Source: Phytoactinopolyspora alkaliphila (lineage in GTDB: Bacteria; Actinomycetota; Actinomycetes; Jiangellales; Jiangellaceae). From it: DNA of 64,000 nucleotides. The DNA is taken from positions 186,001 through 250,000 of the forward strand of contig NZ_JAAGOB010000002.1 of the NCBI RefSeq assembly GCF_010550695.1. The letters are read 5' to 3'. A program made the translations under genes and the position numbers. Below, in pieces: positions 1 to 64,000 of the stretch (the stretch's first letter is position 1; each line of letters begins with the position of its first letter). The notes under the pieces were generated by a model that was not told the origin of the DNA, made no database searches, and saw only the letters and a program-made list of their open reading frames with translations.

Positions 1-644
1 ACCAGCACCAGGCCGCCGTTGGGGCCTGGCACGGCGCCCTTCAGCAGCAGCAGGCCGTTCTCCGCGTCGACGGCGTGGACGGTGATGTTCTGCGCGGTCA
101 CCCGCTCGTTGCCCATCCGGCCGGCCATCTTCATTCCCTTGAACACTCGTCCAGGGGTGGCGCAGCCGCCGATGGAGCCAGGCGAGCGGTGCTTACGCTG
201 CACACCGTGCGACGCGCGCAGGCCGTGGAAGCCGTGGCGCTTCATCACGCCGGCTGTCCCCTTGCCTTTGCTCGTGCCGGTCACGTCGACCTCTTGGCCC
301 GCCTCGAACACCTCAGCGGTGAGCTCCTGGCCCGTGGTGTACTCCGACGCGTCAGCGGTACGGATCTCCACCACATGGCGGCGCGGCGTCACGCCGGCCT
401 TGTCGAAGTGGCCCTTGGCGGGCTTGGTGACCTTGCGTGGGTTCGGAGCGCCGTAGGCGATCTGAACAGCGTCGTAGCCATCGGTGGCCGGCGTACGGAC
501 CTGCGTCACTACGCATGGTCCCGCCTTGACGACCGTGACCGGAACGATGCGCTGCTGCTCGTCCCACACTTGTGTCATGCCGATCTTCTCGCCGAGCAGG
601 CCGGAAACGACGCGGCTGGCGGACTGGGTTACGTCGATAGTCAT
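1..644 (-). CDS. rplC: 50S ribosomal protein L3 (3' end outside window)
   Basis: Second gene of the S10 ribosomal-protein operon. L3 is an early-assembly protein of the large subunit, binding 23S rRNA near the peptidyl transferase centre. About 214 codons are present from an ATG at 644 and the frame is still open at base 1, so the C-terminus is missing. The translation starts [20 protein letters not shown] and contains the glycine- and basic-rich loop typical of L3 ([20 protein letters not shown], then [20 protein letters not shown]). It lies 13 bases after rpsJ on the same strand, which is the usual rpsJ-rplC order. Identification is secure from the sequence and the context. Confidence 0.97.
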
Positions 645-657
645 CGCCCTCGGACCC

Positions 658-966
658 TCAGAGCTTGATCTCGATGTCGACACCGGCCGGGAGGTCGAGA
701 CGCATCAGCGAATCGACGGTCTTCGGCGTGGGGTCGATAATGTCAATGAGCCGCTTGTGTGTGCGCATCTCGAAGTGCTCGCGACTGTCCTTGTACTTGT
801 GCGGCGAGCGGATGACGCAGTACACGTTCTTCTCGGTCGGCAGCGGCACCGGGCCCGCGACCTGCGCACCAGTACGAGTCACCGTGTCGACGATCTTCCG
901 TGCCGACGTGTCGATGACCTCGTGGTCGTAGGCCTTGAGCCGGATGCGGATCTTCTGTCCCGCCAT
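658..966 (-). CDS. rpsJ: 30S ribosomal protein S10 / NusE
   Basis: Small-subunit protein that also acts as the antitermination factor NusE through its contact with NusG and NusB. The 102-residue product has the family's usual length, begins [20 protein letters not shown] and contains the conserved stretch [20 protein letters not shown]. It is the first gene of the S10 operon. Upstream is an intergenic region of about 570 bases that carries a leader element shared with rpsL. ATG start at 966. Very high confidence. Confidence 0.99.
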
Positions 967-1403
967 GGCTGCTTATCGTCCTTTTCTTCGTACCGCTTAC
1001 GAACCGAATACTGACTGTTGCTCGACCGACCCCCGCGGTCGGGCGTGTCGCGGTCTGCAGGCACATTGCACCCACGGTTCGCGATTCACTTCTCATCGGG
1101 GAGTTCAGCAGGGCCCACACCCACGGCATGGGCGAGGCCACTGACTACGAAGCCTCCGCTTCGGCTGCGCCTGGCCGGAACAACTTCCGGGCAGCGCACC
1201 ACGGCAACCTCATCCGAGCAACCTGAACAGTATGCCAAAGAATAGTGGCCTTTGGCCAATCCAGTGATCAGCACCGGCAATCGCGCCGGTCACCGACCAT
1301 TGCGGGGCGGGCGTCGCGCAGTCACGCTGGCCACGATCGGCCCCGCGATCTTCACGTTGTCCGTTGGTTGCGCCGACGACACCGAAGACCAAACCGCACC
1401 ACA
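967..1403 (-). promoter_or_regulatory. S10 operon leader and promoter region
   Basis: Non-coding stretch between the tuf terminator and rpsJ. ORFs here lack family resemblance and look like chance frames. It must hold the S10 operon promoter, which I could not place confidently. The clear feature is a 23-base block at 1029-1051 that recurs identically at 5952-5974 upstream of rpsL, in the same orientation relative to its gene. In this copy a short stem (CCGAC/GTCGG) can form around it on the transcribed strand. Confidence 0.5.
1029..1051 (-). repeat. Ribosomal operon leader element, copy A
   Basis: Identical over 23 bases to 5952-5974. On the transcribed strand it begins GCGACACGCCCGACCGCGGG. 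It lies 63 bases upstream of the rpsJ start codon. Its presence before both the S10 and the str operon suggests a common transcriptional or RNA-level control element. The role is inferred. Confidence 0.6.
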
Positions 1404-1494
1404 GGGGCGGGGCCGGAAGGTCCCGTCCAGGGTTCGGACGGGCATCGGCGAGGTACGAGCCGCGGGCGGGGACGGGACCTTCCGACCCCGCCCC
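1404..1494 (-). terminator. Long hairpin downstream of tuf
   Basis: Arms 1404-1428 and 1470-1494 are complementary over 24 of 25 positions, with a 41-base loop, starting 42 bases after the tuf stop codon. No U-tract follows, which is common for actinobacterial terminators. It most likely ends the str operon transcript and separates it from the S10 operon. Confidence 0.7.
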
Positions 1495-1535
1495 AGCGCG
1501 CCGCAACCACATTGTCGACCGCCGCAACCGCCAAA

Positions 1536-2735
<1,200 letters not shown>

Positions 2736-2812
2736 TTTAGGTCCTCTCCGTATCTAGGACTCGAAGGTTGTCGTATAGCCGGTTCATGCTCGGCCGTCTT
2801 ACTTGTCGGGGG

Positions 2813-2830
2813 CCGGGTGGCTCCACCCGG
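2813..2830 (-). terminator. Short hairpin between fusA and tuf
   Basis: CCGGGTGG (2813-2820) and CCACCCGG (2823-2830) form a perfect 8-bp stem, 23 bases after the fusA stop. It may be a weak terminator or attenuator, or an RNA-processing site that adjusts tuf relative to fusA. There is no U-tract. Confidence 0.4.
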
Positions 2831-2853
2831 GGCGAGATTACCTGGATGTGTGG

Positions 2854-4959
<2,106 letters not shown>

Positions 4960-4997
4960 AATCTCTGGTGCGTCTTCCTACGTCGTGGGTGATACCG

Positions 4998-5468
4998 CTA
5001 CCAGCGGTAGTGCGCGAAGGCCCGGTTCGACTCGGCCATCTTGTGGGTGTCTTCCCGACGCTTCACGCTGGCTCCCAGGCCGTTGGACGCGTCGAGGATC
5101 TCGTTCATCAACCGCTCCGTCATGGTCTTCTCACGACGGTCACGGGAGTAGTTCACCAGCCAGCGCAGCGCGAGCGTGGTGCTTCGGCCCGCACGGACCT
5201 CGACCGGTACCTGGTACGTGGCGCCACCAACCCGGCGGCTACGCACCTCCAGGGTCGGCTTGACGTTGTCGAGCGCCCGCTTGAGGGTGACGATGGGGTC
5301 GGTGCCGGTCTTCTCACGGCAGCCTTCGAGGGCTCCGTGAACGATACGCTCGGCCACCGTCTTCTTTCCATCGACCAGCACCTTGTTCACCAGCTGCGTG
5401 ACCAGCGGGGAGCTGTAGACCGGATCGACGACCAGCGGCCGCTTCGGAGCGGGACCCTTACGCGGCAT
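4998..5468 (-). CDS. rpsG: 30S ribosomal protein S7
   Basis: Primary assembly protein of the small-subunit head; binds the 3' domain of 16S rRNA and contacts the decoding region. 156 residues, the standard length, starting [20 protein letters not shown] and ending RAFAHYRW. Its ATG overlaps the rpsL stop by one base (TGATG), so translation of the two is probably coupled. Secure call. Confidence 0.99.
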
Positions 5469-5842
5469 CAGCTCTTCTCCTTCTTCGCGCCGTACCGGCT
5501 GCGCGCTTGCTTACGGTTCTTCACGCCCTGGGTGTCGAGCGAACCACGGACGATCTTGTACCGAACGCCCGGGAGGTCCTTCACACGACCGCCGCGCACG
5601 AGCACCATCGAGTGCTCCTGCAGGTTGTGTCCCACACCCGGGATGTAGGCCGTGACCTCGATCTGGCTGGTCAGCTTCACACGGGCGACCTTGCGAAGAG
5701 CCGAGTTCGGCTTCTTCGGTGTGGTCGTGTAGACGCGGGTGCACACGCCGCGCCGCTGCGGGCTGCCTTTGAGGGCAGGCGTCTTCTTCTTGGCGACCTT
5801 GTCCTGGCGGCCCTTACGGACCAGCTGCTGGATCGTGGGCAC
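5468..5842 (-). CDS. rpsL: 30S ribosomal protein S12
   Basis: Decoding-centre protein controlling translational accuracy. 124 residues, starting [20 protein letters not shown]. The two lysines whose replacement usually gives streptomycin resistance are both wild type: Lys43 in [13 protein letters not shown] and Lys88 in [10 protein letters not shown]. First gene of the str operon (rpsL-rpsG-fusA-tuf). Its leader carries copy B of the shared 23-base element. Confidence 0.99.
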
Positions 5843-6109
5843 TACGTCTCCGTCATCCTCGTACGTCGCACCGGGCTTCCCCGGTGTTGTCGGCTATTGG
5901 ATCTGACTGGCGGCCTCACGACGCGTGTCCGAGAACACGGAGGTCGTTGCCACCCCCGCGGTCGGGCGTGTCGCCCGGTCCGGCTCCGCACCGCTCGGCC
6001 GAGCCGATCAGCGTGGTTGGTTACTTCAACCCCGCCCGCTCTGGGCAAGCAGGATGGCCTAGAAGAACTCCAGGCACGAAGAAAGAGACTACCCGCTCGG
6101 GCAGCCCTA
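5843..6109 (-). promoter_or_regulatory. str operon leader and promoter region
   Basis: Non-coding region between the rpoC terminator and rpsL. I see no credible gene. It contains the leader element at 5952-5974, 110 bases before the rpsL start. In this copy the element can form a GGGC/GCCC mini-hairpin on the transcribed strand. Promoter hexamers could not be assigned with confidence. Confidence 0.5.
5952..5974 (-). repeat. Ribosomal operon leader element, copy B
   Basis: Identical to 1029-1051 and in the same orientation relative to the downstream r-protein gene. See copy A. Flanking sequence differs between the two, so the identity is local and not a recent duplication of the whole region. 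Confidence 0.6.
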
Positions 6110-6148
6110 GGTCAAAGCGAAGGCGCGTGGAGCGCCTTCGCTTTGACC
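6110..6148 (-). terminator. rpoC terminator
   Basis: Perfect 17-bp inverted repeat, arms 6110-6126 and 6132-6148, loop of 5 bases, beginning 30 bases beyond the rpoC stop. No U-tract follows. Ends the rpoBC transcript before the str operon. Confidence 0.85.
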
Positions 6149-6177
6149 ATACCAGAGAGTCTTGGGCACGACGACGG

Positions 6178-10089
<3,912 letters not shown>

Positions 10090-10161
10090 GTGAATCCTTC
10101 TCTCAGATCAATCAGTGTTCGAATGCGAGTGGGTCAGTGTGAGACCGCGATGTCAGAGATG

Positions 10162-10182
10162 GGCGGTGCCAGGGGCACCGCC
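10162..10182 (-). other. Hairpin in rpoB-rpoC gap
   Basis: A 9-bp perfect stem (GGCGGTGCC, 3-base loop, GGCACCGCC) in the 99-base gap between rpoB and rpoC, just after the rpoB stop. Possibly an RNA-processing or stabilising hairpin. No U-tract, so termination is not implied. Confidence 0.4.
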
Positions 10183-10188
10183 GCATCC

Positions 10189-13100
10189 TCAGACTTCTTC
10201 AACGCTGCTCGGCTCGCGCCGGGACAGGTCGATACCAAGCTCTTCGGCGGCGCGGAACACGTCCTCGTCGCTGTCGCGCATCTCGATCTGTGTACCGTCA
10301 CTCGACAGAACCTCCACGTTGAGGCAGAGAGACTGCATCTCCTTGATGAGCACCTTGAAGGACTCGGGGATGCCTGCCTCGGGAATGTTCTCGCCCTTGA
10401 CGATCGCCTCGTACACCTTGACTCGGCCGAGGATGTCGTCGGACTTGATCGTCAGCAGCTCCCGAAGCGCGTAGGCGGCGCCGTACGCCTGCAGAGCCCA
10501 GACCTCCATCTCACCGAATCGCTGGCCACCGAACTGCGCCTTACCGCCCAGCGGCTGCTGAGTGATCATCGAGTACGGGCCCGTGGACCGGGCGTGGATC
10601 TTGTCGTCCACGTGGTGGTTGAGCTTCAGCATGTACAGGTAGCCGACGGAGACCGGCTCCGGGAACGGCTCACCGGAGCGGCCGTCGATGAGCCGGGCCT
10701 TGCCGCTGCGCCCGATCATCTGCTGGCCGTCGCGGTTGGGCAACGTGGAATCGAGCAGCCCGGCGATCTCGTCCTCCCGGGCGCCGTCGAAGACCGGCGT
10801 CGCGACATTGCTGTTCGGCGGTGCTTCAGCCGCACCGATGGCCAGCAGCCGCTGCTTCCACTCGTCGTCGTCGCCCTCGACCTTCCATCCGGACTTGGCG
10901 ACCCATCCGAGGTGCGTCTCCATGACCTGACCCAGGTTCATCCGGCTGGGCACACCGAGCGGGTTCAGCACGATGTCCACCGGAGTGCCGTCCTCGAGGA
11001 ACGGCATGTCCTCGACCGGAAGGATCTTGGAGATGACACCCTTGTTGCCGTGCCGGCCGGCGAGCTTGTCGCCGTCCTGGATCTTCCGCATCTGGGCGAT
11101 GTAGACGCGCACCAGCTGGTTCACGCCGGGCGGGAGCTCGTCGCCCTCGTCCCGGTCGAACAGCCGGACACCGATCACCTTGCCGGACTCACCGTGCGGC
11201 ACCTTCAGCGACGTGTCGCGAACCTCTCGCGCCTTCTCACCGAAGATGGCCCTCAGCAGCCGCTCCTCCGGGGTCAGCTCGGTCTCGCCCTTGGGCGTGA
11301 CCTTGCCGACGAGGATGTCACCGTTGGTGACCTCGGCGCCGATCCGGATGATGCCGCGCTCGTCGAGGTCCGCAAGGACGTCTTCGGAGACGTTCGGGAT
11401 GTCCCGGGTGATCTCCTCCGGACCGAGCTTGGTGTCCCGGGCGTCGACCTCGTGCTCCTCGATCTTGATCGAGGTGAGGACATCCTCTTCGATGAGCCGC
11501 TGGGACAGCAGGATGGCGTCTTCATAGTTCTGGCCCTCCCACGACATGAACGCGACGAGGAGGTTCTTGCCCAGAGCCATCTCGCCGTTGTCGGTGGACG
11601 GGCCATCAGCGATGACCTCACCCGCCTCGACGCGGTCGCCCTCGCTGACCACCGGCTTCTGGTTGATGCACGAGCCCGCGTTCGAGCGTCGGTACTTCGC
11701 CAGCTGCTGTGTCTGGTACGTGCCGTCGTCGGCCATGATGGTGACGTAGTCGGCGGAGACCTCGGAGACGACACCCGACTTCTCGGCGACGACGACCTCG
11801 CCGGCGTCGACCGCGGCGTGGTACTCCATGCCGGTACCGACCAGCGGAGCCTCAGCCCGCAGCAACGGCACGGCCTGGCGCTGCATGTTGGATCCCATGA
11901 GCGCGCGGTTGGAATCGTCGTGCTCCAGGAACGGGATCATCGCCGTCGCGACCGACACCATCTGGCGCGGCGAGACGTCCATGTAGTCGACCTCGTCGCC
12001 GGGCACCAGCTCGACCTCACCGCCGCGCTTACGCACCAGAACGCGCTCGGCGACGAAGTAGCCGTCGTCCTGCAGCGGCTCGTTGGCCTGGGCGATGACG
12101 TTGTGATCCTCGACGTCGGCGCTGAGGTACTCGATCTCGTCGGTGACCCGGCCGTCGCGGACCCGCCGGTACGGCGTCTCCACGAAGCCGAACGCGTTGA
12201 CCCGCCCGAAGGTGGCCAGCGAACCGATCAGACCGATGTTCGGCCCCTCAGGGGTCTCGATCGGGCACATCCGGCCGTAGTGCGAGTGGTGGACGTCACG
12301 GACCTCCATGCCGGCCCGCTCACGGGACAGGCCACCCGGGCCGAGCGCCGACAGGCGGCGCTTGTGGGTGAGCCCGGCCAGCGGGTTGGTCTGGTCCATG
12401 AACTGGGACAGCTGGGACGTTCCGAAGAACTCCTTGATGGCCGCGACGACCGGCCGGATGTTGATCAGCGTCTGCGGCGTGATCGCCTCGACGTCCTGAG
12501 TGGTCATCCGCTCCCGGACCACGCGCTCCATCCGGGACAGCCCGGTGCGCACCTGGTTCTGGATGAGCTCGCCCACGGTACGCAGCCGGCGGTTGCCGAA
12601 GTGGTCGATGTCGTCCACTTCGACGCGCACGTCGCGATCTTCGCTGGTCATCTGGTCCTCGCCGGCGTGCAGCCGGACCAGGTAACGCAGCGTGGCGATG
12701 ACGTCGTCGACCGTCAGCGTGTTCTGGTCGATCGCCAGCTCGAGGCCGAGCTTCTTGTTGAGCTTGTACCGACCGACCTTCGCGAGGTCGTACCGCTTCG
12801 GGTTGAAGTACGCGTTTTCGAGGAGCTGCTGCGCGGCCTCGCGCGTGGGCGGCTCACCAGGGCGCATCTTGCGGTAGATGTCGAGCAGCGCCTCTTCCTG
12901 GGTGGTGGTGTGATCCTTCTCCAGGGTGGAACGCATCGACTCGTAGTCGCCGAACTCTTCCAGGATCTGCTCGTTGGTCCAGCCGAGAGCCTTCAGCAGA
13001 ACCGTGACGTTCTGCTTGCGCTTGCGGTCCAGACGGACTCCGACCGTATCCCGCTTGTCAATCTCGAACTCGAGCCACGCGCCGCGCGACGGGATGACCT

Positions 13101-13677
13101 TGGACGTGTAGATGTCGCGGTCCGAGGTCTTGTCCAGCGAACGCTCGAAGTACACACCGGGCGAGCGGACCAACTGGGAGACGACGACACGCTCGGTGCC
13201 GTTGATGATGAACGTCCCCTTGGGGGACATCAGCGGGAAGTCACCCATGAAGACCGTCTGAGACTTGATCTCACCGGTCTCATTGTTGATGAACTCGGCG
13301 GTGACGAAGAGCGGAGCCGAATACGTGAAGTCACGCATCTTGCACTCTTCGATGGTGTTCTTCGGGTCCTCGAACCTGGGGTTGGAGAACGACAGCGACA
13401 TGGTGCCGGAGAAGTCCTCGATCGGGCTGATCTCGTCGAGGATCTCCTGCAACCCGGAGGTGGTGTTGATGTCCTGGCGCCCCTCGGCCTCCGCCTCGGC
13501 TACGCGCGCTTGCCAGCGCGAGTTTCCGAGTAGCCAGTCGAAGCTGTCGATCTGAAGAGCGAGGAGGTTAGGAACCTTGAGAGGGTCTCTGAGCTTGGCA
13601 AAAGAGATGCGGCGAGAACCGGTGGTGAACTGTGGGGTGATGGGCGTGACGGCCAACAGGGGTCCTTCCGAGGGCAC
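10189..13677 (-). CDS. rpoB: DNA-directed RNA polymerase subunit beta
   Basis: Second-largest polymerase subunit. 1162 residues, start at 13677. The rifampicin-binding cluster begins at about Gly419 ([17 protein letters not shown]) and continues [21 protein letters not shown]. Residues matching E. coli Gln513, Asp516, His526 and Ser531 are wild type. The residues matching Asn518 and Ser522 are Thr430 and Ala434. Downstream, [20 protein letters not shown] and the C-terminal [13 protein letters not shown] are typical. A promoter-like pair lies about 85-115 bases upstream. Confidence 0.99.
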
Positions 13678-14014
13678 ACGGTCGGATTTAGTCGAGTCAT
13701 TCGGGTTTTTGCACAGACCACACCCGATGCAGACTACTGGGCAGTGGACAGCGCAAAGACGCAGTCTAGCCTATAAGGCTCACTGCTGTCGAGTGGCGGC
13801 CCATAACCCGTTCAGGACGCTCCCTATGTTTGCCGTGACGCTGGAAGAAGGATCTCCCGGACGTATCGCTCACGTCAAGCACCGACCGCGGTGGCGAGCC
13901 GGGAATCCGCCCGGTGAGGCACCCGGGCCACTCCTCGCCCACGTCGGCGCCGGAGGCCGGGACACCCCGCATCACCAGCGAAGACGTGCGGTGCCGAAAG
14001 ATGGGGCCGACATG
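13678..14014 (-). promoter_or_regulatory. rpoBC promoter and leader region
   Basis: 337 non-coding bases between the rplL terminator and rpoB. On the minus strand a candidate promoter is TCGACA (13787-13792), an 18-base spacer and TAGACT (13763-13768). That leaves a leader of about 80 bases before the rpoB start. No other gene is visible. Because a hairpin follows rplL, rpoBC seems to be driven partly by this promoter and partly by read-through. Confidence 0.5.
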
Positions 14015-14052
14015 CATCGAGGGCCCGGCGCACATGCGCCGAGCCCTCGATG
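14015..14052 (-). terminator. rplL-rpoB terminator or attenuator
   Basis: Arms 14015-14032 and 14035-14052 pair at 17 of 18 positions, 16 bases after the rplL stop. A partial terminator between rplL and rpoB is a classic way to make far more L7/L12 than RNA polymerase. The strength here is inferred. Confidence 0.75.
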
Positions 14053-14068
14053 TCGATCAGGCAGGTGC

Positions 14069-14461
14069 TTACTTCACCGTGACGGTGGCACCGGCGCCCT
14101 CGAGCGCCTCCTTGGCCTTCTCCGCGGCTTCCTTGTTGACCTTCTCGAGCAGCGCCTTCGGGGCACCCTCGACGAGGTCCTTGGCCTCCTTGAGGCCGAG
14201 CGAGGTCAGTCCGCGGACCTCCTTGATGACCTGGATCTTCTTGTCGCCGGCCGACTCGAGGATGACGTCGAACTCATCCTGCTCGGCGGCGGCCTCGGCG
14301 TCGCCGCCTCCGGCCGCCGGAGCTCCGGCAGCCGCCACGGCCACCGGAGCGGCCGCGGTGACCTCGAAGGTCTCCTCAAACTTCTTCACGAACTCCGAGA
14401 GCTCGATCAGGGACATCTCCTTGAACGCGTCCAGGAGCTCATCGGTGCTGAGCTTCGCCAT
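14069..14461 (-). CDS. rplL: 50S ribosomal protein L7/L12
   Basis: Stalk protein that recruits translational GTPases. 130 residues. The N-terminal dimerisation segment begins [20 protein letters not shown]. An alanine/glycine-rich hinge follows at about 55-75. The C-terminal factor-binding domain ends [17 protein letters not shown]. Starts 53 bases after rplJ, forming the usual rplJ-rplL pair. A hairpin follows. Confidence 0.99.
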
Positions 14462-14514
14462 GGTGGCGGTTTCCTTTCTGGTGGTCGGCTGACGCCGGGG
14501 TGGTGGGCGGGCTG

Positions 14515-15066
14515 TCAGCCCTCGTTCTGGTTGGAAGCTCCGGCGTCGCCGCCGGCCTCTACCTTCTGGCGGAGCGCATCGATCACGCGGGCCGTCTGCG
14601 AGAGCGGCGCGGCGAACAGCGACACAGCATTCTGCGTGGACGCCTTCATCGCGCCGGCCAGCTTGGCCAGCAGAACCTCACGCGACTCAAGGTCGGCGAG
14701 CTTCTTGATCTCGTCCGCCGTGAGCGGCGCGCCGTCGAGCAGGCCACCCTTCAGGACGAGAACGGGGTGATCCTTGGCGAAGTCACGCAGACCCTTGGCC
14801 ACGACGACGGGGTCGCCCTTGACGAAGGCGATCGCGGAAGGTCCGACGAGGTGCTCGTCGAGACCATCCACGCCGGCCTCCTTGGCCGCGAGCTTGGTCA
14901 GCGTGTTCTTCACCACGGCGTACGACGCGTTCCCGCTGAGCGATCGACGGAGCTCCGTCAACTCCTTCACGGAGAGACCGCGATACTCGGTCAGCACGAC
15001 GGCAGACGAGCTGCGAAACTCGTCGGCCAGTTCGGTGACCGCGGCTGCCTTGTCAGGCCTCGCCAT
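14515..15066 (-). CDS. rplJ: 50S ribosomal protein L10
   Basis: Base of the L10(L7/L12) stalk, and autoregulator of its operon through binding to the mRNA leader in characterised bacteria. The longer open frame begins at 15147, but the family N-terminus [17 protein letters not shown] starts at the ATG at 15066. That gives 183 residues, and I choose it. The conserved [19 protein letters not shown] is present. The C-terminal helix region has the usual low complexity. A terminator-like leader hairpin lies about 60-90 bases upstream. Confidence 0.97.
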
Positions 15067-15128
15067 GGGACTCCTTAGGACGTACGGGTGGGGTGCATCG
15101 CCACCACCGGACACGGGAGCCACACATG

Positions 15129-15158
15129 AAAAAACGCCCCTGCGCACGGCACGGGGCG
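15129..15158 (-). promoter_or_regulatory. L10 leader attenuator hairpin
   Basis: On the transcribed strand a CGCCCC/GGGGCG stem (arms 15153-15158 and 15135-15140) is followed directly by six U residues (15134-15129), upstream of rplJ. This is the only textbook U-tailed intrinsic terminator seen in the core block. By analogy with known L10 leaders, free L10 would promote termination here. The Rfam family membership was not tested. Confidence 0.65.
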
Positions 15159-15356
15159 ATGGTCATGCTTGTTCGGCACGACGTCTCGTCTTACGCACCT
15201 GCGCGGGCCGTCCGCATGTCGCGGAACCTTCATCACGTCCGGGAACGTGAGACCGGCGGTCTTCGGCAACGGCCATACTACGGTCTCGCGCACCGATTCA
15301 CCAAACTCACGAGTCTCGCGCACCCCGACTTCGGTGACGAGCGGCTGGGCGCTAGT

Positions 15357-15527
15357 GGATCAGATGGCACAAATGCGTCCAAACGTCCCGTTTAGTCACC
15401 TGATCACTTCGCGTCCACGATGCGAGACAAGATCAGATGGCATATTCAGCCGTCTACCACAGTGTTCGTCGTCTGATCATCATCAAGGGGACGATCGGAG
15501 GACAAATCGACGATCAGGTGACCAAGG
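15357..15527. repeat. Dispersed structured repeat, copy 1
   Basis: About 171 bp that recurs, diverged but alignable end to end, at 35329-35500. Both copies contain an outer inverted repeat (here GTCACCTGATC near 15394-15404 and GATCAGGTGAC near 15512-15522). Both also contain an inner one (GATCAGA at 15431-15437 with TCTGATC at 15472-15478). Motifs of the type GATCAG(A/G)TG occur several times in both directions. This copy lies between the 3' end of the hydrolase gene and the rplJ leader. No ORF runs through both copies. Family and function are unknown to me. Confidence 0.75.
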
Positions 15528-15543
15528 TGCCAGCGCGTTGCGA

Positions 15544-17328
15544 TCACCAGCGACGGCTCTCGTCGAACGGGTCGAAGGACTGCACGATGTCGCGCAGCTC
15601 CTCAAGCTCCGGCTCGGACCATTCATGTTCCGGCGGCATCACCTTGAGCCAGGCATCCACCAGTTCGCCGCCGTAGTTGTGGGCGTGGCCCTCAGGCATC
15701 AGCGCGGACACCGCCATGTCCGCGGTGATCTGCCAGAACGTGACGAACGGATACCAGTTGAAGTTGGGTAGAACGTCCGGGCCTGGGGGTTCTCGCATCC
15801 AGTCCGGCTGGGACCAGATCAGCTCGGGCGACCAGAACGACACGGGATCGGACGCGTGCTGCAGGAACAGCACCCGCGGCTCATCCCACCCGTCGACGTC
15901 GAGAGGTTCCTGCCAGCCGGCCCAGAACCGCACGGTCCCACCGTCCTGGAATCTCGGGAGACGTTCGGGTGAACCCGGGTCCCGGTTCTCCGTGACGTAT
16001 TCACGCAGGGGATGCCAGCGCGGCGAACCGACCCAGAGCGCGCCGTCGACCTTGCCGACGAGATCGCCGATACCGTCGAACGCCGCAGCGCTGCCGACCG
16101 CGCCGAAACTCTCGCCGTAGACCACCAGCTTGGGCCGGGAGTCTTCCGGCAGCCTCGACCACCGTTCGTGGACGGCGCCGAACAACTCCTGACCGGCGAT
16201 GTCGACCTGCTCGTGATCGGCCAGGAAAGAGAGCCAGCTCGGCAGGTACGAGTACTGGATCGACACGATCGCGCTGTTGCCGTTGTAGAGGTACTCGAGC
16301 GCGTCGGCGGCGCCTTCGTCGACCCAGCCCGTTCCGGTGGGCGTGACCACCACCAGAATGTCGCGGTCGAATCCCCCGGCGCGCTCAAGCTCACGAACCG
16401 CCAAAGACGCGAGGCCGGACGGTGTCTCCGCCGAGTCCATGCCGATGTAGGTGCGCACCGGGTCCATCGCCGGCCGGCCGCTGAACACTTCAAGCTCATC
16501 CGCTGTAGGCCCGCCCGCGATGAACTCACGTCCCTTGCGACCCAGCGAGTCCCACGTGACCAGGGAACCCGGGCCGCCCGAGTGCGTCGCCACCGCCGGT
16601 GGGCTCTCACCCGCCTCGGTCTCCTGATTGATCGCAGCGAACGCGTCGTTCGCGGTGCCGAGGAGCCATGGATAGAACAATCCCGTCCATGACCAGAATG
16701 CGATTCCGGTCACGACCAGCGCGGAGGTCACTACCGCGACCGGGATGGGCACCCAGCGCGCGAAGAACCGGCCCAAGCGGCGCGAGGCACCTCGAAGCAA
16801 CCTGCCGATGGCGAGGAACCCGATGAAGATCAGGAAGGAGATGAGGATGATGTAGATGTAGTGGACCAGCCGCGGGCTGTCCACGTTCATCAGCTCGCGC
16901 AGATCGCTCTGCCATCGTGCGGAGCCGAACAGGTACCACGTGGCCACACCGGTACCGGCGACGCCGAAGACCGTCCACGCGATCAGCACGGTCTGCCGCG
17001 CCAGCGGCCGGCCCCGGCGAACTCTGCGGAACACCATGCGGATCAGGACGCCGAACAAGGAGCCGATCGCATAACCGACCGTGGCCGTGACGCCGGTCAC
17101 GAGCGCCTGGTAGTACCAGGTTCTGGGCAGCAGCGACGGCGTGAGGGACCAGCAGAAGAAGAACGTGCCGACCACACCGCCGGCGAAGTCCAGGCGCAGC
17201 CACGTGATCAACGGCCCCAGAATCGGCACCTTGCGCACCGTCGAGAGCCTGCGCTGAACCGCTGGGAGCCGCCGCCGCAGTGGCGTGGCTCGGTCGACGA
17301 GCGTGGCCATCACAGGTATGCCAGCCAT
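15544..17328 (-). CDS. Membrane-anchored alpha/beta-hydrolase family protein
   Basis: Putative membrane esterase or lipase of the Abhydrolase_9 type. An N-terminal half with several hydrophobic segments (for example GGVVGTFFFCWSLTPSLL, and IYIILISFLIFIGFLAIG) leads to a C-terminal hydrolase domain. The nucleophile elbow is VVYGESFGAVGSAAAF. The open frame extends to 17358, but that extension overlaps the rplA terminator hairpin. MAGIPVMATLVDRATPL at 17328, or the ATG at 17310, is the more likely start. The gene is wedged between rplA and rplJ, genes that are often adjacent. Substrate unknown. Confidence 0.85.
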   Translation of the reverse strand: MAGIPVMATLVDRATPLRRRLPAVQRRLSTVRKVPILGPLITWLRLDFAGGVVGTFFFCWSLTPSLLPRTWYYQALVTGVTATVGYAIGSLFGVLIRMVFRRVRRGRPLARQTVLIAWTVFGVAGTGVATWYLFGSARWQSDLRELMNVDSPRLVHYIYIILISFLIFIGFLAIGRLLRGASRRLGRFFARWVPIPVAVVTSALVVTGIAFWSWTGLFYPWLLGTANDAFAAINQETEAGESPPAVATHSGGPGSLVTWDSLGRKGREFIAGGPTADELEVFSGRPAMDPVRTYIGMDSAETPSGLASLAVRELERAGGFDRDILVVVTPTGTGWVDEGAADALEYLYNGNSAIVSIQYSYLPSWLSFLADHEQVDIAGQELFGAVHERWSRLPEDSRPKLVVYGESFGAVGSAAAFDGIGDLVGKVDGALWVGSPRWHPLREYVTENRDPGSPERLPRFQDGGTVRFWAGWQEPLDVDGWDEPRVLFLQHASDPVSFWSPELIWSQPDWMREPPGPDVLPNFNWYPFVTFWQITADMAVSALMPEGHAHNYGGELVDAWLKVMPPEHEWSEPELEELRDIVQSFDPFDESRRW

Positions 17329-17341
17329 TTCGCAACAATGA

Positions 17342-17380
17342 CCCAGCCGCGGCCCCACAACCGTGGGAGCCGCGGCTGGG
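17342..17380 (-). terminator. rplA terminator
   Basis: Inverted repeat with arms 17342-17358 and 17363-17380 (about 17 pairs and one bulge, 4-base loop) starting 10 bases after the rplA stop. It ends the rplKA transcript and shields rplJL from it. The hydrolase gene must therefore have its own promoter or depend on read-through. Confidence 0.8.
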
Positions 17381-17389
17381 CCGGGTGGA

Positions 17390-18100
17390 TCATGCTCGGG
17401 TGGTCTCCGGCGCGTGAACCTTGCCCGGGTCTACCGGGATACCGGGGCCCATCGTGGACGTCATGGTCGCCTTCTTGATGTAGCGACCCTTCGACGACGA
17501 CGGCTTGAGCCGGTTGATCTCGTCCAGCGCGGCGACGTAGTTCTCGATCAGGGCGTCCTCGGTGAACGACGCCTTGCCGATGACGAAGTGGAGGTTCGCG
17601 TGCCGGTCGACGCGGAACTCGATCTTTCCGCCCTTGATGTCGCTCACTGCCTTCGCGACATCCATCGTGACCGTTCCGGTCTTCGGATTGGGCATGAGGC
17701 CTCGCGGACCCAGCACCCGGCCCAGCCGGCCGACCTTGCCCATCAAGTCGGGAGTGGCGACGGCCGCGTCGAAGTCGAGCCGGCCGTTCTGAACCTCTTC
17801 GATCAGCTCGTCGCCGCCGACGATGTCGGCTCCGGCGTCAGTGGCCTCCTGCGCCTTCTGGCCCACGGCGAAGACCAGGACCCGAGCGGTCTTGCCGGTG
17901 CCGTGCGGAAGGTTGACGGTGCCCCGCACCATCTCGTCGGCCTTACGGGGGTCGACGCCGAGCCTCAGCGCCACCTCGACGGTGGCGTCGTACTTGGTCT
18001 TGGTGGTCTCTTTGACGAGGTTGATCGCCTCGGCGGCGGAGTAGAGCCGATCCCTGTCGATCTTCTCTGCCGCCGCGCGGTATGCCTTGCTGCGCTTCAT
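17390..18100 (-). CDS. rplA: 50S ribosomal protein L1
   Basis: L1 stalk protein involved in E-site tRNA release, and translational repressor of the L11 operon in many bacteria. 236 residues. [20 protein letters not shown] leads into a typical L1 body with [19 protein letters not shown] and the RNA-binding residues around [19 protein letters not shown]. It follows rplK after 91 bases. Confidence 0.99.
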
Positions 18101-18191
18101 GTCTTCTCCTGTATGAGATCGGAGCTGTGGTGCGGGCCGAGCGCTGCCCCTCCCACGTCCCGGTCACGGTGCGTGCCGGGTGAGTTGGCAC

Positions 18192-18620
18192 TTACTTGAC
18201 GTCCACACCCATCTGGCGGGCCGTACCTGCGATGATCTTCTCTGCCGCGTCCAGGTCGTTCGCGTTCAGATCAGGCATCTTCTGCTCGGCGATGGCACGG
18301 ACCTGGTCGCGTGTGATGGTCGCGACCTTGGCGCGGTGTGGTTCGCCGGAGCCCTTCTCCACACCTGCGGCCTTCAGGATCAGGGTGGCGGCCGGCGGGG
18401 TCTTGGTCACGAAGGTGAACGAACGGTCTTCGTAAACCGTGATCTCCACCGGGACGACGTCACCCCGCTGGCTTTCGGTAGCGGCGTTGTAGGCCTTGCA
18501 AAACTCCATGATGTTGACGCCATGCTGGCCGAGTGCCGGGCCAACGGGCGGCGCTGGTGTCGCGGCACCGGCCTGGATCTGGAGCTTGATCAGGCCTGCG
18601 ACTTTCTTCTTCGCGGGCAT
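18192..18620 (-). CDS. rplK: 50S ribosomal protein L11
   Basis: Forms the GTPase-associated centre with 23S rRNA, and is the thiostrepton target region and a partner of RelA. 142 residues. The proline-rich N-terminal domain ([20 protein letters not shown]) and the C-terminal rRNA-binding domain, ending [13 protein letters not shown], are complete. The prolines corresponding to common thiostrepton-resistance sites are wild type. First gene of rplKA, behind nusG. Confidence 0.99.
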
Positions 18621-18701
18621 GTTTCCTCGGGTCCTCGTCGTTTCTTGTCGGAGTGATGTGGTCGTGGCAGGTTCGACGTGCCGCTGACCAGGCGGCGGCC
18701 G

Positions 18702-19505
18702 TTAGAGCTTCTGGATCTGGCTGAACGAAAGCTCCACCGGTGTTTCCCGGCCGAAGATCTCGACCAGGCCTTTCACCTTCTGCGAGTCCGGGTTGATCTC
18801 GTTGATGGTGGCGTGCAGGGTGGCGAACGGCCCGTCGACCACCATCACTGAGTCGCCGACCTGGAAGTCGACGACCTCGACCGGACGCTTCTCCGTGGTC
18901 TTCTCGACCGGCTGCTCGAACTCGGGAGCAAGCCAGCGCTCGACCTCGGCCAGGCTCAGCGGCAACGGCTGGTTCCCGTGGCCGACGAACCCGGTCACCG
19001 CAGGTGTGTGCCGGACCGCCGCCCAGGACTCGTCCGTCATTTCCATGCGGACCAGGACGTAGCCGGGGAACCTATTGCGCTTGACCATGCGGCGCTGGCC
19101 GCCCTTGATCTCGGCGACCTCTTCGGTGGGGACCTCGATCTCGAAGATGTAGTCCTCCATGTTGAGGCTGATGATGCGGTTCTCCAGGTTCAGCCGGACA
19201 CGGTTCTCCATGCCGGAGTACGTCTGGACGACGAACCACTCACCAGGCTTCGAACGCAGGACCCGGCGGAACTCCTCGAGGGGGTCGACGACCTCCTCGG
19301 GCTCCGCGTCCTCAGCCTCGGGGGTGCCGGAGCCCTCTTCCAGGCTCTCGCCCTCGTCCGGGGCTTCATCGTTCGCCCCGGCCTCATCACTCGCCTCGAC
19401 CTCGTCGTTCGGCTCGACGGCATCACCGGGCTCATCCTGAGCGGCCGATCCGGCCGGAGCATCGGTCGCCTCGGCGTCATCGACTGGCGTGTACTGTTCG
19501 GACAC
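18702..19505 (-). CDS. nusG: Transcription termination/antitermination factor NusG
   Basis: Binds RNA polymerase and links it to the ribosome (S10) or Rho. The reading frame opens at 19538, but a strong AGGAGGA Shine-Dalgarno lies just before the GTG at 19505, which I take as the start (267 residues). Residues 1 to about 85 are an acidic, low-complexity extension rich in Asp, Glu and Ala, typical of actinobacterial NusG. The NGN domain follows ([20 protein letters not shown], then [19 protein letters not shown]). A KOW domain ([20 protein letters not shown]) ends the protein. Follows secE. Confidence 0.97.
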
Positions 19506-19547
19506 GGTGTGGACTTCCTCCTGGTAGCTGCTGGGCACTGGGCAGGT

Positions 19548-19796
19548 TCAGCCGAATATCTCGAGCATCGCCCAGCCGAAGCCCAGGTCGAGTACGGAGA
19601 CGATCGCGATCATGATCGCCACGAACACGAGCACCACTGCCGTGTAGGTCAACAGTTGCGATCGCGTCGGGTACACGACCTTGCGGAGCTCGGCCACCAC
19701 CTGCCGAACCCACAGCGACAGACGCGCCACCGGCCCGCGCCGCTTGGGCTGACGCGGGCGATCAGGTGTCGCGGTCTGGCCGCTCGTCTCCGTCAC
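19548..19796 (-). CDS. secE: Preprotein translocase subunit SecE
   Basis: Small essential clamp of the SecYEG channel. 82 residues. A short basic N-terminal tail leads to the conserved amphipathic segment WVRQVVAELRKVVYPTRSQL. One transmembrane helix follows (YTAVVLVFVAIMIAIVSVLD). Single-helix SecE is the normal form outside enterobacteria. It lies between tRNA-Trp and nusG, the canonical actinobacterial arrangement. Confidence 0.97.
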   Translation of the reverse strand: MTETSGQTATPDRPRQPKRRGPVARLSLWVRQVVAELRKVVYPTRSQLLTYTAVVLVFVAIMIAIVSVLDLGFGWAMLEIFG

Positions 19797-19905
19797 GTGC
19801 TACCTCACTTGGTCTTTTTTCCTCTTCGCCGCCCCGGCGGACGGCATGTTCGCCGGGGCCACCGGGCACCCTGGAGCCGATGGCGACTCATGGCCTGGTG
19901 GCCAG

Positions 19906-19978
19906 CAGGGCAGGAGGGACTCGAACCCCCAACCGCCGGTTTTGGAGACCGGTGCTCTGCCAGTTGAGCTACTGCCCT
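19906..19978 (-). tRNA. tRNA-Trp (CCA)
   Basis: 73-base cloverleaf on the minus strand. The acceptor stem AGGGCAG pairs with CTGCCCT, the anticodon loop is CTCCAAA with anticodon CCA, and the T-arm is GGGGGTTCGAGTCCC. The 3' CCA is not encoded. Directly upstream of secE. Confidence 0.97.
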
Positions 19979-20262
19979 TCGGTGAACGAACGACACCTAC
20001 TCACACCGTAGCGCCTGAGGGCAAAATCTGAGCAGGGATCAGTGACCACCGAAGAGAGAGTGTACGGGGTGAGGGGCGCTGTGGTCGAACTCGCGCGATC
20101 AAGAGATCCGGACCACGGTGTTCTCGCCGCATCGAAATGCGGCTTCACATGCGGGACAACGCCTGTCGTGCTCGCTAGATGGCGTACGACCCCGCTAGGG
20201 TGCCAGGTGTAAAACACGATAATCCTTCGCCACGATCACAAGACTCGTAGGGAGTACGCGAG

Positions 20263-20874
20263 ATGAGCGGGACGACGCCAGGCGGTAGTTCCGGGGACGA
20301 GCCCCAGAAGGATCCCTTCAGCCAGCCCACGGAACCAGCCCGCCAGCCACCCTCGTGGGAGCAGAGCCAGCCTCCCGCGTGGGAGCAGGACAACACCGCC
20401 GGCAGCCCCTATGCACGCCCGGTGCCGGAGACCCCGAAACCCATCCTCACGGCCGCCAAGCTCATGTATGTGGGCGCCTTCTTGTCGCTGCTCGGCGGCA
20501 TCTTCGCCCTGATGGGCCGCGACGCCGTGCGTGAGGAGGCCATCCGCCAGAGCCCGGATGCCACGGCGGACGAGATCGACGCGTTCGTCAACACCTTCAC
20601 CGGGTTCATGGTCTTTGTCGCGCTGATCTCCATCGGCCTGTGGCTGTGGATGGCTTCGGCGAACAAGAAGGGCAAGTCGTGGGCGAGGATCGTGGCCACG
20701 ATCCTCGGTGGCCTGAACATCCTGTTCGGGCTGTGGGGCCTCACGGCGGGCGGATTCGACATCAACACGCTCATCAACCTGATCTCGCCCGTGCTGGCCG
20801 CGGTCATCCTGTACATGCTCTACCGGCCGGAATCCACCGAGTACTACCGGGCGATGTCGTCCAAGACCTTCTGA
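20263..20874 (+). CDS. Small four-helix membrane protein of unknown function
   Basis: 203 residues. The first 60 are Pro/Gln/Ser-rich and presumably cytosolic. Four hydrophobic segments follow at about 63-84, 107-127, 135-156 and 164-186. A GGGAG Shine-Dalgarno lies before the ATG. I do not recognise a named family; proteins of this layout are frequent in actinobacteria. It is the first plus-strand gene after the tRNA-Trp block and lies 52 bases before the aminotransferase gene. A GATAAT hexamer at 20218-20223 may be its -10 box, but no good -35 was found. Confidence 0.8.
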
Positions 20875-20926
20875 GGCAACCGAAGTCCTTGGCGAGACCG
20901 GCCGGGGTGGTGCAAGGATAGTCGTC

Positions 20927-22159
20927 ATGACCCTCGCTACCCCGGCCGGCGCCACCGCCGGCACCTCGCGCCCTCGCGTCTCGCGTCGCATCTCCGCCAT
21001 CGCCGAGTCGGCCACCCTGGCCGTGGACGCCAAGGCGAAGGCCCTCAAGGCCGCGGGCAGGCCGGTCATCGGATTCGGAGCCGGTGAACCCGATTTCGCC
21101 ACGCCGGACTACATCGTCCAGGCGGCGATCGACGCGTGCTCCAATCCCAAGAACCATCGCTACACGCCTGCCGGCGGTCTTCCCGAACTGAAGGACGCTC
21201 TGGTCGCCAAAACGGAGCGAGACTCGGGCTACACCGTGGAGGCCAGCCAGATCCTGGTCACCAACGGCGGCAAGCAGGCGGTCTACGAGGCGTTCGCCGC
21301 GATCGTGGATCCCGGGGACGAGGTCCTGCTCCCGGCGCCCTACTGGACCACCTACCCGGAGTCGATCAGGCTGGCCGGAGGCGTCCCGGTGGAGGTGATC
21401 GCCGACGAGACCACCGGTTACCGGGTGAGCGTCGACCAGCTCGAAGCGGCCCGCACCGAGCGCACCAAGGTGCTCCTGTTCTGCTCGCCGTCCAACCCCA
21501 CCGGCGCGGTCTATCCTCCGGAGGACGTCAAGGCGATCGGCCAGTGGGCAGCTCAGAACGGCATCTGGGTCGTCACCGACGAGATCTACGAGCACCTCAC
21601 CTACGGCGACGCACAGTTCACGTCGATGCCAGTGGAGGTGCCTGAGCTGGCAGAGACCTGCATCGTGGTCAACGGCGTGGCGAAGACGTACGCGATGACC
21701 GGCTGGCGGGTCGGCTGGCTGATCGGACCGAAGGACGTCGTCAAGGCGGCCGGAAACCTCCAGTCGCACGCCACGTCCAACGTCGCGAACGTCTCCCAGC
21801 GGGCCGCGATCGCCGCCGTCACCGGTGACCTGTCAGCGGTCGCCACCATGCGCGAGGCGTTCGACCGTCGCCGGAAGACCATCGTCGCGATGCTGAACGA
21901 GATCGACGGCGTGCTGTGCCCGGAGCCTGAGGGCGCCTTCTACGTCTACCCCTCGGTCAAAGGTGTGCTGGGCCGCGAGATCGCCGGCCGGACACCCACC
22001 ACCAGCGTGGAGCTCGCGGAGATCATCCTCGAAGAGGCGGAGGTCGCCGTCGTGCCCGGCGAGGCCTTCGGCCCGAGTGGCTACCTCCGGCTGTCCTACG
22101 CGCTGGGCGACGACGACCTTGCCGAGGGCGTCGGCCGGATCCAGCGGCTGCTGAGTTGA
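20927..22159 (+). CDS. PLP-dependent aminotransferase, aspartate aminotransferase type (class I)
   Basis: Cytosolic enzyme of aminotransferase fold type I, probably converting aspartate and 2-oxoglutarate to oxaloacetate and glutamate. Conserved features include GAGEPDF near the N-terminus, [11 protein letters not shown], the [10 protein letters not shown] segment with the cofactor Asp and Tyr, and the PLP lysine in [17 protein letters not shown] conserved C-terminal Arg in SGYLRLSYA probably binds the substrate carboxylate. 410 residues. The stop overlaps the likely start of the adenosine deaminase gene. Exact substrate range is inferred. Confidence 0.93.
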
Positions 22160-23235
22160 GCCGGCCGGGGGTGGCGGACGGACCGGGCGGAGTTGACGGC
22201 TACGTGGCTCCCCGTGACCTACGCGGGCTCCCCAAGGCGCACCTGCACCTGCACTTCACCGGCTCGATGCGGCACTCGAGCCTGGTCGAGCTCGCTGATC
22301 TTCACGGCGTCCGGCTGCCTGACGCGCTGCGTGAGCAATGGCCCCCGCAGTTGTCGGCGGCGGACGAGAAAGGGTGGTTCCGGTTCCAGCGGCTCTATGA
22401 CATCGCTCGCTCCGTGTTGCGCACCGAAGACGATGTCCGGCGACTAGTCCGTGAGGCCGCCGAGGACGACGCGGCCGAGGGATCAGCGTGGCTGGAGATC
22501 CAGGTCGATCCCTCCGGTTACGCAGCCCTGTTCGGCGGCATCACCGCGTTCACCGATCTCGTGCTCGACGCCGCCCGTTCCGCCTCGGAGTCGACCGGGA
22601 TCGGCATAGCGGTGGTCATCGCGGCCAATCGCACCCGGCATCCCCTGGATGCTCGAACGCTCGCCCGGCTGGCCGTCCAGTACGCGGGGCGCGGAGTGGT
22701 GGGCTTCGGCCTCTCCAACGACGAGCGCCGGGGCGTCACGGAGGATTTCGCCGCCGCGTTCCGGATCGCCGATCGCGCGGGCCTGATCGCGGCGCCGCAC
22801 GGTGGTGAGCTGCGCGGCCCGGACAACATCCGCACCTGCCTCGACGCGCTTGGTGCCGACAGACTCGGTCACGGCGTCCGAGTCGCAGAGGATGCCGCGT
22901 TACTTGCCCGGGTGGTCGAACAGCAGGTGACACTGGAGGTCTGCCCGGCCTCGAACGTCTCCCTGGGGGTGTACCCGGAACTGCGCGCCGTGCCGTTGCG
23001 CCGCCTCGTGGACGCCGGCGCCAGGCTGGCGCTGGGAGCGGACGACCCTCTCTTGTTCGGCTCCCGGCTCCTGGACCAGTATCAAGCCGCGCGAGATGCG
23101 CACGGCTTTAGCGACGCGGAGCTCGCCGCCTTGGCCCGCGCGTCGATCGAAGGCTCGGCAGCGCCGCCGAATGTCCGAAAGCAGGTGCTGGAGGACATCG
23201 ACGCGTGGCTCAACTCACCGGGGCCGGTGCACTGA
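22156..23235 (+). CDS. add: Adenosine deaminase family protein
   Basis: Zn-dependent hydrolase converting adenosine (or a related 6-aminopurine) to inosine. Metal and active-site motifs are all visible: HLHLHFTGS near the N-terminus, [28 protein letters not shown] and [10 protein letters not shown]. 359 residues if the TTG at 22156, overlapping the aminotransferase stop by 4 bases, is used. A GTG at 22171 is an alternative. The 3' end overlaps the convergent PIG-L gene by 26 bases. Some members of this family act on adenine or aminofutalosine, so the substrate is not certain. Confidence 0.9.
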
Positions 23236-24019
23236 ACAGCTCAGCAGCTCCGCGGTCACCCAGCTCGTCGAGAATGCCCGCCGGCCCGGATCGCACGTAC
23301 CACTCGAACCCGTACGCCTCGTCGAACGCCGCATGTGCGACGTCGTCCGCGGCGATCTGGCTGGCGTGGGCGCGGATGGCCGCCCGCTTCGTATCGAGTT
23401 CGCGGGCCGTGGCGGCGACCATGAGCTCGACGTCGGCGGCGGGTATCCCGAATGGGAGTGCCGTGGCCCGTGCCGCGGCGTGCACCAAGTGCGGGCGGGT
23501 CTCGTGCAGATGGTCGCGATCCACGGTCGTCTGGTAGGAGGTCACCCCCGCCATCCGAGCCGCCAGGGCGCCGATACGGTGACTGGCCAGGTGGTCGGGG
23601 TGTCCGTAGATGCCCGACGCGTCGTCGTGAACGAGCGCCTCGGCACTCTCCTCCTCGGCCACGGCCGCCACCCGGCGTGCCACGCGCTCCGCGTCCGCCG
23701 CGGCAAGAGCATCGGGATGGACGTTATCGGCAGCGCCGGGCAGGCCGGAGTCACGGCGGCCGAGGAGAACGAGCCTGGTGACGCCGAGCAGGCCCGCCGC
23801 GCGCTCGAGCTCCGCGGTACGCCGCTGGACGAGTGACTCGCCCGGCCGCAGCGGCACGAGGGTCTCGCCGAGGTCGCCGAGCGTCGCTGTGACGAGAACC
23901 ACGCGGGCGCCCTCGTCGGCGAGCCGGCGCATGGTCACACCGGTGAAAATGGCCTCGTCGTCGGGGTGCGCATGCAGCACGACGACGCTCCGCCCGCGCA
24001 ACGACTGTGGCCGGCTCAT
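23210..24019 (-). CDS. PIG-L family N-acetylglucosaminyl deacetylase (MshB-like)
   Basis: Zn-dependent amidase of the LmbE/PIG-L superfamily, which includes MshB (mycothiol biosynthesis) and Mca. The AHPDDE metal-binding motif is close to the N-terminus, and a second ligand sits in HDDASGIYGHPDHLASH. The frame opens at 24103, but MSRPQSLRGRSVVVLHAHPD at 24019 is the likely start (269 residues). The sequence fits a general deacetylase better than a certain MshB, so mycothiol involvement is only a possibility. Confidence 0.85.
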   Translation of the reverse strand: MSRPQSLRGRSVVVLHAHPDDEAIFTGVTMRRLADEGARVVLVTATLGDLGETLVPLRPGESLVQRRTAELERAAGLLGVTRLVLLGRRDSGLPGAADNVHPDALAAADAERVARRVAAVAEEESAEALVHDDASGIYGHPDHLASHRIGALAARMAGVTSYQTTVDRDHLHETRPHLVHAAARATALPFGIPAADVELMVAATARELDTKRAAIRAHASQIAADDVAHAAFDEAYGFEWYVRSGPAGILDELGDRGAAELFSAPAPVS

Positions 24020-24306
24020 GCCGTTCCCGCGGAGGGACGATGGATACGGAATCATCACGTGCCTGCTGTCGTCAGAGTCGAGCCCGGCTGCCCGGGCTGA
24101 CATGGTCAGGGGTTGGTCGCGTAAACGTCAGCGACAACAACAGCAAGACACGGCAGAACGCACCGCCAGAACGGCGTTGAGGCTCTGCGTCTCGGTCACG
24201 AGGAGAGATTGTGCCACAGCGCGGGCCCGCGCGCACCCCCCAATCGCGAAGCCTGTCCGTCCTGGGCGCGTCACTCAGCCGAACACGTCCGTGATGCCAG
24301 GTGAGG

Positions 24307-25392
24307 TCATAGAGCGCAGCCGACCAGGACCGGCTCGTTGACCAGACGGACCCCGAAGGCTGCCAGGACGCCGTCTCGAACCTCACGGGCCAGGCCGAGC
24401 ACATCTGCGGCCCGGGCGTCGCCGCGGTTGGTCACCGCCAGTGTGTGCTTGGTGGACAGCGATACCCCGGCGCGGTCGCCCCGAAAGCCGCGCCCGAACC
24501 CGGCGTGCTCGATCAACCAGGCCGCGCTGGTCTTCACCCGGCCGTCGGCCTGCGGCCAGCGCGGCGCGTCGACCGGCAATCTGGCGGCCGCATCCGGTTC
24601 GAGCACGGGATTGGTGAAGAAGGACCCGGCGCTCCACGTGTCGTGGTCTTCGTGGTCGAGCACCATGCCCTTGCCCCGGCGAAGCTTGAGCACAGCGTCC
24701 CGGACGTCGCCGAGCGGTGCACGCTCCCCCAGGCCGACGCCGAGCGTGCGGGCGAGCTCAGCGTAGGCGACCGGCGCCCCGAGCGATCCCTGCCTGAGCT
24801 GGTAGCTGACCGAGAGGATCACGTACCGTTCGGATCCCTTGAACCGGCTCTGCCGATACTCGAAGCCGCACTCGGCGTTGGCGAAGGTCCGTACCCGCTC
24901 GTCGACCCGGTCGTAGGTGCGCACGTTCCAGATGGTCTGCGCGACCTCCTGACCGTAGGCACCCACGTTCTGCATGGGGGTGGCGCCGACCGCACCCGGT
25001 ATGCCAGACAGCGCCTCGATGCCCACCCATTGCTCGGCGACGGCCCGCTGGACGAGCTCATCCCAAGGCTCACCAGCGGCGACGGTAACGTTGATCCCGC
25101 CACAGGCGGCGAGGTCGTCCGCCTCGCAGGAGGCGGAGTCGTCGACCTCGACTCCGCGGGTCATGACGCGGACGACCGTGCCGCCGAACCCGTCGTCGGC
25201 CACCACCAGGTTGGATCCACCGCCGAGCACCAGCACCGGCTCACTCCGGCGGTCGCACTGACGCACCGCGTCGATCAGTTCTGCCTCGGTGTCCACCTCG
25301 ATCATCCGCGCGGCCGGTCCGCCGACCCGGAGGGTCGTCAGCTCGGCAAGGCGGATGCCGTGCTTGTCCCGCATCACGGATACCGCAGTCAA
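24307..25392 (-). CDS. murB: UDP-N-acetylmuramate dehydrogenase (UDP-N-acetylenolpyruvoylglucosamine reductase)
   Basis: FAD/NADPH enzyme reducing the enolpyruvyl group to make UDP-MurNAc in peptidoglycan synthesis. 361 residues. Conserved features are the N-terminal TTLRVGGPA, the FAD-binding LVLGGGSNLVVADDGFGG and ALSGIPGAVGATPMQNVGAY. The proton-donor serine lies in SAGSFFTNPV and a conserved glutamate near the end in NEPVLVG. The start overlaps the MaoC-like gene stop by 4 bases (ATGA type), so it is translationally coupled in the rpmG-MaoC-MaoC-murB unit. Confidence 0.97.
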   Translation of the reverse strand: MTAVSVMRDKHGIRLAELTTLRVGGPAARMIEVDTEAELIDAVRQCDRRSEPVLVLGGGSNLVVADDGFGGTVVRVMTRGVEVDDSASCEADDLAACGGINVTVAAGEPWDELVQRAVAEQWVGIEALSGIPGAVGATPMQNVGAYGQEVAQTIWNVRTYDRVDERVRTFANAECGFEYRQSRFKGSERYVILSVSYQLRQGSLGAPVAYAELARTLGVGLGERAPLGDVRDAVLKLRRGKGMVLDHEDHDTWSAGSFFTNPVLEPDAAARLPVDAPRWPQADGRVKTSAAWLIEHAGFGRGFRGDRAGVSLSTKHTLAVTNRGDARAADVLGLAREVRDGVLAAFGVRLVNEPVLVGCAL

Positions 25393-25814
25393 GAGGCGTT
25401 CTTGGGCGGGCGCGCGAGCGCGCGGGCCTGGGTCAGAACCTTCTGCTCGTCCACGCGGACCGCGAGCTCGACGCCCACCAGGCCGTCGTCGCGAACCTCG
25501 GTGACGGTCGCCGTCACGTGCACGGCCACGCCGTCGGCGTCATCCGGAACGACGACGGGGCGGGAGAACCGGACGCTGTACTCGACGACAGCGGCCGGGT
25601 CGCCCACCCAGTCGGTGAGCAGCCGTCCGGCCAGCGCCATGGTCAGCATGCCATGGGCCAGCACGCCGGGCAGGCCGACCGCCTTCGCGACCCGGTCGTT
25701 CCAGTGGATTGGGTTGAAATCGCCCGAGGCGCCCGCGTAACGCACCAGGTTCTCGCGGGTGATGCGGTACTGCTCGTCAGCGACGACCTGTCCGACGGCC
25801 AGCGGCTCAGACAT
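25389..25814 (-). CDS. MaoC-like dehydratase, HadB type
   Basis: Hot-dog-fold (R)-specific hydratase subunit. The hydratase 2 motif with catalytic Asp and His is visible (YAGASGDFNPIHWND). 141 residues. It pairs with the overlapping upstream gene, like the mycobacterial HadA-HadB (3R)-hydroxyacyl-ACP dehydratase encoded in the same neighbourhood of rpmG and tRNA genes. In a non-mycolate organism the acyl substrate is uncertain, and a role in fatty acid elongation is inferred. Confidence 0.9.
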   Translation of the reverse strand: MSEPLAVGQVVADEQYRITRENLVRYAGASGDFNPIHWNDRVAKAVGLPGVLAHGMLTMALAGRLLTDWVGDPAAVVEYSVRFSRPVVVPDDADGVAVHVTATVTEVRDDGLVGVELAVRVDEQKVLTQARALARPPKNAS

Positions 25815-26253
25815 CGTCCTTCTCCTCCGGCCGGATCAGCAGAGTCGCCTGCGACGTGCACACGTGCTCGTCAGCGGCACGGACGTCGCTGCGGATGGTG
25901 AGGAGGTCGTTGCCTGCCACCTGGCGCAGCGCGTCCAGTGTGGTGGTCGTCTCGAGTCCGTCGCCGACGAGGAGCGGACGCGAGTAGGTGAAACGTTGGT
26001 CGACGTGGACCACCCGGGCAAATTCGATGCCGAGATCGGCCATCAAGGTGTCGAATCCACGCATCACGGGAATCATCACGAACGTCGGCGGCGCGACGAC
26101 GTCGTCATGACCGTACTCACCCGCCATGCCGGTGTCGACGTACACGGGATTGGGGTCACCGATCGCCTCCGCGAACTCCCGGACCTTCTCCCGGCTCACC
26201 TCATAGGGCTGTGGTGGATAGACGCGCCCGACGGCGGAAGGATCAATGGCCAT
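25807..26253 (-). CDS. MaoC-like N-terminal domain protein, HadA type
   Basis: Hot-dog-fold protein of the FAS1-type dehydratase N-terminal family, thought to be the substrate-binding partner of the catalytic HadB-like subunit. 148 residues. It contains EAIGDPNPVYVDTGMAGEYG and VVAPPTFVMIPVMRG, and lacks the catalytic Asp-His set of its partner. Overlaps the downstream gene by 8 bases. Follows rpmG at 89 bases. Confidence 0.88.
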   Translation of the reverse strand: MAIDPSAVGRVYPPQPYEVSREKVREFAEAIGDPNPVYVDTGMAGEYGHDDVVAPPTFVMIPVMRGFDTLMADLGIEFARVVHVDQRFTYSRPLLVGDGLETTTTLDALRQVAGNDLLTIRSDVRAADEHVCTSQATLLIRPEEKDDV

Positions 26254-26342
26254 AACTCGACGTTACCGGCGGCCCACTCCGGCCACCGACGTGGGCCCCG
26301 GCATAACCGGGCATCCACGCCGGATTCGGCCGGACAGCATGA

Positions 26343-26513
26343 TCAGCGGGTTTCGCGGTGCGCCGTGTGTGTCCGGCAGCGCGGGCAGAACTTCTTCAGC
26401 TCCAGCCGGTCAGGATCGTTGCGCCGGTTCTTCTTCGTGATGTAGTTGCGCTCCTTGCACTCCGTGCAGGCCATGGTGATCTTGGGACGGACATCAGCGC
26501 TCTTGGCGGCCAC
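26343..26513 (-). CDS. rpmG: 50S ribosomal protein L33 (zinc-ribbon form)
   Basis: Short 56-residue ORF from a GTG at 26513 to TGA at 26343-26345. It reads (M)[19 protein letters not shown] and continues [20 protein letters not shown], then [16 protein letters not shown]. Cys16/Cys19 and Cys43/Cys46 make it the zinc-binding (C+) paralogue. Actinobacteria often keep a second, cysteine-free L33 for zinc starvation, which is not in this window. Upstream are tRNA-Thr and tRNA-Met; downstream are the MaoC pair and murB. Confidence 0.97.
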
Positions 26514-26616
26514 GGGTGCCTCTCTTAGATCTGGGGTTTACGAACCTAGTAAGGGTAGCCGACCACGGCGTGAGTCCCTAATCGAAGCCTGGGACATTCA
26601 CCGCGGCCGGAGCCGG

Positions 26617-26690
26617 TAGCGGGGGCGGGACTCGAACCCGCGACACCACGATTATGAGCCGTGTGCTCTAACCACCTGAGCTACCCCGCC
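26617..26690 (-). tRNA. tRNA-Met (CAT), elongator type
   Basis: 74 bases, minus strand. 5' GGCGGGGTAGCTCAGGTGGT, anticodon loop CTCATAA, T-arm CGGGTTCGAGTCCCG, discriminator A. The first acceptor pair is G-U, and it lacks the C-A mismatch of initiator tRNAs, so elongator is preferred. Confidence 0.95.
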
Positions 26691-26723
26691 AGGGGTTCCC
26701 GCTCCGTCGACGGGCGGGTATAG

Positions 26724-26796
26724 AGCCCCAATACGGAATCGAACCGTAGACCTTCTCCTTACCATGGAGACGCTCTGCCGACTGAGCTATTGGGGC
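26724..26796 (-). tRNA. tRNA-Thr (GGT)
   Basis: 73 bases, minus strand. Acceptor GCCCCAA/TTGGGGC, anticodon stem TCTCC/GGAGA around loop ATGGTAA (anticodon GGT), T-arm ACGGTTCGATTCCGT, discriminator U. Lies 33 bases upstream of tRNA-Met and is probably co-transcribed with it. Confidence 0.95.
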
Positions 26797-26867
26797 GCTC
26801 GCGCCAGTCGAGGGTACACGGCGAAGGGCCTTGAGGGGAAATCGATAGGGCCAACCCCATCGGGACC

Positions 26868-27260
26868 TCACCGTTGCTCGGCCACCGACCTCGCCACCGG
26901 GTAAGCGCGACCACGTCGGCGCTGCTTGGGCAGAGGGTCGGTCAGCGACAAGCCCGTGACTGATGCGGGCAGATCACCGTCGGCTGCCCCGGCCGCGATC
27001 ATGTCCGGACAACCCGGGTCCGCCGGTCCGGTCATGCTCGCAACGACGACCCTGGCCGCCCGCATGCAACGCGCCGAGCAGTAGACCACGCCGTCCGCGT
27101 CCAGTCCGTGCCCGATGACGGCGCATGCACATTTCGCGCATCGTGGCGCACACAGCTGGATCGCGCATTCGAAGCTGTCGAATCGGTGGACGCCGCCCCC
27201 GGGCATGGTGATGCTGAACCCCAAGTCGCTGTCGTTGCCGCATACGTCGCACATGCCCAT
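26868..27260 (-). CDS. Conserved Cys-rich (zinc-ribbon-like) protein of unknown function
   Basis: 130 residues if the ATG at 27260 is used; the open frame reaches 27350 but its first 30 residues look unrelated. The sequence MGMCDVCGNDSDLGFSITMP starts with a CxxC pair. It continues FDSFECAIQLCAPRCAKCAC with three more cysteines and VVYCSARCMRAAR with the last pair, so eight or more Cys suggest one or two metal sites. Similar short proteins occur in many actinobacteria without a known function. It follows the GAF-ANTAR gene on the same strand. Confidence 0.75.
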   Translation of the reverse strand: MGMCDVCGNDSDLGFSITMPGGGVHRFDSFECAIQLCAPRCAKCACAVIGHGLDADGVVYCSARCMRAARVVVASMTGPADPGCPDMIAAGAADGDLPASVTGLSLTDPLPKQRRRGRAYPVARSVAEQR

Positions 27261-27346
27261 GGCGTCCTCCCAGCCTCCAGAATCTGGCAAACCGGCCGGG
27301 CTCTGCACGGCACGATTGCCGCATTGGATACCCTCACCGCCCGAAA

Positions 27347-28072
27347 TCACGCGAACGGCCGGTGATCGACATCGTGACGCCGGCCACTATGACTCGTACC
27401 GCCCCCCGGTACCCGATCACAGGTGACGACGAGCCGTTCGGCGACCTCGATGAGGTCGGCGCCGCCCTCTTGCGCGTAGCACTGCAGGAGTTCGAGCGCG
27501 TTGCGTGCACTGAGGCCGTGGCGTTCCATCAGCAGGCGCTGAGCTTCGGCGACGACCGGACTATCGTCCACGACCTCGTGACAGCCGGTCCGTGTGATCA
27601 GCTGCTCGAGGATGGCCGCCCCCCAGTCGGCGAGGGGCGCGACCGCTTGGACGCTGTCCGGGCCCAGCGTGGCCTTCTCGGCGTAGACGCTCAGGGTGCC
27701 GAGCACTCTCCCAGGGGTGTGCAAGCACGCGGCGGTCACTGCGTGGACACCTCGACGATTGGCCAGCCGGGACCACTCCGGCCAGCGCTGATCATCCCCG
27801 ATGCCCGTGGCGAACAGCGCGCGCTTCTCCCTCACGGCATACACGCCCGGGCCATGACCGAGCCGGTGCTGCTCAAGGTCGATCCAGCCGATACCCACGG
27901 AGGAAGCCGCAGCCATATCCCAGCGACCGGCACACCTGAGAAGGAGCACGCCGGCATCCGCCCCGGTGGCGTTCATGGCTCCGTCGACCAGGCGCGTTGC
28001 TGCGCTGCTCAATGCGGCACGGTCCGGCACACCGGCGACAGCGCCGACCACATCAGCTTGAGGACTCGTCAC
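27347..28072 (-). CDS. GAF and ANTAR domain regulatory protein
   Basis: Cytosolic signal-responsive RNA-binding antiterminator. Residues about 15-155 form a GAF-like sensor domain. The C-terminal ANTAR domain is visible as AEAQRLLMERHGLSARNALE followed by LLQCYAQEGGADLIEVAERL. ANTAR proteins bind paired hexaloop hairpins in nascent mRNA. The target transcripts and the ligand are not evident here. 241 residues. The stop overlaps the Cys-rich protein's longest frame but not its preferred start. Confidence 0.88.
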   Translation of the reverse strand: MTSPQADVVGAVAGVPDRAALSSAATRLVDGAMNATGADAGVLLLRCAGRWDMAAASSVGIGWIDLEQHRLGHGPGVYAVREKRALFATGIGDDQRWPEWSRLANRRGVHAVTAACLHTPGRVLGTLSVYAEKATLGPDSVQAVAPLADWGAAILEQLITRTGCHEVVDDSPVVAEAQRLLMERHGLSARNALELLQCYAQEGGADLIEVAERLVVTCDRVPGGGTSHSGRRHDVDHRPFA

Positions 28073-28185
28073 ATCCGGACCTCACCCTTCTCGAGAGGGG
28101 CAGAATGCGCCGGGTACCCGTTACACCTGCCGTCATTGGTGCATCGAGAGATCCCCTGTCCGCGATAGTTCATGCGTGTTCGTTG

Positions 28186-28302
28186 TCAACCTGTGTCCGT
28201 TTTCTTCCGCTCCCGCTCCACGGCGTCGGCGACCGGCAGATTCACACGGCGGGTCAGGAGTTGCCGGTCAAGCGTCGCGCGATTGAGCTCCCGCGGGTTC
28301 AA
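28186..28302 (-). pseudogene. Remnant: N-terminus of a winged-helix DNA-binding (AlkZ/YcaQ-like) protein
   Basis: A 38-codon stretch starting at a TTG reads LNPRELNRATLDRQLLTRRV and continues NLPVADAVE. This resembles the N-terminus of PF06224 winged-helix proteins (typically 'LxxRxLNRAxLARQLLLxR..LPVxxAVE'). After AVE the similarity stops and a TGA follows within nine codons. The rest of the gene (normally several hundred residues) is missing downstream. This is a family judgement made by eye. Confidence 0.5.
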
Positions 28303-28345
28303 CGCGTTGACGAGGCTCCGGCGGCCGGACCCGCGAAAGCCCATG

Positions 28346-28452
28346 TCAGCGCACCTTGCAGAAGGAGTCGCGAATGTCGCCGACCAGGATTTCCGGCTTC
28401 TCCATCGAGAGGAAATGACCGCCGCGCTCGGCGTCCAGCCCCCAGGTGTCCG
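28346..28452 (-). pseudogene. Remnant: C-terminus of an epoxide-hydrolase-like alpha/beta hydrolase
   Basis: Frame ending at TGA 28346-28348 reads WGLDAERGGHFLSMEKPEIL and then VGDIRDSFCKVR. It carries the conserved catalytic-histidine segment GGHF..ME.PE.L...IR of epoxide hydrolases. Upstream codons lose similarity and no full hydrolase frame exists, so only the last 30-35 residues survive. The region 28453-28648 behind it has no recognisable gene. Confidence 0.55.
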
Positions 28453-28648
28453 CCGAGATGCTGATGGCCATAGCCGACGCCTGCCGACGCCGGGAACGGC
28501 TGGTCTGGATGATCGCCTCTCGATGTCGACGTCACCGTCACAAGCGGACCTCGGGAGCTCATCGACGTCCTGGGCGCGCAGGCACGGTGATGCCAGCGCT
28601 CGGTCCACGGCATGTGACGGTGCGTCGGCGCCGCGCTGCGAGGTGTCG

Positions 28649-29917
28649 TCACCACGGCGCAAGGTCGTCGATGTCTCGCGTGTGGCGGAGCACCAGGTAC
28701 ACCGGCAGCGCGGAGAGGACGATCAAGCCCTGTGACACGAAGAGCGTGACGCGCAGCCCGGCGAGCTCCCCGAGCATTCCTCCGACGAGGGCACCCAACG
28801 GGAACACGCCCATGATCAAGAAGCGCATGGTGGCGTTGACCCGCCCAAGGATGTGGCCCGGACAGAGGCGCTGGCGCAGGCTGAGGCTGGTGATCGCGTA
28901 CACGATCTGGCCGAGCTCACCCGCTGCACCGCCCACGACTATCAGCAACACCCACCAGCCGGGCTGGGCCAGCGGCCCGAGCACAGCGACCGGACCGGTG
29001 ACGGCCAGCGACAGCCAGATGATCCGCGCCGATCCGAACCGGCGGCTCAACCGCGGTGTCGCGGCGGCACCGATGACGACCGCAATCGAACCCACAGCGA
29101 CCACGAGGCCGATCGCCGATGGCGGCAGCTCCAGGGTGCGGGACAGGAAGATGATGGTGACGGCGGAAGCCACCGCGAAAGCGAAGTTGGCTAGTGCGCT
29201 GGCCAGCGCGAGGGCACCCAGCACCCGATTGCGTAGGACGAAGGTGAGGCCTTCCCGCACCTGCGCCGACAGTCGTGGCCGCTCGGCGGACCGGGGCGGC
29301 GCGGGCTCCGGGGTGCGGATCGCCAGCAGCGAGAGTGCGGAGACCGCGAAGGTCGCAGCTTGGATGGCGACGACGTTCGCAGCGCCGACCAGTCCGACGA
29401 GCCAGCCCCCCAGCCCGGGACCGGCGAACTGGCCGCTCGCGCGGGCTGTCTCCATGGCCGAGTTTCCGGCCAGCACCCGGCCCGGGCCCAATAGCGTCGG
29501 CAGGTAACTCTGATAGCCGACGTCGAAGAACACCCGGGCCACCCCGGCCAGCAGTGAGACGACGATCAGATGGGTGATGCTCAGCCGTCCCTGCCACGCG
29601 GCCAGCGGGATGCTGGTCAGGAGGATCGTGCGCGCCAGGTCACTGATGACCAGCACCCGGCGGCGGCGCAGGCGGTCCAGCCATACGCCTGCCGGGAGAC
29701 CGATCAGCGCGAAGGCAATGGTGGACGAGGCGTTCACCACCCCGAGCTGCCATGGCGAGGCGTGCAGTGTGAGCACAGCCAGGAGCGGAATCGCCACGCC
29801 ACTGATCTGGGCGCCGAACTGGCTGGCGGTCTGGCCGAATAGGAGAAAGCGGAAATCACGGCGCGCGAACGGCGATTCACCGGACACATGAGCCTCCAGA
29901 AGCTCCGAGGTGGGCAT
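28649..29917 (-). CDS. MFS transporter (EntS/multidrug exporter type)
   Basis: Inner-membrane major facilitator, about 422 residues from the ATG at 29917 (open to 30010; a GTG at 29884 is also possible). The N-terminal half opens with FARRDFRFLLFGQTASQFGA and has the loop motif GLPAGVWLDRLRRRRVLV typical of the family. About 11-12 hydrophobic segments are visible. The central loop, rich in Pro and Arg, separates the two six-helix halves. Such proteins export siderophores, macrolides or other drugs; the substrate cannot be told from sequence. Confidence 0.85.
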   Translation of the reverse strand: MPTSELLEAHVSGESPFARRDFRFLLFGQTASQFGAQISGVAIPLLAVLTLHASPWQLGVVNASSTIAFALIGLPAGVWLDRLRRRRVLVISDLARTILLTSIPLAAWQGRLSITHLIVVSLLAGVARVFFDVGYQSYLPTLLGPGRVLAGNSAMETARASGQFAGPGLGGWLVGLVGAANVVAIQAATFAVSALSLLAIRTPEPAPPRSAERPRLSAQVREGLTFVLRNRVLGALALASALANFAFAVASAVTIIFLSRTLELPPSAIGLVVAVGSIAVVIGAAATPRLSRRFGSARIIWLSLAVTGPVAVLGPLAQPGWWVLLIVVGGAAGELGQIVYAITSLSLRQRLCPGHILGRVNATMRFLIMGVFPLGALVGGMLGELAGLRVTLFVSQGLIVLSALPVYLVLRHTRDIDDLAPW

Positions 29918-30052
29918 TGACCCCACCCCGGAATCTAAAAGGCGTTGATCCGGGGGGACTACATTACCCGGGCCTACGGAGCCGTCAAACCTGCAGGTCA
30001 AGACCGTCAAGACTGGCGAAGCCGGAAGACCGTAAGGCGGCTAGATGACGAG

Positions 30053-30358
30053 CTACCGAGTGCGCTGGTCCGCATCGGGATCCGACGGACCCGGACACCA
30101 CGGACTCGCGTCACACGCCCGGCGTGCGCTCACGTCGCTCTTGATCGCGTAAGTGGTCCGGCGAGCCGTCGTCGACACCGGCCCGAGGTAGTGGTGGCCG
30201 GTGAAGTGGCACCAGGCGGCGAGGTCGAGCGGTGCGGCGGGGTCGGTGGCTGTCAGGTAGACGGTCGAGCCGGGCGGGATCCGCTCGATCAGCCGGCGAA
30301 GTTCGATAAGCAGGTGCACGCAGCGAAGCTCACCGCCGTCGAGATGATGTGTGTCCAG
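30053..30358 (-). CDS. TusA-like sulfurtransferase domain protein
   Basis: About 101 residues. It resembles TusA/SirA sulfur-carrier proteins: a Cys at position 13 in GGELRCVHLLIELRRLIERI, then PGSTVYLTATDPAAPLDLAAWCHFTG, shown here in part. This is the same layout as TusA's 'CP..l...r..i..l..G..l.v.atDp....di..wc...gh'. No ATG, GTG or TTG lies between the upstream stop and the conserved core. A CTG at 30358, 5 bases after AGGAG and 6 bases after the cysteine desulfurase stop, is the best start. It would receive persulfide from that enzyme. Confidence 0.7.
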   Translation of the reverse strand: MDTHHLDGGELRCVHLLIELRRLIERIPPGSTVYLTATDPAAPLDLAAWCHFTGHHYLGPVSTTARRTTYAIKSDVSARRACDASPWCPGPSDPDADQRTR

Positions 30359-30366
30359 CGTAGCTC

Positions 30367-31536
30367 CTATTCGACCAGCCGACGATGCGCCGCGGCGATC
30401 AGGTCGGCGGCACGGTCGGCGTCGTTGCTGGTCGACCAACGTCCCAGGGAGAACCGTAGTGCGGACATGCTCCGTTCGTCGTCACACCCCATCGCGGTCA
30501 AGACTGGTGATGCCTGCGCACGTCCGGTGTGACAGGCCGACCCGGTCGATGCGGCCACGCCGGGAGCGACCGCCAGAAGGTCCTCGCCTCGGACACCGGC
30601 GATGCTGACATTGAGCACGTGCGGCAGCCGCTGGTCAACGTGACCGTTGAGTCGAACAGATCTGGGCAGGCGCTGTTCAAGGTTCTCGTGCAGACGATCC
30701 CGCAGTGCGCGTAGCCGCGCCCCGCTGTTGTCGGCGAGTTCGGCGGCAGCCAGCTCCGCGGCCAGGCCGAGAGCGACGACGGCGGCGACGTTCTCGGTGC
30801 CGCTACGCATGTCGTTCTCCTGCCCGCCTCCGTAGACGAGCGGCTCCAAGCTCAGCCCAGGCCGGACGTAGAGTGCCCCGACACCCTTGGGGGCATACAT
30901 CTTGTGCCCCACCACAGTCAGCAGATCCACCTCCAGCTCCGCTACGTCGACCGGCATCTTCCCGACAGTCTGAGCGGCGTCGGTGTGAAAGAGTGCGCCG
31001 TGCTCGTGGGCCATACGCGCTAGCTCGGCAACGGGCTGGATCACCCCCGTCTCGTTGTTCGCGTGCATGATCGAGACGAGGTTCGTCTCGGGCGTGAGCG
31101 CAGCGGCCAAGGTTCGCGGATCAACGAGTCCGTCCTTGTCGACCCGCAAATAGGTGACCTCTGCATGGTGCAGGCGCTCGGCTGCGCGACACGCGGCGAT
31201 GACCGACGGATGCTCGCTCACCTGCGTGATCACGTGCGGGCGCTCTGTGCCGGCACCGATGATCGCGCCACGAATAGCCAGGTTGTTGGCCTCCGATCCG
31301 CTGCCGGTGAAGACGATTCCCCCAGCGGGTGCACCGATGAGCCGCGCGACCTCAGCGTGCGCTTGTGCCAATGCCAGCCGCGGCTCTTCGCCATACGCAT
31401 GTGCGCTGGACGGGTTTCCGAAGTGCGCGTCAAGAAACGGCCCCATCGCGCCGGCCACCCGCGGGTCCACCGGCGTGGTGGCGTTGTAGTCAAGATAGAT
31501 CGGCCCGTTGGCCAGGCCGGGATGAGCAGCGCTCAC
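30367..31536 (-). CDS. Cysteine desulfurase (NifS/IscS-like, class V aminotransferase)
   Basis: PLP enzyme removing sulfur from cysteine to give alanine and an enzyme persulfide. Conserved features are IYLDYNATTPVDPRVAG, FTGSGSEANNLAI, HANNETG, the PLP lysine in TVVGHKMYAPKGVGALY and the catalytic cysteine in ASTGSACHTGRA. The frame opens at 31578, but the GTG at 31536 overlaps the upstream stop (GTGA) and begins just before the conserved region, so I take it (389 residues). With ArsR-rhodanese upstream and TusA-like downstream it forms a sulfur-transfer operon. Confidence 0.92.
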   Translation of the reverse strand: MSAAHPGLANGPIYLDYNATTPVDPRVAGAMGPFLDAHFGNPSSAHAYGEEPRLALAQAHAEVARLIGAPAGGIVFTGSGSEANNLAIRGAIIGAGTERPHVITQVSEHPSVIAACRAAERLHHAEVTYLRVDKDGLVDPRTLAAALTPETNLVSIMHANNETGVIQPVAELARMAHEHGALFHTDAAQTVGKMPVDVAELEVDLLTVVGHKMYAPKGVGALYVRPGLSLEPLVYGGGQENDMRSGTENVAAVVALGLAAELAAAELADNSGARLRALRDRLHENLEQRLPRSVRLNGHVDQRLPHVLNVSIAGVRGEDLLAVAPGVAASTGSACHTGRAQASPVLTAMGCDDERSMSALRFSLGRWSTSNDADRAADLIAAAHRRLVE

Positions 31537-32201
31537 GGCGGGCTCCCCGCTTCGACGGGAAGTTCGGCTAGCCGCCATTCGAGCATCCCGTCGGCCAGCT
31601 GGCGAGCGGCCCTTCCGCGCTCGGACAACAGCCGCACAGCATCCGGCGCGAGGACACAGTTCACCCCACGGCAGTAGGCGACGATCTCCGTATCCGCGGG
31701 CAGCTCGGTGAGGCGGTCGGCGAGTTGATCCAGCGGGATGCTGACCGCTCCCGGGATGTGCCCCGCTGCGTACTCCTCGGCCGGGCGCACATCGAGTACG
31801 ACGACGTCGCCGCGTCGGACGCGATCCAGCAGATCGTCCCGAGTCACATGCTCCACCTCCGGCCCGAGGAACTCGGTGACAGCGACGGCTACATCCGCCA
31901 GGTGGGTGGTCGCGACGTCGCGCAGGTTCGCGTACAGCCTCGCCACGTCTGGGCTGGCCAGTCGGTAGTAGATGCGGGTGCCCTCCCTCCGGGTGGCGAC
32001 CAGCCCACCCTGTTTCAACGTCTGCAGGTGGGCCGACGCCGTGCTCACGCCCAGTCGAGCAGACTTAGCCAGGGCCTCCACGGTCCGCTCGGCCTGGGCC
32101 AGCAGATCCAGCAGCTCTAGGCGCTTACCGCTCGCAAGCGCCTTACCGACCCGGGCGATCTCCTCGAACATCAACTGCTTGTCCGTCACATGCTCACCCA
32201 T
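31533..32201 (-). CDS. ArsR-family regulator fused to a rhodanese domain
   Basis: 222 residues. Residues about 10-100 are a winged helix-turn-helix (LGVSTASAHLQTLKQGGLVA, TRREGTRIYYRL). Residues 120-215 are a rhodanese domain with DVRPAEEYAAGHIPGAVSIP and the active-site loop YCRGVNC (Cys177 and Cys182). There is no cysteine in the DNA-binding domain. It probably represses itself and the divergent DsrE gene through the palindrome at 32213-32226, with the rhodanese cysteines sensing persulfide. That mechanism is inferred. GGAGG precedes the ATG. Confidence 0.9.
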   Translation of the reverse strand: MGEHVTDKQLMFEEIARVGKALASGKRLELLDLLAQAERTVEALAKSARLGVSTASAHLQTLKQGGLVATRREGTRIYYRLASPDVARLYANLRDVATTHLADVAVAVTEFLGPEVEHVTRDDLLDRVRRGDVVVLDVRPAEEYAAGHIPGAVSIPLDQLADRLTELPADTEIVAYCRGVNCVLAPDAVRLLSERGRAARQLADGMLEWRLAELPVEAGSPP

Positions 32202-32212
32202 GCATCCTCCAA

Positions 32213-32226
32213 TATTCCTTGGAATA
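32213..32226. promoter_or_regulatory. Palindromic operator between ArsR-rhodanese and DsrE genes
   Basis: TATTCC-TT-GGAATA is a perfect 6-2-6 inverted repeat located 11 bases before the ArsR start and about 46 bases before the DsrE start. The spacing and AT-rich core in GC-rich DNA fit an ArsR-family operator. Related ATTC/GAAT half-sites are known for the persulfide sensors BigR and SqrR. Confidence 0.65.
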
Positions 32227-32272
32227 GTGTAGCTTGTTCTTCACCAGCTTTGCCTTGGGATGGAGTATCGCG

Positions 32273-32635
32273 ATGAAGTACCTGTTCGTCTTGCACGATC
32301 CGCCTTACGGGACCGAACGCGCCTACAACGGTCTGCGGTGGGCCAGGCAGATGGTGGCCACCGATGCGGACGTATCGCCCAACGAGGTCAAGGTCTTCCT
32401 GTTCGCCGACGCCGCAGTGTCCGCGATAGCCGGCCAGAAGACCCCGGATGGCTACTACAACGTCGCTTCCATGCTCCGTGGGCTAGCCGGCAAGGGAGCG
32501 ACCATCGGAGTCTGCGGAACCTGCGCGGACGCACGGGGCATCGACGACAGCATGATGCTGCCTACCGCACACCGCTCGTCGATGGCCGAACTGGCTGAGT
32601 GGACCACGTGGGCGGACCAGGTCATCAACATCTGA
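32273..32635 (+). CDS. DsrE-family protein
   Basis: 120-residue cytosolic protein of the DsrE/TusD fold. It begins MKYLFVLHDPPYGTERAYNG and carries a conserved cysteine pair at 81 and 84 (GVCGTCADARG), where the sulfur-relay cysteine normally sits. The start at 32273 is chosen because a GGATGGAG Shine-Dalgarno precedes it and because an upstream in-frame start would include unrelated residues. It is divergent from the ArsR-rhodanese gene and 44 bases before the SQR-like gene, so probably in one regulon for persulfide handling. Confidence 0.9.
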   Translation: MKYLFVLHDPPYGTERAYNGLRWARQMVATDADVSPNEVKVFLFADAAVSAIAGQKTPDGYYNVASMLRGLAGKGATIGVCGTCADARGIDDSMMLPTAHRSSMAELAEWTTWADQVINI

Positions 32636-32679
32636 TCACCCGAACCGGGCCATGGCCACCCAATGAAAGGGATCCGTTC

Positions 32680-33849
32680 ATGTCGAACACAGCGGTCGTC
32701 CTCGGCGCCGGATTCGGCGGCCTGAGCACGGCCTCACGCCTACGCGAAACACTTCCGGACGGCGACAGGGTCGTCTTGGTGGACCGCACGTTCGAAAACG
32801 TCCAAGGGCTGTCGCTCCTCTGGTTGCTCCGCGGCTGGCGAAGCCTCGACGAGGTCCTGGTGACCCCCGCCTCGGGGAGACTACCGGGCGTCGAGCTCGT
32901 CACCGGGACCGTCGAAGACATCGATCTGGTCAATCAGCGGATCGGGACCACGTCCGGGACTCTGCCCTACGACGCGCTCGTCGTCGCTCTCGGCAGCGAG
33001 CTGAACACCGCCGCCGTCCCCGGGCTCGATGAGGCGCTGGCCGGCGGCGTGGCTGCCCACTACTACACCCCCGAAGCGGCGCTCGACGCACACCAGAAGC
33101 TGAGCCAGGTCCGCGCCGGCACGGTGCTGTTCCTGGTGACGAGCATTCCCTACAGATGCCCGGCCGCGCCGTACGAGGGAGCCATGCTGGCGGCCGACCT
33201 CCTGACGGAGACCGGCGCGCGCCCGAACGTGTCCATCGAGGTGCACACACCTGAGCCGCAACCCATGCCCGTGGCCGGGCCGGTGGTCGGGCAGGCCGTA
33301 ACCGCCATGCTCGACGAGGCCGGGATCGGCGTCCGCACCGGTCGGCAGGTCGAGCGTGTCGACGCCGCGGCCAGGCAGGTGGTGTTCACCGATGGCCGCA
33401 CCACGTCGTTCGATCTCCTCGTCGTCGTCCCACCGCACCAGCCACCCGGCCCCGTGGCGGCCGCCGGGTTCTCCGACGCCGGCTGGATCCCCGTCGACGC
33501 CGAGACGCTCGCCACTGCGGTGGCCGGCGTCTGGGCGCTCGGAGACGTCGCCTCGATCACCCTGGCCAGCGGCAAACCGCTCCCTAAGGCCGCCGTCTTC
33601 GCCCGAGGACAAGGTCCCGTCGTCGCCGCAGGTGTAGCGAACCACCTCGGCTACGGCGTACTCGACTCACGTTTCACCGGTGACGGGCACTGCTACCTGG
33701 AGGCCGGTGGCCACCGGGCGGCCCTCGGCAGCGGCAATTTCTATCACCCTGACGGTCCGCGGATCACCCTGTCCCCGCCGTCCGCGGAACTCCATCACGC
33801 CAAGGAGGACGAGGAAGCCCAATGGATCAACCAGTGGAGCGACGCCTGA
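32680..33849 (+). CDS. FAD-dependent sulfide:quinone reductase-like / flavocytochrome c sulfide dehydrogenase-like oxidoreductase
   Basis: 389 residues. The N-terminal dinucleotide fold is VVLGAGFGGLSTASRLRE. A second nucleotide-binding region and the FAD-contacting VWALGDVASITLASGKPLPK follow. One redox cysteine is in TSIPYRCPAAPYEGAMLA and another in GDGHCYLEAGG, motifs seen in SQR/FCSD relatives. Classical SQR has three redox cysteines, of which I can place two. With DsrE, rhodanese and TusA neighbours, oxidation of sulfide or persulfide is the natural proposal. Start at the ATG 32680, after the upstream stop. Confidence 0.85.
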   Translation: MSNTAVVLGAGFGGLSTASRLRETLPDGDRVVLVDRTFENVQGLSLLWLLRGWRSLDEVLVTPASGRLPGVELVTGTVEDIDLVNQRIGTTSGTLPYDALVVALGSELNTAAVPGLDEALAGGVAAHYYTPEAALDAHQKLSQVRAGTVLFLVTSIPYRCPAAPYEGAMLAADLLTETGARPNVSIEVHTPEPQPMPVAGPVVGQAVTAMLDEAGIGVRTGRQVERVDAAARQVVFTDGRTTSFDLLVVVPPHQPPGPVAAAGFSDAGWIPVDAETLATAVAGVWALGDVASITLASGKPLPKAAVFARGQGPVVAAGVANHLGYGVLDSRFTGDGHCYLEAGGHRAALGSGNFYHPDGPRITLSPPSAELHHAKEDEEAQWINQWSDA

Positions 33850-33888
33850 CACAAAGCCGCCATGAATAGGGCGGCCGCGGCCGTGCAG

Positions 33889-34387
33889 TCACCCCCATAT
33901 CTCCAGGTCCGCGACGACGGCGAAGTGGTCGGAGGGATGTAAGCCGTCGACGATGTCGCGGACGACGTGTGCCCGCTGGACGCGGACCTGTCCTCCATTC
34001 CGAGGCGGCCGGAAGAACACGTAATCGATGCGGCGGTCGAGTTGTTTCACCGCTCCACGTGGCGCGAAGGGGACATCGAAGCTGAGGGTAATGCCAGCGG
34101 CTGAGCACCGCGACACCGAGATCGATGTCGCGGTAGTCCGGCGACTCCGGTTCAGCGGGGAGCGCCGGCAAGGACGGTCCGGCGAAGGCCGAGTACATCC
34201 CCAGGGATGCGGCTAGCGCTTCGGCCTGAGCCGACTCTCTGCTGGCCCATGATTCCTGAAGCCCGAGAATGTCCGGCTGCTGTGTCGCGATCGTCGATGC
34301 AATTCCCGCCTGGCGATCCCGCCACCGGTCGCCGAAACGCCACCAGACGTTCCATGTCATCAATCGCACAGTGCCAGGGCTCGTCAC
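33889..34387 (-). pseudogene. Broken endonuclease/exonuclease/phosphatase family gene
   Basis: The 5' part, from a GTG at 34387 behind GGAGGTG, reads VRLMTWNVWWRFGDRWRDRQ and PDILGLQESWASRESAQAEA up to LGVAVLSRWHYPQLR. Similarity then shifts to another frame that reads QLDRRIDYVFFRPPRNGG and ends HPSDHFAVVADLEIWG with the conserved SDH segment. Together the pieces make only about 165 codons, where the family usually has some 250-280. Both a frame change and loss of the middle are therefore implied. Convergent with the SQR-like gene. Confidence 0.8.
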
Positions 34388-34473
34388 GTCTCAACACCTC
34401 CAGCATGGGGAGTACCCGTGCGGGCATGGTTGGTGCACGCACGCACGCGCCGCTCGGCGCATGCGGAAGATCG

Positions 34474-35277
34474 TCACGTCTGCCAGCGTCGTGCGAGTCC
34501 CGGGAGTACACGCCCGAAACGCAGTTCGGGGAAGTGTGCCCCGGCACCGATCGTCTGTCCGTCTTCAAGCTCTCGCCAGAGACGTTCTCGCGTGCGGTCG
34601 GCCAGGGCCGGGTCGACGTCCCCCATGGAGTGCCAGGACGGCTCGTCGAGCTGGATGGGACAGGTGATCGCATCCCCCAGAAGGAGCACGCGCTCGTGCC
34701 CGGACGAGACAACGACACAGAGGTGCCCGGGGGTATGCCCTGGCGTGAGCAGCGCGGTGACCCCTGGCGCGATTGTGGTGTCCTGGTCGATCAGCTGGAC
34801 CCGCGATGCCTGCGCGGGAGCGCTGAATCCTTCCCGGATGTGCGCGGCCATGTGCCCGGCGCCCGCGACGAAGTGCCGCCAATCGGCGGTGCCGAGCCAG
34901 ATGCTCGCCCTGGAGAAGATCGGCTGGGAGCCGAGGTCGAAGAGCCAGCCGACATGGTCGCTGTGGAGGTGGGTGCAGACGACGTCTGTGACGTCGGCGG
35001 GGGCCAGACCAAGGGCACGTAGACCGGTGAGGAGCTGGCCACCGACCAGGTACATGCCGTGCGGCAGTTCCTGCAACTCGGGACCGAGGCCGGCATCGAT
35101 CAGGACGATCCGGTCCCGGGTTCGGACCAGGAAGGAGCCGATCGGCAACCAGGCGGCCCCATGGCGGTCGAAGAACTCCGGGCGCGTCGCCGATGGCAGG
35201 TGCTCGCCGAAGTACGCAGGACGAGCGACGAAGGTCCCGTCGGAAATCGGCAGCAGATCCAGTCCGCCGATCCGCAT
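34474..35277 (-). CDS. MBL-fold metallo-hydrolase
   Basis: 267-residue cytosolic metallo-beta-lactamase-fold enzyme. The HxHxDH metal motif is THLHSDHVGW. Further ligands lie in TPGHTPGHLCVV, LLLGDAITCP (the bridging Asp) and near the end in GAGAHFPELRFG. The overall layout is like lactonases and other small-molecule MBL hydrolases, but the substrate is unknown. It precedes the broken nuclease gene on the same strand by 87 bases, and repeat copy 2 lies just upstream. Confidence 0.87.
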   Translation of the reverse strand: MRIGGLDLLPISDGTFVARPAYFGEHLPSATRPEFFDRHGAAWLPIGSFLVRTRDRIVLIDAGLGPELQELPHGMYLVGGQLLTGLRALGLAPADVTDVVCTHLHSDHVGWLFDLGSQPIFSRASIWLGTADWRHFVAGAGHMAAHIREGFSAPAQASRVQLIDQDTTIAPGVTALLTPGHTPGHLCVVVSSGHERVLLLGDAITCPIQLDEPSWHSMGDVDPALADRTRERLWRELEDGQTIGAGAHFPELRFGRVLPGLARRWQT

Positions 35278-35328
35278 AGGTCACCCTCCTCCCGCCCTTC
35301 CGTATCACAGCTGAGCCTGGTGCAACCT

Positions 35329-35500
35329 GGATCAGATGACAATGACGGGTGCAAAGACACAGTTGGGTCACCTGATCCTTCCGCGTCCACGTTGTGAGAT
35401 CAGATCAGATGGCACAACCCTGCATCTACCGCGGCGTTCGGCGTCTGATCATCACTACTGGGGACGACCGGACGACACATCGACGATCAGGTGACCAAGG
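35329..35500. repeat. Dispersed structured repeat, copy 2
   Basis: About 172 bp aligning end to end with 15357-15527. The outer inverted repeat is GGTCACCTGATC near 35366-35377 with GATCAGGTGACC near 35485-35496. The inner stem GATCAGATG (35403-35411) pairs with CGTCTGATC (35442-35450), including one G-T pair. The 3' half (from about 35430) is the best conserved part. It sits between the MBL-fold gene and tRNA-Tyr and contains no plausible protein. Confidence 0.75.
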
Positions 35501-35601
35501 CGGGGTGGCGGGCGAGTTCCTTGGCTAAGTCGCTGCGACGCCTGAGGCGGCACCGCCAGAAGTCGACGTCCGGCCGGGCTGTTGTCACAGGAGCAAAACG
35601 C

Positions 35602-35638
35602 GAGCAGGGCATCCGTCGCGTTGACGAATGCCCTGCTC
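35602..35638 (-). terminator. Terminator of tRNA-Tyr
   Basis: Perfect 11-bp stem GAGCAGGGCAT/ATGCCCTGCTC (arms 35602-35612 and 35628-35638), 11 bases beyond the tRNA 3' end. On the transcribed strand it is followed by GCGTTTTGC. A normal stable-RNA terminator. Confidence 0.85.
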
Positions 35639-35648
35639 AACGACCCTG

Positions 35649-35730
35649 TGGCAGGTGTAGGATTCGAACCTACGAAGGCTGTGCCGGCTGATTTACAGTC
35701 AGCTCCCTTTGGCCGCTCGGGCAACCTGCC
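35649..35730 (-). tRNA. tRNA-Tyr (GTA)
   Basis: 82-base class II tRNA on the minus strand. Acceptor GGCAGGT/ACCTGCC, anticodon loop CTGTAAA (GTA), an extended variable arm, T-arm TAGGTTCGAATCCTA and discriminator A. CCA is not encoded. Confidence 0.96.
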
Positions 35731-35916
35731 GGGCTTTCCGGAGCAGTGCCCCGGACCGATGAGAGAATACCCCATAGAAGCAGGCACTCAGCAACTTGGA
35801 TCCATGGCGTGGCGACGCTCACACGCGTTGCCGGGCACTGGAGGGGCACCAGCAGCCGCCGGATATGTGCCCGGACATGGATCACACGATCATCACAAGG
35901 GACGAAGGAGCAACAG

Positions 35917-36411
35917 GTGGCTAGCGAGTCGTCGTTCGACGTGGTCAGCAAGGTCGATCGCCAGGAGGTGGACAACGCGCTCAACCAGGCGGTCAAGGAG
36001 ATCTCCCAGCGCTTCGACTTCCGCGGCACCGACGCGGCCATCACATGGTCAGGTGAGTACGGCATCGAGATGGAGGCGTCGGCGGAAGACCGGGTGAACG
36101 CGGTCCTCGACGTGTTCAAGGACAAACTGGTGAAGCGGAAGGTGTCCCTCAAGGCCCTGGACGTCGGAGAGCCGAGGCCGTCCGGGAAGCTGTTCAAGAT
36201 TTCCGCGACCCTTCAGGACGGGTTGAACCAGGAGCAGGCCAAGAAGATCACCAAAGCGATCCGTGACCACGGCCCCAAGGGTGTCAAAGCTCAGGTGCAG
36301 GGTGACGAGGTCCGGGTGTCGTCCAAGAAGAAGGACGATCTCCAAGAAGTGATGACCCTGCTTCGCGAGCAGGACTTCGACTTCGCCGTCCAGTTCACCA
36401 ACCGGCGCTGA
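35917..36411 (+). CDS. YajQ family nucleotide-binding protein
   Basis: 164 residues from a GTG preceded by [26 protein letters not shown] and the conserved [16 protein letters not shown] mark the family. Further signature stretches are [18 protein letters not shown] and [20 protein letters not shown]. YajQ proteins bind nucleotides or RNA, and some have been reported to bind c-di-GMP and act with transcription factors. The role in actinobacteria is unclear. Monocistronic, beside tRNA-Tyr. Confidence 0.95.
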
Positions 36412-36459
36412 AGCCCGGCCGGCGAACGCGGATCCTGGCGGATCACCGTCTGCGGGTGC

Positions 36460-38649
36460 TCAGGAGACACCTCGCAGGGTGAGGCTCTCCGCGTAGTGGC
36501 ATGCCGTGTGCCGGTTCGGGCCGGTGCTCCGGAGCTGAGGGACCTCGTCGTCGCAGTGGTTATCGCGCCGGTGCGGACAGCGCGTGTGAAACGGGCAGCC
36601 CGGCGGAGGATTCGCCGGATCCAGCACGTCGTCGGGCACGTCAGGTAGGTTCCGGCTGCCGCGCAGCCGTGGATCCGGCACCGGCACGGCACGCATCAGC
36701 GTCTCCGCGTAAGGATGGTGCGGCTGCCGGTAGAGGTCGGCCGTGGCCGCCGACTCCACCACCTTGCCCAGATACATCACCGTCACCCGGTCGCTGATGT
36801 GCTCCACCACCGACAGGTCGTGCGAGACGAAGAGGTAGGTGAGGTCGAACTCGGCTTGGAGATCGACCAGGAGATTGAGGATCTGTGCCCGTACGGACAC
36901 GTCGAGCGCGGACACCGCCTCGTCCGCGATGACCAGGCGGGGTTCGGTGATCAGAGCCCGGGCGATGTTGATGCGCTGGCGCTCACCGCCGGAGAAGGCG
37001 TGCGGATACCGTCGGATGTACTCGGGCCGCAGGCCCACCCGGCTCAGCATCTCCGCCACCCGGTCCTCCCGCTCCGAACCCTCCGCGATCCGGTTCGCCC
37101 GCAACGGCTCACCGATGATCTGGCCCAGCGTCATCCGGGGATTCAGCGAGGAGTGCGGGTCCTGGAAGATGACCCGGATCTGCCGCCGGTAGCGCTGCAG
37201 GTCCCGGGATCGCAGACCGGCGAGGTCGACGCTCTCGCCGTCGGTGCCCCGGTAGTGGATCTGGCCGGCGGTCGGCGTGAGGATGCGGGCGATGCAGCGG
37301 CCGAGCGTGGTCTTTCCGCACCCGGACTCACCCACCAGACCGAGAGTCTCGCCCGCGTTGATCTTCAGGTCGACGGCGTCCACGGCACGGACGTAACCCC
37401 GGGTTCGCTGAAGTAGCCCCGACTTCACGGGGAAGTGCATGGTCAGGCCCTGGACGTCGAGGATCGGCGCATCGGCGCGCGGCGATGGGCGCTTCGCTTG
37501 CGGCTCCTCCACGGTGGCCACACTCATCACCGGCGGCTTCGGGCTGGTGTCACGCAGTTCACCCGACTGGTCGTACAGGTGACACAGCGCTCGATGCCCT
37601 TCCCCGCCGAACTGGATCAGTGGCGGCTCGGTGGATTCACACGTCCCGGGGATCGCGGAGTCGCAGCGCGTGTGGAACGGGCAGCCGGAGGGCCGGTTCT
37701 GCGGATGCGGGACCATGCCGCGGATGGCCGTCAGGCGACCCCGGCCGGCCCCGCTGGACGAGCGCATCGTGGGGATCGAACGCAACAACGACTGTGTGTA
37801 CGGGTGTTTCGGGTTGGAGAAGATCTCGTCGACGGAGCCGTGCTCGGCCACCTTGCCGAGATACATCACGGTCACGTCGTCGGCGATCTCGGCCACCACA
37901 CCAAGATCGTGGGTGATGAAGACGATCGCCATCCCGTTCTGATCCTGTAGGTTCTTCAGCAGTTCGATGATCCGGGCCTGCGTCGTCACGTCGAGCGCCG
38001 TGGTGGGCTCGTCGGCGATGAGCAACGCCGGATCGCACGACAGCGCGATGGCGATCACCACTCGCTGGCACATCCCGCCGGACATCTGGAACGAGTAACT
38101 GTCGAAGATCCGCTCCGGCCGCGGCAGTCCCACCCAGCGGAGCAGGTCGATCCCCTTCTCCCGCGCCTGCTCCCTGGTGAGCCCCTGGTGCAGGCGCAGT
38201 GTCTCCGCCAGCTGGTCACCCACGGTGTACATCGGCGAGAGCGACGCCATCGGCTCCTGGAACACCATGCCGATCTCGCCGCCGCGGATCCGGCGGATCT
38301 CCTCGCCTGCCGGATCGAGTCGCGCGAGATCCGTCGCCGGCCCGGTGCCCGGCCGCCACCGGACCTCCCCACCGACGATTCGGCCGGGGCGGTCGACGAG
38401 CTGCAGCACCGAACGTGCGGTAATGGACTTCCCACACCCCGACTCACCCACCACACATATGGTCTTGCCCCGCGGCACAGTCAAGTCCATGCCGTCGACC
38501 GCCTTGACCACGCCCTCATTGGTGAAGAAGTGCGTGCGCAGGCCGTCTATCCGCAGGAGAGGCTCGTCGTCCTGCCGCCGCGTGGACCCGCCCGCAGGCA
38601 TGACACTCGGCGCCTGAGTGGGAATGGCGTGCATCGATGCTCCCTCCAT
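36460..38649 (-). CDS. ABC transporter ATP-binding protein, fused OppD-OppF type
   Basis: 729 residues with two complete nucleotide-binding domains in one chain. The first has Walker A GESGCGKS at 68-75, signature [12 protein letters not shown] and Walker [13 protein letters not shown]. The second has Walker A GESGCGKT at about 440, signature [12 protein letters not shown] and Walker [13 protein letters not shown]. Each ends with the oligopeptide-type Cys-rich tail (GCPFHTRC). It powers the two permeases encoded upstream; the receptor is in the divergent arm. Last gene of the EEP-permease-permease-ATPase unit. Confidence 0.95.
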
Positions 38650-38652
38650 GTC

Positions 38653-39825
38653 CTAGTGCTTGTACGGGTCGGCCGCGTCGCGCAGGCCGTCGCCGAAGAA
38701 GTTGAGCGAGAGGACCGCCACGATGACGGCCAGGCCGGGCAGCATCATCCACGGCGCCGTCTCGATCACCCGGATGCTCTGCGCCTCCTCCAGCAGCACA
38801 CCCCAGCTCACGGTGGGCGACTGGAGACCGAGGCCGATGAAGGACAGGGCCGTCTCGGCGAGGATCATCGCCGGTATCGCCAGCGACATGTTCGCGACGA
38901 TGTGGCTGGTGAACGACGGCAGCACGTGACGGAAGATGATCCGCGGCCGGCTCACGCCGTCGACGGTCGCGGCCATCACGAACTCCTCGCCGCGTACCGC
39001 GAAGAACTTCCCGCGGACCTCACGCCCCAGCGCGGCCCAGCTGATCAGGGAGAGGATCACCGTCAGTGCGAAGTATCGCTGCAACGGACCCCAATGCTGG
39101 GGTATCGCCGCCATGAGCCCCATCCACAATGGGATGGTGGGTATGGAGACCACGAATTCGATCACCCGCTGGATCACGTTGTCGATCCAGCCGCCGAAAT
39201 ACCCGGACATGCCGCCCAGGGTGATCCCGAGCAGGAAGCTCAGCACCACGCCGACCAGACCGATCGACATCGACACCGCCGTGCCGTGAATGATCCGGGA
39301 GAGCATGTCATGCCCCAGCGCGTCGGCGCCGAGCAGATACATGGGCGGCCCGGCGGCGTCTTTCGGGCCGATCAGGTGCCGGTCCCAGGTGAACAAGCCG
39401 AGGAGGCGATACTCGTCACCTTTCACGAACAGGCCGACGGGCACCTTCTGGCTCTCGTCGATCTCCCAGCTCAGCCCAAGCGTCTCCGGGTCCTGCTCGG
39501 AGGTGTAGCCATGCACGTACAGTCCCCACTCGCCGTCGTCGACGACATGCAAGCGTTGCGGGGGCGCGTACGCGTACTCGGAATCGAAGTAGGAGTTCGA
39601 GTATGGAGCGAGAAACCCGGCCAGGACCGCCACGAGGTAGATCACCACGGTGACGACGCCGCCGGCCAGCGCGAGCCGGTGCCGCTTGAAGCTCCACCAC
39701 ACGAGCTTCCATTGCGGCGCGACGGCTATCTCCCGCTCCGGCACGGGTTCAGCCGGGCTTCCGGCTTCGATCGTCCCCTCGGGCCGGTCGTCCACCGGAC
39801 CGGGCTCGCCTGCGATCCACGTCAT
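38653..39825 (-). CDS. ABC transporter permease, OppC/DppC type
   Basis: 390 residues from the ATG at 39825. The open frame runs much further upstream, but that part overlaps the OppB gene. The first transmembrane helix is at about 45-70. A long extracytoplasmic insert of roughly 90 residues follows (VVDDGEWGLYVHGYTSEQDP and onward), then five helices and the EAA-loop (ALGREVRGKFFAVRGEEFVM). Such inserts are seen in family-5 importers that are often sugar-linked rather than for plain peptides. It overlaps or touches neither neighbour (3-base gap to the ATPase gene). Confidence 0.93.
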   Translation of the reverse strand: MTWIAGEPGPVDDRPEGTIEAGSPAEPVPEREIAVAPQWKLVWWSFKRHRLALAGGVVTVVIYLVAVLAGFLAPYSNSYFDSEYAYAPPQRLHVVDDGEWGLYVHGYTSEQDPETLGLSWEIDESQKVPVGLFVKGDEYRLLGLFTWDRHLIGPKDAAGPPMYLLGADALGHDMLSRIIHGTAVSMSIGLVGVVLSFLLGITLGGMSGYFGGWIDNVIQRVIEFVVSIPTIPLWMGLMAAIPQHWGPLQRYFALTVILSLISWAALGREVRGKFFAVRGEEFVMAATVDGVSRPRIIFRHVLPSFTSHIVANMSLAIPAMILAETALSFIGLGLQSPTVSWGVLLEEAQSIRVIETAPWMMLPGLAVIVAVLSLNFFGDGLRDAADPYKH

Positions 39826-39839
39826 GGTGTCAGCGCTCC

Positions 39840-40835
39840 TTACTGTCCGTACCGCAGCCGCACGCGGGGATCCAGCCATCCGAGCAACAAATCGGAGATC
39901 AGCGTGCCGATGACCACCAGGACGGCACTGATGAGAATCAGGGAGCCGGCGAGGTACATGTCCTGCGCCATCAGCGCACGCAGCAACAGCGGACCCGTCG
40001 TGTCCAGGTTGAGAACACGGGAGACGATGGCGTCGGCTCCGATCAACGACGCCAAGATCCATCCGATCGTCGAGAAGAACGGGTTGAGCGCCACGCGGAG
40101 TGGATACTTCACGGTCAGCCGCCGCTCCGGCAGCCCGCGAGCCCGCGCCGCCACGACGTACGGCTTGCGTAGCTCGTCGAGAAGGTTGTTCCGCAGGATC
40201 CTGATCAAACCCGCCGTGCCTGCGGTGCCCCAGACCACCACCGGCACCCAGAGATGTCCGAGGACATCGAGAAGCTTGCCGAGGTTCCAGGCGGCTCCCG
40301 CGTACTCGGGCGACACGATCCCACCGGGGCTCTGGCCGAAGTAACGCAACCCGACCCACATCAACACCAGAGCGATCATGAAGTTCGGCACGGCAAGCCC
40401 GATGAACCCGATCATGGTGAAGGCGTAATCGCCGATCGAGCGCTGGCGCAGCGCGGAGTAGACCCCGATGGGGAACGCCACGAGCCAGATGAACAGGATC
40501 GTGCAGATCGACAACGCCACCGTCAGTGCTAGCCGGTCACCCAGCAGGCCCGACACCGGCCGGTTCCACTCGAATGAATGTCCGAAGTCCAGGTGGAAGA
40601 CGATGTTGCTGATCCATGCGTAGTACTGGACGAAGAACGACTCGCCGAGGCCGTAGCGCTCGCGCAGCGCAGCTAGCTGCGCCGAGTCGACCTCGCCTCC
40701 CTCGACCTCCAGCTGGGCGACGACCGTTGTGAGGTAGTCGCCCGGAGGAAGCTGAATGATGGCGAACGAGAGAACAGAGATCACGAACAACGTCGGAATC
40801 ATCACCAGGACGCGACGCGCGATGTATCCCAGCAC
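39840..40835 (-). CDS. ABC transporter permease, OppB/DppB type
   Basis: 331 residues. Starts MLGYIARRVLVMIPTLFVIS, the usual OppB opening, with six transmembrane helices and the EAA-type loop (ILRNNLLDELRKPYVVAARA). The extracytoplasmic domain between helices 1 and 2 contains the family's RYGLGESFFVQYYAWISN. It follows the secreted phosphodiesterase gene by 81 bases and precedes OppC by 14. Confidence 0.94.
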   Translation of the reverse strand: MLGYIARRVLVMIPTLFVISVLSFAIIQLPPGDYLTTVVAQLEVEGGEVDSAQLAALRERYGLGESFFVQYYAWISNIVFHLDFGHSFEWNRPVSGLLGDRLALTVALSICTILFIWLVAFPIGVYSALRQRSIGDYAFTMIGFIGLAVPNFMIALVLMWVGLRYFGQSPGGIVSPEYAGAAWNLGKLLDVLGHLWVPVVVWGTAGTAGLIRILRNNLLDELRKPYVVAARARGLPERRLTVKYPLRVALNPFFSTIGWILASLIGADAIVSRVLNLDTTGPLLLRALMAQDMYLAGSLILISAVLVVIGTLISDLLLGWLDPRVRLRYGQ

Positions 40836-40916
40836 TCGTGCACTCTCCCTTCTCTGCGGCGCATTGGGGCGCGTCTCCAGCCGCGCCGGTTCTGGGCTGA
40901 GCCCAGGCGGAGCGCA

Positions 40917-43343
40917 TCACGGCCCATCGCGGCCATCTACCGGCCGGAATCGGATCGCGTCTGCGCGGTGGTAGCCGGACCCGACGGTGAGCGTCACATC
41001 ACCGTCCGTACCGGCTTCGAACGCCCAGCGCCCCAGGACTGTCCAGGTCCCCATGCCTTCCACCGGGTCAATGGTCACCTCGGCGGGCGCACCCGAGCCG
41101 TTGATCGTGTACCGGGCCGACCTGGTGGTCGTGGGATGGTCGGGCCACCAGATGGCGACCTCGTAGTCGCCGTCTGCTGGCAGCTCCGGCGTCCAGGTCG
41201 CCGTCGATCCGCTGACATTGCTGTACCGGGTGGGAGAACCGTCGTGCCCGGACAGGTTGCTCGACGTCCAGGAGCCGGACTCGTGGTACAGGGGCATGCA
41301 GTCCGACCCGAGCGTCTGGGTCGTCACGACGACGTCCTGGGTACCTTCTGTCCGGTGCCGGCCGCGGGCTGGCGCATGCGGCGGCGGACCGGTACGCCGA
41401 GCCTCGTAGGGAACGAGCTCGACCGCAGAGGACAGATCGCCGCCGCTGCTGTGCTCGACCGTCAGGCGCAGGTATCGTGCGGTCACGCCGGCGAGGTCCA
41501 CATCCTTGGGAAACCGGGTCCGGTCCCACTCCACGACGGCGACATCGGTGAAGGACGAGCCGTCGTGGCTGGCCTGGAGCGTCGCCCGCAGGATCGTGCC
41601 GATCGAGCTGTCGAACCGGGGCTGATAACGCAGCGCGGAGAGGTTACGGACCCGCTGCATGTCGATGGTGATCTCGTGCGGCAGGTCGGTCACCGGATCG
41701 GTGTCGGAGTGCCAGTGCGTGCGCAGATCTCCGTCGACCGCACGCCCGGCGCCGCGGAACTCGTCCTCGGTCGACGCGACGGCGGTCAGATCATGAGCCG
41801 GAATCCGCGCACCGTCCGGCTCGCCGGGCCACTCGGCGTCAGCGTCGACCGGCACCTCGGCAAGCGGCTGCCGACCGGGGTCCTGACCCTCACCTGTCCC
41901 TCGGATCAGCACATCGGTCAGCACCGCGGCGTGGTCGGAATAGAACGGGAAGCGGTCGTCGAGGTCTGTCCCGCGATGCTCCGGCAGTCGCTCGGTCCGG
42001 ATCGCGGAGCCCAGCACCCGGACGTCGTCACCCCGGGTGAGCACGTAGTCGATCCGGCCGGGCACGACGATCTGGCCTCGGGCCGGGTCCATGGTGGATC
42101 CCGGGTACCGCGCGGCGTCCGGGTACGTCCACCGATACGTGTCGGTGAATCCGGCCTCGGTGAACATGCGGGTCACCGGCCAGTCCAGAACCAGGCCGCC
42201 GTGTCCGGGTGCACCGGCGAAGCGTTCGGACCAATCCTGGTGGGACAGGGTGTTGAAGTCGCCTCCGATGATGACCGGCGCGCCGTCGTCCCCGGTGTAC
42301 TCCCGCAACCGTTCTTCGAGAATGGTTCCGGCCTGGCCGAGCCGGGTGCGCTCGTCGGTGGCGAGGATCTCCTCGTCGGAGTTCGACCGGCATAGTCCGA
42401 GGAACTCCTCGGCGGCCGCGTTGTTGGTATACACGCGAGCGTTGTCGAGGTGGTGCAGCCACGTGGTGAATGCGTGCACGTGTCCGCCGGTGGGCAGACC
42501 GAGGCGGGCGCCGCCGAAATGGAACGACGTCACGCCGCCGCCGGACACGCGGTCGTAGATCTCCTCGACAGGAAGCCAGGTGTACAGCCACAGGTTGTCG
42601 CGATCCGGGTCTTGACCGGGCTCCCGGGTGACCTGGACACCGGTGAACTCGCGCCCGTCGGTGCGGTCCTGGTTCAGCGCCTGCTCCACCCGTTCGCCGG
42701 CGCCGTAGGTCTCCACCAGGAACAGGACGTCTGGGTCTTCGTGCCGGACGAACTCGAGCAGTTCGTCAAGGTTGCGCTCCCCCATGCCAGCGCCGTGCGC
42801 CGGGTCCAGGGTCCCACCGAGCCAGATGTTGAACGCCATCACCCGCAGCGCCGTGCCCACCTCGTTCGCGGGCGTCGCTCCAAGGGTGAGGTCGATCGCG
42901 AACTCCGCTGGTGAGCTGTCCGCGAGCAGCTCGAACTCCCGGCTGGTGGAGCGTCCGTCAGCGGAGTACCGCAGCCCGCGTTCGACGGCCTCGCCGTCCA
43001 GCGAGACCGTGATTGTCGCCTCGTGGCGCACGGCCTCACGCATCGGCCAGGAGGCGTCAACGTGGCAGGCGCCCGTGATGTCGTCCACCGGGACGGTCAC
43101 CGGGACACGCTCGGTATCGGTGAACTCGGCGGCCGCGAGCCGCTGATCGTCACAGACCAGCTCGACGAGCACCGGGCCGTCCTCGGCAGCCAGGTCCGGT
43201 GGCGTCGTCAGCGTGAAGGTCACCATGCCGCTGGGGGCCTCGGATGGAGCCACGTTGCCATAGGCAGCGGAGCCCTTCGGGAGCACAGCGACGCTCGCCA
43301 TGACAGCGGTCGCCACGAGAAGTGCTCCAAGCATGTAATGCAT
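40917..43343 (-). CDS. Secreted endonuclease/exonuclease/phosphatase-fold enzyme with discoidin-like and golvesin-like domains
   Basis: About 808 residues from the ATG at 43343. A start at 43373 is also open but would lie upstream of the predicted transcription start. A signal peptide (MHYMLGALLVATAVMASVAV) is followed by a small beta-rich N-domain. A complete EEP catalytic domain follows (VMAFNIWLGGTL, DVLFLVETYGAG, IIGGDFNTLSHQDW, PGRIDYVLTR, FPFYSDHAAVLTDV). An F5/8 type C-like domain comes next (DEFRGAGRAVDGDLRTHWHS to ARYLRLTVEH). A golvesin/xanthan-lyase-like C-terminal domain ends it (DYEVAIWWPDHPTTTRSARY). It is the first gene of the importer operon, so its product is probably taken up. 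Substrate unknown. Confidence 0.88.
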   Translation of the reverse strand: MHYMLGALLVATAVMASVAVLPKGSAAYGNVAPSEAPSGMVTFTLTTPPDLAAEDGPVLVELVCDDQRLAAAEFTDTERVPVTVPVDDITGACHVDASWPMREAVRHEATITVSLDGEAVERGLRYSADGRSTSREFELLADSSPAEFAIDLTLGATPANEVGTALRVMAFNIWLGGTLDPAHGAGMGERNLDELLEFVRHEDPDVLFLVETYGAGERVEQALNQDRTDGREFTGVQVTREPGQDPDRDNLWLYTWLPVEEIYDRVSGGGVTSFHFGGARLGLPTGGHVHAFTTWLHHLDNARVYTNNAAAEEFLGLCRSNSDEEILATDERTRLGQAGTILEERLREYTGDDGAPVIIGGDFNTLSHQDWSERFAGAPGHGGLVLDWPVTRMFTEAGFTDTYRWTYPDAARYPGSTMDPARGQIVVPGRIDYVLTRGDDVRVLGSAIRTERLPEHRGTDLDDRFPFYSDHAAVLTDVLIRGTGEGQDPGRQPLAEVPVDADAEWPGEPDGARIPAHDLTAVASTEDEFRGAGRAVDGDLRTHWHSDTDPVTDLPHEITIDMQRVRNLSALRYQPRFDSSIGTILRATLQASHDGSSFTDVAVVEWDRTRFPKDVDLAGVTARYLRLTVEHSSGGDLSSAVELVPYEARRTGPPPHAPARGRHRTEGTQDVVVTTQTLGSDCMPLYHESGSWTSSNLSGHDGSPTRYSNVSGSTATWTPELPADGDYEVAIWWPDHPTTTRSARYTINGSGAPAEVTIDPVEGMGTWTVLGRWAFEAGTDGDVTLTVGSGYHRADAIRFRPVDGRDGP

Positions 43344-43352
43344 CTTGACGCC

Positions 43353-43408
43353 TTGACTATGCGTTGTGTGCATGCTGTGATCTCAACATGCACACAGTCC
43401 ACAGTCAA
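43353..43408. promoter_or_regulatory. Overlapping divergent promoters inside a long inverted repeat
   Basis: Arms 43353-43374 and 43387-43408 are inverted repeats (18 of 22 positions). Each begins with TTGACT, which on its own strand acts as a -35. After a 17-base spacer come TGTGAT (43376-43381, plus strand) and TGAGAT (minus strand, 43385-43380), so the two -10 boxes overlap. TGTGTGCATG/CATGCACACA is the perfect core of the repeat and a likely operator, perhaps for the IclR protein of the locus. Confidence 0.7.
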
Positions 43409-43444
43409 GGGTCGATTTATTAGCGTTCGAAGAGGAGGACACTC

Positions 43445-45394
43445 GTGACGAAGAGCCTGTCGCGCAGGCGGTTCCTAGCCGCCGGAGGTGGCGTGTTCAG
43501 CGCATACCTACTGGTGGGGTGCAGCCTCGAACCCGAACCACGCCACAGCGGTGACACCAGCCCGGACAGCCCGGGCGGTGGAGAGTCACCGATGCTGGCT
43601 CGCCGTGTCGAGGCCGGCGAGCTGCCACCGCTGGCGGAACGGCTCCCGCTGAACCCGCTGGTTGTCGAACCGGTCGCGGAGATCGGCCGTTACGGCGGCG
43701 AACTCACCAGTGCGATCCTCGGCCCAGCAGAGGCCATCCAGCTGTACCGGATCGTCGGCTACGAGGCACTGATGCGCTGGACGCCGGAGTGGGACGTCGC
43801 CCCTGGCTTGAACGTCGCGGAAAGTGTCGAGGTCAGCGCGGACGACCGGGAGTTCACCTTCCGGCTACGCGAGGGAATGAAATGGTCGGACGGCCAGCCC
43901 TTCACCGCCGACGACCTCGTCTTCGCTCGCAACGACGTGCTCAACAACCAGGAGCTCTTTCCCGGCAGCGCCTCCAATCCGGTCCGGGCCGAGAAGATCG
44001 ACGACCACACGGTGACGTTCGTCTTCGAACACCCCGAAGGCCTGTTTCTCCAGCACCAGGCGAAGGCGTACGGCGCGAGTTCGGGAACGACGCTGGTCAG
44101 CCTGCCTCGGCATCACCTGGAGCAGTTTCATCCGGACTACAATCCTGACATCGACGAGCTGGTCGACGCCGCCGGCTCGGCGGACTGGGTGCAGTTGTTT
44201 CAGGACCGCTCGGAGATCTGGTCCAACGCGGATCTGCCGACGCTGAACCCCTGGATCATCACGCACCCGGTAGGTGAGGGAAACCAGGTCCGGCTCGAAC
44301 GCAATCCCTTCTATTTCAAGACCGATCCCGAGGGCAACCAGCTGCCGTACATCGACTCGGTCACCTACGACATGATCCAGGACGACGAGGTCATCCTGCT
44401 CCGGGTCGTCTCCGGCGACATCGACTTCCAGCTCCGCCCGGTCAACAGCCTGGAGAACAAGCCGGTGCTGGCGGCCGACCGCGAAGCCGGGGGCTACCGA
44501 TTCTTCGACGCCATTCCCGCGAACATGAACACGATGGCGCTGGGCCTCAATCTGAGCCACAAGAACGACGCCGTCCGGGAGGTCTTCCGGATCAGGGACT
44601 TCCGGATCGCGCTCTCGCATGCGATCAACCGCGAGGAGATCATCACCGCGGTATACCAGCGGCAGGGCGAGCCGTGGCAATGCGCGCCACGCCCCGAGTC
44701 GGATCTGTACGACGAGGAGCTCGCCAAGCAGTACACCGAGTATGACGCCGAACTCGCGAACGAGATGCTGGACCAGATCCTGCCGGACAGGGACGGCAAC
44801 GGCTATCGCTTGCTGCCCGACGGCGAACGGCTCCGCATACTCATCGAGTTCGCCACCGGCATCTGGCCCGATTACCCCGGAACCCTGAACCTGGTCGAGG
44901 GCTACTGGAAGGCCGTAGGCATCGACACTCGAGTGAACGGAATGGACCGGTCACTGTTTCTGGAGCGGTGCGAGGCGGGGGAGCACGACGCCGCCGTATG
45001 GCAAGGTTCGGGCGGTCTCAACGACATCTACCTGGCTCCGCGCTTCTACGTTCCTACCGCCGCGGGAAACGCTGCCTACGCCACGACCTGGACCGAGTGG
45101 TATCTGAGCGATGGCGAGAGCGGCGAGGAGCCCCCGGAGCCGATGCGCCGGCAGTTCGAGCTCTACGACCAGGTGAAGGCCACCACAGATGCACAGAAGC
45201 AGGCGGCGGCCATGACCGAGATCCTCGACATCGCCCGGGAGGAATTCTGGGTCATGGGGATCAATCTGCAACCCCCGGAGTACGGTGTGGTCAGCGAAGC
45301 TCTCCGCAATGTCCCGGACTCCATGCCCAACGCCTGGGACTACCCTTCCCCGGCACCGACCAACCCGGAGCAGTACTTCTTCGATGGCGACTGA
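43445..45394 (+). CDS. ABC transporter substrate-binding lipoprotein, family 5 (oligopeptide/oligosaccharide type)
   Basis: 649 residues. A twin-arginine signal (SRRRFLAAGGG) combined with a lipobox (LLVGC, Cys26) predicts a Tat-exported lipoprotein. The mature part is a family-5 receptor (FTFRLREGMKWSDGQPFTAD, DDLVFARNDVLNN). The N-terminal stretch RRVEAGELPPLAERLPLNPL is common in receptors linked to plant or glycan oligosaccharide loci. GTG start with GAGGAGG in front. Receptor for the divergent permease/ATPase set. The stop overlaps the IclR start by 11 bases. Confidence 0.93.
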   Translation: MTKSLSRRRFLAAGGGVFSAYLLVGCSLEPEPRHSGDTSPDSPGGGESPMLARRVEAGELPPLAERLPLNPLVVEPVAEIGRYGGELTSAILGPAEAIQLYRIVGYEALMRWTPEWDVAPGLNVAESVEVSADDREFTFRLREGMKWSDGQPFTADDLVFARNDVLNNQELFPGSASNPVRAEKIDDHTVTFVFEHPEGLFLQHQAKAYGASSGTTLVSLPRHHLEQFHPDYNPDIDELVDAAGSADWVQLFQDRSEIWSNADLPTLNPWIITHPVGEGNQVRLERNPFYFKTDPEGNQLPYIDSVTYDMIQDDEVILLRVVSGDIDFQLRPVNSLENKPVLAADREAGGYRFFDAIPANMNTMALGLNLSHKNDAVREVFRIRDFRIALSHAINREEIITAVYQRQGEPWQCAPRPESDLYDEELAKQYTEYDAELANEMLDQILPDRDGNGYRLLPDGERLRILIEFATGIWPDYPGTLNLVEGYWKAVGIDTRVNGMDRSLFLERCEAGEHDAAVWQGSGGLNDIYLAPRFYVPTAAGNAAYATTWTEWYLSDGESGEEPPEPMRRQFELYDQVKATTDAQKQAAAMTEILDIAREEFWVMGINLQPPEYGVVSEALRNVPDSMPNAWDYPSPAPTNPEQYFFDGD

Positions 45395-46160
45395 CCAAGG
45401 AGCCGAACGGTCCGGCTCTTCAGCGAAAGCCCTGGCCAACGGCGTCACAGTGCTGCAGACCCTCGTCGAGTCCGATGAGCCTCTGTCGGCGAGCGAGATC
45501 GCTCGCCGGGTGGGTCTGCACCAGAGCTCCGTGTCCCGCATCCTGGCGACGCTCGCCGAAGCCGGGTACGCGCGCAAGACGGGTTACCGCAGCTTCGCAC
45601 CCGACTTCGGCGTCCTCTCCCTGGGGGCAGCGGCGATCACCAAGTTCCGGCTCGCCCACCAGCCTCGGAAGGCGATGGAGGCGGCGGCCCAGACCGCCCG
45701 CGGCATGGCCGTCTCCCTCTCCGTGCTGTGGCGAGGCGAAGTGATCTACTTCCTCCGGACCCACGATGGTGAGCCTCCGGTGTTGTTCAACGCCACGGGC
45801 TGGCCGCTTCATCTCTCGGCTCCGGGTCTGCGGCTCCTCCTCGATCTCCCGGAGGACGAGGCGCTGGAGATGTTGAGGAAGTCCCGGGAGAAATACGGCT
45901 GGGAACGGCCGGAACCGCCCGCGCCGCAGTCGGAGGAGGAGGCGCTCCGGCGTGGCCGGGAGCTCCTGCTGCACGACTGCCTCATCCTGGACGGCTGGCT
46001 CATGCCGGGGCACATGTCGTCCGCCATCACCGTGGACGCACCGAACGAACCGCCGGTGGCCTTGTCGATCACCGGGCTCACGAAGCTCGCCGATCCGGAC
46101 ACCATCCGGCTGTGGCTGCACAGCTTCCGGCGCTCGGTCGAGCAGTCCCTCGTCGACTGA
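45384..46160 (+). CDS. IclR family transcriptional regulator
   Basis: 258 residues from the ATG at 45384. An N-terminal winged helix covers about 15-75 (SASEIARRVGLHQSSVSRIL, ATLAEAGYARKTG). A C-terminal effector-binding domain with ALSITGLTKLADPD near the end follows. IclR proteins usually control neighbouring catabolic operons. It is translationally coupled to the receptor gene and probably acts at the inverted repeat at 43353-43408. The effector is unknown. Confidence 0.92.
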   Translation: MATDQGAERSGSSAKALANGVTVLQTLVESDEPLSASEIARRVGLHQSSVSRILATLAEAGYARKTGYRSFAPDFGVLSLGAAAITKFRLAHQPRKAMEAAAQTARGMAVSLSVLWRGEVIYFLRTHDGEPPVLFNATGWPLHLSAPGLRLLLDLPEDEALEMLRKSREKYGWERPEPPAPQSEEEALRRGRELLLHDCLILDGWLMPGHMSSAITVDAPNEPPVALSITGLTKLADPDTIRLWLHSFRRSVEQSLVD

Positions 46161-46228
46161 CGGCTCCGTGCCGCCCGGGGTGCGGCGCCAGCTGAATCGA
46201 CATACCGACAATCCGAGGAGATCCGATC

Positions 46229-48490
46229 ATGCGGGACGAGTCTGTCCAGACCGACCTGACCGTCGTCGGCGGTGGTCTGGCCGGCGTGTGCGCCGCCATC
46301 GCCGCGGCGCGCCTGGGCCGAACCGTGGCACTGATCACCAACCGGCCCGTGCTCGGCGGCAACTCGTCGAGCGAGGTGCGGGTGTGGGTGTGCGGCGCCA
46401 CGGCACACGGCAAGCAGCGCTACGCCCGGGAGACCGGCATCATGGGCGAGCTGTATGTGGAGAACCAGTACCGCAATCCGGATGGCAATCCGTACTATTG
46501 GGACCTCGTCGTTCATGAGGCCGTGCGCAACGAACCACTGATCAGCCTCTTCCTCAATACCGACGTGCACGAGGTCGACGCCACCGGCCCACCGGAGCGG
46601 CGGACGGTGACCGCCGTGACAGGCTGGATGTCCGGATCGGAGCGCCGGATCAGGTTCGAGTCGGCGGCGTTCGCCGACTGCACGGGCGACGGGCTGATCG
46701 GCCACCTCGCCGGCGCCGAGTACCGGATCGGCCGGGAAGCGCGCAGCGAGTACGGCGAGCCGTGGGCACCCGAGACGGCGGACGACATCACGCTCGGCAG
46801 CACCTTGCTGTTCTACACCAAGGACGCCGGCCATCCGGTGAAGTTCGTCGCACCGTCCTTCGCCATCGACGTCACCACCGCCAAGATCCCCGAACGACGG
46901 ATCATCCGGTCCGGCGACAACGGCTGCGCCTACTGGTGGATCGAATGGGGCGGCGAACTGGACACGGTCCACGAGAACGAGCGCATCCGCGACGAGCTCT
47001 GGGCGGTGATCTACGGGATCTGGGACTACATCAAGAACTCCGGGAAGTTCGACGCCGACACGATGGCTCTCGAATGGGTCGGAGCCGTCCCAGGCAAGCG
47101 GGAGTACCGACGCTTCGTGGGCGACTACACGCTCACCCAGCACGACATCCTCGAACAGACGCCGTTCGAGGACCGGGTTGCCTTTGGGGGCTGGTCTATC
47201 GATCTGCACCCGCCCCAAGGCGTGTACGCCACGGAGGCCGGTTCGAAACATTGGCACCCCAACGGCACATACCACATTCCGCTGCGGTCGTTGTACTCGG
47301 CGAACGTGGAGAACCTCTGGTTCGCGGGACGGGACATCAGCGCCTCACACGTGGCTTTCGGAACTACCCGGGTGATGGCCACGTGCGCCGTGGTCGGCCA
47401 GGCCGCGGGCAGCGCCGCTGCCTACGCGCTCGACCGCGGCGTCACGCCGCGCGAGCTGGCGCGCCGCCACACTCACGAGCTGCAGCAGGTCATGCTCCGT
47501 GAGGATGCCGCCGTCCTCGGCGTGCGCAACGATGATCCGGCCGATCTCGCCCGGGCCGCACACGTCACCGCTTCCGGCACTCTCACCCAGCTGTGCGTGG
47601 AACCGGACTCGCCTGGTGGCCGGGGATGGCCGCTGGAGTCCGACATCGGCGTGCTCGTCCCGGTGGACCCGGAGCTGAGCCAGGTGGGCGTCCTCGTCGA
47701 AGCCGCCGCGGCCACCGGGATGGAGGTCGAGGTCTTCGAGACCGGCCGCGAGCAGAACTACATACCGCACGCGTCGGTCGCCCGAACGTCGGTGCGGGTC
47801 CAGCCAGGTCCGGCCCAGTGGATCTGGGCCGACGTTCCATGGCGCCCGGCCACACCACGCAATGCGTTCGTCGTGATCCGGGCCAATCCGAGTCTGACGG
47901 TCTTCACCAGTGGCGTCGCGGTCCCGGGGGTTCGCAGTTACCGGCACCGCCCCGCGCCCGCAGATGCCGAGTTCGCGCAGCCACTGGTGGATTGGCCCAA
48001 GGTCAAGGACTGGCAGACATTCTGCGTGGGTGTGCGGCCGGATACGGCTGCGTTCCTGCCGGCGAAGGCCGTGGGCGGGTACTCCCGGCCATGGGCCGGG
48101 CCGCAGATGTGGGCTTCGCAGGTTCAGCGAGACGGCGAGGAGTCCTGGCTGCGACTGGACTGGCCGGACCCAGTGGTCATCGATCAGGTCGAGCTCGTCT
48201 TCGACGACGATGTGGACGAGTACATGATCAATCTTCATCACTGGCGGACGCCGTTCGACGTGATGCCCACGCTGGTTCGGAACTACCGGATCGAGGTCGA
48301 CGCCGGTGGGGACGGCGTGTGGCACCCCGTTGTGCAGGTGGGGGACAACCGCTGGCGCCGCCGGGTCCACCGGTGGCCAGCGCCTGTGCCGGCTCGCGCC
48401 CTGCGCATCGTGGCCGAGTCGACGAACGGCGCGCCCCGTGCTCACGTGATCTCGCTGCGCGCCTACGGCCCGGCGGACATCTCGAACTAG
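46229..48490 (+). CDS. FAD-dependent oxidoreductase (FAD_oxidored family) with C-terminal beta-rich region
   Basis: 753 residues. The N-terminal flavin fold is LTVVGGGLAGVCAAIAAARL, followed by LITNRPVLGGNSSSEVRVWV, the hallmark of PF12831 proteins. The conserved WFAGRDISASHVAFGTTRVM lies at about 370. Residues from roughly 440 onward form a non-flavin region ending with a possible discoidin-like sandwich (ESWLRLDWPDPVVIDQVELV). No export signal, so it probably acts in the cytosol on an imported product, by oxidation or dehydrogenation. Last gene of the receptor-IclR arm. Confidence 0.88.
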   Translation: MRDESVQTDLTVVGGGLAGVCAAIAAARLGRTVALITNRPVLGGNSSSEVRVWVCGATAHGKQRYARETGIMGELYVENQYRNPDGNPYYWDLVVHEAVRNEPLISLFLNTDVHEVDATGPPERRTVTAVTGWMSGSERRIRFESAAFADCTGDGLIGHLAGAEYRIGREARSEYGEPWAPETADDITLGSTLLFYTKDAGHPVKFVAPSFAIDVTTAKIPERRIIRSGDNGCAYWWIEWGGELDTVHENERIRDELWAVIYGIWDYIKNSGKFDADTMALEWVGAVPGKREYRRFVGDYTLTQHDILEQTPFEDRVAFGGWSIDLHPPQGVYATEAGSKHWHPNGTYHIPLRSLYSANVENLWFAGRDISASHVAFGTTRVMATCAVVGQAAGSAAAYALDRGVTPRELARRHTHELQQVMLREDAAVLGVRNDDPADLARAAHVTASGTLTQLCVEPDSPGGRGWPLESDIGVLVPVDPELSQVGVLVEAAAATGMEVEVFETGREQNYIPHASVARTSVRVQPGPAQWIWADVPWRPATPRNAFVVIRANPSLTVFTSGVAVPGVRSYRHRPAPADAEFAQPLVDWPKVKDWQTFCVGVRPDTAAFLPAKAVGGYSRPWAGPQMWASQVQRDGEESWLRLDWPDPVVIDQVELVFDDDVDEYMINLHHWRTPFDVMPTLVRNYRIEVDAGGDGVWHPVVQVGDNRWRRRVHRWPAPVPARALRIVAESTNGAPRAHVISLRAYGPADISN

Positions 48491-48518
48491 CACCGGTCCG
48501 GCGCTTCCTGCACCGAAG

Positions 48519-49316
48519 CTAGCGGCGATAGCCGGCGAGCTGCTCGAGCCTGGCCACCCGGTCCGCGAGGGACGGATGTGACCTGAACCGTTTCCATCGA
48601 CCCACGGAGGACAGCGGACTGATGATCATCAGGTGACTGGCCGCGACAACACCCGGCTCGGCTGGGAGTGCGAGCTCCCTGGTGGCGGCGTCGAGTTTGC
48701 GCAACGCGCTGGCCAGGGCCAGCGGCTCCCCCGTCATCCGCGCGGCAGCGTGGTCGGCGTCGAACTCGCGCGCCGTGTCGAGCGCCAGCCTGGTGAGGCA
48801 GATCACCCCCGTGCCGATCAGTGGCACGGACGCGACGCCACGGGCGACGACGCCGGCCATCGAGGCAGGCAACGTGTCGCCGCGCCGGATGTGCGCCAGT
48901 TCGTGGCCGACCACCGCACGCAGCTCGCGCTCGTCCAGGACGCCGAGCGCACCCTCGGTCACGCAGACCGAGGCCCGGTGCGGGGCACGCCCGACGGCGA
49001 ACGCCGTCGCCGCGCGAGTCGGGCTCACGTAGACGCGCGGCATCGGCACCCGTGCCCGCGTGGTCATCTCCCGGACGATCCGGCACAGCGTGGGCTGCTG
49101 TGCCTCGCCGACGGGGTACGCGCGCATGTCCTGCAGGGCCGCGGAATCGCTGCGAAGGTAGGCCACGGTGCCGAACCCTGCCACGCAGGCGAGCGTGGCC
49201 ACGAAGACTCCGAAACCGAAGCGTGAAGCGAGCGCGAGCACCAGGAAGACCGATACGAGAACAACCGCGACGCGTACCAGGCTTCGGTGCGCCCCTCCGC
49301 TTTGCACGCTGAGCAT
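48519..49316 (-). CDS. M48 family metalloprotease (HtpX-like)
   Basis: Membrane-bound zinc protease. The frame opens at 49352; MLSVQSGGAHRSLVRVAVVL at 49316 is my preferred start (265 residues). Two adjacent hydrophobic segments near the N-terminus anchor the protein. The zinc motif HELAH follows about 140 residues in, and the third ligand Glu is in AREFDADHAAARMTG. HtpX relatives degrade misfolded membrane proteins. Convergent with the FAD oxidoreductase gene and divergent from korA. Confidence 0.88.
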   Translation of the reverse strand: MLSVQSGGAHRSLVRVAVVLVSVFLVLALASRFGFGVFVATLACVAGFGTVAYLRSDSAALQDMRAYPVGEAQQPTLCRIVREMTTRARVPMPRVYVSPTRAATAFAVGRAPHRASVCVTEGALGVLDERELRAVVGHELAHIRRGDTLPASMAGVVARGVASVPLIGTGVICLTRLALDTAREFDADHAAARMTGEPLALASALRKLDAATRELALPAEPGVVAASHLMIISPLSSVGRWKRFRSHPSLADRVARLEQLAGYRR

Positions 49317-49546
49317 GCTACGCACACCGGACCAACGTTTCGCCCCGGTCACAGGTTCCGGCGGAATAGAGCGCCCCTCTCACGCATTGGACGGAAAGGC
49401 CAACAGGCGCATGTTGTCCTAGCATGGAATCAGCAACAGCCGTAAGAGGTTGGGCACAAGGACCCGGACAGACTAAGGCAGTCTCGGGTCACACGACCTC
49501 TGAGCGCGCCCGGGACGGCGCCATCGACCAGGAGGCATCGCACGCC

Positions 49547-51412
49547 GTGACGGCGAAACAGGTCCGGGAACTCGATCGTGTCGTGATCCGGTTCGCCGGT
49601 GATTCTGGTGACGGGATGCAGCTGACTGGTGACAGGTTCACCGCGGAGACAGCGTCATTCGGAAACGATCTCTCGACCCTCCCCAACTTTCCGGCGGAGA
49701 TCCGGGCGCCGGCCGGGACGCTCCCCGGCGTGTCCAGTTTCCAGCTGCACTTCGCCGACCATGACATTCTCACACCGGGCGATGCTCCCGACGTGCTGGT
49801 GGCGATGAACCCGGCAGCGCTCAAGGCCAATCTGGCCGATCTCCCCAAGGGCGCCACCCTGATCGTGGACACGGCGGAGTTCACGCCGCGGGCGTTGAAG
49901 AAGGTCGGCTACGCCGCCAGTCCGCTGGACGACTCCAGCCTGAGCGCCTACAAGGTCCACGCGGTGGACCTGACCGGCATGACGATGAAGGCGCTCGAGC
50001 CGTTCAACCTCAGCCGCAAAGAGGCCTCACGCTCGAAGAACATGTTCGCGCTGGGCCTGCTCTCCTGGATGTACGGACGCTCGATCGATGGCACCGTCAC
50101 GTTCCTGCAGACCAAGTTCGCCACCAAGGCAGCTATCCGCGAGGCCAACATCACCGCCGTCAAGGCGGGCTGGAACTACGGCGAGACCACCGAGGACTTC
50201 GCGGTCTCCTACGAAATCAAGCCGGCGCCCATGGCGGCCGGAAGGTACCGCAACATCACCGGGAATCTTGCCCTGAGCTACGGCCTGGTGGCGGCTTCAC
50301 AGCAGTCGAAGCTCCCGCTCTTCCTCGGCTCGTACCCGATCACGCCGGCGTCGGACATTCTGCACGAGATGTCCAAGCACAAGCGGTTCGGCGTGCGTAC
50401 CTTCCAGGCCGAGGACGAGATCGCCGGCATCGGCGCCGCCCTGGGTGCCGCGTTCGGCGGTGCGTTGGGCGTCACCACCACCTCCGGGCCCGGGGTGGCG
50501 TTGAAGTCCGAGACCATCGGTCTGGCCGTGGCCCTCGAACTGCCCCTGCTCATCGTGGACGTCCAGCGAGGCGGCCCGTCCACGGGTCTGCCTACCAAGA
50601 CCGAACAGTCCGACCTGTTGCAGGCGATGTTCGGCCGCAACGGCGAGGCACCGGTCCCCATCGTCGCCGCCGCATCGCCGGCTGACTGCTTCGACGCGGC
50701 CATCGAGGCCGTCCGGATCGCCGTCACGTTCCGCACCCCCGTGTTCCTGCTGTCCGACGGCTATCTCGCCAACGGGTCGGAGCCGTGGTCCATCCCCGAC
50801 GTCAGCTCCCTGCCCGTCATCGAGCCCGACTTCGCCACCGAGCCGAACCACGTCAGCGACGACGAGACGGCACCGGCCGAGTTCTGGCCCTACCTGCGCG
50901 ATCCGGAGACGCTCGCGCGGCCCTGGGCGGTGCCCGGCACGGCAGGTCTTGAGCACCGCATCGGCGGCATCGAGAAGGCGGACGGCATCGGCACCATCTC
51001 CTACGATCCCGCCAACCACGACCACATGGTTCGCACGCGGCAGGCGAAGGTCGACAACGTCGACGTGCCGGATCTCGAGGTCGACGACCCCACGGGCGAC
51101 GCCCGGCTGCTGGTGCTCGGATGGGGCTCCACCTTCGGGCCCATCGGCGCCGGCGTCCGGAGGGCTCGCCGTGCGGGTCACTCGGTGGCCCAGGTGCACC
51201 TGAGGCACCTCAATCCGCTGCCGGCCAACACCGGCGAGGTGCTACGCCGATACGACCGGGTGCTGCTTCCCGAGATGAACCTGGGCCAGCTTGCGCTGCT
51301 GCTCCGAGCCCGGTACCTCGTCGACATCATCAGTTACAACCAGGTCCGCGGGCTGCCGTTCAAGGCAGAGGAACTCGCCGACGTCATCATGAAAGAGGAC
51401 GAACAGCTGTGA
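49547..51412 (+). CDS. korA: 2-oxoglutarate (2-oxoacid):ferredoxin oxidoreductase, alpha subunit
   Basis: Converts 2-oxoglutarate and CoA to succinyl-CoA with reduction of ferredoxin, as one half of the KorAB complex. The gamma domain is at the N-terminus (VVIRFAGDSGDGMQLTGDRF), followed by the alpha/pyrimidine-binding domain (LFLGSYPITPASDILHEMSK). 621 residues from the GTG at 49547. The frame opens at 49424, but that extension has no family resemblance. It overlaps korB by 4 bases (GTGA). Such enzymes replace or supplement 2-oxoglutarate dehydrogenase in many actinobacteria. Confidence 0.95.
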   Translation: MTAKQVRELDRVVIRFAGDSGDGMQLTGDRFTAETASFGNDLSTLPNFPAEIRAPAGTLPGVSSFQLHFADHDILTPGDAPDVLVAMNPAALKANLADLPKGATLIVDTAEFTPRALKKVGYAASPLDDSSLSAYKVHAVDLTGMTMKALEPFNLSRKEASRSKNMFALGLLSWMYGRSIDGTVTFLQTKFATKAAIREANITAVKAGWNYGETTEDFAVSYEIKPAPMAAGRYRNITGNLALSYGLVAASQQSKLPLFLGSYPITPASDILHEMSKHKRFGVRTFQAEDEIAGIGAALGAAFGGALGVTTTSGPGVALKSETIGLAVALELPLLIVDVQRGGPSTGLPTKTEQSDLLQAMFGRNGEAPVPIVAAASPADCFDAAIEAVRIAVTFRTPVFLLSDGYLANGSEPWSIPDVSSLPVIEPDFATEPNHVSDDETAPAEFWPYLRDPETLARPWAVPGTAGLEHRIGGIEKADGIGTISYDPANHDHMVRTRQAKVDNVDVPDLEVDDPTGDARLLVLGWGSTFGPIGAGVRRARRAGHSVAQVHLRHLNPLPANTGEVLRRYDRVLLPEMNLGQLALLLRARYLVDIISYNQVRGLPFKAEELADVIMKEDEQL

Positions 51413-52464
51413 GCGCCACCGAACTGGGCATGCCCGGCCTGAGCGGTGTTCCCACCACCGAGGTCGAGCAGAAGAAGAAGGACTTCACCAGCGACCAGGA
51501 GGTCCGCTGGTGCCCGGGCTGCGGTGACTACGCGGTGCTGGCTTCGGTGCAGGGGTTCCTGCCCGAGCTCGGGCTCGCCCGCGAGAACATCGTCTTCGTC
51601 TCCGGCATCGGCTGCTCGTCGCGCTTCCCGTACTACATGAACACCTACGGGATGCACTCCATCCACGGCCGCGCTCCCGCCATCGCCACCGGCCTGGCTT
51701 CCTCCCGGCCCGACCTGTCGGTGTGGGTGGTCACCGGTGACGGCGACGCACTCTCCATCGGCGGCAATCACCTGATCCATGCACTGCGCCGCAATGTCAA
51801 CGTCACCATCCTGCTGTTCAACAATCGCATCTACGGGCTCACCAAGGGCCAGTACTCGCCCACCAGCGAACAGGGCAAGATCACCAAATCGACCCCGATG
51901 GGATCGCTCGACGCGCCGTTCAACCCCGTCTCGCTGGCGCTCGGAGCGGAGGCGACCTTCGTCGCCCGCACCATCGATTCCGACCGCGCGCATCTTACGT
52001 CGGTGCTGCGCGCGGCGGCCGCGCACCGGGGGACGTCGCTGGTGGAGATCTACCAGAACTGCAACATCTTCAACGACGGAGCCTTCGAGATCCTCAAGAA
52101 CTCCGATACCCGGGACGAGGTCCTGATCCGGCTGGAGCACGGCGAGCCGGTCCGCTTCGGAGTGGACGCCGAGCACGGCATCCGCCGCAATCCGAGCACG
52201 TCGGGCCTGGAGATCTGCTCCGGCGACGACCCCAATGTCGTGGTCCACGACGCGCATGCGTCCGACCCCAGCCGAGCCTTCGCCCTCTCCCGGCTGGCCG
52301 ATCCGGGCACCTTGGCCCGTACCCCCATCGGCATCTTCCGCCAGGTCGAGCGGCCGGCCTACGGTGACCTCATGAACGACCAGGTGGACCGCGCCGTCGA
52401 GACCCAGGGCGAGGGTGACCTCGCCACGCTGCTCGCGGGCAACGACACCTGGACCGTCGAGTAA
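51409..52464 (+). CDS. korB: 2-oxoglutarate (2-oxoacid):ferredoxin oxidoreductase, beta subunit
   Basis: 351 residues from a GTG overlapping the korA stop. An iron-sulfur cluster site includes RWCPGCGDYAV and a further cysteine in EIYQNCNIFND. The thiamine-diphosphate motif runs VTGDGDALSIGGNHLIHALR to LLFNNRIYGLTKGQYSPTS. With korA it forms the complete two-subunit enzyme; ferredoxin is not encoded here. Confidence 0.96.
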   Translation: MSATELGMPGLSGVPTTEVEQKKKDFTSDQEVRWCPGCGDYAVLASVQGFLPELGLARENIVFVSGIGCSSRFPYYMNTYGMHSIHGRAPAIATGLASSRPDLSVWVVTGDGDALSIGGNHLIHALRRNVNVTILLFNNRIYGLTKGQYSPTSEQGKITKSTPMGSLDAPFNPVSLALGAEATFVARTIDSDRAHLTSVLRAAAAHRGTSLVEIYQNCNIFNDGAFEILKNSDTRDEVLIRLEHGEPVRFGVDAEHGIRRNPSTSGLEICSGDDPNVVVHDAHASDPSRAFALSRLADPGTLARTPIGIFRQVERPAYGDLMNDQVDRAVETQGEGDLATLLAGNDTWTVE

Positions 52465-52637
52465 AGAGGCTCGCCCGCCGATCTTGATCTTGTCACGGAT
52501 GTGTCACAACTCACGCCGGATGTCGTGACCCACTTGACACTGCTACCACTGAGTAGCTTCATGAGGGGAGCACGCCATACGCGGGATTCACCCCAGGTGT
52601 CCCGGACTCGGGCCTCGGGGTCTTGAGGAGGCACGTC
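52465..52637 (+). promoter_or_regulatory. Promoter/operator region of the sugar ABC operon
   Basis: Contains TTGACA (52534-52539) and the short inverted repeat GCTAC-N6-GTAGC (52542-52557), which may be an operator. Upstream are related segments GGATGTGTCAC and GGATGTCGTGAC. No -10 box at ideal spacing was found. Confidence 0.35.
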
Positions 52638-53912
52638 ATGCGCCGTACATCTGCGTTCGCCGGTCTTGCGATAGCCGGCCTGTTACTCGCCGCCTGCGGT
52701 GACGATGGAGACGGTACCGAAGGTACCGGTGCAGGCACCGGCGAGGGCTCTGGCGAGGTAGAGGTCTTCACCTGGTGGACAGAGGGCGGCGAGAAAGCCG
52801 GCCTTGATGGCCTGGTCGCCACGTTCGAGGAAGAATGCGCGGACTTCGAGTTCGTGAACGGAGCCGTCGCCGGCGGCGCGGGCGCCAACGCCAAGCAGGT
52901 GCTCGCCTCTCGGCTGCAGACCAACGATCCCCCGGACACCTTCCAGGCGCACGCGGGCGGCGAGTTGCTCGACTACATCAACGCCGGCCAGCTCGAAGGC
53001 CTGAGCGAGCGCTACGAGCAGTGGGGACTGACGGACAGCATCTCAGCGGAACTGCTCGAGGCCATCACCGTGGACGGCGAAATCTACTCGGTTCCGGCGA
53101 ACGTCCACCGCGCCAACGTCGTCTGGGCGAATCCCACGGTCCTGGAAGAGGCCGGGTTGTCGACCGAGGCGCCGGCGAGTGTCGACGATTGGCTGGCCGA
53201 CCTGGAGACCCTGCGCGAGTCAGGAATACAGGCTCCGCTCGCCGTAGCCGTGGACTGGACCCAGACGATGCTGCTCGAGGCCGTTCTCCTGGCCGAGCTC
53301 GGCACCGACGCGTTCAACGGCCTCTGGGACGGCTCCACCGATTGGGGATCGGCCGAGGTCACCGCCGCGCTGGAGAAGTACGGCCAGCTGCTGGAGTACG
53401 CGAACGACGACCGGGCGAGCCTCGACTGGCCGGACGCCGTCAACAAGGTGACCGCCGGCGAGGCGGCCTACCACCTCATGGGCGACTGGACAGCGGGCAA
53501 GATGGACGCCGACGGCCTGACCCCCGACGAGGACTACGTGTGGTGGCCCGCACCGGGCACCGACGGCGTCTTCCAATGGCTGGCCGATTCCTTCGTCCTG
53601 CCGGTCGGGGCGCCGAATCCCGCAGGCACCGAATGCTGGCTCGAGGTCGTCGGCAGTTACGACGGCCAGAAGGAGTTCAACACGAAGAAGGGCTCGATAC
53701 CGGCACGCACCGACACGGATCCCGCGGACTACGGCCCGTACCTGCAGTCGGCGCTGGAGGACTGGGGCTCGAGCGAGCTCGCGTTCTCGCTGGCGCACGG
53801 GTCCGCGGCTCCGATCGGATGGATCGACGCGACCAACAGCGCCGTCGGTCAGTTCAGCTCCAGCGGAGACGTGGCCCAGCTGCAGCAGCAACTCGAGGCC
53901 GCAGCCGGCTAA
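52638..53912 (+). CDS. Sugar ABC transporter substrate-binding lipoprotein, glucose/mannose type
   Basis: 424 residues from the ATG at 52638 behind GAGGAGG (an ATG 15 bases upstream is less likely). Signal peptide with lipobox LLLAAC. The mature part closely follows the pattern of Thermus-type glucose/mannose receptors: GGAGANAKQVLASRL, DPPDTF.AHAGGEL, AAYHLMGDWTAGKM, GVFQWLADSFVLP and KGSIPARTDTDP. I therefore favour a monosaccharide such as glucose over maltose-type ligands. First gene of an SBP-permease-permease operon. Confidence 0.9.
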   Translation: MRRTSAFAGLAIAGLLLAACGDDGDGTEGTGAGTGEGSGEVEVFTWWTEGGEKAGLDGLVATFEEECADFEFVNGAVAGGAGANAKQVLASRLQTNDPPDTFQAHAGGELLDYINAGQLEGLSERYEQWGLTDSISAELLEAITVDGEIYSVPANVHRANVVWANPTVLEEAGLSTEAPASVDDWLADLETLRESGIQAPLAVAVDWTQTMLLEAVLLAELGTDAFNGLWDGSTDWGSAEVTAALEKYGQLLEYANDDRASLDWPDAVNKVTAGEAAYHLMGDWTAGKMDADGLTPDEDYVWWPAPGTDGVFQWLADSFVLPVGAPNPAGTECWLEVVGSYDGQKEFNTKKGSIPARTDTDPADYGPYLQSALEDWGSSELAFSLAHGSAAPIGWIDATNSAVGQFSSSGDVAQLQQQLEAAAG

Positions 53913-53921
53913 GGCCGACCC

Positions 53922-54806
53922 GTGAGGAAGATCAAGAGCTGGGGCCCCGGACTCCTGCTCGTCGCTCCGTCGATCGTCATCATCGGCATCTTCGTGTACG
54001 TGCTGATCGCCGCCACCGCCAACGAGTCGTTGACGGACCGGCACAGCGCAGCACCGGCCGAGAACTACGTCGGCCTCGAGAACTACGTCAACCTGCTCGA
54101 CGACGACCGCTTCATCCATTCGCTGCGAAACCTGGCGATCATGACCGTCGTGTTCGTCGCCGGCACGTTGTTCTTCGGCGTGCTGTGGGCATTCCTGCTG
54201 GAGAAGGGGGTCAAGGGCGAAGGGTTCTTCCGTTCGACGTTCCTGTTCCCGATGGCGGTGTCCTTCGTCGCGTCCGGCGTGGTGTGGCGGTGGCTGCTCA
54301 ACAGCGCCCAAGGCGAGAACGCGGGCGGACTGAACGCGCTGTTCGGCATGGTCGGGCTCGACTTCCTCCAGAACCCCTGGTGGTCACATCCGGACTGGGG
54401 CATGGCCGCGATGGCGATCCCGGCGATCTGGCAGCTCTCCGGCTATGTCATGGCGCTGTTCCTGGCCGGATTCCGCGGTATCCCCCACGAACTGCGTGAA
54501 GCCGGCCGGGTCGACGGCGCGTCGGAGGCACAGCTGTACAGGCACGTCATCTTCCCGCAACTGTCACCAGTGGCCCTCACCGCGCTGATCATCATCGGGC
54601 ACATGTCGATGAAGATGTTCGACCTGATCATGGCCGTGTCGGGCGCGCAGTTCCTGACCGAGGTGCCCGCGGTATACATGTGGCAGAGCCTGCTGACCAA
54701 CGACTACGCGAAAGCCGCCGCGATAGCCATCGTCCTGCTGGTGGTGGTCGCCGTCCTGGTGGTTCCCTATCTCGTCCAGAACGCCAGGGCGGAGAGGCAA
54801 CGATGA
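53922..54806 (+). CDS. Sugar ABC transporter permease (MalF type)
   Basis: 294 residues from a GTG 9 bases after the receptor stop. Six transmembrane helices, with the EAA loop LREAGRVDGASEAQLYRHVI contacting the ATPase. Fits the carbohydrate uptake family 1 (CUT1). No ATPase gene follows. Actinobacterial CUT1 importers commonly share a single MsiK-type ATPase encoded elsewhere. Confidence 0.93.
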   Translation: MRKIKSWGPGLLLVAPSIVIIGIFVYVLIAATANESLTDRHSAAPAENYVGLENYVNLLDDDRFIHSLRNLAIMTVVFVAGTLFFGVLWAFLLEKGVKGEGFFRSTFLFPMAVSFVASGVVWRWLLNSAQGENAGGLNALFGMVGLDFLQNPWWSHPDWGMAAMAIPAIWQLSGYVMALFLAGFRGIPHELREAGRVDGASEAQLYRHVIFPQLSPVALTALIIIGHMSMKMFDLIMAVSGAQFLTEVPAVYMWQSLLTNDYAKAAAIAIVLLVVVAVLVVPYLVQNARAERQR

Positions 54807-55687
54807 GTGTCGACGTTCAGGTTCGTCCCGAGGTGCCGGCCGCCCCTCCGTCGTCGTACAACCGAGGCCGGCGCGTGACCGCACGCACTGTCCGCTACGG
54901 GCTGCTCTTCCTGTTCCTGCTCTTCGTCTTCATCCCCGTGTACGTACTCCTGGTCACCAGCTTCAAGCCGGGAGCCGAGGCGGGGGTGTCCGGAGCGTGG
55001 GCGCTGCCGCAGAACTGGACTCTGGATGCCTGGCGGAGCGCCTGGCAGACACTAAGCCCATCTCTGTGGCGATCCTTTGCCATCGCCATCCCGGCGGCGG
55101 TCGTCTCCGCGATCCTCGGGTCCATGAACGGGTTCGTCTTCTCTCGCTGGCGATTCCCCGGTTCGGAGATCATCTTCACGCTGTTCCTGTTCGGCATGTT
55201 CATCCCGTATCAGGCCGTGATGATCCCCCTGCGCCAGCTCACCGGTGATCTCGGCCTGCCCGGCGGCGTGCCGACGCTGATCGTCGTTCACATCGTGTAC
55301 GGGATCCCCATCTGCACGCTCATCTTCCGCGGCTACTACTCAACGACCATTCCGGCCGAGCTGGTCGAGGCCTCACGCGTGGACGGCGGCGGACTGCTCC
55401 GGACCTATGCCTCCGTCGTGCTGCCGCTGTCCGCTCCTGGCTTCGTCGTGACGCTGATCTGGCAGTTCACCTCGGTGTGGAACGACTTCCTGTTCGCGAT
55501 CTTCCTCTCCAATACCCGCAACGGCCCGGTGACCATCGCGTTGAACGCGCTGGCCGGTGGCCAGCTCACCGACTATGCGGCCAGCATGGCCGGCGCGCTC
55601 ATCGCGTCCTTCCCCACGCTGGTCGTCTACATCGTGCTCGGCCGCTGGTTCATCGGCGGTCTGATGGCCGGCTCGCTCAAGACTTGA
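54803..55687 (+). CDS. Sugar ABC transporter permease (MalG type)
   Basis: 294 residues from the ATG at 54803, which overlaps the MalF-type stop by 4 bases (ATGA). Six helices, and the EAA loop LVEASRVDGGGLLRTYASVV. Last gene of the importer operon; it converges on the GH13 gene with a 15-base gap. Confidence 0.94.
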   Translation: MSVDVQVRPEVPAAPPSSYNRGRRVTARTVRYGLLFLFLLFVFIPVYVLLVTSFKPGAEAGVSGAWALPQNWTLDAWRSAWQTLSPSLWRSFAIAIPAAVVSAILGSMNGFVFSRWRFPGSEIIFTLFLFGMFIPYQAVMIPLRQLTGDLGLPGGVPTLIVVHIVYGIPICTLIFRGYYSTTIPAELVEASRVDGGGLLRTYASVVLPLSAPGFVVTLIWQFTSVWNDFLFAIFLSNTRNGPVTIALNALAGGQLTDYAASMAGALIASFPTLVVYIVLGRWFIGGLMAGSLKT

Positions 55688-55702
55688 TGCCAGCCGGACC
55701 GG

Positions 55703-57382
55703 TCAGCCGAGCCGGAGGTCTCCCTCCTGGGACACCCGCAACCAGCGGTAGCCGTATCCGTCGAGAGTGATCTCAGCTCGTCCGGATTCGTCCAGCGACG
55801 TGCTGCCGGGTTGCAGCAGGTCGTCAAGCCGGGTCGACTCGTTCTCGTCCTTGAGGCGCAGGGGAACGACGCACGGCTCGGCGTGGAAGTTGTGCAGGGC
55901 GATGACGCTGCTCTCGTCCCAGCTGCATCGATGCACGAGCACGTGGTCGTACGGCTGGTCGATGACCTCGTACTCACCCCAGCCGATCTCCGGACTCTCG
56001 CGGTAGCGGTGGATGAGGGTGGCCATGAAGTTGAGCAGTGAATCCGGATCATGTCGCTGGTCCTGCACGTTCACGTGCTCCGGACCGAAGCCACCCTCGA
56101 CGGGTGGAGCCACCAGCTTCGAGCGTTTCGCGGACGAGAAGCCCCCCGTGGGACCGTCGGCCCACTGCATCGGGGTCCGCACCGACTGCCGGTCCGGCAG
56201 ATCGAGGTTCTCCCCCATCCCGATCTCCTCCCCGTAGAACAGCACAGGAGTGCCGGGAAGCGAGAACATCAGGCTGTACACCATGCGAATCCGCCGAGGG
56301 TCTCCGTCCAGCATGGACGGCAGCCGGCGCACAATGCCACGGCCGTATACCCGCATCCGCTCCTCCGGAGCGAACGCGTCCATCACCTCCTCCAGCTCCT
56401 CGCCAGAGAGCAACTCGAGGCTCAGCTCGTCGTGATTGCGGACGAAGTTCGCCCACTGCTCCTCGCGAGGCAGCGAGGGGCGCGAGCGCAAGGCTTCCAC
56501 CAGCGGACGAGCGTCTTGCCGCGCAAGTGAGAGGAAAAGCCGCTGGGCAATGGTGAAGTCGAACTGCATGGTCAGCTCGTCGCCTTCACCGTCGCCGAAG
56601 TAGGCCATCTGATCCTCGTAGGGCATGCCCACCTCGCCGAGAAGGATGGCGTCGCCGCGGCGACGACCGAGGAAAGACCGCAGATCCCGCTGGTACGCGT
56701 GCGGATCGCTGAACTCCCGCTGCGCCTTCTCGCTCATACCCAGCGCCTCCAGGAAGAACGGCACCGCGTCCACCCGGAACCCGGAGAGGCCGAGCTGGAG
56801 CCAGAAGCCCATGATCCGGGCGACTTCGTCCCGCACGGCGGGGTTCGCCACGTTCAGGTCGGGCTGATGCTTGTAGAAGCGGTGCAGGAACCACTCGCCG
56901 GTCTTCTCGTCGTGCTCCCAGATGCCTTCCTGCTCCCCCGGGTAGACCACTTCGTCGGACGTATCCGGGGGCGGGTCACTGCGCCAGATGTAGAAGTCCC
57001 GGAACGGCGAGTCCTTACGGGCCCGGGCGGAGCGGAACCACGGATGCTGGTCGGAGGTGTGGTTGACGACGAGGTCCGCGATGACCCGGATGCCCCGGTC
57101 GTGGGCCGTGCGGACGAACTCGACGAAATCGCCGAGGCTGCCGAGTCGTTCGTCGACGTCGTAGAAGTCGACGACGTCGTACCCGTCGTCGCGGTCTGGC
57201 GTCGGATAGAAGGGCATCAGCCACACGCAGGTGACGCCGAGGTCGGCAAGGTAGTCGATGCGGTGCGAGAGGCCTTCGAAATCGCCTACACCGTCGCCGT
57301 TCCAGTCCATGTACGTCTCGACGTCCAGGCAATAGACGACAGCCGTCTTCCACCACAGATCGCTGGTATCGGTGATCCTCAT
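55703..57382 (-). CDS. GH13 alpha-amylase family enzyme, trehalose synthase-like
   Basis: 559 residues. Catalytic residues by motif: nucleophile Asp205 (GFRVDAVPF), acid/base Glu250 (LLGEVGMP) and Asp318 (FVRNHDEL). The opening WWKTAVVYCLDVETYMDWNG and NGDGVGDFEGL match the trehalose synthase/oligo-glucosidase branch. There is no maltokinase domain, and the start is coupled to the LLM gene (ATGA). It may interconvert maltose and trehalose or hydrolyse alpha-glucosides. The TreS-versus-glucosidase question cannot be settled by eye. Confidence 0.88.
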   Translation of the reverse strand: MRITDTSDLWWKTAVVYCLDVETYMDWNGDGVGDFEGLSHRIDYLADLGVTCVWLMPFYPTPDRDDGYDVVDFYDVDERLGSLGDFVEFVRTAHDRGIRVIADLVVNHTSDQHPWFRSARARKDSPFRDFYIWRSDPPPDTSDEVVYPGEQEGIWEHDEKTGEWFLHRFYKHQPDLNVANPAVRDEVARIMGFWLQLGLSGFRVDAVPFFLEALGMSEKAQREFSDPHAYQRDLRSFLGRRRGDAILLGEVGMPYEDQMAYFGDGEGDELTMQFDFTIAQRLFLSLARQDARPLVEALRSRPSLPREEQWANFVRNHDELSLELLSGEELEEVMDAFAPEERMRVYGRGIVRRLPSMLDGDPRRIRMVYSLMFSLPGTPVLFYGEEIGMGENLDLPDRQSVRTPMQWADGPTGGFSSAKRSKLVAPPVEGGFGPEHVNVQDQRHDPDSLLNFMATLIHRYRESPEIGWGEYEVIDQPYDHVLVHRCSWDESSVIALHNFHAEPCVVPLRLKDENESTRLDDLLQPGSTSLDESGRAEITLDGYGYRWLRVSQEGDLRLG

Positions 57383-58356
57383 GCGTCCTCCGGGCCGGTG
57401 AGGTCGAAGCGGGGCAACACGTGTTCCCCGAAGAATTCGATGAACTCCTTCTGCGTCTGCCCGACGTGGTGCAGATACACCTCGTCGAACCCGATGTCGA
57501 TCAGTTCTGCGATCCGCTCGGCGTGGACCCCGGGATCGCTGGAGATGAGCAGGTGATCGTGCATGGCGCTGGGCGGCACCTGTGCGCTGGCGGCGTCGAA
57601 CTGCGCCGGCATCTCCAGGTTCCACGCCAGATCGGGCGGAAAGGCGTTGCTCCGCCACTGCTCGTGGCCGATTCGCAGGGCCGTCTCCTGGTCCGGGTGC
57701 CACGAGAGGTGAACCTGCACGCACAGCGGACCACGTCCGCCCGCCGCTCGGTACGTCTCCACCATCTGCTTCAGGTGCCCGCTCGGCTGGTCGAGTGTGA
57801 TCATGCCATCGGCCCAGCTCGCGACCGCCCCTGCCGTCGGCACCGTCACAGCCGCCCCCAGCACGGCAGCCGGCTCGGCCGGGCGCGTCCAGAGCCGGGC
57901 CCGGTCGACCGTCACGAGCCCGTCGTGACTCACCTCCGCACCCGCCAGCAGTGCTTTGATGATCCGCGCACTCTCCTCCAGCCGGCGGTCGCGCAGTTCC
58001 TTGCGCGGCCAGCGGTCTCCGGTGATGTGCTCGTTGATCGCTTCACCGCTGCCCAGCGCCATCCAGAACCGGCCGGGGAACATCGCTTCCAGCGTCGCGG
58101 CGGCTTGCGCGACGATGGCCGGATGGTAACGCTGCCCCGGAGCCGTCACCACACCGAACGGAAGCGTCGTGGACGCCAGCGCGGCACCAAGCCAGGACCA
58201 GGCGAAGCCGGAATGGCCTTGGCGCTCACTCCACGGCGCGAAGTGGTCCGAACACATGCCGGCAGCGAACCCCGCCGCTTCGGCAAGCTCGACTGCGCGT
58301 AGGAGTTCGGCCGGATGAACCTGCTCATGGCTCGCGTGAAATCCGATGACCGTCAC
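57379..58356 (-). CDS. LLM-class flavin-dependent oxidoreductase (TIGR03885-like)
   Basis: 325-residue TIM-barrel flavoprotein of the luciferase-like monooxygenase class (MTVIGFHASHEQVHPAELLR; AGFAAGMCSDHFAPWSERQG). Members of the TIGR03885 group are typically encoded next to a trehalose-synthase-like gene, as here, and are thought to use FMN rather than F420. Its function with the GH13 partner is unknown. The stop overlaps the GH13 start by 4 bases. Confidence 0.85.
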   Translation of the reverse strand: MTVIGFHASHEQVHPAELLRAVELAEAAGFAAGMCSDHFAPWSERQGHSGFAWSWLGAALASTTLPFGVVTAPGQRYHPAIVAQAAATLEAMFPGRFWMALGSGEAINEHITGDRWPRKELRDRRLEESARIIKALLAGAEVSHDGLVTVDRARLWTRPAEPAAVLGAAVTVPTAGAVASWADGMITLDQPSGHLKQMVETYRAAGGRGPLCVQVHLSWHPDQETALRIGHEQWRSNAFPPDLAWNLEMPAQFDAASAQVPPSAMHDHLLISSDPGVHAERIAELIDIGFDEVYLHHVGQTQKEFIEFFGEHVLPRFDLTGPEDA

Positions 58357-58502
58357 AAGACCCGCATTTCAGTAGAGATCGGACTGGACGTCTTTAGCGC
58401 TACCCCAAGTCGACCTGGCTAATCGAGGCGCACTCGCGGCACGGACCCACTGCCGTCGCGGCGATGCCCTCGCGCCTGGTCCGCCATGTAAAGTTCCTCG
58501 AC

Positions 58503-58799
58503 ATGTGCATGGGTTGTTTCACCGCCACTGAGGCCGCGGTGATCCAGGGCGCCGCCGCTGTGATGTTCGCCCGCGCCGGGCTGACCAGGCTGAACGAGCA
58601 CGTCACCGGTCAGGGAGCGCTGCGCCGGCGTCGCGCCGCGTATGCGGCGAACGCGGAGTTCCTCGCGAGCATGGGTCATGATCCCGAGCACGTGCTCGGG
58701 CCGGCACCCGAGGTCGGGGCACGCTCCATCTCGGACGGCGCCCAGGTTCGGCGTTCGCTCACGACGGCCGGCATGCTGCCGGCAGGCGCCGGTGGCTGA
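58503..58799 (+). CDS. Short hypothetical protein with Cys-rich N-terminus
   Basis: 98 residues from the ATG at 58503 (the frame is open from 58464). Starts MCMGCFTATEAAVIQGAAAV with a CxxC pair and continues with an Arg/Ala-rich helix (LRRRRAAYAANAEFLASMGH, DPEHVLGPAPEVGAR). Third-position GC is high, supporting real coding. No obvious Shine-Dalgarno. The TGA at 58797 is followed in the same frame by the membrane ORF below. Function unknown. Confidence 0.55.
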   Translation: MCMGCFTATEAAVIQGAAAVMFARAGLTRLNEHVTGQGALRRRRAAYAANAEFLASMGHDPEHVLGPAPEVGARSISDGAQVRRSLTTAGMLPAGAGG

Positions 58800-59009
58800 G
58801 CTCCGCACTGCCCGGACACACAGAACGAACCGCTCGGTCTCGGCTGGTACGCCGCGGCACTGGTGCTCTACATCGTTATCGCGTACTTCTACAAGCCCAT
58901 CTTGCTGAACTGGATCATCGGTCCGCTGTTCATGCTGATCACGTTGCATATCATCCCGACGCTGCTACGCGGACTCCGCGACAAGGTACGGATGAGGTTT
59001 ACCGGGTGA
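58800..59009 (+). CDS. Small membrane protein ORF without a normal start
   Basis: The frame after TGA 58797-58799 reads through 69 codons to TGA 59007-59009. It contains LGLGWYAAALVLYIVIAYFY followed by KPILLNWIIGPLFMLITLHI, two hydrophobic helices and a basic tail. Codon use is native-like. The first ATG/GTG in frame is GTG 58863, which would cut helix 1. The next gene starts with a GTG overlapping this stop (GTGA). It is either a truncated or unusually started gene, or an extension of the upstream ORF across the UGA. Confidence 0.5.
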   Translation, partial: APHCPDTQNEPLGLGWYAAALVLYIVIAYFYKPILLNWIIGPLFMLITLHIIPTLLRGLRDKVRMRFTG

Positions 59010-59920
59010 GCTGGGCTGCGCACGAGTTCGAGAACTACTTCATCCAGAAACACATCGGCACCAAGGCGTCGTTCCTCGGTGTGGTCATCGGCGCGCAACT
59101 GCCCGACATGTTCACCAAGGCGTTCGTCTACGCCGCCGATGACGCCGCGGCGTTCCACCGGGGCTGGCCGGGTGTGGGCTTCTCCCATTCACTACTCTTC
59201 GGAGTGGTCTTCGCCGTGGCGATCCTGGGGATCACCAAGAGCCGCGCTTGGGCGCTGGGAGTGCTGATCGGCCATTGGGCGCATGTGCTGACCGACGTGG
59301 CGGACACCGCGGGCGTAATGCTGTTCTTCCCCTTCTCGATGGAGCCGCTGACCATCAGCATGTGGAAGCATGCCGCGGTAGAGGGCCGCTACGGCGACGC
59401 CGCCGCCTACTACAGCAGCCTCGGCGGTGTCTGGGATCTGTTCTGGCTGGCGGTGACACTGATCTTCGCCTGGCGCACCCTGACGGCGTCATACTTCCGC
59501 GACGTCGTGATTCCCGCCGACCCACGCGTATGGGGATGGATCCACCGCACGTTCCGGCTTCCCGAACGTGCGCTTCTGCTGCTGTACCAGGGTCTGATGT
59601 TCTACGGCATCGGCCGGATGGTCGCGTGGTTCCTCTACGCCCGGTTCGACGCGAAGACACCGTTCCAGCCTTCCTGGGGTGGCCCGGAGTACATCGCGGG
59701 CAACGACATCTCCGACTCCGGCTGGGTGGAGGTACTCATCCGCACCGGCATCGGCGGTGTTCTCTTCGTCGCATTCATGTGGGCGGGCTGGCGGCTATTC
59801 GGCCGGCGGCTGTGGCAGCGCGGCTACGACGTTCCGGCGGCCGTTCGCGGACCCGGAATCCATGCCATTCTCGAGCTGCCGTCGTCGAAGCGCCGGACGG
59901 TTGGGGCCGAGCCCGTCTGA
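59006..59920 (+). CDS. Membrane-bound metal-dependent hydrolase-like protein (YdjM-like)
   Basis: 304 residues from a GTG overlapping the upstream ORF. It opens MSWAAHEFENYFIQKHIGTK with a His near the N-terminus. GVVIGAQLPDMFTK has a conserved Asp, and GFSHSLLFGVV and LIGHWAHVLTDVADT supply further His and Asp ligands typical of PF04307/YdjM proteins. Multiple hydrophobic segments follow. It may be a membrane lipid hydrolase, but no substrate is known. Confidence 0.75.
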   Translation: MSWAAHEFENYFIQKHIGTKASFLGVVIGAQLPDMFTKAFVYAADDAAAFHRGWPGVGFSHSLLFGVVFAVAILGITKSRAWALGVLIGHWAHVLTDVADTAGVMLFFPFSMEPLTISMWKHAAVEGRYGDAAAYYSSLGGVWDLFWLAVTLIFAWRTLTASYFRDVVIPADPRVWGWIHRTFRLPERALLLLYQGLMFYGIGRMVAWFLYARFDAKTPFQPSWGGPEYIAGNDISDSGWVEVLIRTGIGGVLFVAFMWAGWRLFGRRLWQRGYDVPAAVRGPGIHAILELPSSKRRTVGAEPV

Positions 59921-59936
59921 CGCCGCGCGCAGCTGG

Positions 59937-60509
59937 CTATTCAGTCGGCTGACCGGACGTTTTGTGCCGCTGGTAGTAGCGCGCCACCCGCACCCGGTTG
60001 CCACACAGCGCGGGTGAGCACCAGCGGCGGCGCGGATGCGACGGCAAGAACAGCATCCGGCATTGCGGCCCTTCACATTCTCGCAATCTGCCGACGTCCT
60101 GGCCGGTGATCAGCTCGGCGGCGGCTTCGGCCAGCTCAGCCAGGAAGCGCGCGAGGCCCTCCCCGTCGCGATGCCGGATTGCCACTACGGCATCGGCGTC
60201 CAGCTTCAGGCCCAGGTACGACGGGGCCTCGCGCGCCGCGGCGGTAATGGCGTCCAGCGTCGCCTGGCCAGGGGCGACGCCGTGGCGCGCCGCGTCGATA
60301 GCTGACCGGATGTGTTCCCTCAGCGCTCGGATCTCGTCGAGGCCGGACCGGGTCAACGGGGCGGGAACCCATCGGATCCGCCCGCCCTGTGCGGTCAGCC
60401 ACGCGCTGAAATCCTCAGCCGAGTCCAGGGCGTCGACCTCACCGTCCGAGGTCTGCGCGCGCGTGTTCAGCAAGTCGACGGCCAGCGGCTCACCCGTCAT
60501 TACATCCAT
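59937..60509 (-). CDS. CGNR zinc-finger / ABATE domain transcriptional regulator
   Basis: 190 residues. The N-terminal ABATE (putative stress-sensing) domain starts MTGEPLAVDLLNTRAQTSDG. The C-terminal CGNR zinc finger is RECEGPQCRMLFLPSHPRRR followed by WCSPALCGNRVRVARYYQRH. These proteins usually regulate a divergent or adjacent gene. Here that is the hydrolase-reductase fusion across an 84-base promoter region with inverted repeats. Confidence 0.9.
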   Translation of the reverse strand: MDVMTGEPLAVDLLNTRAQTSDGEVDALDSAEDFSAWLTAQGGRIRWVPAPLTRSGLDEIRALREHIRSAIDAARHGVAPGQATLDAITAAAREAPSYLGLKLDADAVVAIRHRDGEGLARFLAELAEAAAELITGQDVGRLRECEGPQCRMLFLPSHPRRRWCSPALCGNRVRVARYYQRHKTSGQPTE

Positions 60510-60531
60510 GCACTAATGCTAACCCATCGAC

Positions 60532-60566
60532 TTGACACATTAGAGTCGCTACTCTCAGAATCTAAT
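60532..60566 (+). promoter_or_regulatory. Promoter and operator of the hydrolase-reductase gene
   Basis: TTGACA (60532-60537), an 18-base spacer and CAGAAT (60556-60561). Overlapping it are nested inverted repeats ATTAGA-N16-TCTAAT (60539-60544/60561-60566) and GAGT-N4-ACTC (60543-60546/60551-60554). Probably the binding site of the divergent CGNR regulator. Confidence 0.55.
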
Positions 60567-60593
60567 GCATAATCCGCCCTAGGAAGGATGTGA

Positions 60594-62015
60594 ATGGTGA
60601 AGGGTCCGCAGATCAAGCACAGCGTTGCGAATGTCGATGGGATCGAGGTCTTCTATCGCGAGAACGGCCCGAAGGACAGCCTGCCGGTGCTGCTCCTGCA
60701 TGGCTTTCCCAGTGCGTCACATCAGTACCGCCGCCTCATGGAGGCACTCGGAACCAGCTACCGGTTCATAGCCCCGGACTATCCCGGCTTCGGCCGCACC
60801 GAAGCGCCCGAGGGCTTCACCTACACATTCGACAACCTGGCCGCGGTGGTTCACGGATTCGTCCGGAAGCTCGGACTGCGCCGGTTCGCGCTGTACATGT
60901 TCGACTTTGGGGCCCCGGTCGGCTTCCGGCTCGCGCAACTCGACCCTCACGCGGTCGCCGGGCTGATCGTGCAGAACGCCAACGCGTACGACGACGGCCT
61001 CTCCGCTACCGCGCGGCACTTCATCCTCGACGCCACCGCGGACGAGATTCGCCGCGACCTGCTGACGCTGCAGGCAACGAAGAGCCAGTATCTGGACGGA
61101 GCCGCCGACGTCGCTCGCATCGATCCGGACAACTGGACGCTGGATCAACACTTCCTCGACCTACCTGGCCGCCAGGACGCCCAGGTGGATCTGGCTCTCG
61201 ATTACAAGAGCAATCTCGCCGAATACCCGCGTTGGCAGGCGTGGATGCGCGAGCACCAGCCACCGGCACTCGTCGTCTGGGGCCGTGGCGACCAGATCTT
61301 CATGGAGGCCGGCGCGCACGCTTACCTACGCGACCTCCCGTCGGCGGAGCTCCAGCTGTTCGACACCGGCCATTTCGCTCTCGAGGAAGGCCTACCCGAG
61401 ATCGCCCCACTGCTCGCCAGGTTCCTCGACCGGGTGTCCATCATGAAAATCGCTGTCATCGGCGGCACCGGGCGGCTGGGCGGCGCCATTGTGCGCGAGG
61501 CGGTGTCACGTGGACACGACGTCACCCCGTTGGGCAGCACTGATGTCGACGTGACCGAGCCGGTGTCGATCAGGGGCGTGGTCGCGAACCACGACGCCGT
61601 CGTCGCGTCCGTCAAAGGATCCGGCGCCCTCGTCGCAAAAGGCGCGCAAGCCCTGCTGGCCGCCAACGTGGGCAGGCTCGTCTTCGTCGGCGGGGGCGCG
61701 AGCCTCCGCCGGCCATCGGGTGAGATGTTCATCGAGTCGCCGGGCTTCCCAGCACAGTTTCTGTCCACCGCCCAGGACCAGGTGGAGGCGCTACGTATCC
61801 TCCGTGCCTCGGACACGGACACGGAGTGGTCGTACGTCAGCCCGCCACCGGTCCACCTGGTCGACGGACCGAGGACCGGCGTCTACCGGGTGGCCACCGA
61901 CGACGAGCCGGTGGTGGGCGAAGCCACCATCAGCGTCGCCGACCTCGCCGTGGCCGTGGTCGACGCCGTGGAGCGCAGGACATTCGTCGGACAACGGTTC
62001 ACGGTCGGCTACTGA
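60594..62015 (+). CDS. Alpha/beta hydrolase (epoxide hydrolase/dehalogenase type) fused to an NAD(P)-binding reductase domain
   Basis: 473 residues, start behind AGGAAGG. Residues 1 to about 280 are a complete hydrolase. The oxyanion motif is HGFPSASHQYR and the nucleophile Asp104 lies in LYMFDFGAPVGF. The cap region and the catalytic His in LFDTGHFALEEG follow. From residue 284 a second protein begins in frame, MKIAVIGGTGRLGGAIVREA, a Rossmann NAD(P)H-binding (SDR/NmrA-like) domain of about 190 residues. Both domains look whole. Met284 could be an internal start, but there is no good ribosome site before it. Confidence 0.85.
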   Translation: MVKGPQIKHSVANVDGIEVFYRENGPKDSLPVLLLHGFPSASHQYRRLMEALGTSYRFIAPDYPGFGRTEAPEGFTYTFDNLAAVVHGFVRKLGLRRFALYMFDFGAPVGFRLAQLDPHAVAGLIVQNANAYDDGLSATARHFILDATADEIRRDLLTLQATKSQYLDGAADVARIDPDNWTLDQHFLDLPGRQDAQVDLALDYKSNLAEYPRWQAWMREHQPPALVVWGRGDQIFMEAGAHAYLRDLPSAELQLFDTGHFALEEGLPEIAPLLARFLDRVSIMKIAVIGGTGRLGGAIVREAVSRGHDVTPLGSTDVDVTEPVSIRGVVANHDAVVASVKGSGALVAKGAQALLAANVGRLVFVGGGASLRRPSGEMFIESPGFPAQFLSTAQDQVEALRILRASDTDTEWSYVSPPPVHLVDGPRTGVYRVATDDEPVVGEATISVADLAVAVVDAVERRTFVGQRFTVGY

Positions 62016-64000
62016 CCGTAGCCGCCGCCCCCTGGAGTCTCGATCACCAGCGTGTCGTCCGGAACGACCTCGACGGAGTCGCAGCCAGCCATGTCCACGG
62101 TGGTGCCGTCGGCTCGTTCGACGTAGTTACGCCCCAGCGCTCCCGGTTCACCTCCGGCCATGCCGTACGGCGGCACCCGCCGGTGACCGGTCAAAGTGCT
62201 CACTGTCATCGGTTCCCGGAACCGCAGCCTGCGCACCACGCCGTCACCACCTCGCCACTGCCCGTCGCCCCCGCTGCCTTTGCGAACCGCGAAGCTGTCC
62301 ACCAGCACGGGATAGCGCCACTCAAGCACCTCGGGATCGGTCAGGCGCGAGTTGGTCATGTGCGTCTGCACCGCGGGAACGCCGTGGAATCCGTCACCCG
62401 CTCCGGATCCGGAGCCGATGGTCTCGTAGTACTGGTGCCGCTCGTTGCCGAAGGTGACGTTATTCATGGTGCCGGAGCCCTCGGCCTGCACGCCGAGCGC
62501 TGCATACAACGCACCGGTGACGGCCTGCGACGTTTCGACGTTGCCAGCGACGACGGCGGCCGGGTACACCGGCGCAAGCATCGACGGCTCCGGGACGACG
62601 ATCCCCAATGGCCGGAGGCAGCCGTCGTTCAGCGGGATGTCGTCGGCGACGAGCGTCCGGAACACGTAGAGCACCGCCGCCGTGGCCACCGACGTCGGCG
62701 CGTTGAAGTTGGAATCCAGCTGGCCGGACGTGCCGGTGAAGTCGATGGTCGCCGCCCGCGCGGCCCGGTCCACGCTGACGGCGACCTCGATCCGTGCGCC
62801 GGAGTCCATCTCGTAGGAATACGCTCCGTCGTCGAGCGCGTCGATGACGCGTCGCACCGCTTCCTCGGCGTTGTCCTGAACATGACGCATGTACGCCTGC
62901 ACCACGTCGAGGCCGAAATGGTCGATCATCCGCCCGACCTCGGCGACGCCCTTCTCATTGGCGGCGATCTGCGCGTGCAGGTCGGCCAGGTTCGTCGCCG
63001 GGTTGCGGGACGGGTACGGCGCCTCGGTGAGAAGCCGGACCGTCTCCTCCTCCCGGAACTGACCGTTCTCCACCAGCAGCCAGTTGTCGAACAGGACGCC
63101 TTCCTCGTGGATGGTCGTGCTGAAGGCGGGCATGGAACCGGGCGTAAGGCCGCCGATCTCCGCGTGATGCCCGCGGGAGGCGACATAGAACAGGACCTGG
63201 CGGCCGTCGTCGCCGAACACCGGCGTCACCACCGTGATGTCCGGCAGATGGGTGCCGCCGTGGTACGGATCGTTGACGGCGTAGACGTCACCGGGCTTGA
63301 GTCCCTCGGTCCGGGCCCGGCGTTGGATCACCTCCTTGACACTGGAGCCCATCGATCCGAGGTGCACGGGCATGTGCGGCGCGTTGGCGATCAGATTTCC
63401 GTCCGGATCGAACAGCGCACAGGAGAAGTCGAGCCGCTCTTTGATGTTCACCGACTGAGACGTCGACTCCAGGCGGGCGCCCATCTGCTCGGCGATGGAC
63501 ATGAACAGGTTGTTGAAGATCTCCAGCATGACCGGGTCTGCCTCGGTCCCGGCCCGTACGATGTCGGTGCGGTCCCGTACCCGGTCGAGCCGCAGGTGCC
63601 CGTGCTCGGTGGCGACGGCCCGCCACCCGTCCTCGACGACGGTCGTAGCGTGCGCTTCGGCGATGATCGCCGGCCCCTCGACCTGGTCACCGGCGCTCAA
63701 ATGCTCCCGCTGGAACAGGCCCACGTCCATCCACGCGCCACCCGAGTAGAGCCGAACCTGCGGTGACAGACACACGGAGGGATGGGGGCGGGGGGGCCTC
63801 TCCAGGGCGCGGTCGGGCATCGGCGAGCGAGCTCCGGGGTCCCCGCGAAGTATCCGGAGCGGAGCGGAGGAACTTCGTGGGGTGGAGTGGAGCGAGTCGC
63901 GGGCGGGGAGAGGACCCCCCGCCCCCATCCCTCCCAACGACGCATCTGTCAGACCGACGGCCTCTACCGACAGCGCCTCCACGATGAGTGCACGGTCCAT
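62009..64000 (-). CDS. 5-oxoprolinase/hydantoinase family protein, HyuA-HyuB fusion (5' end outside window)
   Basis: ATP-dependent oxoprolinase-type enzyme, opening 5-oxoproline or hydantoin rings. 663 codons are visible and the frame is still open at the window edge. The first 150 residues are the end of a HyuA domain ([40 protein letters not shown]). A full HyuB domain follows from about [20 protein letters not shown], with [20 protein letters not shown] and the C-terminal [11 protein letters not shown]. About 53 residues near the start are coded by a palindromic insertion. Probably part of a roughly 1200-residue protein. Its 3' end overlaps the convergent fusion gene by 7 bases. Confidence 0.92.
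63776..63934. repeat. In-frame palindromic insertion inside the oxoprolinase gene
   Basis: 159 bp bounded by inverted repeats 63776-63803 and 63907-63934, matching at 27 of 28 positions. An inner hairpin has arms 63841-63851 and 63872-63882 (10 of 11). The length is exactly 53 codons and the frame stays open. The encoded segment (for example [37 protein letters not shown]) is Pro/Arg/Ser-rich and unlike the flanking HyuA sequence. This looks like a mobile palindromic repeat tolerated within a coding region. Confidence 0.7.

Follow-up and report, generated by a model that had tools for sequence, protein, structure and literature searches.

Dispersed multi-box repeat arrays of the Jiangellaceae, a probable mobile family whose boxes are candidate sites for a DNA-binding protein

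The window analysed here, that is, the whole stretch of 64,000 nucleotides from Phytoactinopolyspora alkaliphila, contains two copies of a repeat that is real, new and family-wide, with a multi-box architecture of unusual strictness. We read it, with a probability of roughly 0.6, as a REPIN/BIME-like mobile repeat family of the Jiangellaceae, the boxes of which are candidate DNA sites for a sequence-specific protein. The family works like REPINs or BIMEs, with a different partner, and we class it as neither.

As originally predicted, the two copies are real and can be aligned over their full length with no large gaps (75% over 127 nt and 93% over the last 41 nt), and both are intergenic, copy 1 lying at the end of a hydrolase-like ORF and copy 2 beside tRNA-Tyr. 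Copy 1 (15358..15522, + strand; G000:C12:201350-201530 in the genome search, G000 being the window's own genome of 5.5 Mb in 33 contigs) consists of six boxes, and the consensus tail CCAAGG extends it to 15527. Its box 1 GATCAGATGGC (15358..15368, +), box 2 GATCAGGTGAC (15395..15405, -), box 3 GATCAGATGGC (15431..15441, +) and box 4 GATCAGACGAC (15468..15478, -) are followed by a degenerate box 5 GATCGGAGGAC (15493..15503, +), placed by the family template, and by box 6 GATCAGGTGAC (15512..15522, +). Box 6 is the stop-codon-proximal end, and the stop codon of the hydrolase-like ORF (15544..17358, - strand; known as an ORF, with its label taken from reading the translation) is 21 bp from it. 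The centre of the copy, between boxes 2 and 3 (15409..15430, +), is the best conserved spacer. Copy 1 also adjoins an rplJ-like ORF, upstream of which (window 15147-15357) the Rfam L10 leader has no match. Copy 2 (35330..35495, + strand, with the tail CCAAGG to 35500; G000:C12:221328-221500) has the same six boxes, namely box 1 GATCAGATGAC (35330..35340, +), box 2 GATCAGGTGAC (35367..35377, -), box 3 GATCAGATGGC (35403..35413, +), box 4 GATCAGACGCC (35440..35450, -), a degenerate box 5 GACCGGACGAC (35466..35476, +) and box 6 GATCAGGTGAC (35485..35495, +). It is flanked by a metallo-beta-lactamase-like ORF and by the tRNA-Tyr gene (35649..35730, - strand), whose 3' end is towards box 6. The two nested stems of the original prediction are found again as four of the six boxes, boxes 2 and 6 forming the outer inverted repeat and boxes 3 and 4 the nested one; as RNA stems they are not supported, no covariation having been found. 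The first box (15358 and 35330) and the degenerate fifth box (15493 and 35466) had been overlooked.

That the repeat might have no further copies proved false, as the window copies are two of at least 50 in the genome. With copy 1 as the query, 48 matches are obtained in G000 at E<=0.01. The 12-mer GATCAGGTGACC occurs exactly 62 times in the 5.5 Mb, while its reversed control occurs 0 times and about 0.65 occurrences are expected from base composition; therefore the window repeat goes far beyond chance. Template scoring of all G000 loci puts 50 arrays into one alignment, and on the whole an array is six 11-bp boxes with the consensus GATCAGRTGRC, starting (for the 9-bp core) at 0(+), 39(-), 73(+), 112(-), 135(+) and 154(+). 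The spacing is constant to the single base in most copies: among 47 G000 arrays, the successive spacings of 39, 34, 39, 23 and 19 are kept in 43, 39, 37, 38 and 46, respectively. Measured between box centres the distances are 37, 36, 37, 25 and 19 bp, so that the like-oriented boxes 1 and 3, and likewise 2 and 4, are 73 bp or about seven helical turns apart. The bases flanking the boxes are variable, and so is the base preceding GTCAC. A second conserved stretch, with the family consensus GCGTCCACATNGTGAGAC, is located in the spacer between boxes 2 and 3, and this centre spacer has a mean pairwise identity of 0.51 in G000, the remaining spacers being at 0.37-0.40. In other genera the arrays have five boxes (Jiangella) or six, some of them carrying an additional 19-bp unit. 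The boxes also have species-specific variants, for example GATCAGATGCAC in G004. At the G004 loci L277-L290 the variants are specific to position, with GATCAGATGCA in boxes 1-3, GATCAGGTGTGC in box 4 and GATCAGGTGCAC in box 6, and this sharing is an example of concerted change. An uptake sequence was considered and is improbable, since the box words occur mainly inside arrays and few are single.

We then report the distribution of the arrays, for which the facing pair CACCTGATC-N9-27-GATCAGGTG was searched with controls in 22 family genomes. The pair is found 95 times in G011, 67 in G004, 55 in G021, 31 in G014, 29 in G013 and 20 in G000, 9-11 times in G015, G010 and G018, and once each in G001, G006, G016 and G020; it has 0 occurrences in the nine other family genomes, and the controls are zero. 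Beyond the family, the strict pair is found in 0 of 225 sampled genomes of the class. A scan of 84,980 species detects it in Jiangella muralis, J. anatolica, J. aurantiaca and Haloactinopolyspora alba, which identifies the family as Jiangellaceae. The arrays are thus confined to the Jiangellaceae (Jiangella, Haloactinopolyspora and the window's genus) and are patchy there, with genomes having anywhere between 0 and about 95 box pairs. In the array-poor sister species, where the pair is found once or not at all, the counts are at control level even with two mismatches allowed, and worn relics of arrays are present, which together suggest that the arrays were lost as a set, as expected on losing a trans-acting factor. 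A phage or plasmid origin was rejected, since neither 2.9 million viral contigs nor PLSDB contain a match.

The species scan also gave single matches in Geodermatophilaceae and Photobacterium. In Blastococcus and Modestobacter (L181:3889-4000; L178:4315-4365 and 5576-5592) we observed a dispersed compact palindrome, GATCAGGTSACCTGATC, which is the array word fused to its own inverse. It has 26 and 14 copies (control 0), often paired 63 bp apart with an inner hairpin between them, and is found in none of 326 sampled genomes of the window's class; it may be a coincidence or a related recognition word. In three Photobacterium species there is a single perfect hairpin, GTCACCTGATC-N10-GATCAGGTGAC (L143:3540-3571, L184:1662-1693 and L185:6024-6055), with alike surroundings in all three.

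With respect to genes, called here by a G+C-frame heuristic that may be wrong in single cases, the arrays lie immediately beyond stop codons and are frequent in the gaps of convergent gene pairs. Among the 41 G000 arrays with both neighbours called, 24 have the convergent setting, and none of the G000 arrays falls within a called coding frame. Of the 34 neighbours that are 3'-facing on the box 6 side, 26 end within 35 bp of the array, whereas the box 1 side has 33 such neighbours, of which 8 end so close; the corresponding numbers in the other genomes are 44 and 21 on the box 6 side versus 36 and 12 on the box 1 side. Such positions, with box 6 often nearest the stop and the boxes inverted, would suit a structured RNA or terminator, in which the boxes form hairpins at the 3' end of the adjacent gene's transcript and set termination or mRNA stability. 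A conserved structured RNA was also among the readings originally offered, and the folding of copy 1, which beats its shuffles (z -2.8 and -3.2), and the changes of boxes 3/4 in G004, almost all of which would still pair as G-U on one strand (48 vs 2), speak in its favour. However, copy 2 has no such advantage over its shuffles (z -0.9), and the RNAalifold consensus fold of 50 copies has 17 pairs, 0 of them with a two-sided change. Covariation in the spacers gives no signal on 111 oriented arrays. Between facing boxes, a weak excess at variable box positions is gone within G000 (Fisher p>0.2 at position 7; p=0.03 at position 10 of boxes 1/2), and the counts of G-U against A-C show a bias that favours different strands depending on the genome and the box pair. 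Furthermore, the boxes keep one sequence where any other able to pair would serve equally, and the arrays have no match in Rfam 15 at gathering or permissive thresholds. With no covariation, no consistent strand and no Rfam match, we consider an RNA function improbable, and a protein reading a double-stranded word is favoured over it. The multi-site protein-binding array, also foreseen in the original prediction, agrees well with the sequences, the boxes and their spacing being constant and the spacers free.

It is of interest that arrays occupy the same gene ends in different genera. G000 and H. alba have arrays in common at tig, rluD, clpB, ffh, sdhB and pcrA/uvrD, G000 and Jiangella at cimA/ilvE, and two Jiangella genomes at fmt (gene names from reading translations). 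Comparing the 55 and 40 arrays of G000 and H. alba, about seven places are shared, where chance would give 0.4 with 5000 gene ends available and about 3 with as few as 700 eligible ends, so that P ranges from 4e-7 to 0.04. Past sdhB, the array is present in seven genomes of three genera (G000, G004, G010, G011, G014, G015 and G018); in an eighth, G017, one box is left at the sdhB 3' end, and the other genomes are without the array. Past sdhB in G021, G006, G012 and G016 (L248-L251) there is another inverted repeat, GTTGATCTTGGAGTAA...TTACTCCAAGATCAAC, instead of the array, apparently a second repeat dispersed at 3' ends.

At the loci shared by different genera, the boxes are 88% identical overall and the spacers 41% (about 30% when shuffled). 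Copies compared within one genome behave alike, with boxes 77-97% and spacers 37-51% identical in G000 (about 27% when shuffled) and boxes 85-100% and spacers 32-47% in H. alba; in G000, boxes 1, 2 and 6 are better preserved than boxes 3-5. Since neutral decay would wear boxes and spacers equally, we infer that selection probably acts on the boxes. The main weakness of this argument is that species-specific box variants are present even at shared loci, hence some of the sharing could come from repeated insertion at favoured sites.

Mobility is equally visible, as one of the original readings, a non-autonomous mobile repeat, had supposed: recent near-identical copies occur in J. muralis, G004 and G014. 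In J. muralis about ten copies at unrelated loci are 84-93% identical, spacers included, and six of them sit in a larger repeat ending GGGTGT...ACACCC. This MITE-like repeat of about 300 bp holds a 4-box array core (L158:6780-7050; also L156, L164, L165, L133 and L191). The recent subfamilies of G004 and G014 reach a median nearest-neighbour spacer identity of up to 1.00, and G004 copies have at least 200 bp of common sequence beyond box 1 and an abrupt end after box 6. Left ends of copies vary, and some copies are symmetric, about 227 bp long and bounded on each side by box 6 in inverted orientation. Some orthologous loci lack the array, and there the intergenic DNA is too diverged for a clean empty-site junction. 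Bacterial MITEs such as ERIC, RUP and NEMIS are small non-coding intergenic repeats able to copy, recognised by terminal inverted repeats and target-site duplications; for some of them (ERIC) we know of no partner. The arrays might then be a plain MITE family, i.e., non-autonomous transposon copies with subterminal transposase sites and no host function, whose boxes appear conserved only since active copies were selected for transposition. The recent amplification in three species, the symmetric copies, two arrays lying head to head with box 6 outermost like terminal inverted repeats, and the 4-box cores nested in the J. muralis repeat all point this way. We nevertheless hold it to be unlikely, because old copies with near-random spacers still have the core word intact in 91-100% of cases at boxes 1, 2 and 6, the occupied gene ends recur in different genera, no target-site duplications are seen, and there is no autonomous copy among the loci read. 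The arrays also keep an internal multi-box structure, in which they differ from MITEs. Overall, there is evidence for both mobility and retention in place.

Returning to the boxes as protein sites, the words are kept in related species and the DNA between them is not, so a protein probably recognises the words. Such a sequence-specific DNA-binding protein would bind the boxes on double-stranded DNA and assemble across the array, and our first guess for it would be a transposase or a domesticated transposase descendant. Bound arrays would matter at gene 3' ends, where they may stop read-through or organise the DNA between convergent genes. We put forward only tentatively the fuller possibility that nucleoprotein arrays, position-locked past housekeeping stop codons, are transcription roadblocks or convergent-gene boundaries, and that loss of the protein leads to loss of all arrays. 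As for the partner protein, the RAYT domain is absent, and no regulator recurs, by eye, among the genes that have an array at the 5' end. An autoregulated partner gene was rejected, the proteins starting within 150 bp of an array being ordinary metabolic or scattered regulatory ones.

It remains to compare the arrays with known systems. The earlier statement that no named family matches holds for Rfam and for the open literature searched, in which the box word and Jiangella repeats returned nothing relevant. The BOX elements of Streptococcus pneumoniae are modular intergenic repeats with a variable number of modules; they are modular like the arrays, with unrelated sequence, different modules and a different phylum. 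Closer likenesses are found among the REP-type repeats. An ordinary REP/REPIN/BIME family run by a RAYT transposase would share the alternating orientation, regular spacing, variable spacers and 3'-end or convergent positions of the arrays (PMC3733652, PMC2817692, PMC3116915), and the dispersed extragenic copies near gene 3' ends are indeed present here. However, the RAYT domain Y1_Tnp (PF01797) is found in 0 of 22 family genomes and in 5 of 14 control genomes, the boxes have no GTAG (or CGTC) tag on a 20-40 bp palindromic unit, and no compensatory changes of a spacer hairpin are found. Membership is ruled out by the missing transposase domain, and we regard this explanation as very improbable.

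BIMEs are regularly spaced REPs in alternating orientation, and they resemble the arrays in these two features, in lying past gene ends and in being a possible multi-site protein target (PMC2817692). They differ in that the array word is neither a REP nor a palindrome in itself and lacks the GTAG tag, and in that box number and order are fixed in the arrays. The CGTC-tagged repeats described in 2013 likewise have no dedicated transposase known and lie less than 20 bp from the 3' ends of convergent genes, as do the conv-REPs, within 20 bp of 3' ends (PMC3733652); they are short hairpin units with CGTC at one end, in contrast to an array of 165 bp. REPINs, or REP doublets (Bertels and Rainey 2011), are extragenic, have tens to hundreds of copies and consist of two conserved inverted words around a less conserved spacer constrained mainly in length (PMC3116915), all of which is similar in the arrays. 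Their populations, also long-lived and tied to some lineages, last millions of years while their RAYTs are inherited vertically, and models treat these populations as beneficial for the host (PMC8049555); by analogy, such persistence with a host benefit would fit the Jiangellaceae arrays. REPINs differ in having two boxes, compared with five or six in fixed order, in having a RAYT, and in their common compensatory changes, whereas array spacers are without covariation. REPINs have raised the question why small repeats last millions of years in compact bacterial genomes. The Jiangellaceae arrays are a second, independent case, without the RAYT transposase and with a richer measurable architecture, and since they persist past the same housekeeping genes in different genera while sister species lack them, they make the question of persistence testable.
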